Below, piece after piece: positions 1-52,693 of a stretch of 52,693 nt of DNA (positions are counted from its first letter, which is position 1; each line of letters begins with the position of its first letter). The notes beneath the pieces were generated by a model. The model was not told where the DNA came from. It saw only the letters and a program-made list of their open reading frames with translations, and did not search any database. The stretch lies in NCBI GenBank assembly GCA_947625335.1, contig CANQNY010000004.1:1-52693 (forward strand). The letters run 5' to 3'. Made by a program: the position numbers and the translations under genes. The stretch is from an uncultured Clostridia bacterium. Lineage in GTDB: Bacteria > Bacillota > Clostridia > Oscillospirales > Ruminococcaceae.

Positions 1-99
1 GGAAAAACAATCATAATCGCGTCCCACTCCGCGGAGGATATTGACGTTCTGTGCGACAATGTTTACGAAATGGAAAAAGGCGTGTTATCGGCAGTTTAA
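1..99 (+). CDS. ABC transporter ATP-binding protein, C-terminal fragment (truncated by window edge)
   Basis: Frame 1 reads GKTIIIASHSAEDIDVLCDNVYEMEKGVLSAV*; H-loop region nearly identical to the C-terminus of the ATPase at 1185..1823. Confidence 0.85.
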   Translation, partial: GKTIIIASHSAEDIDVLCDNVYEMEKGVLSAV

Positions 100-176
100 A
101 GTGAGCGGTATTTGTTATCCGCTCCGTGGATAATGCGTTGCTGTTTTTCACGACAAAAAGTTACAAAAAGATTACA

Positions 177-200
177 AATTGTTACAGTTTTGTAACAATT
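177..200. promoter_or_regulatory. Perfect 10-bp inverted repeat (AATTGTTACA-GTTT-TGTAACAATT), candidate operator
   Basis: Palindrome ends 1 nt before the -35 box of the promoter at 202..230. Confidence 0.5.
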
Positions 201-201
201 A

Positions 202-230
202 TTGACATTGGTTAAGGACCGTGTTATAAT
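202..230 (+). promoter_or_regulatory. Sigma-A-type promoter (TTGACA-17-TATAAT)
   Basis: TTGACA 202..207, 17-nt spacer, TATAAT 225..230, upstream of the ORF at 261. Confidence 0.8.
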
Positions 231-260
231 AAATAAAAACGACAACATGGAGGTACACCA

Positions 261-1127
261 ATGAAAAAAATCACAGCAGCTATCTTCGCACTCGTCCTCA
301 CAGCAAGCCTTACCGCCTGCAACGAATCCGAAACCCCGTCGCAGGAAGTTTCCCGAAATCAAGGCTCTGCACAAAACACAAGTTCGTCGGAGGAGTCGAC
401 ATCTACAGAAAGCACCTCTTCGGAAGAACCTTATGTTCCCTTGACGGAAAGGGACGCCGACCTTAAAGGCGAGGAGCTTGTCGCAAAATTCAAATGGCCT
501 TATGACGCGCCGATTGAGCTTGAGGGAATGACAGCGCAAAAGGAAAATGCAACACATGACGGTTTTGAAGATATAGAAATTTCCGAGCTTTCCAACGAAT
601 TCAAATGGATGATAACCTGCGACTACGGTTATCTTGCAACAGCCCCCGAAGACGGCGGGAATTACGAATTTAAGAAATATAAAGTTGGCGATAAAATAGG
701 GGATTTTACTGTTGACGGAATACTTACTTATTTTACCAATGGTGAATGGTGCTACTGCGATTATTTTCAAGGCATAGCGGCAGGTTTTGACGGCGAAGTG
801 ACGCTTACGGGCGATGTTTATATTGCAAAAGAACATATGGTTATAAGTGAAGTTCAATTTTATCCCGACGAAGAAAGCTGCAAAAAACTGCCGATTGTAA
901 ATTACAAACCGATGTTGGGTTTAGATTATATTGAAGATACGTTTAATGATATTCGGATAGACCTCGGCGACAGGAAGGATTATCCCGAAATCGATTTTTC
1001 AACGTTTCCGCTTGAAACGCGCGTAAAAGCTAAGGTTAAAATAAAGAATTACGGATACAATGTACTGCCGACAGTTACGCAAATTGGTCATGCGGACATT
1101 GTTGACGGTGAACTTGAATTGCTTTGA
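261..1127 (+). CDS. Hypothetical lipoprotein with Ser/Thr-rich linker
   Basis: N-terminus MKKITAAIFALVLTASLTAC (lipobox); AUG preceded by GGAGG; no recognisable catalytic motif. Confidence 0.85.
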   Translation: MKKITAAIFALVLTASLTACNESETPSQEVSRNQGSAQNTSSSEESTSTESTSSEEPYVPLTERDADLKGEELVAKFKWPYDAPIELEGMTAQKENATHDGFEDIEISELSNEFKWMITCDYGYLATAPEDGGNYEFKKYKVGDKIGDFTVDGILTYFTNGEWCYCDYFQGIAAGFDGEVTLTGDVYIAKEHMVISEVQFYPDEESCKKLPIVNYKPMLGLDYIEDTFNDIRIDLGDRKDYPEIDFSTFPLETRVKAKVKIKNYGYNVLPTVTQIGHADIVDGELELL

Positions 1128-1147
1128 TTACATAATTATATGATAAA

Positions 1148-1181
1148 ATTTAAGCGGCAGCGTAAAAACTGCCGCTTAAAT
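1148..1181. terminator. Bidirectional hairpin terminator between convergent genes
   Basis: ATTTAAGCGGCAG ... CTGCCGCTTAAAT perfect arms between the + lipoprotein and - ATPase. Confidence 0.75.
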
Positions 1182-1184
1182 CGT

Positions 1185-1823
1185 TTATCTTACCTTTTGA
1201 AGATTTCCCTTTTCCATTTCGTAAACTTTGTCGCACAGAACATCAATATCCTCTGCAGAGTGGGAGGCAATTAAAATCGTTTTTCCGTGTTCTTTCAATT
1301 TCAGCAAATATTGCCGCATATCCTGCACTCCATCCTTGTCCAGGCCGTTCATCGGTTCATCGAGAATTAAAATATCGGGGTCTTCCATAATCGCCTGTGC
1401 GAGTCCTAAACGCTGGCGCATTCCGAGCGAAAATTTCCCGACATTTTTCTTGTCGTCGGGGTTTAATCCAACGCGCTCAATTGCCGCGCGGACTTCACTT
1501 TTCCCAATTTTTCGGCGAATTTTTGCAAGCTGCATTAAATTATCATACGCTGAAAAATTCGGCAGGAATCCGGGGGTTTCAATAATTACGCCCACGTTAT
1601 CGGGAATGTCGATATCCTTTCCGATCTGTTTTCCGCGCACAAAAATCGTCCCCGAAGTGGGCGAAATAAGCCCCAAAATGCACTTCATCAGCACGGTTTT
1701 TCCGCTGCCGTTTCTGCCGATAAGACCCGTTACGGAACAAGGTTCAATTTCCAGCGAAACGTTATTTAATACCGTATTTTCGCGAAATTTTTTGGTTACG
1801 TTTTCAACGCTGATAATACTCAT
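1185..1823 (-). CDS. ABC transporter ATP-binding protein (ABC-2 type exporter family)
   Basis: Walker A GRNGSGKT, signature LGMRQRLGLAQ, Walker B ILILDEPMNGLD, H-loop ASHS; SD GAGGTG upstream. Confidence 0.95.
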   Translation of the reverse strand: MSIISVENVTKKFRENTVLNNVSLEIEPCSVTGLIGRNGSGKTVLMKCILGLISPTSGTIFVRGKQIGKDIDIPDNVGVIIETPGFLPNFSAYDNLMQLAKIRRKIGKSEVRAAIERVGLNPDDKKNVGKFSLGMRQRLGLAQAIMEDPDILILDEPMNGLDKDGVQDMRQYLLKLKEHGKTILIASHSAEDIDVLCDKVYEMEKGNLQKVR

Positions 1824-1837
1824 AAAATCACCTCAAA

Positions 1838-2645
1838 TTATAAAATATCCGTATTTTTTCGCGAACGAAAAATAACTGCCAGTACCAGAAAAATATACAA
1901 CGCCGAAAGTACACAGATTATATATTCCGGGTCGGGCAAGGCTGATGAATGAAAAATATCCACAACCCTAATATTGCACAATTCAAGCTGGCAAAAATAT
2001 TTAAACTGCGTGTTCAATAAATTTGAAAATAATCGCAGCGTAATAAATCACCGCGCCCGCGATAAATCCACCCATTTTGCGCGTAACCATATTTAAAGAA
2101 AAAAATAACGTTCCGAAAACAATAAAAAGAAATGTTCCGACAAAAACGCTCCAAAGCGCGGCTGTAAGCGGCGTGAAACTCGCGATAACATCTTCGGTTA
2201 TCATCCCCGAAATCGCATAACTATCACGCAAATCCGCGCTTTTCGGAATCGTGTTTATTACGCGTCCCCACGAGCTATCAAATGATAAATTTGCACAAAT
2301 TATAGCCCACGAAAATAAAATTAAAATTATGTAAAATAATTGGCTTAAATACCACGAACGCTTGCCGCTGCGGGTTATGTGATAAATTTGCTGCGGATCG
2401 GAAAACGGCAGCTCCGAAAAAATAAAAAGCAACCCGATAAAAATCACGATTACAGAAAATTTGTCGGAGAAGAAAATCGCGATAACCGCTGCGCTTACAG
2501 AGGCGTTAAAATCGTTTGCAATTTTTGCATACGGGACAATTACCCGAAAAATCTGCGCTAAAATAATGATTGCAGCGACCCAAACTTTCGGGTTTGTAAT
2601 TGAATAATACAAATTACAGGCTGTCGAGTAAAGCGTTTTTCTCAA
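1838..2645 (-). pseudogene. ABC-2 type permease subunit, frameshifted near ~2000
   Basis: The intact ORF stops at 2001, but the next frame (KYFCQLELCNIRVVDIFHSSALPDPEYIICVLSALYIFLVLAVIFRSRKNTDIL*) aligns with the C-terminus of the paralog at 6047..6898 (LEWASVNTINLKHNSQMPTPEFAISALFAICVFSVITILFCSRKGSKTV). Confidence 0.75.
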
Positions 2646-2655
2646 AATTTCACCT

Positions 2656-3348
2656 CTATCTTACGTCAATTTTTTCTTGTTTTCTGTCAAGCAAAAATTT
2701 TGACAAAATAATAAAAACACCAAGCAAAATAATTGTATAAATAAACGAATTAATCGCTGAAATTATACTGAAATTGCTTGATAAATCAAGATTTGGATCA
2801 AAGTATTTTGAAAGCCATGTACTTGCGCTGAAAACATTGTTTGGGACAATAATTTTCGGTATGTGTGCAAATTCCGCAAAACTCGGAATTATAATTCCCA
2901 AAACAAGCGGCATAACCACCGCGATATGAATTTGTAATTTTAATTGAGATAGCCGACGCCGCAGAAAAAATTCCGATATAGCAGCTCCCCATTAAAATTG
3001 TAAAAAAATAATATGCAAAAAGTGCCCTTGCGCCATAAGACCGCCGTTTGCGTAACTCCTCACAATCTGCATAAAACCGCCGTTTTGCGGGTCTGCCGTA
3101 AATGGATTTGTAAAAGAAAAAATTAGTATGTAAGCACGCATTGAAATTGCAGCCGTAAGCGCTGCAATAAAAAATGACGACAAAATAAGCGACGCGGCGT
3201 ATACGAATTTTTTTGAGCGCGTGTAGGAAAAAACAAATCTGCCCGAACACCATTCCTCGGAAAACAGCGCGGCGGCGGCTATCCAAAATTTTGCTGATCG
3301 AAATGCATATTTTAAATTGCAAAATAGGCTTGTAAAAACAGTTTTCAT
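2656..3348 (-). pseudogene. ABC-2 type permease, degraded: two frameshifts and an in-frame internal deletion
   Basis: Pieces in three frames (MKTVFTSLFCNLKYAFRSAKFWIAAA..., ...FAYYFFTILMGSCYIGIFSAASAISIKITNS..., ...VVMPLVLGIIIPSF...) align in order with the intact paralog at 5204..6046; about 45-50 residues missing after KFWIAAA. Confidence 0.8.
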
Positions 3349-3967
3349 CTGATTTCTTCTCCCGTGTAGGCATTTATGCGGTAAAGCGGTCCAAAATCGT
3401 AGGAAAATTCCCACGCAGGAGTAAGGAGCAATTCTCCCGAAGAATAAATCGAAATATACACCAACGTGAGTTTTTCAAATTCCGTGCGAACCTCGTCAAT
3501 CGGCATAAAATCAAGGTTCGCCGAGGTTGAATAATCGGGAAAACAATTTGCGGCAAGAGCGGAGCTGTCAAAACCCGTTGTCGTGTAATAAGTCAAATTG
3601 TAATAAGCCGAATTTTCTGTTGGGGCTTTATACCGCGCGCACTCGTTTTCGGTAATATAGCCGTCTTCTTCGAAATATTTCGGCTCACTTGAAAACAAAT
3701 TAAAAAAGAAATTCTCCGAAATTTCCTGAAAATCCGCGTGATAAATTTTCGGCGCGTAAATATTGTCGTATTTTGATTTGTCGTAGGTCGTGTAAACGCC
3801 GTCTGCTATGGTGCTCAAGCGGCTTTCCGAAGAGCTTTTTTCGGGTTCGGACAACTCGTTTTCCGAGGAAATTGTTGAACTATCTGAACTGTTGTCAACC
3901 GAAAAATTATTGTCGCTGCACGCCGTCAGCAGCATTGCCAAAATAAGAATTAGTGCATTTTTTTCAT
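3345..3967 (-). pseudogene. Lipoprotein paralogous to 4160..5200; reading frame broken just after the start codon in an A7 tract
   Basis: ATGAAAAAAATGCACTAA from 3967 terminates (MKKMH*); one extra nt in the A tract would give MKKNALILILAMLLTACSDNN..., matching MKKITLIIISAILLTACSS of the paralog. Also lacks a middle segment present in the paralog. Confidence 0.6.
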
Positions 3968-4159
3968 AAAATCCCCCCGTTTTTTTAATTATAACGTCTT
4001 ATAATTTATTTTTCAAGCGCTTTTTTTAAATGTAAGAAAATCTTCAGAAATAAATCAGAAAATCTTAAGAAATTAGTTCTTGAATTTTATTTTCGCGTGA
4101 GTTAAAATGTATTTATAAACGAAAATTTGCAGCACTATACATTTTTTAAGGAGATTATT

Positions 4160-5200
4160 ATGAAAAAGATTACATTGATAATTATTTCGGCAATACTGCT
4201 TACAGCTTGCAGCTCCGTCGAAAACAGCACTCCAAATAATTCCGATATCTCGGATATTTTAAGCGAAAACAGCTCTCTTGAAGAAATTGCAATTGATACT
4301 GAAAATCAAGAAATTAAAAGCGCGAAATGCTATAAAGTCGATTTTCAGGAAATCTCGGAGGACAGCATAACCGCGCTGTTTAAAGCCGTTCCTCAAAAGG
4401 CAGTTAACGAATTCGGCACGACGAAATTTACCGCTGAAAACGAAAAATGCACGCTTACACGCTCTTCGGGAGCGGGCGGAAAAGGGACGTATTATACCGT
4501 TATTTACTACACAACGCAGGGCGATGATTTCGACACTGCGGCATACGGCGATTATTCGGAAATTGCCGTAAATAGTGATTTAAGTTTTTTAAAATCCGCT
4601 GACGCTGAGAAAAAAATTGCCGATATTTTCAGCGAATTTATGCCGACGGGAACTGCTGTGAAAGCATATGCAATAACCGCTGACGCGTATTCGGAAATGA
4701 TAATGAAAAAGACAGAGGCGGATAGGGAATGGAACGAGAGGGTTCAGGAGACCTTGGGGGAAACTTTTGAGGAAAAGGCTTGGAGTCCCGCAGCGGATTA
4801 CTATTATTTTACGATTGAGCAGACTGTGGACGGAATCCCCATTCAAGCCGAACTTATCGGCGATATTGACAAGGGAACTCAAACCTGGGGCTCGGAGGGA
4901 AGTGCGGTTTTAAGCGCGGAGGGTTTGGGTTATTTGCGCGTTTTTTCGCCGTATAAAATTGTCGGGGAAGTCGAAACCTCGGAGAAAATTATTTCGTTAT
5001 CCGATGCTGAGCAGATTTTTAATGAAAGAAACAACTTTTTTCTAACGCAGGAGGAAATAACGATAAACAATTCGCGGCTTGTTTATGCAGTTTTACGCGC
5101 CGAAAACGACAGCCTTATTCTCACGCCTTGTTGGGAATTTAGATATAACGACGATTTTTACTTTTACATAAATGCGTACACGGGCGAGGGAGTGACATAA
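4160..5200 (+). CDS. Hypothetical lipoprotein associated with ABC-2 transporter cassette
   Basis: MKKITLIIISAILLTACSS lipobox, SD AAGGAG; C-terminal INAYTGEGVT motif shared with the left copy (INAYTGEEIR). Confidence 0.85.
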   Translation: MKKITLIIISAILLTACSSVENSTPNNSDISDILSENSSLEEIAIDTENQEIKSAKCYKVDFQEISEDSITALFKAVPQKAVNEFGTTKFTAENEKCTLTRSSGAGGKGTYYTVIYYTTQGDDFDTAAYGDYSEIAVNSDLSFLKSADAEKKIADIFSEFMPTGTAVKAYAITADAYSEMIMKKTEADREWNERVQETLGETFEEKAWSPAADYYYFTIEQTVDGIPIQAELIGDIDKGTQTWGSEGSAVLSAEGLGYLRVFSPYKIVGEVETSEKIISLSDAEQIFNERNNFFLTQEEITINNSRLVYAVLRAENDSLILTPCWEFRYNDDFYFYINAYTGEGVT

Positions 5201-5203
5201 GGA

Positions 5204-6046
5204 ATGACTAGGATTTTAAGGAGCGTTTTTTCAAACCTCAAATACACGTTTCGTTCTGCTCGTTTTTTGGCGGCGGTTGCGGGGTATTTAGCGTTGCTTG
5301 TTTTCGCGACAGCGGATTTTTATAACAAAAACTCTGCGGTGTGGTATTTGCTGCGCTGTGCAAAATCATTTGGTTCGTTCTTTTTTTGTTTGGTAATCTG
5401 CGCTCTTCCGGGAGCCGCAATTTTCGCAGAGGAATGGCTTTCGGGACGCTTTATTTTTTCGTATCTCAGAGCCGGGAAAAAAGAATATGCCGTTTCAATT
5501 ATTTTAAATTCTTTTTTAAGCGCATTTTTTACGGCGTTTGTCGGGACAACTCTGTATATAATTATTTATTCTTTCATAAACCTGATAACAAGCGACCACG
5601 ACAACATATTTTTCGTACAGCAAATGGGAGTTTATGCAAACGGAAAGCTCTTGTATGACGGCAAAATTTTCGCATATTATTTTCTTGACGTGTTAAATAC
5701 AAGCTGTTTTATGGGGCTGTTTTCCGCGCTTGCGGCAATGCTTTCGGCGATATTCACAAACCCCTACATAACAACCGTAATGCCGCTGCTTTTGTACGAA
5801 GTTATAATTAACGTGTTAAATAAATTTTCCGCGCCGATGCTGTCAAATCCCGCATATGTTTTCAGTTCGGGAGTTACCGTTATTGAAAAGCTGCACCCCG
5901 CGCGCGATATTACAGCCGAAAATAATTTTTCTGTAATTTCGATGCTTTACCCACTCGCTTTTACGGCGGTTTGTCTTGCGGTAATTATGATTATTTCTTA
6001 TTTTTTAATTAAACGAAAATATGAAAAAAATTCGGATAAAGGGTAG
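5204..6046 (+). CDS. ABC-2 type transporter permease, multi-TM
   Basis: Strongly hydrophobic protein, directly downstream of the lipoprotein; paralog of 2656..3348. Confidence 0.8.
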   Translation: MTRILRSVFSNLKYTFRSARFLAAVAGYLALLVFATADFYNKNSAVWYLLRCAKSFGSFFFCLVICALPGAAIFAEEWLSGRFIFSYLRAGKKEYAVSIILNSFLSAFFTAFVGTTLYIIIYSFINLITSDHDNIFFVQQMGVYANGKLLYDGKIFAYYFLDVLNTSCFMGLFSALAAMLSAIFTNPYITTVMPLLLYEVIINVLNKFSAPMLSNPAYVFSSGVTVIEKLHPARDITAENNFSVISMLYPLAFTAVCLAVIMIISYFLIKRKYEKNSDKG

Positions 6047-6898
6047 GTGAAACAAATGAATTTTATCCGCAAAACGCTTGCAACAACGGGCTGTCAGCTG
6101 TATAACACCTTTTTTCACCCGAAATTTTACACGTCTGTTTTGCTGGTGCTTATGGCAGTTTTTATACAAATTAAACCCTATGCAGAAGTCGCAAATGATT
6201 TTAATATAGACGTAAATTTCGGAATTTATTCGTTGCTTTATTCCGACGCGCTTTTTGTAACCGTATTTTTTATTTCGCTGCTTTTAATTTTTTCGGAATT
6301 GCCGTTTAAAAATGCACAGCAAATTTTTCTTTTAACGCGCAGCGGCAGGCGTGCGTGGTGTGTAAGCCAAATTTTTTATATAGTTGTAATTTCTGTTTTT
6401 ATAACGCTTGCCGCAATGCTTTTTACAATGCTTTTGCTTGCCGGTAATTTAACCTTTGACAACTCGTGGGACAAGGTCATAATTTCCGCTGCATACCAGA
6501 AATTGCCGACAGAATATGAAACCGTGCTTTTTGTCAGCCCCGAAACACTTGTTGTATTTACTCCGCATAGAGCAATTTTGTGGTCGACGCTTTGCGGAAT
6601 TCTATGTTCGATAACATTCGGTTTAATTATTTTCGCAGCGAACCTCGCAAGCAACACAAGCCTCGGCGTTCTTTTGGGCAGCGTTTTAATTTCGGCGTAC
6701 TGGCTGTTTTTATACACCGATAAATATTTTTTAATCTGGTTTTCACCGCTGGAATGGGCGTCGGTTAATACGATAAATTTAAAGCACAATTCTCAAATGC
6801 CAACGCCCGAATTTGCAATTTCGGCTCTTTTTGCAATTTGCGTATTTTCGGTAATAACAATTCTTTTCTGTTCGCGAAAAGGCTCAAAAACCGTATAG
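6047..6898 (+). CDS. ABC-2 type transporter permease, multi-TM
   Basis: Hydrophobic multi-TM protein, abuts the preceding gene; paralog of 1838..2645. Confidence 0.8.
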   Translation: MKQMNFIRKTLATTGCQLYNTFFHPKFYTSVLLVLMAVFIQIKPYAEVANDFNIDVNFGIYSLLYSDALFVTVFFISLLLIFSELPFKNAQQIFLLTRSGRRAWCVSQIFYIVVISVFITLAAMLFTMLLLAGNLTFDNSWDKVIISAAYQKLPTEYETVLFVSPETLVVFTPHRAILWSTLCGILCSITFGLIIFAANLASNTSLGVLLGSVLISAYWLFLYTDKYFLIWFSPLEWASVNTINLKHNSQMPTPEFAISALFAICVFSVITILFCSRKGSKTV

Positions 6899-6956
6899 TG
6901 GATAGAAGATGCATGAATAAAAAAGCAAGAAGAATGCTCCTTGCTGAATATGTAAT

Positions 6957-7490
6957 TTATTCTTTTATCCTTCTTACCTCGCATAAAAGTAAAACGCTGA
7001 ATATCACTTCAAAAAGTATCATTGTGATTGCGAGAATATACGGCTCGAAATTCAAACCAATGACCAGAGCCGAAATGGGTATTATAACTGAAAGTGCAAA
7101 ATAACTTTTAGATTTATACAGCCAACTATACGGCATAAGATGTGCACCGAAAATAATTGCGATCACCATCAGCATTTTTTCGGGTATGGTCGGATATATC
7201 CACATTGCAATAATCAGATACAAAATTTGATTTACCGAAAATAGAATGCCCAATTTCGTCAACGGATTTTCTTTGTTTTGAAAATCAATTTTCAGAATTT
7301 TTGAAATGGCAAAGGATATCGGAAGTAATGGAGCAGTACAAGAGAATGTAAAAAGATTTTTAGTAAGTATGGGCAATGACGTCAAATGAACACCCAGCAC
7401 CATTATCCAGATTATCACCGATGCTGTAATAATATGAAGTCCTTTTTTCTGCTTCTTTGCACAATCATTCCGCAGTTCTTCCAAGTTCAT
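6957..7490 (-). CDS. Multi-TM membrane protein, DUF7010-like
   Basis: MNLEELRNDCAKKQKKGLHIITASVIIWIMVL...; several TM segments; family assignment by recollection of motif only. Confidence 0.7.
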   Translation of the reverse strand: MNLEELRNDCAKKQKKGLHIITASVIIWIMVLGVHLTSLPILTKNLFTFSCTAPLLPISFAISKILKIDFQNKENPLTKLGILFSVNQILYLIIAMWIYPTIPEKMLMVIAIIFGAHLMPYSWLYKSKSYFALSVIIPISALVIGLNFEPYILAITMILFEVIFSVLLLCEVRRIKE

Positions 7491-7743
7491 AAATATTTCT
7501 TCCTTTGCTATGCGCTAGTACGTTAATTAAATATCACCACAATCATTATACCTTATTTTTCTAAAAATGTCAACTGCATAATTACAAGTCTGAAATATTT
7601 TCAACAGTCAAAGCAGACGGCAAGGGGTTTGGCAGTTTACAGTTGACAGGGTATAGTAAATAGTAATAAGTTCGTTCGCTGACGCGAACGGTTTTTGATT
7701 GCCATAAAGTAGAAAAGTTTGACGAATAACTTCACAATTATGA

Positions 7744-7866
7744 CGAGTTTTTGTCCACCCCACCGCCGTACAGAAAAGGACGGCTGAAAAAGAGCCGCCC
7801 AAACTTTCGTCCACACTTCCGCCGTACAGAAAACAACGTCCCAGTAAGAACAACGTCTTACTGGGA
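7744..7866 (-). repeat. tRNA-trailer repeat array A: two copies of the CTGTACGGCGG core alternating with hairpins
   Basis: Cores at 7744..7777 and 7801..7833 (+ strand CCGCCGTACAGAAAA); hairpins 7778..7800 (GGGCGGCT/AGCCGTCC on minus) and 7839..7866. Confidence 0.8.
7839..7866 (-). terminator. Intrinsic terminator hairpin of tRNA-Leu(GAG)
   Basis: Minus strand TCCCAGTAAGA-CGTTGT-TCTTACTGGGA (11-bp stem) then CGTTGTTTTC. Confidence 0.8.
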
Positions 7867-7889
7867 ACCGGTCAAGGGCATTGCCCTTG

Positions 7890-7973
7890 TGGTGCGAGTG
7901 ACGAGACTTGAACTCGTACGTCAAAGACACACGCCCCTCAAACGTGCCTGTCTGCCTATTCCAGCACACTCGC
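7890..7973 (-). tRNA. tRNA-Leu (anticodon GAG), CCA encoded
   Basis: GCGAGTG/CACTCGC acceptor stem, anticodon loop TTGAGGG on CACGT/GCGTG stem, long variable arm, T-arm CGAGTTCAAGTCTCG, encoded ACCA. Confidence 0.95.
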
Positions 7974-7992
7974 ATTACTTGACGACTTTATA

Positions 7993-8021
7993 ATTATACC
8001 ACATTTACTTTCGTTTGTCAA
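7993..8021 (-). promoter_or_regulatory. tRNA promoter (TTGACA-17-TATAAT)
   Basis: Minus strand TTGACA AACGAAAGTAAATGTGG TATAAT. Confidence 0.8.
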
Positions 8022-8142
8022 GTGTTTTTTTGCGATATTTTTAATATTTTTGCAATATTCCAATTTTTGGAAAAAGCAGGTTGAAAATGCGCGAAATCCC
8101 GCCGCGAATAGATACAACGGGGACGCTTACAATTACCTTTTA

Positions 8143-8982
8143 TTACCAATTCGCGGGAGTGTAAAAAATCTGCGCCCAACAGCGGCTGCCGTTCTCGTAA
8201 TAGTACCCGACGCCGAGGTATTCAAGATCGGGATTTAGGATATTCTCACGGTGACCGCTGCTGTTCATCCACGAGGCGACAGCATCGATCGGGGTGTGCT
8301 GACCCATGGCGACATTTTCGGCGACAACGCGGTATTTCATGCCGTTCTCGTCAAGAATTGTAAAACAGCTTGACCCGTCGGGACGCTTGTGACCGTATTT
8401 TACTGTGTTTTCCCATGCACGGGCAACCGCAAGCGCGGACAGCTTGTCCATTTTCTTTAACGGCTCTAAACCGCGTTTTGCGCGCTCCTGATTGGTAAGC
8501 TCGAAAACCTCCTCGCAGAACGCCGACTCCTCGGCTGTCTGTTCGCGTTGGTTGTACGGTCCGATAACCTTCGGCTCTTGTACGGCAGGTTTTTCCGAGG
8601 AACTTTCCGGTTTCGGAGTGCTTGCTGAACTTGCGGGTTTGGGCTTACTCGAAGAACTTGCAGGTTTGGGCGTGCTTGTTGAATTTGGCTTGCTTGCAGA
8701 ACTTTGTTTGCTTGTTGAGCTTGCTGTTTCCGAAGAGCTTGATGAACTTTCCTGACTAGTTGAACTCGATGAACAGGTTGAACTCTCCAAAATAGTTGAA
8801 CCGGACAAAGAAGACGAAGTTGTCGAACTTGAAGAGCTGTACGAAATAACCGAACTTGATGAACCGGACGAACTTTCTGAGCCAGTTGAACTCGAAGAAC
8901 TTTCGTTCTCAGCGGAATTCTGACAACCCGAAAGCGCGAGAACCGACGCCGCGAGTGCAGCGCACAATATTTTCTTTTTCAT
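8143..8982 (-). CDS. CAP-domain (SCP/YkwD-like) lipoprotein with long Ser-rich linker
   Basis: Lipobox LALSGC; ELTNQERAKRGLEPL...GHKRPDGSS...AENVAMG...SWMNSSGHRENILNPDLEYLGVGYY CAP signature. Confidence 0.93.
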   Translation of the reverse strand: MKKKILCAALAASVLALSGCQNSAENESSSSSTGSESSSGSSSSVISYSSSSSTTSSSLSGSTILESSTCSSSSTSQESSSSSSETASSTSKQSSASKPNSTSTPKPASSSSKPKPASSASTPKPESSSEKPAVQEPKVIGPYNQREQTAEESAFCEEVFELTNQERAKRGLEPLKKMDKLSALAVARAWENTVKYGHKRPDGSSCFTILDENGMKYRVVAENVAMGQHTPIDAVASWMNSSGHRENILNPDLEYLGVGYYYENGSRCWAQIFYTPANW

Positions 8983-9050
8983 AAAACCTCTATTTGCGTT
9001 TTTTAAAATATCATATTTTATTATAGCACAAATAACACCGATTTGTCAAG

Positions 9051-9416
9051 TCACAGCCCCGCATCGACCTCGTTCTCTCCGTTTACGACAACTATCTCCA
9101 ACCTATGCGGCAGGCAGACAATAGGCACTCCCCCGCCCGAAATCTCGCCCGTTCTCACGCAGACCTTGTCGGGGCAATCCGCCGCGACCACCGCAACCGC
9201 GCCGTTTTGTATGCGAACGGTGTTGTACCCGCCCCCACAATCCACCGTAAACTCGCAGTCCTCCGAAAGCGGCACGGTTTTTATAACCTCTCCGTTCAGG
9301 CGGATTTCGGCTGCGGGATCGTCCGTTTTGCCGTTTTTCATACACAACCACACCACAACCAGTATTCCCGCCAGCAGCACCAGAGCCGCCGTCGGGATAA
9401 TTATTTTCTTATCCAT
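9051..9416 (-). CDS. NusG domain II-containing membrane-anchored protein
   Basis: N-terminal TM then AEIRLNGEVIKTVPLSE...VRIQNGAVAVVAADCPDKVCVRTGEISGGGVPIVCLPHRLEI, typical NusG_II pattern. Confidence 0.88.
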   Translation of the reverse strand: MDKKIIIPTAALVLLAGILVVVWLCMKNGKTDDPAAEIRLNGEVIKTVPLSEDCEFTVDCGGGYNTVRIQNGAVAVVAADCPDKVCVRTGEISGGGVPIVCLPHRLEIVVVNGENEVDAGL

Positions 9417-9437
9417 AGAATTCTCCGAAAAAACGCG

Positions 9438-9461
9438 CCCCGTTCACTATTGCGAACGGGG
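9438..9461 (-). terminator. Hairpin terminator (T-rich on both sides)
   Basis: CCCCGTTC ... GAACGGGG just after the stop of 9474..11618 on the minus strand. Confidence 0.65.
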
Positions 9462-9473
9462 GCTTTTTATTCC

Positions 9474-11618
9474 TCAACCGAGGATAGTATCAAACTTCAG
9501 ACTGCCGTTTTCTTCAACAAGCTTAACCTCATATGCGAAGTAAGCCGTTTTCCCGTCAAACGTTCCCGCCTTGACATAAAGCGTTCCCGAAAGACCGTCC
9601 ATAACAAGCACCGTATCTTGAATGTTCACCGCCGAAAGCCCGCCGTTTGTATAGGCAAGCCCGCCCGTGGTCGACACCGTGCAGCGGGTCTTAAGCTCCG
9701 CCGCAGCCTGTTTCGAGAAACAAGCGTCAATCACCGCATTCAGCTTTTCCGCGGAATTTATACCGCTGTCGCTGCACTTATTGAGAGCCAAAGCGTTTAA
9801 CGTGCCGAGAGCCGAATTCACCGCCGTCCGAGCCTTTTCCGAGGCGCTCTGAACAGGCGATACAAACTGCGCCGAAGACCTCGCCGCGCTTGTATAGCAG
9901 CCGGAAATTATCCGAACCGAGCCGTTGCTTACTACAGCGATATACTGCTGCGAGAAACTCCGCTTGAAATCAATCTTAGCGATCTCGGAGAACGCCGCGC
10001 CCGAATTTATCTTCCCGTCCGAGATGGTGTAATGCTCACCGTCAAGCGAGAAACTGTGCGACGACACCCCAAACGCGGGAGCGTTCGCCGACTGCACGGG
10101 AATAAGCGTTTCCGTTACGGGATCGAAGATAAACTGCCCGCTGCTCCCTGCCATCACCGCGTGTGTGAACGCGGAATTCGGCGCGGCAGCATATGCGTCG
10201 GAAAGCTCGGTTATCTTGACATAATCGCCGTTGTATTTGTAAATCTCGGTAATCCCGTTGTAGAAATCGCTGTAATACAGCGTGCCGCGGTCCTGAGCCA
10301 AAAGCTGAATATTCGTGCCGCTTGCAATGCACTGTTCATTAGCCGTGAAATAACCCGACAAATTTGCGGTATAGAGGTAATGCGTGCCATCTTCGAGAAT
10401 ATCCGCCGCCAGCAGATCGGAGTTTTCATTGTAAGCCGCGTCTGCGATCGACCCGTTCAGCACCATGTTTTCCGCGTGCATATCGGTAATAGTGCAGTTC
10501 CCCGCGTCAACTATATACATCTTGCTGCGAACGCCGTTTTCCACGCCCGTTATCATCAATCTTGAGCCGTTTTCCGACGCCCAGAACACTTTCGCGTCGG
10601 ACACAGCCTGCCGAACCGCGAGAGACTCGCTCACACCGTCCCACTTATACAGCGACACCGCGTCCGCGCTCTTTACATAGAACACGTTTTCATTCAGGAA
10701 ATATGCCCTCTGCGCGCCAATATCGTCCGTAATGTAGGAGAACCCTTCCTTGCCCTGCGGCAGCTTTACGTTATCCAAAACGCTCGGCTCTGGAACGGTT
10801 TCCCCGCCGGGATTATCCGGAACATCGGGCTCGGAACTGTTGGAGCTTTCGGAGCTTTCGCCGTCCGAAACATCGGAGCTTTCAGAGCTCTCATTAGAAT
10901 TATCAACATCGGGATCGGAAGTGTTGTCAATATCTCCGCCCACGCCGACGGGCTCGCTTGTGGAAACAGCGGGATTATCGATATTCCCGTCGGGGTTTCC
11001 GCTGTTATCGGGATTTTCGGTAACGGGTTTCATAGGAGCAACATCGGACGCAATATCCTCGTCGGTCACAATTTCAACTTCGTAAACAAAATCGCTGCTC
11101 TTTATCTTGGACATAAGATAACCTGCGCAATTTATCACCGCGCCGTTTATCGCGTCCCTGCCGTCCGAGAACACCTCGCCCACAGCCTCGCTCCCGACAG
11201 CCCTGTCGCCGTCAGCCATATACAGTATCTTCACAGGGACATTCCCGTCGGAATACTGCGTCAGCACGCTTTGCACCTGCGACGGCGCAAGCGGTCTTGT
11301 AAACGTCACCAGAACATCATGCAGCTCGTCGGAGTTCTCGTTGCGGCGAATTTCCTCCATAGCCCTCTTCATGCGCTCTTCATCAGACAGCGCGGTAAGC
11401 GTCGAGCCGCCGATATACTGCGCGCCTTGCCGAGAATTCAGCATAACCGAGGCTGTACCGACCGCAACGACCACCGCGGCAGCCGCCGCCGTCATACCTA
11501 TATACATCGGGAGGTTTTTCCGACCCGCGAATTTACCCTTTTTGGCGTTCGCAAGTATCTTGTCTTTATCGAACGAATATTCGCTCATAATTTCCTTGTA
11601 GAAATCACGCCTTTTCAT
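9474..11618 (-). CDS. Membrane-anchored anti-sigma-factor-like protein with acidic Ser/Asn/Asp linker and propeller-like ectodomain
   Basis: One N-terminal TM after a ~40-aa cytosolic segment; directly downstream of an ECF-type sigma factor gene. Confidence 0.7.
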   Translation of the reverse strand: MKRRDFYKEIMSEYSFDKDKILANAKKGKFAGRKNLPMYIGMTAAAAAVVVAVGTASVMLNSRQGAQYIGGSTLTALSDEERMKRAMEEIRRNENSDELHDVLVTFTRPLAPSQVQSVLTQYSDGNVPVKILYMADGDRAVGSEAVGEVFSDGRDAINGAVINCAGYLMSKIKSSDFVYEVEIVTDEDIASDVAPMKPVTENPDNSGNPDGNIDNPAVSTSEPVGVGGDIDNTSDPDVDNSNESSESSDVSDGESSESSNSSEPDVPDNPGGETVPEPSVLDNVKLPQGKEGFSYITDDIGAQRAYFLNENVFYVKSADAVSLYKWDGVSESLAVRQAVSDAKVFWASENGSRLMITGVENGVRSKMYIVDAGNCTITDMHAENMVLNGSIADAAYNENSDLLAADILEDGTHYLYTANLSGYFTANEQCIASGTNIQLLAQDRGTLYYSDFYNGITEIYKYNGDYVKITELSDAYAAAPNSAFTHAVMAGSSGQFIFDPVTETLIPVQSANAPAFGVSSHSFSLDGEHYTISDGKINSGAAFSEIAKIDFKRSFSQQYIAVVSNGSVRIISGCYTSAARSSAQFVSPVQSASEKARTAVNSALGTLNALALNKCSDSGINSAEKLNAVIDACFSKQAAAELKTRCTVSTTGGLAYTNGGLSAVNIQDTVLVMDGLSGTLYVKAGTFDGKTAYFAYEVKLVEENGSLKFDTILG

Positions 11619-11650
11619 ACGGAAAACCTCCTTTCAAAAATTATTTTATT

Positions 11651-12244
11651 TTACAGATCAAACTTCTTTTTCTGCCGCTCTATCGTGCGGTAAAGCTTGG
11701 TCTTGACCGTGGAAACATTAAGATCCAGCCGCCTTGCGACCTCGTCAAGTTTCATATCGCATACAAAATGCAGATAAAAAATTCTGCCGACAACCTCGTC
11801 TGATTTTACAATATCATCAAAAATCTGCTTGGCGAGAATTTTATTGTTCACAACATCGTCAAGCAAAGGAACGTCTTTTGAAAGCTCCGCCTCCAGCGAG
11901 GCAGTCTCCTCTTCCGAAAAGTCGGACATATTTTTCACCTTATCGCGCCGTTTTATGAACCCCGACAAAAACGATCGGCACTCGAACTTTGCGATATTTA
12001 TAAGGAACGCCTCGGCGGACTCTATATCGTCATAGCCTTTTTCGGAGATACGCTTGTAAAACCGCGAATATACGTTCTGAATAATATCCTCGCAGTCCTG
12101 AAAACGGGACGCGTGACTTGTCACATAGCGCGACACGGCGTTGAACGTCCGAGCGTACGCGTCATTGAAATATAAGTCGGTCTCGGGTTTTCCCAACGCC
12201 GTTTCACCTCGCTTTAATGCGAAATCCGCCTTTTCAAAACTCAA
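11651..12244 (-). CDS. RNA polymerase sigma factor, sigma-70/ECF family
   Basis: Region 2 (FQDCEDIIQNVYSRFYKRI) and region 4 HTH (FYLHFVCDMKLDEVARRLDLNVSTVKTKLYRTIERQKKK). Confidence 0.92.
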   Translation of the reverse strand: MSFEKADFALKRGETALGKPETDLYFNDAYARTFNAVSRYVTSHASRFQDCEDIIQNVYSRFYKRISEKGYDDIESAEAFLINIAKFECRSFLSGFIKRRDKVKNMSDFSEEETASLEAELSKDVPLLDDVVNNKILAKQIFDDIVKSDEVVGRIFYLHFVCDMKLDEVARRLDLNVSTVKTKLYRTIERQKKKFDL

Positions 12245-12511
12245 AGCCTATCAAAATTCACAAATTCGCCCATTGCTGAATTTTGCTTGACGGTACCCGC
12301 GTTTAAAAACCCATAATCTGATTTGTCCGCGCACAACTGCCCTTGCATTGGAGTAGTCATGCAAAACAGTCAAAAAGTTTCAAGAATTTTTGAATTTTTT
12401 CGGACAATTTTGTGGTATCCTGAGCGGGTTTTTTCTAAAAATACATACATATAGTATATCACTCTATATTATATCATAAAAAAACTTTTTTGTCAAATTT
12501 TGCGGTAAGAC

Positions 12512-12540
12512 TTTACAAATTGAAAATAAAGTGTTATAAT
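12512..12540 (+). promoter_or_regulatory. Sigma-A promoter (TTTACA-17-TATAAT)
   Basis: Upstream of the aminotransferase at 12593. Confidence 0.75.
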
Positions 12541-12592
12541 AATGATGTGTTGTTTAAACAAAGAAATACAGCGTTAAAGGGGTAATATTTTT

Positions 12593-13780
12593 ATGCTTAA
12601 ACCGTTTTCTGATAAGGTGTCGGGGCTTGCTCCGTCGGCGATAAGAGAAATTCTCAAATTTACCGCCGACCCCGAAGTAATAAGCTTTGCGGCGGGAAAT
12701 CCCGCGCCCGAAGCTTTCCCCGTGGAAACTATTTCCAAATTGTCCGCCGAAATTTTCGCAAACGAGCCGATAAACGCTTTGCAATACTCCGTAACGGAGG
12801 GCTATATGCCGCTTAGAAAGTGGCTGGAGAGCGATCTGCGCTCTAAAAATATGTTTTCGGACGGGGATATGGTGATTGTCACGGCGGGCGCGCAGCAGGC
12901 GATTGAAGTCACCGCGAAGATCCTCTGCAACGAGGGGGACGTGATACTCTGTGAAGACCCAAGCTTTATCGGCTCGCTGAACGCGTTCAGGAGCTACGGC
13001 GTAAAGCTTGTCGGAGTGCCGACGGACGGGGACGGAATGCTGCCCGAGGCTCTGGAAGCGGCTCTGAAAGCCAACCCTACTGCGAAATTCATCTACACCA
13101 TTCCGAATTTCCAAAACCCGACGGGAAACACCGCCTCGCTTGAAAGAAGAAAGGCTTGTTTGGAGCTTGCTAAGAAGTATTCCGTCTACATTTTGGAGGA
13201 CAACCCTTACGGCGATTTGCGATTTGCGGGAGAGCCCGTTCCGAGCTATAAACAGCTCGATGACGAGGGGTATGTTTTCTACGCGGGGACGTTCTCGAAA
13301 GTGCTTGCTCCCGGACTTCGCGTGGGGTATCTCTGCGGCGTCGGAGAGGTGGTTCAAAAAGCCGTCGTGGGACTTCAGACCTCCACCGTTCACACCAACA
13401 TCTGGGCGCAGATGCTGGCATACAAATTTGTAACTACCGTCGATTTCGGCGAACATCTCAAGCGTTTGCAGGGAATTTACCTTAAAAAGTACACGAGAAT
13501 GAAAAACGCTCTCGAAAAATTTATGCCCGACTGCGTAAGCTATTCAAAGCCCGAGGGCGGATTGTTCATCTGGGCGACTATCCCCGAAAAATACGATATG
13601 AACGCCTTCTGCACCGAGGCTGTTCATAAGAAAGTAGCCGTTGTCCCCGGAAACGCGTTCCTTGCGGACGAAAACGGCGTTTCGCATTCGTTCAGGCTGA
13701 ATTACTCGACGCCTACCGACGAGCAAATCGACCGTGGCTGTGAAATTCTCGGCAGGTGCGCCGAAGAGTTCTTTAAATAA
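12593..13780 (+). CDS. PLP-dependent aminotransferase, class I/II (2-aminoadipate transaminase-like)
   Basis: SFAAGNPAPEAFP, YTIPNFQNPTGNT, GTFSKVLAPGLRVGY (PLP-Lys) motifs. Confidence 0.93.
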   Translation: MLKPFSDKVSGLAPSAIREILKFTADPEVISFAAGNPAPEAFPVETISKLSAEIFANEPINALQYSVTEGYMPLRKWLESDLRSKNMFSDGDMVIVTAGAQQAIEVTAKILCNEGDVILCEDPSFIGSLNAFRSYGVKLVGVPTDGDGMLPEALEAALKANPTAKFIYTIPNFQNPTGNTASLERRKACLELAKKYSVYILEDNPYGDLRFAGEPVPSYKQLDDEGYVFYAGTFSKVLAPGLRVGYLCGVGEVVQKAVVGLQTSTVHTNIWAQMLAYKFVTTVDFGEHLKRLQGIYLKKYTRMKNALEKFMPDCVSYSKPEGGLFIWATIPEKYDMNAFCTEAVHKKVAVVPGNAFLADENGVSHSFRLNYSTPTDEQIDRGCEILGRCAEEFFK

Positions 13781-13809
13781 CCAAATTTTCCCAAAAGAAA
13801 GGGTATCAT

Positions 13810-14823
13810 ATGGAACAAATTGAACAAACCGAAAAGAAAAAGAAAATATTAAGCCTTATCCAGCCGACAAACACTCCGCACCTCGGAAACTATCTCGGAG
13901 CAATGCAAAACTGGGTAAAAATGCAGGAGGAGTTCGACTGCACCTACGGCATTGCCGACCTGCACTCGATAACCGTGCGGCAGGACCCCGCAAAACTCCG
14001 CGCGCAGATAAAGGAAAGCTACGCGCTTTTGATAGCCGTGGGGCTTGACCCCGAAAAATCGACGCTGTTCGTGCAGGGGCATAACCCCAATCATGCCGAG
14101 CTTTCGTGGATTTTGTCGTGTTATACCCAGTTCGGGGAGCTTTCGCGTATGACGCAGTTTAAGGACAAGTCCGCAAAGCACCCCGAAAACATAAACGCGG
14201 GGCTGTTCACCTATCCCGTGCTTATGGCGGCGGATATTCTGCTGTATCAGGCGGATCTTGTCCCCGTCGGGCAGGACCAGCTGCAGCATTTGGAGCTTGC
14301 GAGAAACATTGTCCAGCGTTTCAACGGCATTTACGGCGATGTGTTCACCATGCCCGAGGGCTATATAACCAAGGCTACCGCAAAGGTTATGTCGTTGCAG
14401 GAGCCGACAAAGAAGATGTCAAAATCGGACGAGAACCCCAACGCCTCGGTGTGGGTGCTTGACGACCGCGACACGATAATCCGCAAGTTCAAACGCGCTG
14501 TTACCGACAGCGAGAGCGAGGTCTGCGCGCGCGAGGGCAAGGACGGCATTATAAACCTTATGTCCATTTACGGCGCGGTTACGGGAAAGACCTTTGACGA
14601 GATCGAGTCCGAATTCAAGGGCAAAGGCTACGGCGAGTTCAAGCTTGCGGTAGGCGAGGCTGTCGCGGACAAACTCGCTCCCATGCAGTCGGAATTCAAG
14701 AGGATTTCCGCAGACAAGGGCTATATTGAGGACTGTATGAAAAAAGGCGCGGAGAAGGCGTTTAAGGCGTCCCGAAAGACAATGCAGAAGGTTCAGAAAA
14801 AAGTAGGGTTTATAGTATTTTAA
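13810..14823 (+). CDS. trpS: Tryptophan--tRNA ligase
   Basis: LSLIQPTNTPHLGNYLGAMQNW; YGIADLHSIT; VPVGQDQLQHLELAR; KMSKS motif. Confidence 0.97.
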   Translation: MEQIEQTEKKKKILSLIQPTNTPHLGNYLGAMQNWVKMQEEFDCTYGIADLHSITVRQDPAKLRAQIKESYALLIAVGLDPEKSTLFVQGHNPNHAELSWILSCYTQFGELSRMTQFKDKSAKHPENINAGLFTYPVLMAADILLYQADLVPVGQDQLQHLELARNIVQRFNGIYGDVFTMPEGYITKATAKVMSLQEPTKKMSKSDENPNASVWVLDDRDTIIRKFKRAVTDSESEVCAREGKDGIINLMSIYGAVTGKTFDEIESEFKGKGYGEFKLAVGEAVADKLAPMQSEFKRISADKGYIEDCMKKGAEKAFKASRKTMQKVQKKVGFIVF

Positions 14824-14893
14824 CAAAAATTTGCGGTTAAATTCTGCGAAATTTGTAAAAGCATACAAATATTTTCCAAATTGAAAAAAGGGG

Positions 14894-14922
14894 TTGAAAA
14901 AATCCCCGATTTCTGTTATAAT
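14894..14922 (+). promoter_or_regulatory. Sigma-A promoter (TTGAAA-17-TATAAT) for rpmB
   Basis: TTGAAA 14894..14899; TATAAT 14917..14922. Confidence 0.8.
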
Positions 14923-14980
14923 ATTTGTTGTGACTAATAAAAAACATAACTACTTTAAGCATGTAAAAACAAATTTCAGG

Positions 14981-15078
14981 CTGTATAGAAAGCCCCAGAT
15001 GCTAGGAAGCACTACTGCAACTAGCCTTTGTGGCTGTTGCATGTGGTGCTGACAACGCAGATGGGGCTTTATATACAG
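14981..15078 (+). ncRNA. Structured 5' leader RNA of rpmB (long imperfect hairpin), family unassigned
   Basis: CTGTATA/TATACAG, AAAGCCCCA/TGGGGCTTT, AGCAC/GTGCT, TGCAAC/GTTGCA and AGCC/GGCT nested arms in order. Confidence 0.7.
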
Positions 15079-15115
15079 TCTGCTATTCTATCGGAAGGAC
15101 GGTGTTATATAGTAT

Positions 15116-15304
15116 ATGGCTAAATGTGAGATCTGCGGAAAGAGCGTTGCTTTCGGGATCAAGGTTTCCCACTCGCACAGACGCTCGAACAGAACATTCA
15201 AGCCGAATGTCAAAAAGGTAAGAGCTATCGTAAACGGCACTCCTTGCAGAGTGAACGTGTGCTCGCGCTGTCTGCGTTCGGGACTTGTACAGAGAGCTGT
15301 TTAA
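15116..15304 (+). CDS. rpmB: 50S ribosomal protein L28 (Cys-containing form)
   Basis: MAKCEICGKSVAFGIKVSHSHRRSNRTFKPNVKKVRA...CSRCLRSG. Confidence 0.97.
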   Translation: MAKCEICGKSVAFGIKVSHSHRRSNRTFKPNVKKVRAIVNGTPCRVNVCSRCLRSGLVQRAV

Positions 15305-15331
15305 CAGTTTGATGTTCTTGTAAGGCAATAG

Positions 15332-15363
15332 AAAATCGGCGGTCAGAAAACCGCCGATTTTTT
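15332..15363 (+). terminator. rpmB intrinsic terminator
   Basis: AAAATCGGCGGTcagaaaACCGCCGATTTTTT. Confidence 0.9.
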
Positions 15364-15378
15364 GTTTATAAAAGCTGT

Positions 15379-15834
15379 TTAATCTTCATCTTCGTATTCT
15401 TTTTTCTGCGCCTCAAGCAGCTCCTGCTCGGCGCGGAGCTTTACGAATTCCTTGTGGATAATCCCGCTGTTTAAACGGTTGTCCTTGATTATACCGGGAT
15501 TTTCAAGAGCCTCGGTAAGGTTTACGCCAAACTCGTTTTTGAAACTATGGCAAAGCTCCACCGCCCCTGAACACATAATAAACCCGCTTATGACCTCGTT
15601 TGGCTTGTGCGGGTCTTCTTTTTTCATAAGGTACGCATAGTACAGCTTTCTCTTGCGGATATAGCTGTTGATAGTAAGACCGCTTGCACGCTTGAACGAC
15701 GTGTTAAGATCATTGAAACTCCAGCCCGCGCGATCTTTCACCCATCTGAGAAGTTCGGGGCGGGTGTCGAGAATATTTCTGTCGATGTGAATGAGGATTT
15801 CCTCGATTTTTTCTTCTTTCATTGCGGGTCGCAT
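15379..15834 (-). CDS. AraC-type HTH domain protein
   Basis: WSFNDLNTSFKRASGLTINSYIRKRKLYYAYLMKK...CSGAVELCHSFKNEFGV resembles AraC helix-turn-helix repeats. Confidence 0.7.
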   Translation of the reverse strand: MRPAMKEEKIEEILIHIDRNILDTRPELLRWVKDRAGWSFNDLNTSFKRASGLTINSYIRKRKLYYAYLMKKEDPHKPNEVISGFIMCSGAVELCHSFKNEFGVNLTEALENPGIIKDNRLNSGIIHKEFVKLRAEQELLEAQKKEYEDED

Positions 15835-15883
15835 AGTGATCCTCCTTTTTTTCTGTCGGCTTTTGTTCTATACATTTTATATC

Positions 15884-15912
15884 ATTATACCACACTTGTC
15901 CTAAATTGTCAA
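15884..15912 (-). promoter_or_regulatory. Sigma-A promoter (TTGACA-17-TATAAT) for AraC-like gene
   Basis: Minus strand TTGACA ATTTAGGACAAGTGTGG TATAAT. Confidence 0.75.
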
Positions 15913-15944
15913 TACTGATTTTCCCGACAATATAATAATAGCTC

Positions 15945-15973
15945 TTGACAATTTGGGCTTAAAGTGGTAAAAT
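15945..15973 (+). promoter_or_regulatory. Sigma-A promoter (TTGACA-17-TAAAAT)
   Basis: Upstream of the esterase gene at 16037. Confidence 0.7.
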
Positions 15974-16036
15974 AATGGTGAGTAATTTATCTTTTATAAG
16001 GTATTCACGGGAAATTCTGACAGGAGGGCTTTTTGT

Positions 16037-17545
16037 ATGGCTAAATTTCAAACCGCGCCGCTTTTCGGCGACAGAATGGTTCTTCAGCGCGGCAAGAACA
16101 TAAGCATCTTCGGCACGGGCGAGGACGGGACGGAAGTTACTGTTATGTTCTGCGGACTTCAGGCAAGCTGTACGGTAACGGGCGGAAAATGGCACGTTGT
16201 GTTCCCGCCTATGGGGGCTTGCCGCCTTATGAGAATGACTATTGACGACGGCGACCCCGACGATACCCTGTTTTTCGAGGATATTGCCGTAGGCGAGGTC
16301 TGGCTTGCGGGCGGTCAGTCGAATATGCAGCTTGAACTTTGCGAGTCCACGGGCGGCAAGGAGGCTCTCGAAAACGACGAGGCTGACGTCCGCTGCTTTA
16401 ATATGCCGAGAAAGACCCCCTACGACGAGGATTACGAGCAGGCGATACTGTCTACCGAATGGCACGATTTCACCGAGAAGGAGGAGGCTGCTCACTGGAG
16501 CGCGGCGGCGTATTTCTGTGCAAAGGAGATGTCCCAATATCTGGGAGTTACCGTCGGTATAGTAAATTGCAACTGGGGCGGCACAACAGCGTCCTGCTGG
16601 ATGGATAGAGAACACGCGATAGGTGAAACTTCGGTATTTTTCGAGGAATACGACGCTTATATGGCGACAACTACTCCCGAAAAGGCAATTGAGGATTATC
16701 GCGAGTGGGAACGGGTATACTCTGTATGGGCGAAAAAACGCGAGGAGTATTTTGCTACCGCCGAAAACCCCACCGACACGGGCTGCGAGGAGGTCTGCGG
16801 GCTGAAACCCCGCAATAAACCCGCTCCCTGCAATCCCAAAAGACCGGGGCTTTTACACGAGTGCCTTATAAAGAGGATTGCGCCGTATACGATTGGCGGC
16901 GTGTGGTGGTATCAGGGCGAGAATGACGAAATTCACCCCGAGGCGTATTATACCTCCCTTACAAATGTTATCCGAAACTGGCGCGACGATTGGAACGACG
17001 ACGAGTTGACGTTTATTATAGCACAACTGCCCATGTATGGCGGAAAAGACCCCGACGGCACAAGCTGGCATATTATAAGACAAGCGCAAATGCGGGCGTG
17101 GAGAACTATCCGAAACACGGGTCTGGTGGTGCTTTTGGACTGCGGCGAGCGCGACAATCTCCACCCGTTTGACAAGCGCACGGTTGGTCACAGATTTGCT
17201 ATGCAGGCGTTGGATATTGTGTACGGCGGCTGCGACGGTGCGTATGCTCCCACGGTGAAAAACGCTATTTGGCGCGGCGATATGGTGGAGCTTCAGTTTG
17301 ACAACGCGCGCGGCGGGTTCAAAATAGTCGGAGAGCCGCTGGGGTTTGAAATCTGCGGCTCGGACGGCAACTATGTCCCCGCGATAGCCGACGTTTCGGG
17401 CGAGAGAATTTTCCTCACGGCGGACGGCATAGAGCATCCGTGCGGCGTGAAATATCTGTGCAAAAATTACTCCGAGATACACGTTTTCAACGGCTTTGGA
17501 CTGCCGTTAGCTCCGTTTTGCATTGACAACAGACTCCCCTTGTGA
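16037..17545 (+). CDS. Sialate O-acetylesterase-like SGNH hydrolase
   Basis: GEVWLAGGQSNMQLEL; GVWWYQGENDE; LLDCGERDNLHPFDKRTVGHRFA. Confidence 0.9.
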   Translation: MAKFQTAPLFGDRMVLQRGKNISIFGTGEDGTEVTVMFCGLQASCTVTGGKWHVVFPPMGACRLMRMTIDDGDPDDTLFFEDIAVGEVWLAGGQSNMQLELCESTGGKEALENDEADVRCFNMPRKTPYDEDYEQAILSTEWHDFTEKEEAAHWSAAAYFCAKEMSQYLGVTVGIVNCNWGGTTASCWMDREHAIGETSVFFEEYDAYMATTTPEKAIEDYREWERVYSVWAKKREEYFATAENPTDTGCEEVCGLKPRNKPAPCNPKRPGLLHECLIKRIAPYTIGGVWWYQGENDEIHPEAYYTSLTNVIRNWRDDWNDDELTFIIAQLPMYGGKDPDGTSWHIIRQAQMRAWRTIRNTGLVVLLDCGERDNLHPFDKRTVGHRFAMQALDIVYGGCDGAYAPTVKNAIWRGDMVELQFDNARGGFKIVGEPLGFEICGSDGNYVPAIADVSGERIFLTADGIEHPCGVKYLCKNYSEIHVFNGFGLPLAPFCIDNRLPL

Positions 17546-17589
17546 TTTTTCCAAAAACCTAAAAATCCCGAATTTTGGAGGAATAAAAA

Positions 17590-18363
17590 ATGATAGCATT
17601 GGTTACGGGCGCAAGCTCGGGGCTCGGACGAGATATGGCGAGAAGTCTCGCGCGGCGCGGCATAGATCTTATTATCACGGCGCGCAGGGGCGACAGGCTG
17701 TCAGAGCTTAAAAGCGAGCTTTGCGCGGCGTATGACATTCGCGTAAAGTGCGTGACTGCCGACCTTTCGGATATTAACGCGGTAAAACGGCTTTATGAGA
17801 GCGTCAGAAAGTACAGGATTGATATTCTTATAAACAACGCGGGGTTCGGCGTGTTCGGAGAATTCACCGAGAGCAGCCTCCAAGACGAGCTTGATATGAT
17901 AGACGTCAACATAAAGGCTATGCATACGCTGTTCAAGCTGTTTTTGAAAGATTTTACGGCGCGCGGGTGCGGTTTTATCCTAAACACCGCAAGCGCGGCG
18001 GGATTTCTCCCCGGACCGTGGTTTTCGTCCTACTACGCGTCAAAGGCGTATATCGTAAGGCTTACTCAGGCCGTGGCGGAGGAACTTCGCTCGAAAAAAA
18101 GCGGCGTTCGGGTCGCGGTGTTATGCCCCGGACCGGTGGCTACGGAGTTTGACCGTGTGGCGAACGTGCGTTTTCTCACGCGTCCGTATTCAAGCGAAAA
18201 GCTTGCCGAGCACGCGATTGACGAGCTTTTGCGCGGGGAATTTTTGATTACCGAAAATGCGTTTACAAAGGCTCTGATTTACGGGGCGAAACTTGTTCCA
18301 GACAGAATTCTCGCGTTCTGCGCGGGGCTTTACCAGTCGAAAAGAGAGGGCAGAGGGGAATAA
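17590..18363 (+). CDS. SDR family NAD(P)-dependent oxidoreductase
   Basis: VTGASSGLGRDMAR; NNAGFGVFG; YYASKAY catalytic motif. Confidence 0.95.
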   Translation: MIALVTGASSGLGRDMARSLARRGIDLIITARRGDRLSELKSELCAAYDIRVKCVTADLSDINAVKRLYESVRKYRIDILINNAGFGVFGEFTESSLQDELDMIDVNIKAMHTLFKLFLKDFTARGCGFILNTASAAGFLPGPWFSSYYASKAYIVRLTQAVAEELRSKKSGVRVAVLCPGPVATEFDRVANVRFLTRPYSSEKLAEHAIDELLRGEFLITENAFTKALIYGAKLVPDRILAFCAGLYQSKREGRGE

Positions 18364-18364
18364 A

Positions 18365-18796
18365 ATGCCGAATGTGACGGAAATTACGGTGCGCTATGCC
18401 GAGACCGATTGTATGGGAGTTGTTCACCATGCGACTTATCCTATTTGGTACGAAATTGCGCGGACGGATTATATCAAGGCTGTCGGAATGAGCTATTCCG
18501 ACATGGAAAAGGGCGGGGTAATGCTCCCCGTGACGGGGATTTCCTGCAAGTACAAATTCCCCGCAAAATACGACGACGTTCTGCTTATCACGGCGCGTAT
18601 AACGCGGCTTACTCCTGCGAGGATCGAGTTTGCATACTCCGTCACGAAAAAGGGAGATACTGCTGTTCTTGCCGAGGGGACGAGTTCGCACGGGTTTGTT
18701 GATTCAAAAACGTTCAAGCCGCTGAATTTCAAAAAGGCAATGCCCGAATTTTATGAGACTATGGAAAAGTGTTACCTAGAAGACATTAAAGAATGA
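18365..18796 (+). CDS. Acyl-CoA thioesterase, 4HBT family
   Basis: VRYAETDCMGVVHHATYPIWYEIARTDYI hot-dog signature; start moved to the internal ATG (MPNVTEITVRY). Confidence 0.92.
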   Translation: MPNVTEITVRYAETDCMGVVHHATYPIWYEIARTDYIKAVGMSYSDMEKGGVMLPVTGISCKYKFPAKYDDVLLITARITRLTPARIEFAYSVTKKGDTAVLAEGTSSHGFVDSKTFKPLNFKKAMPEFYETMEKCYLEDIKE

Positions 18797-18801
18797 AAAG
18801 C

Positions 18802-18833
18802 AAAGAGCCGCTGTCAAATGACAGCAGCTCTTT
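18802..18833 (+). terminator. Intrinsic terminator
   Basis: AAAGAGCCGCTGTCAAATGACAGCAGCTCTTT followed by T run. Confidence 0.85.
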
Positions 18834-18875
18834 TTTTATTGCCAAAGAACCGCTTGTGTGGCGATAAGCCGTTCT

Positions 18876-19751
18876 TTATGCCTGTGTTTCGGCGTTCTCG
18901 GATTTCACGGATGTTATGGAAACCGTTCCGCTTACGAGATTAACCGTCACGGCGTGGCGGTTGTCGCCGCCGAAACTGCCGTTTGTGCCCTTGCCGAGGT
19001 GGATAAAGCAGCCCGAGCCGTTTCCGAGGTCTGTGCGGACCGCGCCCGAAACGCCGTCAAAACGAATATCCGCGCCGCTGTTTTGCGGGAGCGTTACATT
19101 CACGTTGCCCGATACCGCGCTTATTTTAAGGTCGTTATCCCACTCGGAATAGTTTACGTCAACCGTCCCCGAAGTCACGCGGATCTCTCCCAAGCCCGAC
19201 GCTCCCGAAACCGTTGTTTTCCCCGAAACGGAGCTTACCGAAAAGCACTCCGACTTGTATCCGCAAACGTTAATGCTGCCCGACGCGGCGGCGATTTTGA
19301 GGGATTTCGCGCGGTTTTGCGTGGGATTTTTGAGTTCGACGCTGCCCGAGGCGGATTTTATCTTCACATTCTCGAAAAACGCGCATATTTTGATGTTCCC
19401 CGACGCGGTGTGAAGTGTAAGCTGTTCCGCAGTCAAATCTTCGTCGGAAAGGTCAGCGCCGCCGCTCGTGGTGTTTACGCAAAGACGCTTGAAGGTCTTT
19501 TTGGGGAGCTTTACGGTGATCTGATAACCCTCTGAAGGGTTAGGAGAGAAAATTTTAAGCGTGGGCGTTTCCTTCAGGGTAAGCCTTTTTCCGCACAAAA
19601 CCGCGACAAGTTCGGGCTTGTCGGAGGGGTTTTCATACTCGGCGGTGATTACGTCGTTGTCATAGCTTTGAACGATAATTTTCGCCCCGAGAGAGCTTAC
19701 CTCCACCTCGTCAATCTCGTTGTTAAACGTGTACACCTGTTTTTCAGCCAT
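18876..19751 (-). CDS. DUF4097-like beta-strand repeat protein
   Basis: Repeated SGxV/xxxSG beta-repeat pattern; start chosen at MAEKQVYTF with SD AAAGGAG. Confidence 0.8.
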   Translation of the reverse strand: MAEKQVYTFNNEIDEVEVSSLGAKIIVQSYDNDVITAEYENPSDKPELVAVLCGKRLTLKETPTLKIFSPNPSEGYQITVKLPKKTFKRLCVNTTSGGADLSDEDLTAEQLTLHTASGNIKICAFFENVKIKSASGSVELKNPTQNRAKSLKIAAASGSINVCGYKSECFSVSSVSGKTTVSGASGLGEIRVTSGTVDVNYSEWDNDLKISAVSGNVNVTLPQNSGADIRFDGVSGAVRTDLGNGSGCFIHLGKGTNGSFGGDNRHAVTVNLVSGTVSITSVKSENAETQA

Positions 19752-19926
19752 ATTGATACTCCTTTCGTGCAATGCTGTTTTTACTTCCCTTTACTTTCAC
19801 CGCGGACGGTGAAATTATCCTTTCAACGCGGATATGCTCTTTCATTTCGCTTTCGGAAAGCTCCGAGGAGCTTTTTCCGCGGGGTGCTGTGAAAACATAC
19901 CGCGTTTTAAACAATGTTATTCTCAT
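19744..19926 (-). CDS. Small conserved-looking protein (60 aa), translationally coupled
   Basis: GGAGGT SD 7 nt upstream; start overlaps upstream stop as ATGA (19923..19926); end overlaps next start. Confidence 0.6.
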   Translation of the reverse strand: MRITLFKTRYVFTAPRGKSSSELSESEMKEHIRVERIISPSAVKVKGSKNSIARKEYQYG

Positions 19927-21293
19927 CGTGAAGATACCTCCGAATAATCCCCCGAAACCGTCGGCACTTCCGAAACCTCGACGGGCGCGCTGCTTTCAAC
20001 GGAAACCGAGGTTACTTCCGAGTCGGGAATAGTGGTGATTTGGGTGCTTTGGATGATGCCGCTTGCGATGTCCGGAGCGGGTTCATAATCGCTGCCTGTG
20101 TCCACTAAGTCCACGCTGACGGACTTACGAAGATCCGAAAGCTCGTCGAAATCCTCGGGGAAGTCAGGACGGTTTTCATATTCGTAAATCCCTACCGTTC
20201 CCGAATCCAAACCCACGCTTATTACTGTGTCTTCCGAGCCTACAACATACGACGAGTCGCTGTCTTGGCTGCTGAGATTTGCTTTCACGTTGTAAGCTTC
20301 TATTTTCACCGAGCCAGAGCTTATCGACGGGAAAACTTCGCCGCCGCTTTCGGGGAGATAGAGGTTTACCTTGCCGCTGCCGACGTCTATGTCAGCGTTC
20401 GCAGTAAGCTCCGCCAGAGCGATTTCCGAGCTGCCGCTGCCCTGTTTTACAGTCAGATTATCGGCTTTTATGTCGCCGAAAATCTTCCCCGAACCTATAT
20501 CCAATTCGCAGTCTGCGGCAGAAACGTTTTTCACAGCCGCCGTACCCGAGTTCAATTCAAGCGAAAAGTTTCTCGCCTTTTGAGCGTTCTCGGCAAACGA
20601 GCAGTACAGCTTTCCCGACGTTTCCTTAAGGTTTACATATGCGGAGTTCAGGTTGTCGACGGAAACCTTTCCGGAGGTCAGCGACAGTTCAAAGACATCC
20701 GACTTGAAATCCGTATTTTCGCCGAAAGCGAAAGTTCCCGAACCTACCGAAACTTTGTTGTTACGCGCGTAAAAGTCCGACACAAAAAGCTCTCCCGAAC
20801 CGTGTTTTATCTCCAGATTTTCGTAAATGTTCTTCGGGAATTTTATCGTAACCACCGCGCCGTTGTTGCCGAAAATATCCTCCAGCCAGTTTACCACGCC
20901 GAACTGTGAAACATCTTCAAAACTTATATCGGGGCGGGCGGCGGTTATTGTAAGGTCGTTTGAGTTGTTGCCGTCATAGTACGCCGAAACATGAACCTTT
21001 CCGCTTGAAGCGTCCGCTGCGACTGCTATCTGATCGCCGTCCCATTGGTCGACAATCACCTTTATCCCCGATGTGTTTAAGTGTATATTCGGGAATTCGT
21101 CATTTATCTTCCAGTCCTTTTTGCCCTCAGTAACTTGTTGGTCGAAAATGCACATCTCGCGCACCTCGTACACCATCGAACTTGAATGATGGTTTAAAGA
21201 ACCTGTTGACAAATATTCGGTGCATTGCGAAATGCCGAACAGGATAAAGTTTACCATACAAACGATTAACGCTATCGCAAGAACCTTTTTCAC
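19923..21293 (-). CDS. DUF4097-like beta-strand repeat protein with N-terminal TM
   Basis: N-terminal TM; repeated VSxGSGKV/ELSLTSGKVSVDNL pattern. Confidence 0.85.
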   Translation of the reverse strand: MKKVLAIALIVCMVNFILFGISQCTEYLSTGSLNHHSSSMVYEVREMCIFDQQVTEGKKDWKINDEFPNIHLNTSGIKVIVDQWDGDQIAVAADASSGKVHVSAYYDGNNSNDLTITAARPDISFEDVSQFGVVNWLEDIFGNNGAVVTIKFPKNIYENLEIKHGSGELFVSDFYARNNKVSVGSGTFAFGENTDFKSDVFELSLTSGKVSVDNLNSAYVNLKETSGKLYCSFAENAQKARNFSLELNSGTAAVKNVSAADCELDIGSGKIFGDIKADNLTVKQGSGSSEIALAELTANADIDVGSGKVNLYLPESGGEVFPSISSGSVKIEAYNVKANLSSQDSDSSYVVGSEDTVISVGLDSGTVGIYEYENRPDFPEDFDELSDLRKSVSVDLVDTGSDYEPAPDIASGIIQSTQITTIPDSEVTSVSVESSAPVEVSEVPTVSGDYSEVSSR

Positions 21294-21305
21294 GTTTCTC
21301 CCCCC

Positions 21306-22460
21306 TTACAGATCGTACAGCGCGCGGATATGCTGATTTACAACAAACCGCAAAAGCCGCAACGCGAGCGTCACAAGTTTTACCAAAAAGCACAGCAGCA
21401 CCACCGCAAGGGCGAGAAGAGCAATCGTGAGGAAAATTCTGCTGAAGAAGTTATAGCTGTGGTGGAAAAATGTGTAAAAAGCCTCTTCGCAGCAGGAAAT
21501 TGCAAGATTTCCCGGCACCGCCACCGACAGCGAGAATATCACCGGCAAAAGCCAGCTCCACACAAACATGTCCAGCAGCAGCGCACCCGCAAGTTTCCCG
21601 CCGTTTACGTTCATCTTCTGCCCCGATACGTCGATAAACTTGAATTTGCCTGTTACATTCGCCTTGCCGTTCTGCGGGGGAATTTCTCCCTTTCGCTCGG
21701 AGGAGTTGTTCGCGCGGAAATTATCCGTCGGGTGCGGCACGCCGTCTGCTTTTCGGGCGTTGTGCTCCTTAACGTGGTTCACAGCCTCGCGCCCCGCGCT
21801 CTTAACGGCGTCGGCAGCGGATTTCCCCGCGCCGATAACAGCCTCTTTAACGCCGTTTTTCCCGAAAGCGTCCGCAATCGCGTGTCCCGTGACCTTTGCG
21901 GCGTCCAAAGCGGCTTTTCCCGCCTGCGAAAACGCCTCGGCTACCGTCGGATTTCCTTGATTATTTTGAGCGTTTTGCGAGGTTTGACCATTCTGAGCGT
22001 TTTGAGCATTCTGAGCATTCTGCGTATTTTGCGAGCTTTGAGAATTTTGCGAATTCCCGCCGTTTGTAACCTTTGCGGAGTTGGGATAAATTTCCTCGGA
22101 AAAATGCTTTGGAGTGTATTCTCGGATATTGTCGGAATTTGCAATATCCCTCGCGGAATTCAAAAGCGTAAGATCCGCGGGAACGCTCTGACCCGGCTTT
22201 GTAAGCGAAACTTTTTTCCGCTCGTTGTCGCGGGCGATAATGGAATTTATCCGCGAACTTTCGAGATTAAGATACCCGCGCGCGATTTCTTTTATATCGC
22301 CGAGCTGTTCCGCCGTTTTGTCCTCGGGAATTCCCTGCATCGCGCTGTCGGAAAAATGTTCCTCAAAATCGGCAAAAATCTCGGTGGTGTCCTCTATGCC
22401 TACCCTGTTAAGTTCATATTTCAGCAGATCGAAAAACTCCTGTTTACTTGTCGCTTTCAT
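21306..22460 (-). CDS. DUF1700/HAAS-domain membrane protein with Asn/Gln-rich repeat
   Basis: MKATSKQEFFDLLKYELNRVGIEDTTEIFADFEEHFSD... typical PadR-linked HAAS domain; C-terminal TMs. Confidence 0.85.
   Translation of the reverse strand: MKATSKQEFFDLLKYELNRVGIEDTTEIFADFEEHFSDSAMQGIPEDKTAEQLGDIKEIARGYLNLESSRINSIIARDNERKKVSLTKPGQSVPADLTLLNSARDIANSDNIREYTPKHFSEEIYPNSAKVTNGGNSQNSQSSQNTQNAQNAQNAQNGQTSQNAQNNQGNPTVAEAFSQAGKAALDAAKVTGHAIADAFGKNGVKEAVIGAGKSAADAVKSAGREAVNHVKEHNARKADGVPHPTDNFRANNSSERKGEIPPQNGKANVTGKFKFIDVSGQKMNVNGGKLAGALLLDMFVWSWLLPVIFSLSVAVPGNLAISCCEEAFYTFFHHSYNFFSRIFLTIALLALAVVLLCFLVKLVTLALRLLRFVVNQHIRALYDL
21957..22070 (-). repeat. Degenerate short tandem repeat encoding (S/N)QN(A/S/T) motif
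   Basis: Encodes NSQNSQSSQNTQNAQNAQNAQNGQTSQNAQNNQGN. Confidence 0.8.
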
Positions 22461-22776
22461 CGGAAAATTCCCCTTTCAACAGCATATTTACGCTCTCGGA
22501 AAAGCGCGTCCATTCGTCCTCGAGCCGTTTAAGCTCGTCATTCCCCGCGTCGGTTATCTTGTAATATTTTCTCGGCGGACCCTCGGGCGATTCCTCAAGA
22601 TAGCTGTCTATAAGCCCTCCGTCGCGCAGGCGTTTCATAAGCGGATAGATAGTGCCCTCGGTAATTTCCATACATTTTGAAATGCGGTTTACCAGTTCAT
22701 ATCCATAGCAGTCGCCGCGGCTTACAACGCACAAAGCCAACAGCTCCAGCGTTCCGCGCTTTAATTGAGAGTTCAT
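22444..22776 (-). CDS. PadR family transcriptional regulator
   Basis: LKRGTLELLALCVVSRGDCYGYELVNRISKCMEITEGTIYPLMKRLRDGGLI...PPRKYYKIT. Confidence 0.95.
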   Translation of the reverse strand: MNSQLKRGTLELLALCVVSRGDCYGYELVNRISKCMEITEGTIYPLMKRLRDGGLIDSYLEESPEGPPRKYYKITDAGNDELKRLEDEWTRFSESVNMLLKGEFSDESDK

Positions 22777-22893
22777 AAATTCACCGCCTTTTATATATAA
22801 AGGCAGGAAACGCTTTTGGGGAAGTGTCACAATTTTTTAGCAAAAGAATTGGAGGTATTTTACTATGTGAATTGTTTCCTGCCTTATAACTCT

Positions 22894-22922
22894 ATTATAA
22901 ACCAAAGTATTTTGTATTGCAA
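22894..22922 (-). promoter_or_regulatory. PadR operon promoter (TTGCAA-17-TATAAT)
   Basis: Minus strand boxes at 22917..22922 and 22894..22899. Confidence 0.7.
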
Positions 22923-22928
22923 GGTACT
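22906..22928. promoter_or_regulatory. Candidate PadR operator, imperfect palindrome AGTATTTTGTATTGCAAGGTACT
   Basis: Overlaps the -35 box of the padR promoter; resembles PadR-family boxes of the AGTA..TTG..CAA..TACT type. Confidence 0.5.
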
Positions 22929-22984
22929 AAATAAACAAATATTCCCGAATTTCTTCGGGAATATTTATGCATTATTCACAAAAT

Positions 22985-23590
22985 CTACTCGTGGAGCCTT
23001 CCATACGGGGTATCGGGGCGGTCTTCTCCGCAGATTTCAGCCCACGTTTCCTCTTCCTCACCAAGCTCCATACCCTTATGTAAATTCAAAAACATGGTAT
23101 ACCCCGTGCCGCGTTTGGTCAGGTTCTCAATCGAGTAGGTTTTCCCGTCCGCCATAACAATGCTCACGGCGCACGTTCTGTGAGGATTATCTTCATCGGG
23201 ATAATAGGTCAAAAGCTCCGCGCCGGGCTCGTGAAGTTCCCCGCGAGCCTGCACAAGACCGTTTACGGGCGCGCTTTCTTTTAGATGATATTCATAGTAG
23301 CAATCTCCCGCGCTGCTAAACAAAAACCCCACCAGCATATTATCGTAATCCACCAGCACGGAATTCCTGTAAAACTGCGAATCCATAAGGCTGTCGCCGA
23401 AATACGTGCTGTCGTTGTAACACAGCGCCTCGTCTGCGTCGTTTAGCATTTCCTCAAATTTCATCCGCATAACAGCCTGTTCTGCGCGGTATTTAGCGTC
23501 GTCGGCAATCCACCTCACCGCGGAACACCCCGACATCGGCAAAACCGTTATCGCCGCCAAAACCGCCGCAATGCCACGTTTTTTCATCAT
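22985..23590 (-). CDS. Hypothetical lipoprotein
   Basis: MMKKRGIAAVLAAITVLPMSGC lipobox; overlaps the smpB stop (ATGA at 23587..23590). Confidence 0.8.
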   Translation of the reverse strand: MMKKRGIAAVLAAITVLPMSGCSAVRWIADDAKYRAEQAVMRMKFEEMLNDADEALCYNDSTYFGDSLMDSQFYRNSVLVDYDNMLVGFLFSSAGDCYYEYHLKESAPVNGLVQARGELHEPGAELLTYYPDEDNPHRTCAVSIVMADGKTYSIENLTKRGTGYTMFLNLHKGMELGEEEETWAEICGEDRPDTPYGRLHE

Positions 23591-24042
23591 TTATTCCTCG
23601 CTTTCAGCGCGCGCTCTATCTCGCGCCCCGCGTCACGCACGCGGCTGTCCTCGCGCTTGTCGTGGAGCTTTTTGCCCTTGCAAAGTCCTACCTGAACCTT
23701 AACCTTGCTGTCCTTGAAATACATCGACACGGGAATAAGCGTAAATCCGCCCTGTTTCACCTGCCCGTACAGTTTCATTATCTCTTTTTTGTGCAGCAGC
23801 AGCTTTCTCGGGCGATACGGGTCGCGGTTGAAGATATTCCCCTTTTCGTAGGGCGCGATGTGCATTCCGCGAACGAACGCCTCGCCGCCGTCAATGGATA
23901 TCCACGAATCTTTAAGATTCACGCCGCCTTGCCGAATGGACTTGACTTCCGTGCCGAAAAGCTCGATACCCGCCTCATAGCTTTCTATTATGAAATATTC
24001 GTGCCGAACCTGTCGGTTTTCGGTAATTGTCTTTGTGTTCAT
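23587..24042 (-). CDS. smpB: SsrA-binding protein
   Basis: VRHEYFIIESYEAGIELFGTEVKSIRQGGVNLKDSWISI...GLCKGKKLHDKR; start at internal MNTKTITEN. Confidence 0.97.
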   Translation of the reverse strand: MNTKTITENRQVRHEYFIIESYEAGIELFGTEVKSIRQGGVNLKDSWISIDGGEAFVRGMHIAPYEKGNIFNRDPYRPRKLLLHKKEIMKLYGQVKQGGFTLIPVSMYFKDSKVKVQVGLCKGKKLHDKREDSRVRDAGREIERALKARNK

Positions 24043-24074
24043 ATTCTCCCCTTTATGCGCGTGCAATTCGGCAA

Positions 24075-26171
24075 TCAGCCGTTTACTATCGCCTGTATGA
24101 TCATTGATGTATCGAAAGCGTTAACCCTGCCGTTGCCGTCAATATCTCCGCAAAGGACAGCGTCCTCGGTAATATTCTCTTCTACAATATAATTCGCAAG
24201 CTGCGACGCGTCTTTCACATTTATCCTGCCGTTGTTGTCAATATCTCCCATAACGACAATGGTAAACTTCTCCCCGCCTGTGACGTTTACGGTCATTCCC
24301 GTAGTGACATACGACGAATCGGAAACCGCCGCGCCGTTCGTATTCTTTATTTCGGAATATTTGCCATAGGTAAGCTTGTTTTTAAAGCCGGCGGCTGTAT
24401 AACCCGTTGATAGCGGCACAACAACGCGTTTTGCCTCGCTGTCGACCTGAAATTCATCAGAGGACATAACAAGATTTTTCAAGGTCTTGCATATGTAGTA
24501 CACGCCGCCCTCGGACAAAGAAAAGCTTACGGTTTTGTCTTTTATTTCCGCCTCGCTTGTGAGAACGCCTTTCTTCGCCGCGCCGTCCCACTTGTAAAGG
24601 TAATATTTCCCATCAGTAAAACCATCGGGAGCAGGGTTTAGCGTAAGAGTTGCATTACCGGGGAACGCTCCCGTCTGCGCTGTCGAAAACAGGATATAAC
24701 TACCCGCGCTGCCCGCGTCTACCATAATATCGGGCTCGGCGGCATCGGTATCTTTTACTTCGGGGGTGAAATCCGCGGGCGCGGTAATATTTTTCCCCGA
24801 AAATGTCCATTTATACTTAATACCGTTTTGAGTTATGCCCTCGTAGGTATTGGAAACATTCAGTCCGTAAATCCCCTCGAAATCGCTTTTCGGGACTTTA
24901 TCGGGCACTTTAAGCGAAGTTGAGACCAGTCCCGCAAGCGCGCTTTGAAAACGCTTGATAGCCGTTTCCGCCTGCGGTATGGTGACGTTTTTGCTGTCCT
25001 TTTGCAAAGCGTTCAACTCGTCCAAAGCGGACTTAAAATCAGCATAGGACTTTACGGTGTAATCCGCCTCGGGATAATTTTTGCTGTCGTCAATATACGC
25101 CTTTACGACGCCCATAAGCTCCGTTCCCGCAACTTCTTCAAGCCGCCTGCGGGCGCGGTTAAGCTGGTCAAACGCGCTTTTGTAAATATCAAAATCGCTT
25201 GTCCCGGAATTGTAGACCGCCTGTGCGACTTTTTTCGCGTTTTCGTAATTCTTTTTGGAACTGTCGGTGTAGGCGTTTGTGCTTATTGCCTCGTTTATCA
25301 AAGAACCCAACAGCATTTTGACTGACGAAAGATCCGTTCCGTTCATAAGATACACCTGAACCGCCGTATCTGCAAAGTCCCCCAGAGATACGGGAATTTC
25401 CACAATGGTGCTGTCGGGGCTTGTGTAGACGATAGTGTCGCTGTTTTCGTCATCCAGTCCCGCAAGCCTCTTAAATTCGGTAAGATCCGCCGTGATAAGA
25501 TCTTCGTCAAACTCTTCAAGCCAAACTTCCGGGATCTCGCTGTCGTCGCCGAAGCGCACGGAGTCAATTATCCCAAGCTCGAATTCTTCAAGATCGATGC
25601 TGTCGCCGTCGGAGAAATAATATGCGGAGTCCAGCACCTTTATAGTTCTCTGATCGTAGCCTTTAATGAAATTTTCGGAAAGACGCTTTGTCGAGGCGTC
25701 GCTTGAAACCACCCAACTCGGAACAGCGGTGAGAAAATTCCCGCTTAAGTCTATCGTGCGAAGTTTTGTGAGCTGATCCATTTCAAGATCGCGCACATCG
25801 TCGTTTGTAAGGTAATTGTCCGAAAGGTCAAGGACAGTAAGTCCGGTCATATACTTGATAATGTCATCGGGCAGGGAAGTAAGCCCCGCACCGCTTAAGT
25901 TAAGGGAAGTCCTTGCCGCAAGGGTCTTGTATGTAACTTTTGAAAGATCACTGCCGAACGCCGATTTTACAAGTTTTTCATACTTGTCGGGGTCTTCTGA
26001 ATGAGTACGAAAACCCCAGTCGTCTTCATCAAGGTGTTCGCTAAGGTCATGGCGTCCGTCGAAAGTTTCATCTTTTTCTGCGGCAAAGACATGCAGCGCC
26101 GTCGGCGGTACAGCCACCAGCGCGATCGTTCCTGCCGTGATAAGTGAAAGTATATTTTTGCAGAATTTCAT
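24075..26171 (-). CDS. Secreted leucine-rich-repeat protein with C-terminal type I dockerin
   Basis: Signal peptide; LNLSGAGLTSLPDDIIKYMTGLTVLDLSDN LRRs; C-terminal GDIDNNGRINVKDASQLANYIV...GDIDGNGRVNAFDTSMIIQAIV duplicated Ca-binding repeats. Confidence 0.9.
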   Translation of the reverse strand: MKFCKNILSLITAGTIALVAVPPTALHVFAAEKDETFDGRHDLSEHLDEDDWGFRTHSEDPDKYEKLVKSAFGSDLSKVTYKTLAARTSLNLSGAGLTSLPDDIIKYMTGLTVLDLSDNYLTNDDVRDLEMDQLTKLRTIDLSGNFLTAVPSWVVSSDASTKRLSENFIKGYDQRTIKVLDSAYYFSDGDSIDLEEFELGIIDSVRFGDDSEIPEVWLEEFDEDLITADLTEFKRLAGLDDENSDTIVYTSPDSTIVEIPVSLGDFADTAVQVYLMNGTDLSSVKMLLGSLINEAISTNAYTDSSKKNYENAKKVAQAVYNSGTSDFDIYKSAFDQLNRARRRLEEVAGTELMGVVKAYIDDSKNYPEADYTVKSYADFKSALDELNALQKDSKNVTIPQAETAIKRFQSALAGLVSTSLKVPDKVPKSDFEGIYGLNVSNTYEGITQNGIKYKWTFSGKNITAPADFTPEVKDTDAAEPDIMVDAGSAGSYILFSTAQTGAFPGNATLTLNPAPDGFTDGKYYLYKWDGAAKKGVLTSEAEIKDKTVSFSLSEGGVYYICKTLKNLVMSSDEFQVDSEAKRVVVPLSTGYTAAGFKNKLTYGKYSEIKNTNGAAVSDSSYVTTGMTVNVTGGEKFTIVVMGDIDNNGRINVKDASQLANYIVEENITEDAVLCGDIDGNGRVNAFDTSMIIQAIVNG

Positions 26172-26248
26172 AAATATAACCCCTTTATATCAAAAAAGTT
26201 CCCGTATTGTAATTATAACACATTTCTCCGATTTTTACAAGAGGTAAC

Positions 26249-26277
26249 TTGACATTTTTTGAAAAGTGTGGTATAAT
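26249..26277 (+). promoter_or_regulatory. Sigma-A promoter (TTGACA-17-TATAAT)
   Basis: Upstream of the response regulator. Confidence 0.8.
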
Positions 26278-26329
26278 TATAATATTGTTAAGAGGTCCTG
26301 CGGCTGTGACGCTCTTTAGGAGGCAAATT

Positions 26330-26773
26330 ATGGAAAAGAATACCATTCTTATCGTAGATGATTTTGAGTTCAACCGCGCTATTCTGCGCGATTTGTTCCC
26401 TGATTACAATATAATGGAGGCTGAAAACGGGTTTAAGGGCATTGAGGAATACGAAAAGCACAAAGACGAAATCTGCGCGGTTTTGTCGGATCTTATGATG
26501 CCCGTTATGGACGGGTTCGGGCTTCTCGACTATTTTCACAAAAACAAGTATTCCGAGAAAGTTCCCGTGTTTATCATAAGCGCGGATTCCTCGAACAAGG
26601 CTCTTGCGAAGGCTTATGATATGGGCGCGCAGGATATGATTTCAAAGCCGTTTAATGTGAAATTCGTTCATAGAAGGATACAGAATATTATCGAGCTGTT
26701 CCGCTTGCGCGAAATCGTGAACAATTCTCTCGACGACGATGAATCGTTTATGGGAGAAGACCTTGACAAATAA
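26330..26773 (+). CDS. Stand-alone receiver-domain response regulator
   Basis: ILIVDDFEFNRAIL, VLSDLMMPVMDGF, KPF motifs; no output domain; start from SD TTTAGGAGG. Confidence 0.93.
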   Translation: MEKNTILIVDDFEFNRAILRDLFPDYNIMEAENGFKGIEEYEKHKDEICAVLSDLMMPVMDGFGLLDYFHKNKYSEKVPVFIISADSSNKALAKAYDMGAQDMISKPFNVKFVHRRIQNIIELFRLREIVNNSLDDDESFMGEDLDK

Positions 26774-26805
26774 TCGGCTCAGTCAGAAAAACTGTGCAAT
26801 ATTGC

Positions 26806-26837
26806 AAAAAACGCGTGTTTATTGCGCGTTTTTTTGT
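26806..26837 (+). terminator. Intrinsic terminator of response regulator
   Basis: AAAAAACGCG ... CGCGTTTTTT. Confidence 0.75.
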
Positions 26838-26874
26838 GTTTTCGACGATTTTTTGCAAGTTTTCAAAAAAACAC

Positions 26875-26903
26875 TTGCAAAAAACACTCGGCTGTGATAT
26901 AAT
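26875..26903 (+). promoter_or_regulatory. Sigma-A promoter (TTGCAA-17-TATAAT)
   Basis: Upstream of the aminotransferase at ~26949. Confidence 0.65.
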
Positions 26904-26948
26904 AACAAAGGTATGCGGTTTTCCGTCAATATTTATTTGAAAGGATAA

Positions 26949-28229
26949 ATGTCAATGTTATACAGCGAAATGAACAAAGAACAGCTTGCCGCGGAAAAAC
27001 AGACCGTTGAAAAGCTGTACGAGGAACTGAAGTCCAAGGGTATGAAACTCACGATGGCAAGGGGAATTCCCGCGCCCGAACAGCTTGATTTGTCGATAAA
27101 TATGCTCCTGCACTGCCTTGACGGCGACTGCACGTCGAAAAGCGGCGCGGATTGTCGCTCCTACGGCGTGCTGGACGGTATTCCCGAGGCAAAGGAGCTT
27201 TTTATGGATATGCTGGGCGTGTCCGCTAATGAAGTTATCGTCGGGGGAAACTCGTCGCTGCAGATGATGTACGACACCATTATCAGAGCGTTGCAGCTTG
27301 GCGTTTACGGCAGCGAAAAGCCGTGGTGCAAGTACGACAGCGTGAAGTTTATCTGCCCCGCGCCGGGTTATGACCGCCATTTTGCGATGTGCGAGGCGTT
27401 GGGGATTGAGATGATAACCGTTGAGTACAAGGACGACGGTCCCGACATGGACGAGGTAGAGCGCATTGCGGCGTCGGACGAGACGGTAAAGGGCATCTGG
27501 TGCGTGCCGATGTATTCCAACCCCACGGGAATTACATATTCCGACGAGGTTGTGCGCCGTCTGGCGAATATGAAACCCGCCGCGAAAGATTTCCGCATAT
27601 TCTGGGACAACGCCTACTGCGTTCACCATCTTTCCGACGACCACGATACCCTGCTCAACATAATCGAAGAGTGCAAAAAAGCGGGAAATCCCGATATGGT
27701 TTTCGAGTTTTCGTCAACGTCGAAAATCTCGTTCCCCGGCGGCGGTCTTGCGGTAATCTGCGCGTCCGAAAACAACATCAACTTTATTAAAAAGCAGATG
27801 GCTTTCCAGACTATCGGCTTTGACAAGCTCAACCAACTCCGTCACGCGAAGTTTTTCAAGAACTACGACGGCATTGTAAAGCATATGAAAGCTCACGCGG
27901 CGATTATAAAGCCGAAATTCGATCTGGTGGAATATATGCTTGAAAAGGAACTCCAGCCGCTCGGAATAGGCAAATGGACTCACCCCAAGGGCGGGTATTT
28001 CATCTCGTTCAACGCGCCCGATGGCTGTGCGAAACGCGTAGTCGAGCTCGCGAAAGAGGCGGGAGTCGTCCTCACCGACGCGGGAGCGACGTACCCCTAC
28101 AAGCGCGACCCGCACGACAGCAATATCCGCATTGCGCCGACATATCCGTCTGTCGCGGACCTTCGCCGCGCTATGGAGCTGTTTTGCGTGTGCGTAAGGC
28201 TTGCCGCACTGGAAAAGCTTTCGGCGTAA
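26949..28229 (+). CDS. Aminotransferase class I/II-fold PLP-dependent enzyme (putative aspartate aminotransferase type)
   Basis: CRSYGVLDGIPEAKELFMDMLG; WCVPMYSNPTGITYSDEVV; SSTSKISFPGGGLAVI. Confidence 0.92.
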   Translation: MSMLYSEMNKEQLAAEKQTVEKLYEELKSKGMKLTMARGIPAPEQLDLSINMLLHCLDGDCTSKSGADCRSYGVLDGIPEAKELFMDMLGVSANEVIVGGNSSLQMMYDTIIRALQLGVYGSEKPWCKYDSVKFICPAPGYDRHFAMCEALGIEMITVEYKDDGPDMDEVERIAASDETVKGIWCVPMYSNPTGITYSDEVVRRLANMKPAAKDFRIFWDNAYCVHHLSDDHDTLLNIIEECKKAGNPDMVFEFSSTSKISFPGGGLAVICASENNINFIKKQMAFQTIGFDKLNQLRHAKFFKNYDGIVKHMKAHAAIIKPKFDLVEYMLEKELQPLGIGKWTHPKGGYFISFNAPDGCAKRVVELAKEAGVVLTDAGATYPYKRDPHDSNIRIAPTYPSVADLRRAMELFCVCVRLAALEKLSA

Positions 28230-28246
28230 GAAATATTTACAAAACA

Positions 28247-28276
28247 AAAGAACGTCCGATCGGACGTTCTTTTTTG
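28247..28276 (+). terminator. Intrinsic terminator
   Basis: AAAAGAACGTCCGATCGGACGTTCTTTTTT. Confidence 0.9.
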
Positions 28277-28284
28277 TTATCTAA

Positions 28285-28413
28285 TTATGCGCCAAGCCTT
28301 GACACTATCGTCAAAACGATTATAAGCGCAGCGGTAATCCCGCATATTACCCAGTTTCGCGCGATGGTGCGCTCTAATCGCTTATCGGGCTTTTTATCAA
28401 ATCGCTTTGCCAT
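28285..28413 (-). CDS. Small single-TM protein, 42 aa (below the ORF-track cutoff)
   Basis: MAKRFDKKPDKRLERTIARNWVICGITAALIIVLTIVSRLGA*; GAGGGTG SD-like; starts 10 nt after the upstream gene's stop. Confidence 0.6.
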   Translation of the reverse strand: MAKRFDKKPDKRLERTIARNWVICGITAALIIVLTIVSRLGA

Positions 28414-28423
28414 AAATTCACCC

Positions 28424-29836
28424 TCAATAATCCTTCGTGGAGCTCGGAATAGCTACGGGATTGTCTATCTGATGATCGTATCTTATTGTGGAAGTGCTTA
28501 CAAGGAAATAATCGTGCCTGCACACCGAACCGCCGCCGACCATGACAGGATCGTCAAACGTCGTATCAACGTGATACCAGTCGTTGCCCATTTTTACCAT
28601 ATTCCACATATGACCGCCGCCGTTTGCCTTGCCGACAACGCAAATGCACTGAAATCCCAGCGACTGCGCCAAATACATAAACGCCTTTGAATATCCCTCG
28701 CACAACGCCTCGCCGTATGCTATAGGACCGTCAGCCTCGCTTTTATAAGCGGGACCGTTTGCGTTATAGTAGGTGTTGTTTACAATCCAGTCGTGTATGT
28801 ACAGCAGCTTTTCATAATCGCTCGTTTTCTTTGACGCCTCGGAAATAATCTTGTCTGCCGTATTAAGGAACGAGGACTTTATTTTCGCGGTCTCGTTTTT
28901 GGTTCTGCCGTACTGGATATTCGCCTCGATAACCTTGGTTTTCTGGCTGGGATAATACGAATAACCATAGCCGCTCCCGAGTTCCAAAAACTGGGGATTA
29001 TCGTAGTCGAAAGCCCAGTAGATCTTGTCAAGCTCATCGGGAGATATACTGAGATCCGCCAGCGACACCTCCGAGCCGACATTTTTCGCAAGGTCGTAAA
29101 TCCTCGCATAAGCCTTTTTCTGAGTGGAATTTAACTGATTATAACCCCATTTTTGAGTGTAATCGTCAAGAATGGAAACAGAAGTCGGAGTTTCGGGCTT
29201 GGTATCAACGGGTTTTGTGGGTTGTGTAGGTTGTGTGGGAACATCGTCTTGAACCGTTCCCGCTATCTCAAATCTTTTAAGAACCGAGCCTGTATTCCAA
29301 CCCGCCTTTACGGCGATCGCCTTGATAAGCGTGGTTCGGCTTATAGTAATGGGCTTGTTCGCGTAAAGCGCGGACGAAGTCGTAGGAGTCGATCCGTCAA
29401 GCGTGTAATACACGCTAACGCCGGACATCGCGCAGTTGAGCGTAACCGTCTTAGTGCCGTCAGAATTATCTTTCGTATGGAAAATCACATTCGGGCGAAG
29501 ATTGTAGGAATATGTAACAGTCGGGCTTTTAACGCCGTTTTTTTCCGCGTAAACCTGAACTTCGGTGTTTTTGACAATATTTACCGTTCCCGTGTATTCG
29601 TGAAATTTTCCGCCGTTTGTGTTGTAATAAAGCTTGGCGGATTTATCCGCAGCGGAAAACGTCACCGGCAGCTTGTTATTGACGTTGTATACTCCGGATT
29701 TAAAATCGGACGTTACAGAAAGAGCCTCGGCAGCATATGCGGTGTTCGCCGCGCCGAAAAGCTGACCCGCGGATGGACTGAACGCTCCCAAAGCAAGCAC
29801 CGCTCCAAGCAGCGCGCTTATAAATCGTTTTTTCAT
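28424..29836 (-). CDS. Secreted protein with chitobiase/beta-hexosaminidase C-terminal-like and transglutaminase-like domains
   Basis: VTLNCAMSGVSVYYTLDGSTPTTSSALY...; CEGYSKAFMYLAQSLGFQCICVVGKANGGGHMWNMVKMGNDWYHVDTTFDDP Cys/His/Asp triad; start at MKKRFISALLG with SD AAAGGAG. Confidence 0.9.
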   Translation of the reverse strand: MKKRFISALLGAVLALGAFSPSAGQLFGAANTAYAAEALSVTSDFKSGVYNVNNKLPVTFSAADKSAKLYYNTNGGKFHEYTGTVNIVKNTEVQVYAEKNGVKSPTVTYSYNLRPNVIFHTKDNSDGTKTVTLNCAMSGVSVYYTLDGSTPTTSSALYANKPITISRTTLIKAIAVKAGWNTGSVLKRFEIAGTVQDDVPTQPTQPTKPVDTKPETPTSVSILDDYTQKWGYNQLNSTQKKAYARIYDLAKNVGSEVSLADLSISPDELDKIYWAFDYDNPQFLELGSGYGYSYYPSQKTKVIEANIQYGRTKNETAKIKSSFLNTADKIISEASKKTSDYEKLLYIHDWIVNNTYYNANGPAYKSEADGPIAYGEALCEGYSKAFMYLAQSLGFQCICVVGKANGGGHMWNMVKMGNDWYHVDTTFDDPVMVGGGSVCRHDYFLVSTSTIRYDHQIDNPVAIPSSTKDY

Positions 29837-29942
29837 AATAAACTCCTTTCGGAAAAGAATTTCCCTTATAATATAAATTATAACAGAAATACAGGAATTT
29901 GTCAACTACAAAATTAAGGCAATAACTCACAAAAAAATGGTA

Positions 29943-29971
29943 TTTACAAAATGAAAAAAATGGTATATAAT
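29943..29971 (+). promoter_or_regulatory. Promoter (TTTACA-17-TATAAT) of ABC exporter operon
   Basis: TTTACA 29943..29948; TATAAT 29966..29971. Confidence 0.7.
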
Positions 29972-29975
29972 AAGA

Positions 29976-30028
29976 ATAGGCTGCCGACAAGCCTCTTCCT
30001 AGTATTCGGAGCCTTCTCGGCAGTCTAT
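29976..30028 (+). promoter_or_regulatory. 5' leader hairpin of ABC exporter operon
   Basis: ATAGGCTGCCGA ... TCGGCAGTCTAT 12-bp arms (one G-U), starting near the predicted +1. Confidence 0.55.
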
Positions 30029-30070
30029 TAGAGATAATGAATTTAAAAAGTAAAATAAGGAGGATACAGC

Positions 30071-31831
30071 TTGCTCAAGCTTGCCCGTTATTTGAAAGAA
30101 TTTCTCCCGCATGTGACAATAGGACCCGTTTGCAAGTTTACCGAGGCGGTGTTTGAGCTTATCGTACCGCTGGTAATGGCGGACCTTATCGACGTCGGCA
30201 TAAAAAACGGCGACGCCGCCTATATCAAAAGCCGCGGGCTTATTCTTATCCTGCTTGCGGCGCTGGGACTTACTTTCGCGCTTATTTGCCAATATATGGC
30301 AAGCGCAGCGTCACAAGGCGTGGCAACTCGTCTGCGCGACGATTTGTATCATCATATCAACACGCTGTCCTATAAAGAAATTGACAAAATAGGTTCTGCG
30401 GCAATGGTGACCCGCGTTACAAACGACGTAAACGCCGTGGGTCAGGCGGTCGCGATGCTGATACGCTTAGTGGTTCGCGCCCCGTTTTTGGTCGTGGGAG
30501 CGTCCGTTATGGCGTTGTCGATTTCGCCGCGGCTGTCGCTTATCTTTTTCGGAGCAATGGCGGCGATAGTGGCGGTTATGTTCCCCGTGATGAAGGCGAC
30601 GGTAAAGCTGTTTAAAAAACAGCAGACCGCTCTGGACGGAATTACTCGAATAACCCGCGAAAATCTCTCAGGCGTGCGCGTAGTAAGGGCGTTTTCGCGG
30701 CAGGACTACGAAAAAGAACGCTTTGACGAGGAGGCGGAGCAATACCGCCGTTTTGCCGTGCGGGCGGGGCGGATAAACGCGCTGTTAAATCCCGCGATAT
30801 TCGTCGCGGTAAACGTCGCTTATCTTCTGATAGTCTACTTCGGCGGCAGTTTTGCCGACGGCGGCATTGACGGTCTTACGCAGGGCAGAGTTATCGCTCT
30901 CGTAAACTATATGACGCAGATCTCGCTTGCTTTGGTAGTCGTTGCCAACTTGGTAACTATTTTCACGAAAGCCGCGGCGTCCTCAGCGCGTATAAACGAG
31001 ATTTTCGACCTCAAGCCGTCGATTGAAGGCGGGAAAAGTTCTCCTAAAACGAACTATTCCGCTCCCGCCGTGGAATTTCGCGATGTAAGTTTCAGCTACA
31101 CCGACAACGAAAACGCATTAGAGCATATCTCTTTTACGCTCGGGCGCGGGGAAACGCTCGGCGTTATCGGCGGCACGGGTTCGGGGAAAACGACGCTTGC
31201 AAACCTCCTTTGTCGGTTTTACGACCGCACCGAGGGGGAAATTCTGATAAACGGGGCGGACGTCCGCGATTTTCCGACAAAGGAACTTCGGCGGCTTTGC
31301 GCGGTAGTGCCGCAAAAAGCCGAGCTTATTTCGGGAACGCTTAGGGACAATTTATCCCTCGGTCGGGACGATATTTCGGACGAGGCTATGCAAAACGCGC
31401 TTTGTGCGGCGCAGGCGAAAGAATTTACCGACAATCTTTCGGGCGGGCTGGATTACACAGTTTTGCAGGGAGGGAAGAATTTTTCGGGCGGTCAGAAACA
31501 GCGGCTTACAATCGCGCGGGCTATCGCCCAAAACCCCGAAATTATCATCTTCGACGACAGCGCAAGCGCGCTTGATTACGCGACCGAGGCGACTTTGCGG
31601 GAGGCTTTGAAAGAAATTCCCGCCGCAAAGGTGATAATTTCCCAGCGGGCGAATTCCATTCGTCACGCGGACAAAATTATAGTGCTCGACGACGGAAAGG
31701 CTGTCGGCATCGGAACGCATTTGAGCCTTATCAAAAACTGCACGGTTTACCGGGAAATTTGCCTTACACAGTATTCCGAGGAGGAAATTGCGGCGTGGGA
31801 AAACGAAAATTCTGAGGAGGGCGCGCAATGA
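30071..31831 (+). CDS. ABC exporter half-transporter (TMD-NBD), degenerate-site subunit, pair 1
   Basis: Walker A GGTGSGKTT, signature FSGGQKQR, Walker B IIIFDDSASALD (D in place of catalytic E), SQRANS in place of AHRLS; TTG start after AAGGAGG. Confidence 0.94.
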   Translation: MLKLARYLKEFLPHVTIGPVCKFTEAVFELIVPLVMADLIDVGIKNGDAAYIKSRGLILILLAALGLTFALICQYMASAASQGVATRLRDDLYHHINTLSYKEIDKIGSAAMVTRVTNDVNAVGQAVAMLIRLVVRAPFLVVGASVMALSISPRLSLIFFGAMAAIVAVMFPVMKATVKLFKKQQTALDGITRITRENLSGVRVVRAFSRQDYEKERFDEEAEQYRRFAVRAGRINALLNPAIFVAVNVAYLLIVYFGGSFADGGIDGLTQGRVIALVNYMTQISLALVVVANLVTIFTKAAASSARINEIFDLKPSIEGGKSSPKTNYSAPAVEFRDVSFSYTDNENALEHISFTLGRGETLGVIGGTGSGKTTLANLLCRFYDRTEGEILINGADVRDFPTKELRRLCAVVPQKAELISGTLRDNLSLGRDDISDEAMQNALCAAQAKEFTDNLSGGLDYTVLQGGKNFSGGQKQRLTIARAIAQNPEIIIFDDSASALDYATEATLREALKEIPAAKVIISQRANSIRHADKIIVLDDGKAVGIGTHLSLIKNCTVYREICLTQYSEEEIAAWENENSEEGAQ

Positions 31832-33564
31832 ATAAGCTGTCCAAAAAGAACGCCCTCGCAAGGCTTTTGAAGTACCTTAAAGGGCAGATTTTGCTTATAC
31901 TCGCGGCGTTGTTCTGCGCGGCAGGGAGCGTTTTGCTGTCGCTGTATACAACCGTTCTTATCGGAAAAGCGGTGGACTGCATTACTGCGGCGGGCACGGA
32001 TTTTTCGGCAATGTCGCCTATTCTTCTGAAAATCGGGATAATAATCCCCTCGGCGGCGGTGCTTCAGTGGCTGATGTATTTCTGCACCAACAAAATTACG
32101 CACAAAACCGTAAAAAAACTGCGCTGCGATATTTTCGCGCACCTGCATAAACTCCCGCTTTCGTATATCGACGCGCGTTCTCACGGAGATATTATAAGCC
32201 GCGTTGTAAACGACGTTGACGCGGTGTCGGACGGGCTTTTGCAGGGGTTCAGTCAGCTTTTCACGGGAGTGGTTACCATTCTCGGAACGCTGTTTTTTAT
32301 GGTAACCCTCAACTGGAAAATAACGCTTGTGGTGGTCGTTTTAACTCCGCTTTCGTTTGCGGTAGCGGCGGTGATCTCCAAGCTTTGCTACAACAAATTC
32401 CGCGAGCAGTCGGCTATCCGCGGCGAGCTTACGGGATTTATCGACGAGCGGATAAATTCGCAAAAACTCATAAAGGCTTTTGGCTGTGAAGACACCTGCG
32501 AGGAACGCTTTTGCGAGATAAACGCGCGACTTCGCGTGTGCGGCGTGAGAGCGCAGTTTTATTCCGCGCTTACAAACCCCTCCACGCGCTTTGTAAACTC
32601 CTTAGTCTATGCGGGCGTGGGAGTTTTCGGAGCGTTGCGCGCGCTGTCGGGCGGCTTTACGGTGGGCGACCTTACGGCTTTTCTGCAATATGCTAATCAA
32701 TACACAAAGCCGTTTAACGAAATTTCCGGCGTTGTAACAGAACTTCAAAACGCGCTTGCCTCGGCAGCGAGAATTTTCGAATTTATGGACGAGCAGGAAG
32801 AAAGCTCCGACGACGGAAAACGCGTTTTGGAAAATTGCTCCGGGAAAATGGAAATGAAAAACGTGTGCTTTTCGTATTCGCCCGAAAAGCCGCTTATCGA
32901 AAACCTCAATCTCACGGTAAAAAGCGGCAGTCATATTGCGATAGTCGGTCCTACGGGCTGCGGGAAAACAACGCTTATAAATCTTCTTATGCGGTTTTAC
33001 GATACGGTTTCGGGGGAAATTCTCGCTGACGGCGTGCCGATAAAGGAACTTACGCGAAACAGCCTGCGCTCGAATTTCGGGATAGTTTTGCAGGAAACGT
33101 GGGTGTTTAAGGGAACAGTCCGCGAAAATATCCGCTACGGCAAGCCCGACGCCTCTGACGAGGATGTCGTAGCAGCGGCGAAGGCTGCTCACGCGCACAG
33201 CTTTATAAAGCGGCTGCCGGAGGGTTATGACACGGTGATTTCCGACGGCGGGGAGCTTTCGGGCGGTCAGCGGCAACTGCTGTCAATAGCGAGGATAATG
33301 ATCTCCCCGCCGCCTATGCTGATACTTGACGAGGCGACTTCCTCAATCGATACCCGCACGGAAATGAAAATTCAAAGCGCGTTTGACGAACTTATGCGCG
33401 GGAGAACCAGCTTTGTCGTGGCGCACAGGCTGTCAACTATACGCGAATCGGACTGCATTCTCGTTATGCGGTCGGGGCATATTGTTGAGCAGGGTACTCA
33501 CTCGGAACTTCTCGAAAAGGGCGGGTTTTACTCGGAACTAATCAATGCAATGGAGAAAGGCTAA
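31828..33564 (+). CDS. ABC exporter half-transporter (TMD-NBD), canonical subunit, pair 1
   Basis: GPTGCGKTT, LSGGQRQ, LILDEATSSID, AHRLST; 4-nt overlap with the preceding gene. Confidence 0.95.
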   Translation: MNKLSKKNALARLLKYLKGQILLILAALFCAAGSVLLSLYTTVLIGKAVDCITAAGTDFSAMSPILLKIGIIIPSAAVLQWLMYFCTNKITHKTVKKLRCDIFAHLHKLPLSYIDARSHGDIISRVVNDVDAVSDGLLQGFSQLFTGVVTILGTLFFMVTLNWKITLVVVVLTPLSFAVAAVISKLCYNKFREQSAIRGELTGFIDERINSQKLIKAFGCEDTCEERFCEINARLRVCGVRAQFYSALTNPSTRFVNSLVYAGVGVFGALRALSGGFTVGDLTAFLQYANQYTKPFNEISGVVTELQNALASAARIFEFMDEQEESSDDGKRVLENCSGKMEMKNVCFSYSPEKPLIENLNLTVKSGSHIAIVGPTGCGKTTLINLLMRFYDTVSGEILADGVPIKELTRNSLRSNFGIVLQETWVFKGTVRENIRYGKPDASDEDVVAAAKAAHAHSFIKRLPEGYDTVISDGGELSGGQRQLLSIARIMISPPPMLILDEATSSIDTRTEMKIQSAFDELMRGRTSFVVAHRLSTIRESDCILVMRSGHIVEQGTHSELLEKGGFYSELINAMEKG

Positions 33565-33566
33565 TT

Positions 33567-34007
33567 ATGGAAATACGGAAAATGCAGCTTTGCGACTATG
33601 ACAGCGTATATGATTTGTGGCTTTCTTGCCCCGGTATGGGACTTAACAACTTGGACGACTCGCGGGAGGGCATTGCAAAGTATCTTGCACGAAATCCCGA
33701 TACCTGTTTTGTCGCGGTGGAACAGGGAAAAATCATCGGTGCAATTCTTACTGGGCATGACGGTCGGCGCGGCTATATCAGCCACACGGCGGTATCTCCC
33801 GACTATCGTCGGCAGGGCGTGGGCAGGCAGTTGGTTGAAACAGCATTGAACGCCTTAAAAGCGCAGGGTATCAACAAAGTAAATTTAGTTGCTTTTGTTC
33901 ACAACGAACAAGGCAACGCTTTCTGGGAAAAAATGGGCTTTACAAAACGCCCCGATTTGATATATAGAAATAAAACGCTTGCAGATATGGTACGAATTGA
34001 TACTTAA
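33567..34007 (+). CDS. GNAT family N-acetyltransferase
   Basis: GYISHTAVSPDYRRQGVGRQLVETALNALKAQGINKVNLVAF...GNAFWEKMGF. Confidence 0.94.
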   Translation: MEIRKMQLCDYDSVYDLWLSCPGMGLNNLDDSREGIAKYLARNPDTCFVAVEQGKIIGAILTGHDGRRGYISHTAVSPDYRRQGVGRQLVETALNALKAQGINKVNLVAFVHNEQGNAFWEKMGFTKRPDLIYRNKTLADMVRIDT

Positions 34008-34060
34008 AATCACGCTTATCGGCAGGCTAAAAAATTGTTTAGACAAGGGCGAGGAAAATA

Positions 34061-35815
34061 ATGGCAGACTTAAAAAAATACCGTGAACACATAAGGAAAA
34101 ACCGCGCGTATTTCTTTTTAGGACCGTTTTTTATGGTGCTGGAGGCGTCGGGCGAGTTTATGCTCCCGTTTATCAACGCGAACATCATAAACCGCGGCGC
34201 TGCAAACGGCGATATTCCGTACATACTAAAAAACGGTGCGCTTATGCTGGCGGTGGCGGTTATGATGCTGATAACGGGCGTGTGCGGAGCATATTTCGCG
34301 GTAAAGGGCTCGGCGAGAGCTGCCGCGGGTGTGCGGAGGGACGTTTTCGCGAAGATACAAACGCTGTCCTTTTCCGACATCGACCGCTTTTCGACAGGTT
34401 CTCTCATAACGCGCGTTACCAACGACATCACTCAAATTCAATCCTTTATGCAGACGCTCCTGCGCGGCTTTTTCAGAAGCCCCGTTATGCTTATTGGCGC
34501 GCTTATTATGTCGTTCGTGTTAAGCCCCGATATTGCGTGGGTAATCTTTATCGTTGTTCCGTTTCTGGCGTTGGCAACTTTTCTTATAATAAAAACCGCA
34601 TCTCCGAGGTACACGGTAATGCAGGAGCATATCGACGCGCTGAATTCGGGCGTGGGAGAGACCGTCACGGGAGTTAAGGTCATTAAATCCTTTGTAAGAG
34701 AGGATTTTGAAAAGGAAAAATTCTCGAAAATAAACACCGCGCTTATGGAAAAGAGCGTCCGCGCGCTGAAAATGATGATTTTAATGCAGCCCGTGTCCGC
34801 GCTTGCGGTGAACGTGACGACGCTTGCGGTGGTTTGGACGGCGGGCAGACAGATTATGATAGGCTCTATGGAAATAGGCACGCTTACGGCGTTTATTACC
34901 TATTTGTCGCAAATTCTCACAGCGCTGAATTTCCTCGCTAACATCTTCCTGCAAGGCACCCGCGCCGCAGCGTCGGACAAGCGAATTTCCGAGGTGCTTA
35001 ACACCGTTCCCGACATTTCCGACGAGGGCGCAACTCAAAAGGAGCATTTGATAAAAAGCGGTTCTGTGGAATTTAAAAACGTCACGTTCCGCTATTTCAA
35101 GGACGCGAAAAAGCCCGTTCTGGACAACGTAAGCTTTTCGGTAAATTCGGGAGAAACCGTCGGGATAATCGGTTCTACGGGTTCGGGAAAAACGACGCTG
35201 GTGTCGCTTATCCCGAGATTGTACGATACAGATTTCGGAGAGGTTCTCGTGGACGGCGTGAACGTCCGCGAGCTGTCAACGTCACAATTGCGCGAGAACG
35301 TTTCGGTCGTTTTGCAGAAAAACACGCTGTTTTCGGGGACGGTCGCGGAAAACCTCCGCTGGGGGCGCGAGGACGCGTCCGACGAGGAACTTGTTGAGGC
35401 TTGCAGGATAGCTCACGCGCACGAATTTATAAGCTCTTTCCCCGATGGCTATGATTACGAAATAGGTCAAGGCGGAGCAAATCTTTCGGGCGGTCAGCGG
35501 CAGCGGCTTTGCATTGCAAGAGCGCTTTTGAAGTCCCCGAAAATTATGATATTCGACGACTCAACCTCGGCGGTGGACACAGCTACCGATATGGGAATAC
35601 GAAAAGCCCTGCGGGAAAAGCTGCCCGATATAACGAAGATTATCATCGCACAGAGAATTTCTTCGGTAAAGGACGCTGACAAGATAATAGTCTTAAACGA
35701 CGGGAAAATTACAGGCATAGGAACGCACCGCGAGCTTGTAAATTCCTGCGAGGAATACAGGGAGATTTATCTCTCGCAGACCGACGGCGGGGAGGTTGAT
35801 GACGATGATGAATAA
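34061..35815 (+). CDS. ABC exporter half-transporter, degenerate-site subunit, pair 2
   Basis: GSTGSGKTT, LSGGQRQR, IMIFDDSTSAVD (D in place of E), AQRISS in place of AHRLS. Confidence 0.94.
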   Translation: MADLKKYREHIRKNRAYFFLGPFFMVLEASGEFMLPFINANIINRGAANGDIPYILKNGALMLAVAVMMLITGVCGAYFAVKGSARAAAGVRRDVFAKIQTLSFSDIDRFSTGSLITRVTNDITQIQSFMQTLLRGFFRSPVMLIGALIMSFVLSPDIAWVIFIVVPFLALATFLIIKTASPRYTVMQEHIDALNSGVGETVTGVKVIKSFVREDFEKEKFSKINTALMEKSVRALKMMILMQPVSALAVNVTTLAVVWTAGRQIMIGSMEIGTLTAFITYLSQILTALNFLANIFLQGTRAAASDKRISEVLNTVPDISDEGATQKEHLIKSGSVEFKNVTFRYFKDAKKPVLDNVSFSVNSGETVGIIGSTGSGKTTLVSLIPRLYDTDFGEVLVDGVNVRELSTSQLRENVSVVLQKNTLFSGTVAENLRWGREDASDEELVEACRIAHAHEFISSFPDGYDYEIGQGGANLSGGQRQRLCIARALLKSPKIMIFDDSTSAVDTATDMGIRKALREKLPDITKIIIAQRISSVKDADKIIVLNDGKITGIGTHRELVNSCEEYREIYLSQTDGGEVDDDDE

Positions 35816-37713
35816 GAAAAATTCAACCGAGGTAAACTCCCGAATAGAGGAAAAATACAGCCGCATAAAGGCGACCGCGGCGAAGAAAAAGCAGCTTGAC
35901 CTCGGCAGGGGCGCGGGGCGCGAGCGCGCCATGAACGCGGGCGGCAAGCCGCATAACACAAAAGCGGCGGCGGCAAGGCTTGTGAAATACGTTTCAAAAG
36001 AACGCGGGCTTATCGCGGCGGCATTATTATGCTCGATTGCAAACACAACGTCAACGCTTGCGGCGGGGTATCTTCTGCGCCCGATAATCAACAAATTCAT
36101 CTACTTCGACCCCGCAAACCCCGACATTTCCGACAGAATAAAGGGACTCGCGGCGTGGCTTATCTTCCTCGCGGCGGTGTACGGGGTCTCGGTTTTCACG
36201 CAGTGGGCGCAGCAGCGGCTTATGCTGAAAGCGTCGCAGAAAACGCTTGTGCGTATGCGGAAGGAGCTTTTCGACAAGCTGCAAACTCTCCCCGTGAGAT
36301 ACTTTGACGTAAATTCCGCGGGGGATATTATGTCGCGTTTTACAAACGATACCGACACCGTCGGGGAAATGCTCAACACCACGCTTATACAGATAATTTC
36401 GGGCGCGCTTACCGTTGTGGGGACGATAATTCTTATGATGGTGACAAATCCCCTGCTCGGCGCGATAACCATAGTAAGCACCCCTGTTTTAATGATTTTA
36501 ACGCGCATTATCATGAAAAAAGGGCGCGCGGCATACTCCGCCCAGCAGAAAAGCCTCGGTATGCTCAACGGCTTTTCGGAGGAGATAATTTCGGGGCAAA
36601 AGGTGGTTAAGGTGTTCAATCACGAGGACACCTCACTTGAGGAATTTTCTTACCTCAACAACAAGCTCCGCGCGGCACAGGAGCAGGCGCAGTTCCGTTC
36701 GGGTATACTCGGACCCGTGACGCATCAGCTTTGCAATATGGTGTATGCAATTTCGGCGTGCGTGGGCGGAATTCTCGTTGTAAAGGGCGGATTTGACATC
36801 GGCGGGCTTACCGTCTCGCTGAATTACACGCGTCAGTTCAACCGTCCGATAAACGAAGTCGCAATGCAGATAAACACGGTATTCTCGGCACTAGCGGGCG
36901 CAGAGCGCGTTTTCGAGGTGCTGGACGCTGCGCCCGAATGTTCCCCCGAAGACAAGGAAAACGACGTTAAAATGAACAGAATTTTGGGGCATATTGTGCT
37001 GGAACACGTAAATTTCGGCTATACGCCCGACGTTACGGTGCTGCATGACATTTCGCTGTACGCGAAGCCCGGGCAGAAAATAGCCTTTGTCGGCTCTACC
37101 GGCGCGGGGAAAACCACCGTCACGAACCTGCTCTCGCGGTTTTACGACATAAAAGACGGGAAGATAACCATTGACGGCGTGGATATCGAAAAAATCGACC
37201 GTTCATTTCTGCGCTCAAACATAGCGATGGTTTTGCAGGACACGCACCTGTTCACGGGAACGGTAAGGGAGAATATCCGTTACGGCAGGCTTGACGCAAC
37301 CGACGAGGAGGTTGTCGAGGCAGCGAAAACCGCCTCCGCGCATTCGTTTATCGAACAGCTTGAACACGGCTATGACACCGTTCTTGAAAACGACGGAGCA
37401 AACCTCTCGCAGGGTCAGCGGCAGCTGCTGAATATCGCCCGCGCGGCGATTTCAAAAGCTCCCATACTTATACTCGACGAGGCCACAAGCTCGGTCGACA
37501 CCCGAACCGAACAGCATATCGAGCAAGGCATGGACGCGCTTATGGAAAACAGAACGACCTTTGTTATCGCGCACAGGCTTTCCACCGTCCGCAAATCAAA
37601 CGCCATAATGGTGCTTGAACACGGCAGAATTATCGAGCGCGGCACTCACGAGGAGCTTATCGCCCTCGGGCAGATACTCCGACCTCTGGCGCGGACTTTG
37701 CGGGCTGGACTAA
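35805..37713 (+). CDS. ABC exporter half-transporter, canonical subunit, pair 2; C-terminal frameshift near 37668
   Basis: GSTGAGKTT, LSQGQRQ, LILDEATSSVD, AHRLST. The ORF track runs to 37802, but the shifted frame after ALG reads RYSDLWRGLCGLD* (TAA 37711..37713), a typical C-terminus. Confidence 0.85.
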
Positions 37714-37735
37714 GCATATCGAACATAAAAAAACA

Positions 37736-37760
37736 CCCTCTCGGAAATGCTCCGAGGGGG
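37736..37760 (+). terminator. Hairpin terminator of exporter operon
   Basis: CCCTCTCGGAAATGCTCCGAGGGGG then CGTTTTCTTG; lies inside the frameshift-extended ORF. Confidence 0.75.
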
Positions 37761-37779
37761 CGTTTTCTTGTAATTAAAT

Positions 37780-39219
37780 TTATACTGGATTTGGAGCGGT
37801 AGGAACAGCCTCCGAAATGGTTTTATCGCCTGCCTCGCGGGCGTATTCGTCAACCTTTGCGCGGTTGTTTTCACCGTGAGTGAGACAGCCTGCGCCGCCT
37901 ATGCAGCCGCCCACGCACGCCATGCCCTCGATAAAATTCGCGTCAAGCTTGTTTACGCCCTTTTTGATAAGCGCGGCGCGGCATTCCTCAATTCCGCTGC
38001 ACGCGATTGCTTTCAGCTCAAAATCCTCAATTTTATGCTCCGAAAGCCCCTGCGCTACCGCCTCGGAAAGACCGCCGCTGCGGGCGAAAATTCTTCCGAA
38101 ATAGGACGCTCCCGTAAGCTCGGTTTCCTCAAGAGTTGTAATATCGATGTCTCGGCTGTCAAACAACGCCTGAAGTTCCTCAAACGTCATAACCGCGTCG
38201 ACATAAGGCTTTACGGTGCTAAGCTGCGCCTCCGCTTTTTTCGCTGTACACGGACCTATAAACACTATCTTCGCGGTTTTGTCGGTCTCTTTTATGTACT
38301 TTGCGATAGTCGCCATGGGGGACAAATTGTGCGAAATAAATCTCGCAAGGTCGGGGAACGCTTTTTTGATGTAATCCACAAACGCAGGGCAACAGGAGCT
38401 TGTAAGAAAGCCCTTTTCGGCAAGTTCTTTGGACTCCGCGTCGGCAACCATATCCGCGCCCAGAGCCGCCTCGCAGACGTTGTCAAAACCGAGCGCACGC
38501 AAGCCCGTAATCGCCTGACCAAGCTTTGCAAACTTAAACTGGCTTGACGCGGCGGGAGCGATAAGAGCGTACATGGTGTCTCCCCGCTCCTTGCTCTTTT
38601 TCAGCATTTCAATCACGTCCAGCAGATACGATTTATCCATTATCGCGCCGAACGGGCATTGATAAACGCACGCACCGCAGGCAATGCACTTGTTGTTGTC
38701 AATGCAGGCGGCGTTGTCCTCGGTAATGGAGATAGCCTTTATCTTGCAGGCGTTCTGGCAGGGACGCTTTTGGTTGACAATCGCGGAATACGGGCAGACC
38801 TTCGCGCATTGTCCGCATTCAACGCATTTTGACTTGTCAATATGCGCCACATAGTCGTGGTCGAACGAAATTGCTCCGCGCTTGCAAACGTCCTCGCAGC
38901 GGTGAGCCAGACACCCTCTGCACGACTCCGTCACAGCAAATCCCGCCGCAGGGCAGCCGTCGCACGCAATATCTATAACCTCGATAACATTCGGGTTTTC
39001 GCGGTCGCCGCCCATGGCAATTTTCACGCGCTCCGCCAAAATCGCATGCTCTTTGTACACGCAGCAGCGCATTGTCGGCGTTTTTCCGGGGACGATCATC
39101 TTCGGTATTCCCATCACGTTTTCAAGCAGTTTATCCTCCCACGCAAGCCTTGCAACCTCGCGCAAAACCTTGTAATTCAGATACTGCACCTTGGTGTCGA
39201 ATTTTCTGACAGCAGACAT
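37780..39219 (-). CDS. Monomeric [FeFe] hydrogenase-like protein with ferredoxin-type [4Fe-4S] domains (group B-like)
   Basis: Multiple CxxCxxCxxxC motifs; H-cluster motifs TSSCCPAFVDYI, GPCTAKKAE, EGMACVGGCIGGAG. Confidence 0.9.
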   Translation of the reverse strand: MSAVRKFDTKVQYLNYKVLREVARLAWEDKLLENVMGIPKMIVPGKTPTMRCCVYKEHAILAERVKIAMGGDRENPNVIEVIDIACDGCPAAGFAVTESCRGCLAHRCEDVCKRGAISFDHDYVAHIDKSKCVECGQCAKVCPYSAIVNQKRPCQNACKIKAISITEDNAACIDNNKCIACGACVYQCPFGAIMDKSYLLDVIEMLKKSKERGDTMYALIAPAASSQFKFAKLGQAITGLRALGFDNVCEAALGADMVADAESKELAEKGFLTSSCCPAFVDYIKKAFPDLARFISHNLSPMATIAKYIKETDKTAKIVFIGPCTAKKAEAQLSTVKPYVDAVMTFEELQALFDSRDIDITTLEETELTGASYFGRIFARSGGLSEAVAQGLSEHKIEDFELKAIACSGIEECRAALIKKGVNKLDANFIEGMACVGGCIGGAGCLTHGENNRAKVDEYAREAGDKTISEAVPTAPNPV

Positions 39220-39237
39220 TTTCTTCTCCTCCGTAAA

Positions 39238-42174
39238 CTATTCCTTGTGAATTATCGTATGGAGCTTGGATTCCGCCTCGATAGGCGCGGCTCCCTCCTC
39301 GATCATATCAAGCATATGCCGCACGACCACGGGGTCAAGCTGAGTTCCGCTTATTTTCCGAAGTTCCTCCTCGATAACGTCGCTCGGCAGAGCCTTTCTG
39401 TAACAGCGCGTGCTGCTCATAGCGTCGTATGTGTCCGCAACGCCGATTATCCGAGCCTCGGGAGGTATCTGCTCTCCCGAAAGCCCCTCGCAGTAGCCCT
39501 TTCCGTCAAGACGCTCGTGATGATACTTAGCACCCGCCGTTATCCCTTTTATCGCGGTGAAATTCTCCAGTATCCTGCCGCCTATAATCGGGTGTGTGCG
39601 GATAATTTCGTCTTCTTCGGGGGTCAGCTTGTCGGGCTTGTTGAGAATGGAATCGGGTATGCCTATTTTCCCTATATCGTGAAGCAGAGCGATGTAGTAA
39701 ATTCTCTCCTGCTCGTCGTTCGGAAGTCCCATTCTGCGCGCTAATTCTCTCGAATACGCTGCAACTCTCAGCGAATGACCCTGCGTGTATTTATCCTTTG
39801 CGTCGATAGCCTCCGCAAACGTGGAAAGCGACTGCTCGACGATGTTTTTGTACTCCTCCTGACGCCGCCGCACCGCGCGGAGCCTTGCCGCCAGCACGAT
39901 ATATGTCACCAGCGCCGCCGCTCCCAGCAAAACGATCGCAGCCGCAATCCAGAAAGCGGGATATTCGTATATCCTCAACGCCTTTTTAACCGACAGCTCG
40001 CACACCGCCGCGCCGTTCGGGTCATCGGGGAAATATGCCTTTACCACAAATTTGTATTCTCCGCCGGGGAGATTTGTATAACTTACGCTGTTGCTCTGAA
40101 TTCCGCTTTGCACCACGGGTTCTTTATCAAAACCCTCCAGCATATACGAAATTACAAAGTCCGAATTCCCCGAATAGGACAACGCCGCAAAATCCACCGT
40201 AACGCGCCCCGCATTCCCCGAAACGCTTAAATACGTCGGCTGCTCGGTAACTTCTCCGTCAACCGTCGCGCTGTTTATCACCACGTTCGGCAGCGTTCTC
40301 TTTATCCCCGAAAATCCGAATTTTGAAACGCCGTTTCGGGTCGCGATATACAACGTATCTTCCAGAAGACAGCTCCAGGTGTTCGCGTTAAGCGAGCCCG
40401 AAAGTCCGTGCTGAAAGCTGTACTCTTTGCCCTCGGTAAATTCTCCCGAAAGCAGGGAGCTTTTATCAAGGCATATTATGCCGTTGTTTTGCAGCAACCA
40501 AAGCTTGCCGTTATACAGGAAAAAGTCGAAAATGCTGCCCGCGCCTTTTTTGAAATTCTGAAGTTTCGTAAACTTCCCGCTTTCGTCGTCGCGGAAATAC
40601 AGATTGCTCCCCGCGCTTACGAAATAACCGCCCGACTCCTCATCGCGCAGCATTCTCAGCACCACGCCCTCCTCAAGGTTCTCATCGAACCCGTGAGAGG
40701 TGATTTTCCCGTCCTTCAAGGCGAACACACCGCCGCCGTCGCTGCCCATATAAAGCGTGCCGTCGGGGTCGATAGCCATGCACAATATCGCCGCGACGGA
40801 AAGCCCGTCTTTCGAGCCGTAGCTCTCCGCGACAACGTCGTTTCTGATGATGTTCACGCCCTCCTGCGTCGCCACGGCATACGCATTATCGCCTATTTCG
40901 AGAACCGCCCGCGCAAGGTTGCTTATAAGCCCGTTTTCGGTGTTGAATTCGGCAATTTCCCCGCTTTTCGGGTCATATCGTACAACCCCGTGATCGGAAT
41001 ATGTAGACAGCCAAACGCGGTCGCGGCTGTCGGTTATCGCTTGGCGAATTCTCACGCCCGAAAGCATTTCCGTAAGCTCGTTCGTGACAGCCGCACCGTT
41101 CGCCGTTACCACCGAAAGACCGTTGTCGTGCGCTATGTAAAAGTTGCCACGAGCCCTTGTCACAGCGTTCACCGCAACGCCCGACACCCCCGAAAGCTGC
41201 GAAATACAGCCGTCGGTGTACTTTACCGCGCCAAAGTTTGACGATGCAAGCCAAATATTCCCCTCGTAGTCGATAAACGCGTCGTTTGCGGGAACGGGTC
41301 GGTCGGGAGAATTTTCCATAAGCACATTCCCGCTCATATCCATAAGCGCGAACCCGTGTTCTCCGCAAATCACCGCCGTACCGTCTTTGGAAATCTGAAT
41401 TCGGTTGTGCGTGGCAACATTCCCCGCAGTAAAAATCTGCTTTTCAAAACTTCCGTCCCCGTTAAATTTGAGAACCGCTATCTTATCCGCAGACGAACCA
41501 AGCCAAATTCTGCCGTTCGGGTCAGAGGCAACGCAGTAAATTTCCGCGTCCGAAAACACCTCCGACGAGTTCATTATCTTCTCAGGAACGCCGTCTTTTA
41601 CAACCGCGCATTTTCCCGAGTTCATAGCAGCCCAAACGCGCCCAACGGGATCGCACGCGATGGAATACACGGTTTCCCCCAAAAGACCCTCCGCGTCGTA
41701 AGCCTTGATTTCGCTGCCGTTTATTTCACCGAGTCCCGAAGTGGAGGCTATGTAAATTTTACCAAATTCGTCCTCGGCAAAATCTCTTATACACAAAAAT
41801 GAATAGTTGCCGGGACTTTTGATATGCGTGAACGTCTTATTTTCGTACAGAAAAACGCCCGCGTCGTTGGTGCCTATCCACAGTCTTCCCGCAGAGTCCT
41901 CGAAAAGCGAACGAATAGACGACGAGGAAATAAGTCCCTCGGTGCTGTAATTGCGAAAACTGCTCCCGTCGCAGCGGATAAGCCCGCCGTAGCTCCCTAT
42001 CCAGATATACCCGTCCGACGTCTGCAAAACGGTGTTTGCCTCGCCCGTAGGCAGACCGTTCTGCTCATTGTAAACGGTCTCAACATATGTAGCGGCGCGG
42101 CTTACCGTACCGAATGCAAAAATATTGATAACAAACGCCGTCAGCAAAGCACATAAAAAAAGTTTGCTTTTCAC
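39238..42174 (-). CDS. Two-component-regulator-type beta-propeller sensor with HD-GYP output domain
   Basis: Repeated GYIWIGSYGGLIRCDG/GRLWIGTNDAGVF propeller motifs; Y_Y_Y-like domain; TM; HDIGKIGIPDSILNKPDKLTPEEDEIIRTHP...HHERLDGKGYCEGL. Confidence 0.93.
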   Translation of the reverse strand: MKSKLFLCALLTAFVINIFAFGTVSRAATYVETVYNEQNGLPTGEANTVLQTSDGYIWIGSYGGLIRCDGSSFRNYSTEGLISSSSIRSLFEDSAGRLWIGTNDAGVFLYENKTFTHIKSPGNYSFLCIRDFAEDEFGKIYIASTSGLGEINGSEIKAYDAEGLLGETVYSIACDPVGRVWAAMNSGKCAVVKDGVPEKIMNSSEVFSDAEIYCVASDPNGRIWLGSSADKIAVLKFNGDGSFEKQIFTAGNVATHNRIQISKDGTAVICGEHGFALMDMSGNVLMENSPDRPVPANDAFIDYEGNIWLASSNFGAVKYTDGCISQLSGVSGVAVNAVTRARGNFYIAHDNGLSVVTANGAAVTNELTEMLSGVRIRQAITDSRDRVWLSTYSDHGVVRYDPKSGEIAEFNTENGLISNLARAVLEIGDNAYAVATQEGVNIIRNDVVAESYGSKDGLSVAAILCMAIDPDGTLYMGSDGGGVFALKDGKITSHGFDENLEEGVVLRMLRDEESGGYFVSAGSNLYFRDDESGKFTKLQNFKKGAGSIFDFFLYNGKLWLLQNNGIICLDKSSLLSGEFTEGKEYSFQHGLSGSLNANTWSCLLEDTLYIATRNGVSKFGFSGIKRTLPNVVINSATVDGEVTEQPTYLSVSGNAGRVTVDFAALSYSGNSDFVISYMLEGFDKEPVVQSGIQSNSVSYTNLPGGEYKFVVKAYFPDDPNGAAVCELSVKKALRIYEYPAFWIAAAIVLLGAAALVTYIVLAARLRAVRRRQEEYKNIVEQSLSTFAEAIDAKDKYTQGHSLRVAAYSRELARRMGLPNDEQERIYYIALLHDIGKIGIPDSILNKPDKLTPEEDEIIRTHPIIGGRILENFTAIKGITAGAKYHHERLDGKGYCEGLSGEQIPPEARIIGVADTYDAMSSTRCYRKALPSDVIEEELRKISGTQLDPVVVRHMLDMIEEGAAPIEAESKLHTIIHKE

Positions 42175-42341
42175 ATTTTTCCCTCCGTTTTAGATAATTT
42201 TGGGAATTAAAATGCGCCTTGGATTACATACCTATTATAACATACACTAATTAAATTGTCAAGAAAGAAGTAAGAGATAAGAGGTAAGAAGTAAGAGCGT
42301 TGCATTTAAATCTTATCTCACGAAAAAGATTTACGCAATAA

Positions 42342-42538
42342 CCGTACAGAAAACAACAAACCCAGCAGAGCGACACCCTGCTGGGAAATGGTCAACAAAT
42401 AATTTTTGTGCCGAGTTTTCGTCAACACTTCCGCCGTACAGAAATAACAAACCCAGCAGAGCAACCCCTGCTGGGAAATGGTCAACAAATAATTTTTGTG
42501 CCGAGTTTTCGTCAACACTTCCGCCGTACAGAAAAAAA
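42342..42538 (-). repeat. tRNA-trailer repeat array B: ~91-bp tandem repeat (two units plus partial) containing hairpin and CTGTACGGCGG core
   Basis: CCGTACAG at 42342, 42434, 42524 (periods 92 and 90 bp); near-identical intervening sequence; hairpins 42361..42385 and 42452..42475. Confidence 0.92.
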
Positions 42539-42540
42539 CG

Positions 42541-42568
42541 TCCCAGTAAGAGCAACGTCTTACTGGGA
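42541..42568 (-). terminator. Intrinsic terminator of tRNA-Leu(CAA)
   Basis: Minus strand TCCCAGTAAGA-CGTTGC-TCTTACTGGGA then CGTTTTTTTC. Confidence 0.88.
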
Positions 42569-42591
42569 ATCGGTGCAGGACATTGTCCTGC

Positions 42592-42678
42592 TGGTGCCGG
42601 TGGTGGGACTTGAACCCACACGACATTGCTGCCAACGGATTTTGAGTCCGTCTCGTCTGCCAATTCCAACACACCGGC
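42592..42678 (-). tRNA. tRNA-Leu (anticodon CAA), CCA encoded
   Basis: GCCGGTG/CACCGGC acceptor stem, ACGGA-CTCAAAA-TCCGT anticodon arm, variable arm, T-arm TGTGGGTTCAAGTCCCACC, encoded ACCA. Confidence 0.96.
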
Positions 42679-42690
42679 TAATACTTTACT

Positions 42691-42719
42691 ATTATACCAC
42701 ACCCGCGCCGATTTGTCAA
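42691..42719 (-). promoter_or_regulatory. tRNA promoter (TTGACA-17-TATAAT), -35 overlaps the rlmN stop region
   Basis: Minus strand TTGACA AATCGGCGCGGGTGTGG TATAAT. Confidence 0.8.
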
Positions 42720-43744
42720 GTATTTTTTTTAATATGTTCCGCGCGGAGCTGTCCACAGGCGGCGTTTAGATCCGCGCCGAATTCGCGGCGTTTTGTGGCG
42801 ACAATGCCGTTTTCTTTCAGAACCGCGCAGAATGCCGAAATGCGCTCCGCGCTGCTTTTTACGAAATCCGACTCGGTGGAGTTGTACGGAATTAAGTTCA
42901 CATAAAAATTCCGCTTTCCGATAAGTCCGGCAAGCTCTTTCGCGTGTTCGGGAAGGTCGTTTACGCCGCTTAGCATAATGTATTCCAGCGTTATTCGCCG
43001 ACCCGTTTCCTCCGAAAAATATTCAGCAGCGTCTAAAACCTCGTTTATGGGGTATTTTTTGTTTATCGGCATAAGCTCGTTTCGCAGCTCGTCGTTTGAC
43101 GCGTGCAGGCTTACCGCAAGGTTTACGGGCAGCCGCATTTTCGCAAATTCGCGTATTTTCGGGACAATTCCGCAGGTGGAAACCGTTGTGTGTCGGCGAC
43201 CGACCGCAAGACCCTTGTCGTCAGTCACGATTTCGCAGAATTTCACACATTCGGCGAAATTGTCGAACGGCTCGCCAATTCCCATAACCGAAACGCCGTC
43301 CACACGGCAGGAAAATTCCCGCATAATCGCAAGAACCTGCCCCATAATTTCGCCCGCCGTCAGATCGCGGCGTTTTTTTGTAAGTCCGCTTTGGCAGAAT
43401 TTGCAAGCCATATTACAGCCAACCTGCGTTGAAACGCACACGCAGTTCCCGAAACGCTGGCGCATAAGCACCGTTTCGACAAATTCCCCGTCCTGAAGCC
43501 TCAGTAAAAGCTTTGCTGCGGCATTATCCCCTTGCGATAACGATTTTTCGACGGTTTTAAGGCTCTCAAACGAAAAATCCTCACGAAGACGCAGAGTTAC
43601 CCGCTCGGAAAACCCAAGTTCCCCGAAGTCGGTAATTCCCTTTTTGTAAACCGCGTCGAAAATTATAGACGCTTTTGCGGGATTTTCGCCGAGCTTTGCG
43701 AAATATTCCGAAAGCTCCCCGCGCGTCAGTCCGTATATATTCAT
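42716..43744 (-). CDS. rlmN: 23S rRNA (adenine(2503)-C(2))-methyltransferase-like radical SAM protein
   Basis: CNMACKFCQSGL radical SAM motif, GVSVMGIGEPFDN, HTTVSTCGIVPKI, NLAVSLHASND, LIPYN. Confidence 0.93.
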   Translation of the reverse strand: MNIYGLTRGELSEYFAKLGENPAKASIIFDAVYKKGITDFGELGFSERVTLRLREDFSFESLKTVEKSLSQGDNAAAKLLLRLQDGEFVETVLMRQRFGNCVCVSTQVGCNMACKFCQSGLTKKRRDLTAGEIMGQVLAIMREFSCRVDGVSVMGIGEPFDNFAECVKFCEIVTDDKGLAVGRRHTTVSTCGIVPKIREFAKMRLPVNLAVSLHASNDELRNELMPINKKYPINEVLDAAEYFSEETGRRITLEYIMLSGVNDLPEHAKELAGLIGKRNFYVNLIPYNSTESDFVKSSAERISAFCAVLKENGIVATKRREFGADLNAACGQLRAEHIKKNT

Positions 43745-44589
43745 AAATTTCCCTTGTTTTCGGTTTCAACGACCGCTTTTGACCGCTCGTCCGTGCGTAT
43801 CAACTCCCCGATTTCGGGAGCTTTGATATACCCCGAATACGGGTTTTTAACGCTGATTATCGGCGTTGTAACATCTGCCTCAACGTCCGATTTTTCAAAC
43901 GCCAAATCCGCGTCGTACATCTCGCAGTTTACAAGTCTCAGTCCCCTGCACCAGCAAAGCGGCTGAGTTCCGATTATTTTGCAGTTCTCGAAAGTAACGT
44001 TTTCGCAGTACCACGCGAGATATTCGCCCTTTACCGTACAGTTTTTTACAGTAACGTTTTTCGCGTGCCAGAAAGCGTCCTTTGTGTCAAATTCGCAGTT
44101 GCTGAAAACCGAATTTTCAATATACTGAAACGAGTATTTTCCCGAAAACTTGACGTTGTCAAAAACGAGCTTTTTAGATCTCATCATAAAATACTCGCTT
44201 TCGGCGGTGCAGTCCTGCATTTTAACGCCGTCCACTAACCAGCCGAATTCGGGAGAAATTATATCACAGCGCGAAATTTCAACGTCAGCACATTCGCGCA
44301 ATGCCTTTATTCCGTGAATTTTGCTGTCGGAAATAGTTATCCCCCGCGAATACCAGAGTGCCGCGCGGCAGCTTTCCGTCATCTCGCAGTTTAAGACCCG
44401 CGCGTTATCGCAATGCCAAAGCGGGTATCTCAAATTAAAATAACACCTCTCGGCAAAGATATTTTTGCACTCCTTAAACGCGCTTTCGCCGTCGCAAGGT
44501 CCGTCAAAACGGAGGTTCACGGCGTGAATATCCTGTTCGCCGTAAAGAGCGCGCTCCTCGTCAAAGGTCTTGTTTTCAATGATCTTCAA
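43741..44589 (-). CDS. DUF3737 family protein (right-handed beta-helix-like)
   Basis: FDEERALYGEQDIHAVNLRFDGPCDGESAFKECKNI... repeated C/N beta-helix pattern. Confidence 0.88.
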   Translation of the reverse strand: MKIIENKTFDEERALYGEQDIHAVNLRFDGPCDGESAFKECKNIFAERCYFNLRYPLWHCDNARVLNCEMTESCRAALWYSRGITISDSKIHGIKALRECADVEISRCDIISPEFGWLVDGVKMQDCTAESEYFMMRSKKLVFDNVKFSGKYSFQYIENSVFSNCEFDTKDAFWHAKNVTVKNCTVKGEYLAWYCENVTFENCKIIGTQPLCWCRGLRLVNCEMYDADLAFEKSDVEADVTTPIISVKNPYSGYIKAPEIGELIRTDERSKAVVETENKGNL

Positions 44590-44607
44590 ACCATATCATT
44601 CCTTAAT

Positions 44608-45735
44608 CTAAGATGAATAATCGTCGCCCGTGTAAATGCCGGTAACGGAGATCGTAAGAAATCTGAAGTCGTTCATAAGATCCAGCTCCTCGCCCGCGAA
44701 TTTTCCCATAATGCGGACTGTCGGGCGCAAAACATTCGAGCTGTGCGCGATAACCACGCCGTGCCTGCCGTCGGACAACTGAACCATTGTTCCCACGGGA
44801 TACGGATTGAACGCGCGCAAAAACGCCTGCGCTACTTCCAAATCGAAGTGCGTGCCGCTGCCGCCCAGAATATACTCCTCCGTTTCGGCAACCGACCACG
44901 GAACGCGGTACGGGCGGTTTGAGGTCAGCGCGTCAAACACGTCGCACACCGTAAGCACCCTCGCGATAAGCGGGATTTTATCGCCCGCAATGCCGGTAGG
45001 ATACCCAGAACCGTCGTATTTTTCCTGATGATACAAAACGCCCGCTAAAACATTCGGGCTGTAATTCCCGCCTGCTTTTAAGATATTGTAGCCGATAAGC
45101 GGGTGACGTTTTATTTCCTCAAATTCCTCGTTGGTGAGCTTGCCGGGCTTTATTATAATATCATGGTCAATGTTGGACTTTCCTATATCGTGCAAAAGCC
45201 CCGCCACGACAACCTCTTTCGTCTTGTCGGGAGTCATTGAAAGCTCCCCGCAGACGCTTGCCGAAAGCATTGATACTCTCAAACAATGCTTGTAGGTGTA
45301 ATCGTCGTAGTTTTGCAGAGCAATCATCTGATTTCCGAGAAAAGACGAGTCGTTTGCAATATCGTTTATAATATCGTCCGCAATTCCGTCAACCTTTTTA
45401 ACGGCGGTCTGGGAAAGCTCCTTAATTTCCTCGTTGCAGTCGAAAATTTCATCAAGGTCGCGCAACGCCTTTCCTATACGCTCGTTTCGCTCGCGGTCGC
45501 GCTGTTCGCGGAGAGCCTTTTGCGCATAAGAACCTTTAACGTTTGAGGCGTCCTCAATTCCTCCTCCGACAATGTGAACGGTCTTAATGCCCTTTTCTTT
45601 AAGCATATCGATCATTCCCGAGGATAAAAACGTTCCTTTTTGAAGAAGGGTCTGATATTCGTGCGCGGTCGTGGAGTCGACGTTGTCCGCAAGCTGCATA
45701 CCCTCGCGCAGCTTATTTACAGGTACAATCAGCAT
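44608..45735 (-). CDS. HD-GYP domain protein
   Basis: LLHDIGKSNIDHDIIIKPGKLTNEEFEEIKRHPLIGYNIL...YHQEKYDGSGYPTGIAGDKIP. Confidence 0.93.
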   Translation of the reverse strand: MLIVPVNKLREGMQLADNVDSTTAHEYQTLLQKGTFLSSGMIDMLKEKGIKTVHIVGGGIEDASNVKGSYAQKALREQRDRERNERIGKALRDLDEIFDCNEEIKELSQTAVKKVDGIADDIINDIANDSSFLGNQMIALQNYDDYTYKHCLRVSMLSASVCGELSMTPDKTKEVVVAGLLHDIGKSNIDHDIIIKPGKLTNEEFEEIKRHPLIGYNILKAGGNYSPNVLAGVLYHQEKYDGSGYPTGIAGDKIPLIARVLTVCDVFDALTSNRPYRVPWSVAETEEYILGGSGTHFDLEVAQAFLRAFNPYPVGTMVQLSDGRHGVVIAHSSNVLRPTVRIMGKFAGEELDLMNDFRFLTISVTGIYTGDDYSS

Positions 45736-45749
45736 AAAAAATCCTTTCG

Positions 45750-46652
45750 TCAAATAAGCGGGGGCGTATAAACTCCTTTTTCGCGGTATTCCCGCAAGGT
45801 TTCCCGAGCCTTTTCAACATCGCTTTCATAGGTTATCCCGAACCATCGCCCGTCGGTCGGAACGTCCCTCACCTTAAACCCGTGCGACGTTATCTCTTTT
45901 CCGACAGCGTCGGCAATGGTAAGTTCGGCAGTAAGCTCATCGGGCTGGAGATTGCCGAGAAAATCTACAAGTCTCCGTTCCAGCATAGGCATAAAATCCG
46001 CCCCGAAACCCCACATGCTCATTGAAGTCACCGCATTTTCATCGAGAACGCGCTCGTACCCGTCGAATTTTCCGCGGATAACTCCGTCCTTGCCGCGGAT
46101 TATCTGCTTTGTCTCCTCAACAGACGTCAAAAGCCCGTTTTCGCCCACGCGGCAGATACCGCGGTTTACCGCGCCGTTCGCAGAGAGCGTATTCAGCAGC
46201 TTGAAATCCACCGAGCATGCGTCGGCGGTAAAGTTGTTCATAAAATCCGCAAGGCAAAGAAACGCGTTTTTGCTGTAAAAATCATCGGAATTTATCACCG
46301 CAAACGGACCGTCGATAACGTCCTTGCAGCACCACAACGCCTGCGCCGTACCCCACGGCTTTGTACGCGACGGAAAATCGTTTTTCCTGCACGGCAGAAT
46401 GTCGGGCGACTGAAAAACGTATTTTGTGTCTGCTCGGCGTTCAACGCGACTCCCTACGGTGTTTCTGAAAATCTCCTCAATATCCTTGCGGATTATAAAA
46501 ACCACCCGTTCAAAACCCGCCGAAAGCGCGTCATGAATGGAATAGTCGATAAGTATCTCGCCGTCGGGACCCAAAGGCTCAAGCTGTTTGAGCCTGCCGC
46601 CGAAACGCGCCCCGATGCCTGCCGCGAGAACTACCAAAGTAAGCTTTGTCAT
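45750..46652 (-). CDS. Nucleotidyltransferase family protein (sugar-phosphate nucleotidyltransferase-like)
   Basis: LVVLAAGIGARFGG; INSDDFY; start at internal MTKLTLV. Confidence 0.88.
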   Translation of the reverse strand: MTKLTLVVLAAGIGARFGGRLKQLEPLGPDGEILIDYSIHDALSAGFERVVFIIRKDIEEIFRNTVGSRVERRADTKYVFQSPDILPCRKNDFPSRTKPWGTAQALWCCKDVIDGPFAVINSDDFYSKNAFLCLADFMNNFTADACSVDFKLLNTLSANGAVNRGICRVGENGLLTSVEETKQIIRGKDGVIRGKFDGYERVLDENAVTSMSMWGFGADFMPMLERRLVDFLGNLQPDELTAELTIADAVGKEITSHGFKVRDVPTDGRWFGITYESDVEKARETLREYREKGVYTPPLI

Positions 46653-46711
46653 AATATTCCTCCGAAATGTCAGTCCGTGATTTTGCGTCAAATGTTAGAA
46701 ATTTTTTAGGA

Positions 46712-49348
46712 TCATTTCAGCCCGTTTATGGATTCGAGTATCTTCGCCATTTTTTCCTGCGCCTTTGAAAGTTTCACGCGCTCGTTTTCAATCTGCTGTG
46801 CGGGAGCTTTTGACAGGAAACCCTGATTATTCAGCTTACCCGAAAGGAAATCAATGTCTTTCTGCGCGGCTTTACGTTCCTTTTCAAGGCGCGCAAGCTC
46901 TTTTTCCTTGTCAACAAGTTCCCCAAGCGGCATAAACACTCTCGCAGCGTCGGTAACTACAGTTACCATGCCCTCGGCGGAAACATGATTTTCAACGCTG
47001 AATTCTCCCGCGCCCGCGAGTTTCTCGAAAAACGCCCTCGCGCTTTGGAAAAGCTCGGTAAAATCGGTTTCGACAATCATCGTGACCTTCTTTGACGGCG
47101 GCACGTTCATTTCGTTGCGCTGAACCCTCACGGCTCTTATCGCGCCGACGATTTTTGAAAATTCCTCCGCCTCTTTCGGGAAACTTAATTTTTCGTCAAA
47201 TTCCTCCCATTTTGCGGTCATAATGCTTTCGCTCTCCGTGCCGGGGATAGACTGCCAGATTTCTTCGGTGATGAACGGCATAAACGGGTGCAAAAGCTTT
47301 AAAATCCCGCGGATAACGAACACCAGCACTTTCTGCGCCGCAAGCGCACTCTCGCCGCCCTCGGCAATGCGGGGCTTTGTAAGCTCGATATACCAGTCGC
47401 AGAAAATGTCCCAGATGAAGTCGTAGAGGTTCTGCACCGCAACTCCGAGTTCATATGCCTCAAGATTTACCGTGACGTTGCGAACCAGATCGTTGTACAG
47501 CGACAGCACCCATTTGTCCTCGATATTCAGTTTTTCGGGGAGCGTTTTCGCCTGCCCCTCAAAGTCCTCGGGCAGGTTCATGAGAATATACCGCGAGGCG
47601 TTCCAGAGCTTATTTGCGAAGTTTCTGGAATTTGTGACCTTTGTCTCCGTCCAGCGCATATCGTTTCCGGGAGCGTTGCCCGTAACAAGCGTAAGTCTTA
47701 ACGCGTCCGCGCCGTATTTATCGATTATTTCAAGCGGGTCAACGCCGTTTCCGAGGGATTTTGACATTTTCCTGCCCTGCTCGTCGCGCACAAGACCGTG
47801 AATTAAAACGTCCTTAAACGGCTTTTGACCCGTGTGTTCAAGCCCGCTGAAAATCATTCTGGATACCCAGAACGTGATTATATCGTACCCCGTAACCAGC
47901 GTGTCTGTCGGATAGAAATACTTGAAATCCTCCGTTTCGTCGGGCCAGCCGAGCGTCGAAAACGGCCAGAGCGCGGAACTGAACCATGTATCCAGCGTGT
48001 CCTCGTCCTGAACCATCGGCGCGCCGCACTTCGGGCATTTTTCCATGCCGTCGAGGGTTATTACGGTGTGTTTGCAGTCCTTGTTTTGGCAGTAAAAAGC
48101 GGGAATTCTGTGACCCCACCAAATCTGCCGCGAAATGCACCAGTCGCGGATATTTTCCATCCAGTAAAGATAACCGTTTTCAAAGCGTTTCGGAATAAAC
48201 TTCAGTTCCCCGCTTTTAACAACGTCAACAGCGGGCTTTGCAAGCTCCTTCATCTTAACAAACCACTGTAACGACGCAGTAGGCTCGACTGTCGTCCCGC
48301 AACGCTGGCAAGTGCCGACGTTGTGCTTGTGGGGCTCGACTTTCACGAGAAGTCCCTGCTCCTCCAAATCGGCAACCATAGCCTTTCTTGCCTCGTATCT
48401 GTCCATTCCCGCGTATTTTCCGCCAACGCCCTCCATAATCGTCGCGTCGTCATTCATCATATGAATAACGGGAAGATCGTGGCGTTTTCCGACCTCAAAG
48501 TCGTTGGGGTCGTGAGCGGGAGTAATTTTCACACAACCCGTTCCGAACTCCATATCGACATAATCGTCAGCGATAACGGGAATTTCCCTGTCGGTAAGCG
48601 GGAGTTTCAGCATTTTCCCGACAATATTTGTATACCGCTCGTCTTTGGGGTTTACGGCAACTGCGCTGTCGCCCAAAAGCGTTTCGGGTCGTGTTGTAGC
48701 AATTTCAAGACAACCGCTGCCGCCCGCAAACGGGTAGTTTATATGCCAGAAAAACCCGTCCTGCTCCTCGTATTCCGTTTCAATATCGGAAATAGAGGTT
48801 CGGCAGTTCGGACACCAGTTGATTATGCGCTCTCCGCGGTAAATAAAGCCCTTGTTGTAAAGATCCATAAAGACCTTCTGAACGGCTTTTGAGCAGCCCT
48901 CGTCCATTGTAAAGCGGTCGCGGCTCCAGTCGCAGGACGTGCCCATTTTGCGCTGCTGCTTTTTAATTGTGCCGCCGTACTTGTCGTTCCATTCCCAAGC
49001 GCGTTTCATAAAGCCCTCGCGCCCGAGGTCGTATTTTGTAATCCCCTCTTCTTTCATAGTGGAAACTATCTTCGCCTCAGTCGCCAGCGCGGCGTGATCC
49101 GTTCCCGGCAGCCACAGCGCGGAATATCCCTGCATTCTCTTAAAACGGATAAGAATATCCTGCAGCGTGCAGTCAAGCGCGTGTCCCATATGCAGCTGAC
49201 CCGTGATATTGGGCGGCGGCATAACTATAGTATACGGCTTTTTTTTCGGGTCAATTTCCGCTCGGAAAAAGCCGCTCTCCTCCCAGTATTTATAAATTCT
49301 GTCCTCGAAATCTTTCGGAGAATAGGTCTTGTCAAGTTCCTTTCTCAT
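46712..49348 (-). CDS. valS: Valine--tRNA ligase
   Basis: [31 protein letters not shown]-terminal coiled coil; start at [15 protein letters not shown]. Confidence 0.97.
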
Positions 49349-49573
49349 GGCTTTTGTTCCTTTCAAAGTCTTTTATTTTTACAAACTCCTCGTTCGGAGC
49401 AACATAAAGCATTTTTCAGCCCCACAACGCCCCGTTCGATAAATTTCCGTCAAGGTCTATATCTGTCATAAAAACGTGGTTGCCAGTAATCGCGGAATTC
49501 GTTTCAACAAGTTTGAATTTCCCTCCGCTCGTTTTCTATGAAAACAGACTATTTTTCCCCGCCCCAAGCACGT

Positions 49574-51346
49574 CTAGTCCTTTCCGCGCAGTTTCTCCAC
49601 CGCGCTCTCATCGGGCGTAACGTAAACCGTCCTGTTGTTGGTAAATATAACCATTCCCGGCTTCGCGCCCGCGGGCTTTTTGACGAACTTCACAGCCGTG
49701 TGATCCACCGGCACGCCCGAACTTGTGCGCCCTTTTGAATGATAAGCCGCGATGTTCGCCGCCTCGAAAATAGTGCTTTCGGGAACTTCTCCCGCGGTGT
49801 TTCTGACAATGACGTGCGAACCCGGAATATCCTTTACATGCAGCCAAATATCCGCCGCCTTTGCCGTCTTAAAGGTCAGCAAATCGTTTTGCCTGTTGTT
49901 GCGCCCGACAAGTATCTCGTACCCGTCCGACGACAGGTATTTTATCGGCTCGGACAGCTTTTGCCCGCGGGATTTCTCCTCGCGCGGGATTTTGATATAC
50001 CCCTGCTCGGACAGCTCGCGTTTTATCTCGGACAGCTCCCCGTCCGTTTCGGCGCGCGCCGCGCAGTCGATAACGCTGTCAAGGTACGAAAGTTCTTTTT
50101 CGCCGCTTTCGATAAGCTCTTTCAGCTTTTTTTCCGCGTTGTCAAGCTTTTTATACTCGGAGTAGTATTTTTGAGCGTTCTGCTGGGGAGTAAGCCGCAC
50201 ATCAAGTGCGATCTCGCGTTCTTTTCCCGCGTAATAATCCTCCACCACGCACTTATTCATGCCCTTTTCGAGCCTGTAGATATTCGCGTTAATGAGATCC
50301 CCGCAAATCTTCAGCTGTTCGCGCTTTTCACATTGCGAAAGCTCTTTTCGCCGTAGTTCGACTTTTCTTGCGGTGCGCTCGTACACCGTGTTAAGCGTTT
50401 TCAAAAGCTCTTTGGAACGCTGACGGCGGCGTTCGTTTTCGCCGTCAGCCGAGAAATATGCGTCCAAAAGCTCGTTTGCCGAACCAAAGAGCGTTTTTTT
50501 CATAGACTCTCCGTACTGGCAAATCGGCACAAAGCAAAAATCCCTTTTTTTGCCTGTTTCATCTGTAAAATAAGCGAATTCCCCGCCGCTCTCACTAGAG
50601 CAGACAACGCTTTTCGCTTTTTCGAGGAATTCCCCCACCCTTGAAAGCTGCGCTTCCGAAAGCTCATTGCACACCGCGTCGGTATCATTCGCGGCATAAA
50701 ACGCGCATTCTCTTGCGAAAATCGGGGAAATCCCCTCCAGCACCTCGGGCAGAGCCTTTGAAAGCCTCGCGTTCTCCAAATTATCCCCGCGCAGCCTGTC
50801 TATGACCTCCCGCGCCGAGCATTCCAGAAAATTCAGCCTATTAGGACGCGCAGGCGGCTCGTAAACGCAGTTCGGGAGAATTCTCCTTTGCAAATCGGAG
50901 ATGTGTTTCACGCTGTCAAGAATACGCTCTCCCCTCAGGAGTATGATATTCGCGCTGCGCCCCATAATTTCCGCCGCAAGCGTATTTTGCACCGTATCGC
51001 CGATTTCGTTTACGCACTCGAAATCGAAATACAATATTCTCTCAAGTCCGTCCTGCCGAATAGCAACAAGTTTCCCGCCGCTTAAATGCTTTCTGAGCAG
51101 CATACAGAACATCGGCGGCTGTTTTGGGTTTTCATACTCCGCCGAAGTCAAGTTCACGCGCGCCGACGAGCTGTTCGCTGAAAAAAGGAGCTTTCGGGCA
51201 CCCCTTTCCCCGTAAAGCTGCCGCAGCGTCAGCACTATCTCCTCGCGCGAGGGCTGGTAAATTTTTTCGACCCGTGTTCCGATAAGCGCGGACAATTCCT
51301 CCCTTACGCGGTGCAAAAGCGCGCCGTCAAGCGACATACGGCTCAC
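49574..51346 (-). CDS. rqcH: NFACT family protein, ribosome quality control factor RqcH-like
   Basis: N-terminal FbpA-like domain; C-terminal DIWLHVKDIPGSHVIVRNTAGEVPESTIFEAANIAAYHSKGRTSSGVPVDHTAVKFVKKP. Confidence 0.94.
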   Translation of the reverse strand: MSRMSLDGALLHRVREELSALIGTRVEKIYQPSREEIVLTLRQLYGERGARKLLFSANSSSARVNLTSAEYENPKQPPMFCMLLRKHLSGGKLVAIRQDGLERILYFDFECVNEIGDTVQNTLAAEIMGRSANIILLRGERILDSVKHISDLQRRILPNCVYEPPARPNRLNFLECSAREVIDRLRGDNLENARLSKALPEVLEGISPIFARECAFYAANDTDAVCNELSEAQLSRVGEFLEKAKSVVCSSESGGEFAYFTDETGKKRDFCFVPICQYGESMKKTLFGSANELLDAYFSADGENERRRQRSKELLKTLNTVYERTARKVELRRKELSQCEKREQLKICGDLINANIYRLEKGMNKCVVEDYYAGKEREIALDVRLTPQQNAQKYYSEYKKLDNAEKKLKELIESGEKELSYLDSVIDCAARAETDGELSEIKRELSEQGYIKIPREEKSRGQKLSEPIKYLSSDGYEILVGRNNRQNDLLTFKTAKAADIWLHVKDIPGSHVIVRNTAGEVPESTIFEAANIAAYHSKGRTSSGVPVDHTAVKFVKKPAGAKPGMVIFTNNRTVYVTPDESAVEKLRGKD

Positions 51347-51366
51347 CCTCTCTATCGTCTGAAAAT

Positions 51367-52137
51367 TTAAAGATACTCCGCGGGGTCAACCTCGCTCTCC
51401 GCGGCAAACACGGGAACGTGTGAAAACCGCTCTGTTATCAGCTTTGCAAGCCTGTGCGAGGCAGCCTTTTCCGTGCCGAAATGACCCGCGTCGATAAGCG
51501 CGATGCCGCAGTTTTCAGCCTCTATCCAGAAATTATGCTTAATATCGCCCGAAATAATCGCGTCGCAGCCTTTCTCTCGCGCAAGCTCCATAACCGTGCC
51601 GTTGACACCGCCACCGCAGCACACCGCAATGCGCTTTATCAGGCGTTCGCCACGGCTGTACTTTACGCCGTCCAGCAACAGCATTTTCTTGCAATATTCC
51701 GCAAGCGATTTCGGAGAATGGCAAAGCCCGATGTCGCAAACCGCTCCGAAACCCTTGTCGCCGCGGGTTATTTCAAGCACTCCCGCCGTCTGAAATTCGA
51801 GAAGTTCTACCAGCGTATCATTCACGCCATCGGACGCAATATCGAAGTTGGTATGCATAGCGATAGCGGCAATGTCGTTTTTGACAAGCTCCCGCACGGG
51901 ACTCCACGAGGGAATTTTCTTCAAGCCGTCAAAAATCACCGGGTGATGCGACACAATAAGGTTCGCGCCCTTTTCGAGAGCCTCTTTCACAACGCCGTGC
52001 GTTATATCGAGGCAACAGCATATCCCCTGCACCTCGGCGGCTTTATCGCCCACAAGCAGTCCGACGTTGTCAAAGCTCTCCGCAAGGTCAAGCGGGGCTT
52101 TTCCGTCAAGATATTCAAGAACCTCAGCTATCGTCAT
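51367..52137 (-). CDS. Nif3-like dinuclear metal center protein
   Basis: AESFDNVGLLVGD; ANLIVSHHPVIFDGLKK; AIAMHTNFDIASDGVND; DAGHFGTEKA. Confidence 0.95.
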   Translation of the reverse strand: MTIAEVLEYLDGKAPLDLAESFDNVGLLVGDKAAEVQGICCCLDITHGVVKEALEKGANLIVSHHPVIFDGLKKIPSWSPVRELVKNDIAAIAMHTNFDIASDGVNDTLVELLEFQTAGVLEITRGDKGFGAVCDIGLCHSPKSLAEYCKKMLLLDGVKYSRGERLIKRIAVCCGGGVNGTVMELAREKGCDAIISGDIKHNFWIEAENCGIALIDAGHFGTEKAASHRLAKLITERFSHVPVFAAESEVDPAEYL

Positions 52138-52693
52138 TTTGTCCTCCGAAAATTTGGAGATTTTCGCACTTTTCAGAAAGTTGTTCAACCTCCGCACAAA
52201 GCTGCACGAAACGGGCAGCCTTTTCGCGCTCGTTTTCAGACTGCTCCATTCCGCGAGCCTTTTTCCGCAGAGCCGCAGCCACGCCCTTTAAGTACGCGGG
52301 ATCGGTGTTTTTGCCCGTGAGGGAAAACAGGTCGGTGACCTGTGATTTTTCCCCCGTAAACCGCGCCGACATCACGGTATAAACTCGCTTTCCGACATGC
52401 GCGGAGCGTTCTTCGATTATCTCAAAGCCGTGAGCGTACAGCCACCGCCGCAGAAAATCCGCCCTTGTCATAGGCTGCAAAACAAAACGCGTGTCCTCCG
52501 ACAAAAAGCGGCAACCGCCGATTATCGACGCGATAAGCTCCCCGCCCATTCCGCAGATAACCACATCGTCAGCGAAATCTATCTTCTCAAGACCGTCGGA
52601 CTTCACCACGCGGACATTGTGAACGCCCAGAGCCTCTACAGTACGCCTTGCGGACAAAAGAGGACCGTCTGCGACATCGGACGCTATCACCTC
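52124..52693 (-). CDS. trmK: tRNA (adenine(22)-N(1))-methyltransferase, N-terminus truncated by window edge
   Basis: EVIASDVADGPLLSARRTVEALG...VICGMGGELIASII...LQPMTRADFLRRWLYAHGFEI; the MIASD start is not the real start. Confidence 0.93.
   Translation of the reverse strand, partial: EVIASDVADGPLLSARRTVEALGVHNVRVVKSDGLEKIDFADDVVICGMGGELIASIIGGCRFLSEDTRFVLQPMTRADFLRRWLYAHGFEIIEERSAHVGKRVYTVMSARFTGEKSQVTDLFSLTGKNTDPAYLKGVAAALRKKARGMEQSENEREKAARFVQLCAEVEQLSEKCENLQIFGGQNDDS

Follow-up and report, generated by a model that had tools for sequence, protein, structure and literature searches.

Hairpin cassettes behind tRNA genes in a Clostridia genus and their proposed relation to serine-recombinase islands

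The window, the whole stretch of 52,693 nt that was analysed, carries a tandem array of hairpins and cores on its minus strand, directly behind tRNA-Leu(CAA). On balance, this array was interpreted as one member, decayed and internally duplicated, of a family of very small, non-autonomous integrative cassettes that extends across the genus and would accrete at serine-recombinase att sites behind tRNA genes. As read from the assembled sequence, the family has precise CCA junctions and a common right end, cassettes and islands have been gained at orthologous sites, and one protein gene contains a unit. The host (G000) is a gut bacterium with a genome of 2.24 Mb. All genomes compared were drafts, mostly metagenome-assembled, in which repeats are prone to misassembly; such an origin is made less likely by the consistency among many independent genomes, more so for junctions than for copy numbers.

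The array behind tRNA-Leu(CAA)

The features of the array and of a second array in the window are given in table 1. The 45 nt upstream of tRNA-Leu(CAA) were conserved in the sister genome G024. Every part of the tandem array that the sequence-only reading had described after the tRNA was found on the minus strand, with corrections to its end and to the order of its periods. The third CTGTACGG, taken earlier as a truncated array end, continues via TTATTGCGTAAATCTTTTTCGT into a decayed 25-nt right end, and the corrected extent is about 42308-42591. The unit tail was matched to the unit by BLAST (query 21-92, 89%; right-end consensus AAATCTTTTTTGTAAAGGTTAGACA). The reported repeat periods of 92 and 90 had the right values in reversed order, the transcript order being 90, then 92. 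Direct repeats were spaced by 90 with outer copies 182 apart (identity 94% over 81 nt), and TRF gave a period of 90 bp with a score of 356, far beyond chance. Three terminator-like hairpins were counted against 0.6 expected in shuffled sequence; a GC-rich hairpin followed by a T run, the form predicted for an intrinsic terminator, was present at three sites. The two identical cores fit a local duplication within one family member, and the array is best read as an older, internally duplicated member; because its right end has decayed, the window copy is probably no longer mobile.

The two tRNA-Leu genes of the window (42592 and 7890) point in the same direction and lie 35 kb apart, whereas their counterparts in G024 are convergent neighbours (L448, C116). 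The gene downstream of the window's tRNA-Leu(CAA) is located after tRNA-Gln(UUG) in G024. From this comparison of the window with G024, the rearrangement breakpoints appear to fall within tRNA trailers.

Table 1. Positions of the array components and their anchors in the window.
Feature	Position	Strand	Basis
Sigma-70-type promoter of tRNA-Leu(CAA), TTGACA-17-TATAAT	42691-42719	-	consensus match 12/12
tRNA-Leu(CAA), CCA encoded, array anchor	42592-42678	-	ARAGORN; Rfam RF00005, 52.2 bits
Hairpin A GCAGGACAATGTCCTGC, 7-bp palindrome, directly adjoining CCA; left end of unit	42575-42591	-	sequence
Hairpin B1 TCCCAGTAAGA..TCTTACTGGGA, then CGTTTTTTT; terminator-like	42541-42568	-	terminator scan, fold
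First CTGTACGG core, linker type i, up to GTTGACCATTT	42476-42531	-	sequence, repeat comparison
Hairpin B2 CCCAGCAGGGGTTGCTCTGCTGGG and T-rich tail; terminator-like	42452-42475	-	terminator scan, fold
Second core, exactly the first core; read as local duplication	42386-42441	-	sequence, repeat comparison
Hairpin B3 CCCAGCAGGGTGTCGCTCTGCTGGG and T-rich tail; terminator-like	42361-42385	-	terminator scan, fold
Unit tail: T-rich, CTGTACGG at 42342-42349, TTATTGCGT, decayed right end AAATCTTTTTCGTGAGATAAGATTT at 42308-42332	42308-42360	-	BLAST, family consensus
tRNA-Leu(GAG), second anchor	7890-7973	-	ARAGORN
Second array, behind tRNA-Leu(GAG)	about 7740-7889	-	sequence; same anatomy as first array
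Second array, hairpin A CAAGGGCAATGCCCTTG	7873-7889	-	
Second array, hairpin B CCCAGTAAG..CTTACTGGG	7840-7865	-	
Second array, CTGTACGG copies	7822-7829 and 7766-7773	-	

A dispersed family at tRNA 3' ends

Confinement of the array to one locus, which had been named as one outcome that would speak against a mobile repeat, was not what the searches gave: a 90-nt query matched 37 places in the array's own genome and a 104-nt unit matched 44, so that the array belongs to a multicopy family. Within the genus, 13 of the 36 other genomes carried the unit; the 24 genomes taken from the order's other families gave no match (E <= 0.001 for both). Among public records it was carried by L140 (CANRIQ010000224.1) and L196 (CANQOJ010000023.1), both of them metagenome-assembled Clostridia whose sample names contain 'Lapin'; a contig pattern scan was too permissive (86 stretches, mostly chance matches in unrelated phyla), the unit being present only in these two. 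The Rfam scan proposed earlier as a check gave no family for the array, its tRNA being the sole match, and identity of the unit with an Rfam family was rejected, as only tRNA and tmRNA were matched at the covariance-model gathering score in the window and 17 copy-bearing loci.

Read from the CCA, the unit consists of hairpin A, ACC, 3-4 nt, hairpin B (terminator-like), a T-rich stretch, CTGTACGG, a linker and the 25-nt right end. Cassettes are typically about 95-190 bp long and free of genes, including integration or transfer genes. Hairpin A most commonly takes the form GCAGGRCAATGYCCTGC or CAAGGGCAATGCCCTTG. The right end occurred 82 times (<=2 mismatches, 8 genomes) against 0 for a reversed control pattern, and directly past its CA a new trailer starts; a hairpin started right after it in 21/59 cases, against a rate of 7.6% at random positions; the tendency is genuine but incomplete. 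The same 25-mer also closes other cassette families, whose hairpins differ (CGCATTGAAG.., GCTTAGAAG.., GCCGGTGTGACCGGC..). In G031, which has no CTGTACGG unit, several tRNAs have a common trailer in the order hairpin A, ACC, hairpin B (GCAGCGTGACGCTGCACCC..).

At most loci read, the unit immediately adjoined the 3' end of a tRNA (Leu, Arg, Ser, Trp, Gln, Glu, Gly, Lys and others), and once behind tmRNA. The near-complete genome G034 (30 contigs, completeness 100) had 32 matches. Of these, 20 lay at most 600 nt downstream of a same-strand tRNA, where about 0.16 were expected, and none was on the tRNA's upstream side only. Distinct units in which hairpin A is nearly intact numbered 51, of which 28 directly followed a tRNA 3' end; the remainder mostly followed the right-end motif or lay within arrays, with few elsewhere. 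The earlier proposal of a tRNA-anchored mobile repeat is thus well supported by dispersed copies, precise CCA junctions, occupied and empty orthologous sites, and insertion into a protein gene.

A functional tRNA-trailer RNA (a small RNA or a 3'-processing signal), selected for its structure, would agree with the strong fold of the array (z = -5.75; 0/200 shuffles as good) and with the joint change of the arms of hairpin A. Pairing of these arms in 91 distinct units was 0.763, compared with 0.605 (max 0.675) after arms had been shuffled among units; as shuffling ignores relatedness, these values indicate joint change of the arms and not its frequency. For an sRNA released from the trailer, the third option raised earlier, folding was the sole support. 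At tRNA-Ser(GCU), hairpin A alone differs between G000 and G024, flanks and pairing being kept. This reading is nevertheless highly improbable, given that trailers of orthologous tRNAs are wholly different between species, that many tRNAs lack any, that insertions occur outside tRNA loci and that Rfam gave no match.

A second conserved trailer (..GTTGACAAAAAAGATATTATGCCC..GGGCATAAATCTT..GTGGACTTGAACCC) was seen behind tRNA-Gln(UUG), tRNA-Ser(UGA), tRNA-Ser(CGA) and tRNA-Pro(CGG) (L088, L092, L095 and L096 in G000; L366, L367), and also behind tRNA-Leu(CAA) in other species; its end resembles a tRNA T-arm read in reverse complement. On the minus strand of L025 (G000 C51, about 1575-1640), a tRNA-Thr(CGU)-like gene has a 21-nt palindrome, GGGATATGCTCCGCATATCCC, inserted in its D-arm region; it was not called by ARAGORN and is followed by a hairpin-A unit.

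Orthologous sites and serine-recombinase islands

Occupied and empty sites were compared directly at tRNA-Gln(UUG), the last gene of a Gly-Arg-His-Gln cluster in the species compared (strokes mark junctions). The site is empty in G005 (CCA/CGCATTGAAG..); G002 has a hairpin cassette of 96 bp with the exact 25-mer at its end (CCA/GCAGGGCAATGCCCTGCACC..AAATCTTTTTTGTAAAGGTTAGACA/CGCATTGAAG..); and G007 has an island at that base (CCA/AGTTGAAAGC..serine recombinase). A similar pair was found at tRNA-Arg(ACG) in G000 and G034. The window's tRNA-Leu(CAA) and its promoter are almost identical to those of G024, with wholly different sequence past the CCA, and nearly every species has its own version of this trailer.

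At tRNA-Gln(UUG) in G007, tRNA-Leu(UAA) in G000 and tRNA-Leu(CAG) in G009, a gene for a serine recombinase of 286-288 aa starts within about 130 bp of the CCA. Its product has Resolvase (PF00239) and Recombinase (PF07508) domains, and no recognisable zinc-ribbon domain was returned by the domain search. The G000 island (4.3 kb) lies between the CCA of tRNA-Leu(UAA) and the trailer units, and its right end is the variant AAACCTATTTGGTAACGATATGGCA. The G009 island (5.8 kb; CCA/AGTTGAAAGC..recombinase, AAA ATPase, FRG-domain protein..AAATCTTTTTTGTAAAGGTTAGGCA/ACTTAGAAG..) ends in AAATCTTTTTTGTAAAGGTTAGGCA, the same 25-mer as in cassettes, followed by ACTTAGAAGTAAGAGG. At the empty tRNA-Leu(CAG) sites of two relatives, the junctions are CCA/ACTTAGAAG.. 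in G002, where ACTTAGAAGTAAGAGG directly follows the CCA, and CCA/ACTTAGAGG.. in G005. Occupied and empty sites have only CA in common at the junction, a 2-bp overlap with no longer duplication, and exchange is therefore placed within the dinucleotide CA.

Each island of a second class has three genes for recombinases, of 520, 167 and about 555 aa, and both large proteins have a zinc-ribbon domain. These islands occupy other loci, their right ends are the same motif or close variants, and an unrelated tyrosine integrase lies upstream in two of them. Cassettes and recombinase islands, which have the right end and the CCA junction in common, stand in tandem at one target gene in G000 C41, G009 C5 and G033 C23. 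The pemK RNA motif (RF02913) was found upstream of three-recombinase clusters (L304, 7895-7969, minus strand; L308, 25-105, plus strand). Island cargo looked defence-like, with TIR/SEFIR, metallophosphoesterase, AAA/AbiEii-type ATPase, FRG and HD proteins (L303, L306, L311, L312, L226).

Ordinary tRNA terminators of the lineage could instead have been spread by gene conversion and unequal crossing-over, with no dedicated mobility and with islands just using the same hot spot. Such a history would suit the trailers of tRNA-Gln(CUG), inherited unchanged in G000 and G024, the change from one unit behind tRNA-Glu in G000 to three in its sister G024 by duplication, and the identical cores of the window; neither the tRNA-Glu duplication nor the replacement of hairpin A at tRNA-Ser(GCU) would require a recombinase. 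It is unlikely, since exact CCA junctions between tRNAs of different sequence do not readily arise by homologous recombination, whole cassettes, with CCA at one edge and the 25-mer at the other, occupy some orthologous sites and are missing from others, and a unit has entered a protein gene. The notion of a terminator-duplication array, also raised earlier, accordingly holds for the window's cores and the one and three tRNA-Glu units, but not for the array as such, which belongs to a dispersed family.

The unit in a protein gene was found in G000 C33, where it runs antisense within a DUF218-type gene and keeps the reading frame; the product has 325 aa, compared with 254-263 aa in the relatives aligned, in which the matches were uninterrupted and without the unit. 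In G000 C106 a unit lies beside a fumarase-like gene and is flanked by a 62-bp direct repeat. Both gene names refer to motifs recognised by eye, not by family search. The copy with the 62-bp repeat, the insertions into or next to protein genes (C33, C29, C16) and the perfect left-end palindromes would suit a MITE- or REP-like palindromic element that prefers tRNA 3' ends and whose mover would be a transposase with no relation to the islands, such as a hairpin-binding HUH enzyme. We regard this as decidedly unlikely: the Y1 (HUH) transposase domain PF01797 was absent from six of seven unit-bearing genomes, the array's own included, the single match (G034) has an internal stop, and the right end and CCA junction are those of the serine-recombinase islands. 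An HUH transposase was rejected as the mover on the ground of this absence from most carriers.

Proposed route of integration and known systems

In the preferred reading, a cassette would comprise a hairpin directly adjoining the CCA, a terminator hairpin and the 25-nt right end AAATCTTTTTTGTAAAGGTTAGA-CA. Cassettes and the 4-6-kb serine-recombinase islands would use one junction, with exchange inside the terminal CA of the tRNA gene. Each newcomer would adjoin the tRNA and shift older trailers downstream, and tandem stacks would therefore form; as each element would begin with a terminator, the tRNA unit would be re-terminated after every insertion and the host gene left unharmed. The hairpins are accordingly predicted to terminate tRNA transcription, the 25-mer may be one half of the recombinase attP, and we infer that the islands' large serine recombinases move the small cassettes in trans. 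A full attP is not evident in cassettes because their left ends are not conserved, unlike the left end of the islands; the idea that cassette left ends mirror that of the islands was rejected on inspection. If minimal elements entered by the islands' route, at the CA that ends a tRNA, this would be the simplest account of anchoring, islands, gains and insertions outside tRNA loci. The location of some units outside these loci counts against it, as does the lack of a recognisable zinc-ribbon domain in the 286-288-aa recombinase, although the 520- and 555-aa proteins of the other island class have one.

tRNA genes are classic landing sites of integrative elements. Integron arrays have a fixed anchor with a promoter and cassettes with a common conserved 3' site, the newest being nearest the anchor. 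The arrays described here resemble them in having an anchor with a promoter, a conserved 3' site and the newest cassette at the anchor, and differ in that the anchor is a tRNA gene, the cassettes are non-coding terminators and the candidate enzyme is a serine recombinase; neither an integron integrase nor attC was seen in the loci read. It is conceivable, and is put forward tentatively, that they form a tRNA-anchored, integron-like system in which non-coding terminator cassettes of about 100-190 bp are moved in trans by serine recombinases and are stacked and exchanged at the CCA of many tRNAs across the genus, the trailer being an interchangeable mobile part and not an inherited sequence.

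CIMEs, which take part in tandem ICE/IME accretion at tRNA 3' ends, are att-bounded elements without integration genes beside recombinase-bearing islands (PMC5704250). Like CIMEs (PMC5704250), the cassettes lack integration genes and lie in tandem behind a tRNA 3' end near islands, with ends that may be att-like; unlike CIMEs, they are non-coding, about 100-190 bp rather than kilobases long, and found at many different tRNAs and tmRNA, each has a terminator, and the tRNA 3' end is not duplicated, only CA being common. In the Dehalococcoides ssrA islands, the serine recombinases DsiB and DsiA comprise a large one and a smaller one in which no DNA-binding domain is detectable, and insertion occurs within the tmRNA T-loop of a single gene, leaving a 20-bp direct repeat (PMC3146451). 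Here too, serine-recombinase islands are stacked behind a structural-RNA gene, several elements lack integration genes, and a large recombinase occurs with a smaller one that has no recognisable DNA-binding domain; in contrast, insertion is past the CCA and involves many tRNAs, with members as small as a bare terminator cassette. Compared with CIMEs and ssrA islands, the cassettes are one hundredth the size and occupy many tRNAs. No description of such cassettes was found in the literature searched, the coverage of which excluded subscription journals; by this comparison they may be a miniature form of CIME-like tandem accretion, the miniature form itself being apparently new.

The smallest elements apparently contain little beyond a terminator and one att-like end, and trailers have been replaced in much of the tRNA set. 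Terminator-bearing cassettes would explain simply how tRNA genes survive many insertions, and they offer a tractable lower size limit for a mobilisable element. Serine recombinases that possibly accept many different tRNA ends would be useful if this proved true in vitro.

REP/RAYT and the in-frame Rickettsia palindromic elements are short dispersed palindromic repeats of bacteria. The units resemble both in being short dispersed palindromes, one of them in frame in a protein gene; unlike REP/RAYT, the Y1 transposase is absent from most genomes that bear them, they are found mainly past the CCA, and their right end is common to recombinase islands. REPs have been described as bacterial palindromic repeats (PMC3733652). 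Another dispersed palindrome (GCGTTATCCGC..GCGGATAATGCG) was nested in hairpin A of several units (L011, L018, L019, L067 and others), and the further repeats CCGTTCGCGCAAGCGAACG and GTTTACAGTAAACAGT followed many arrays.
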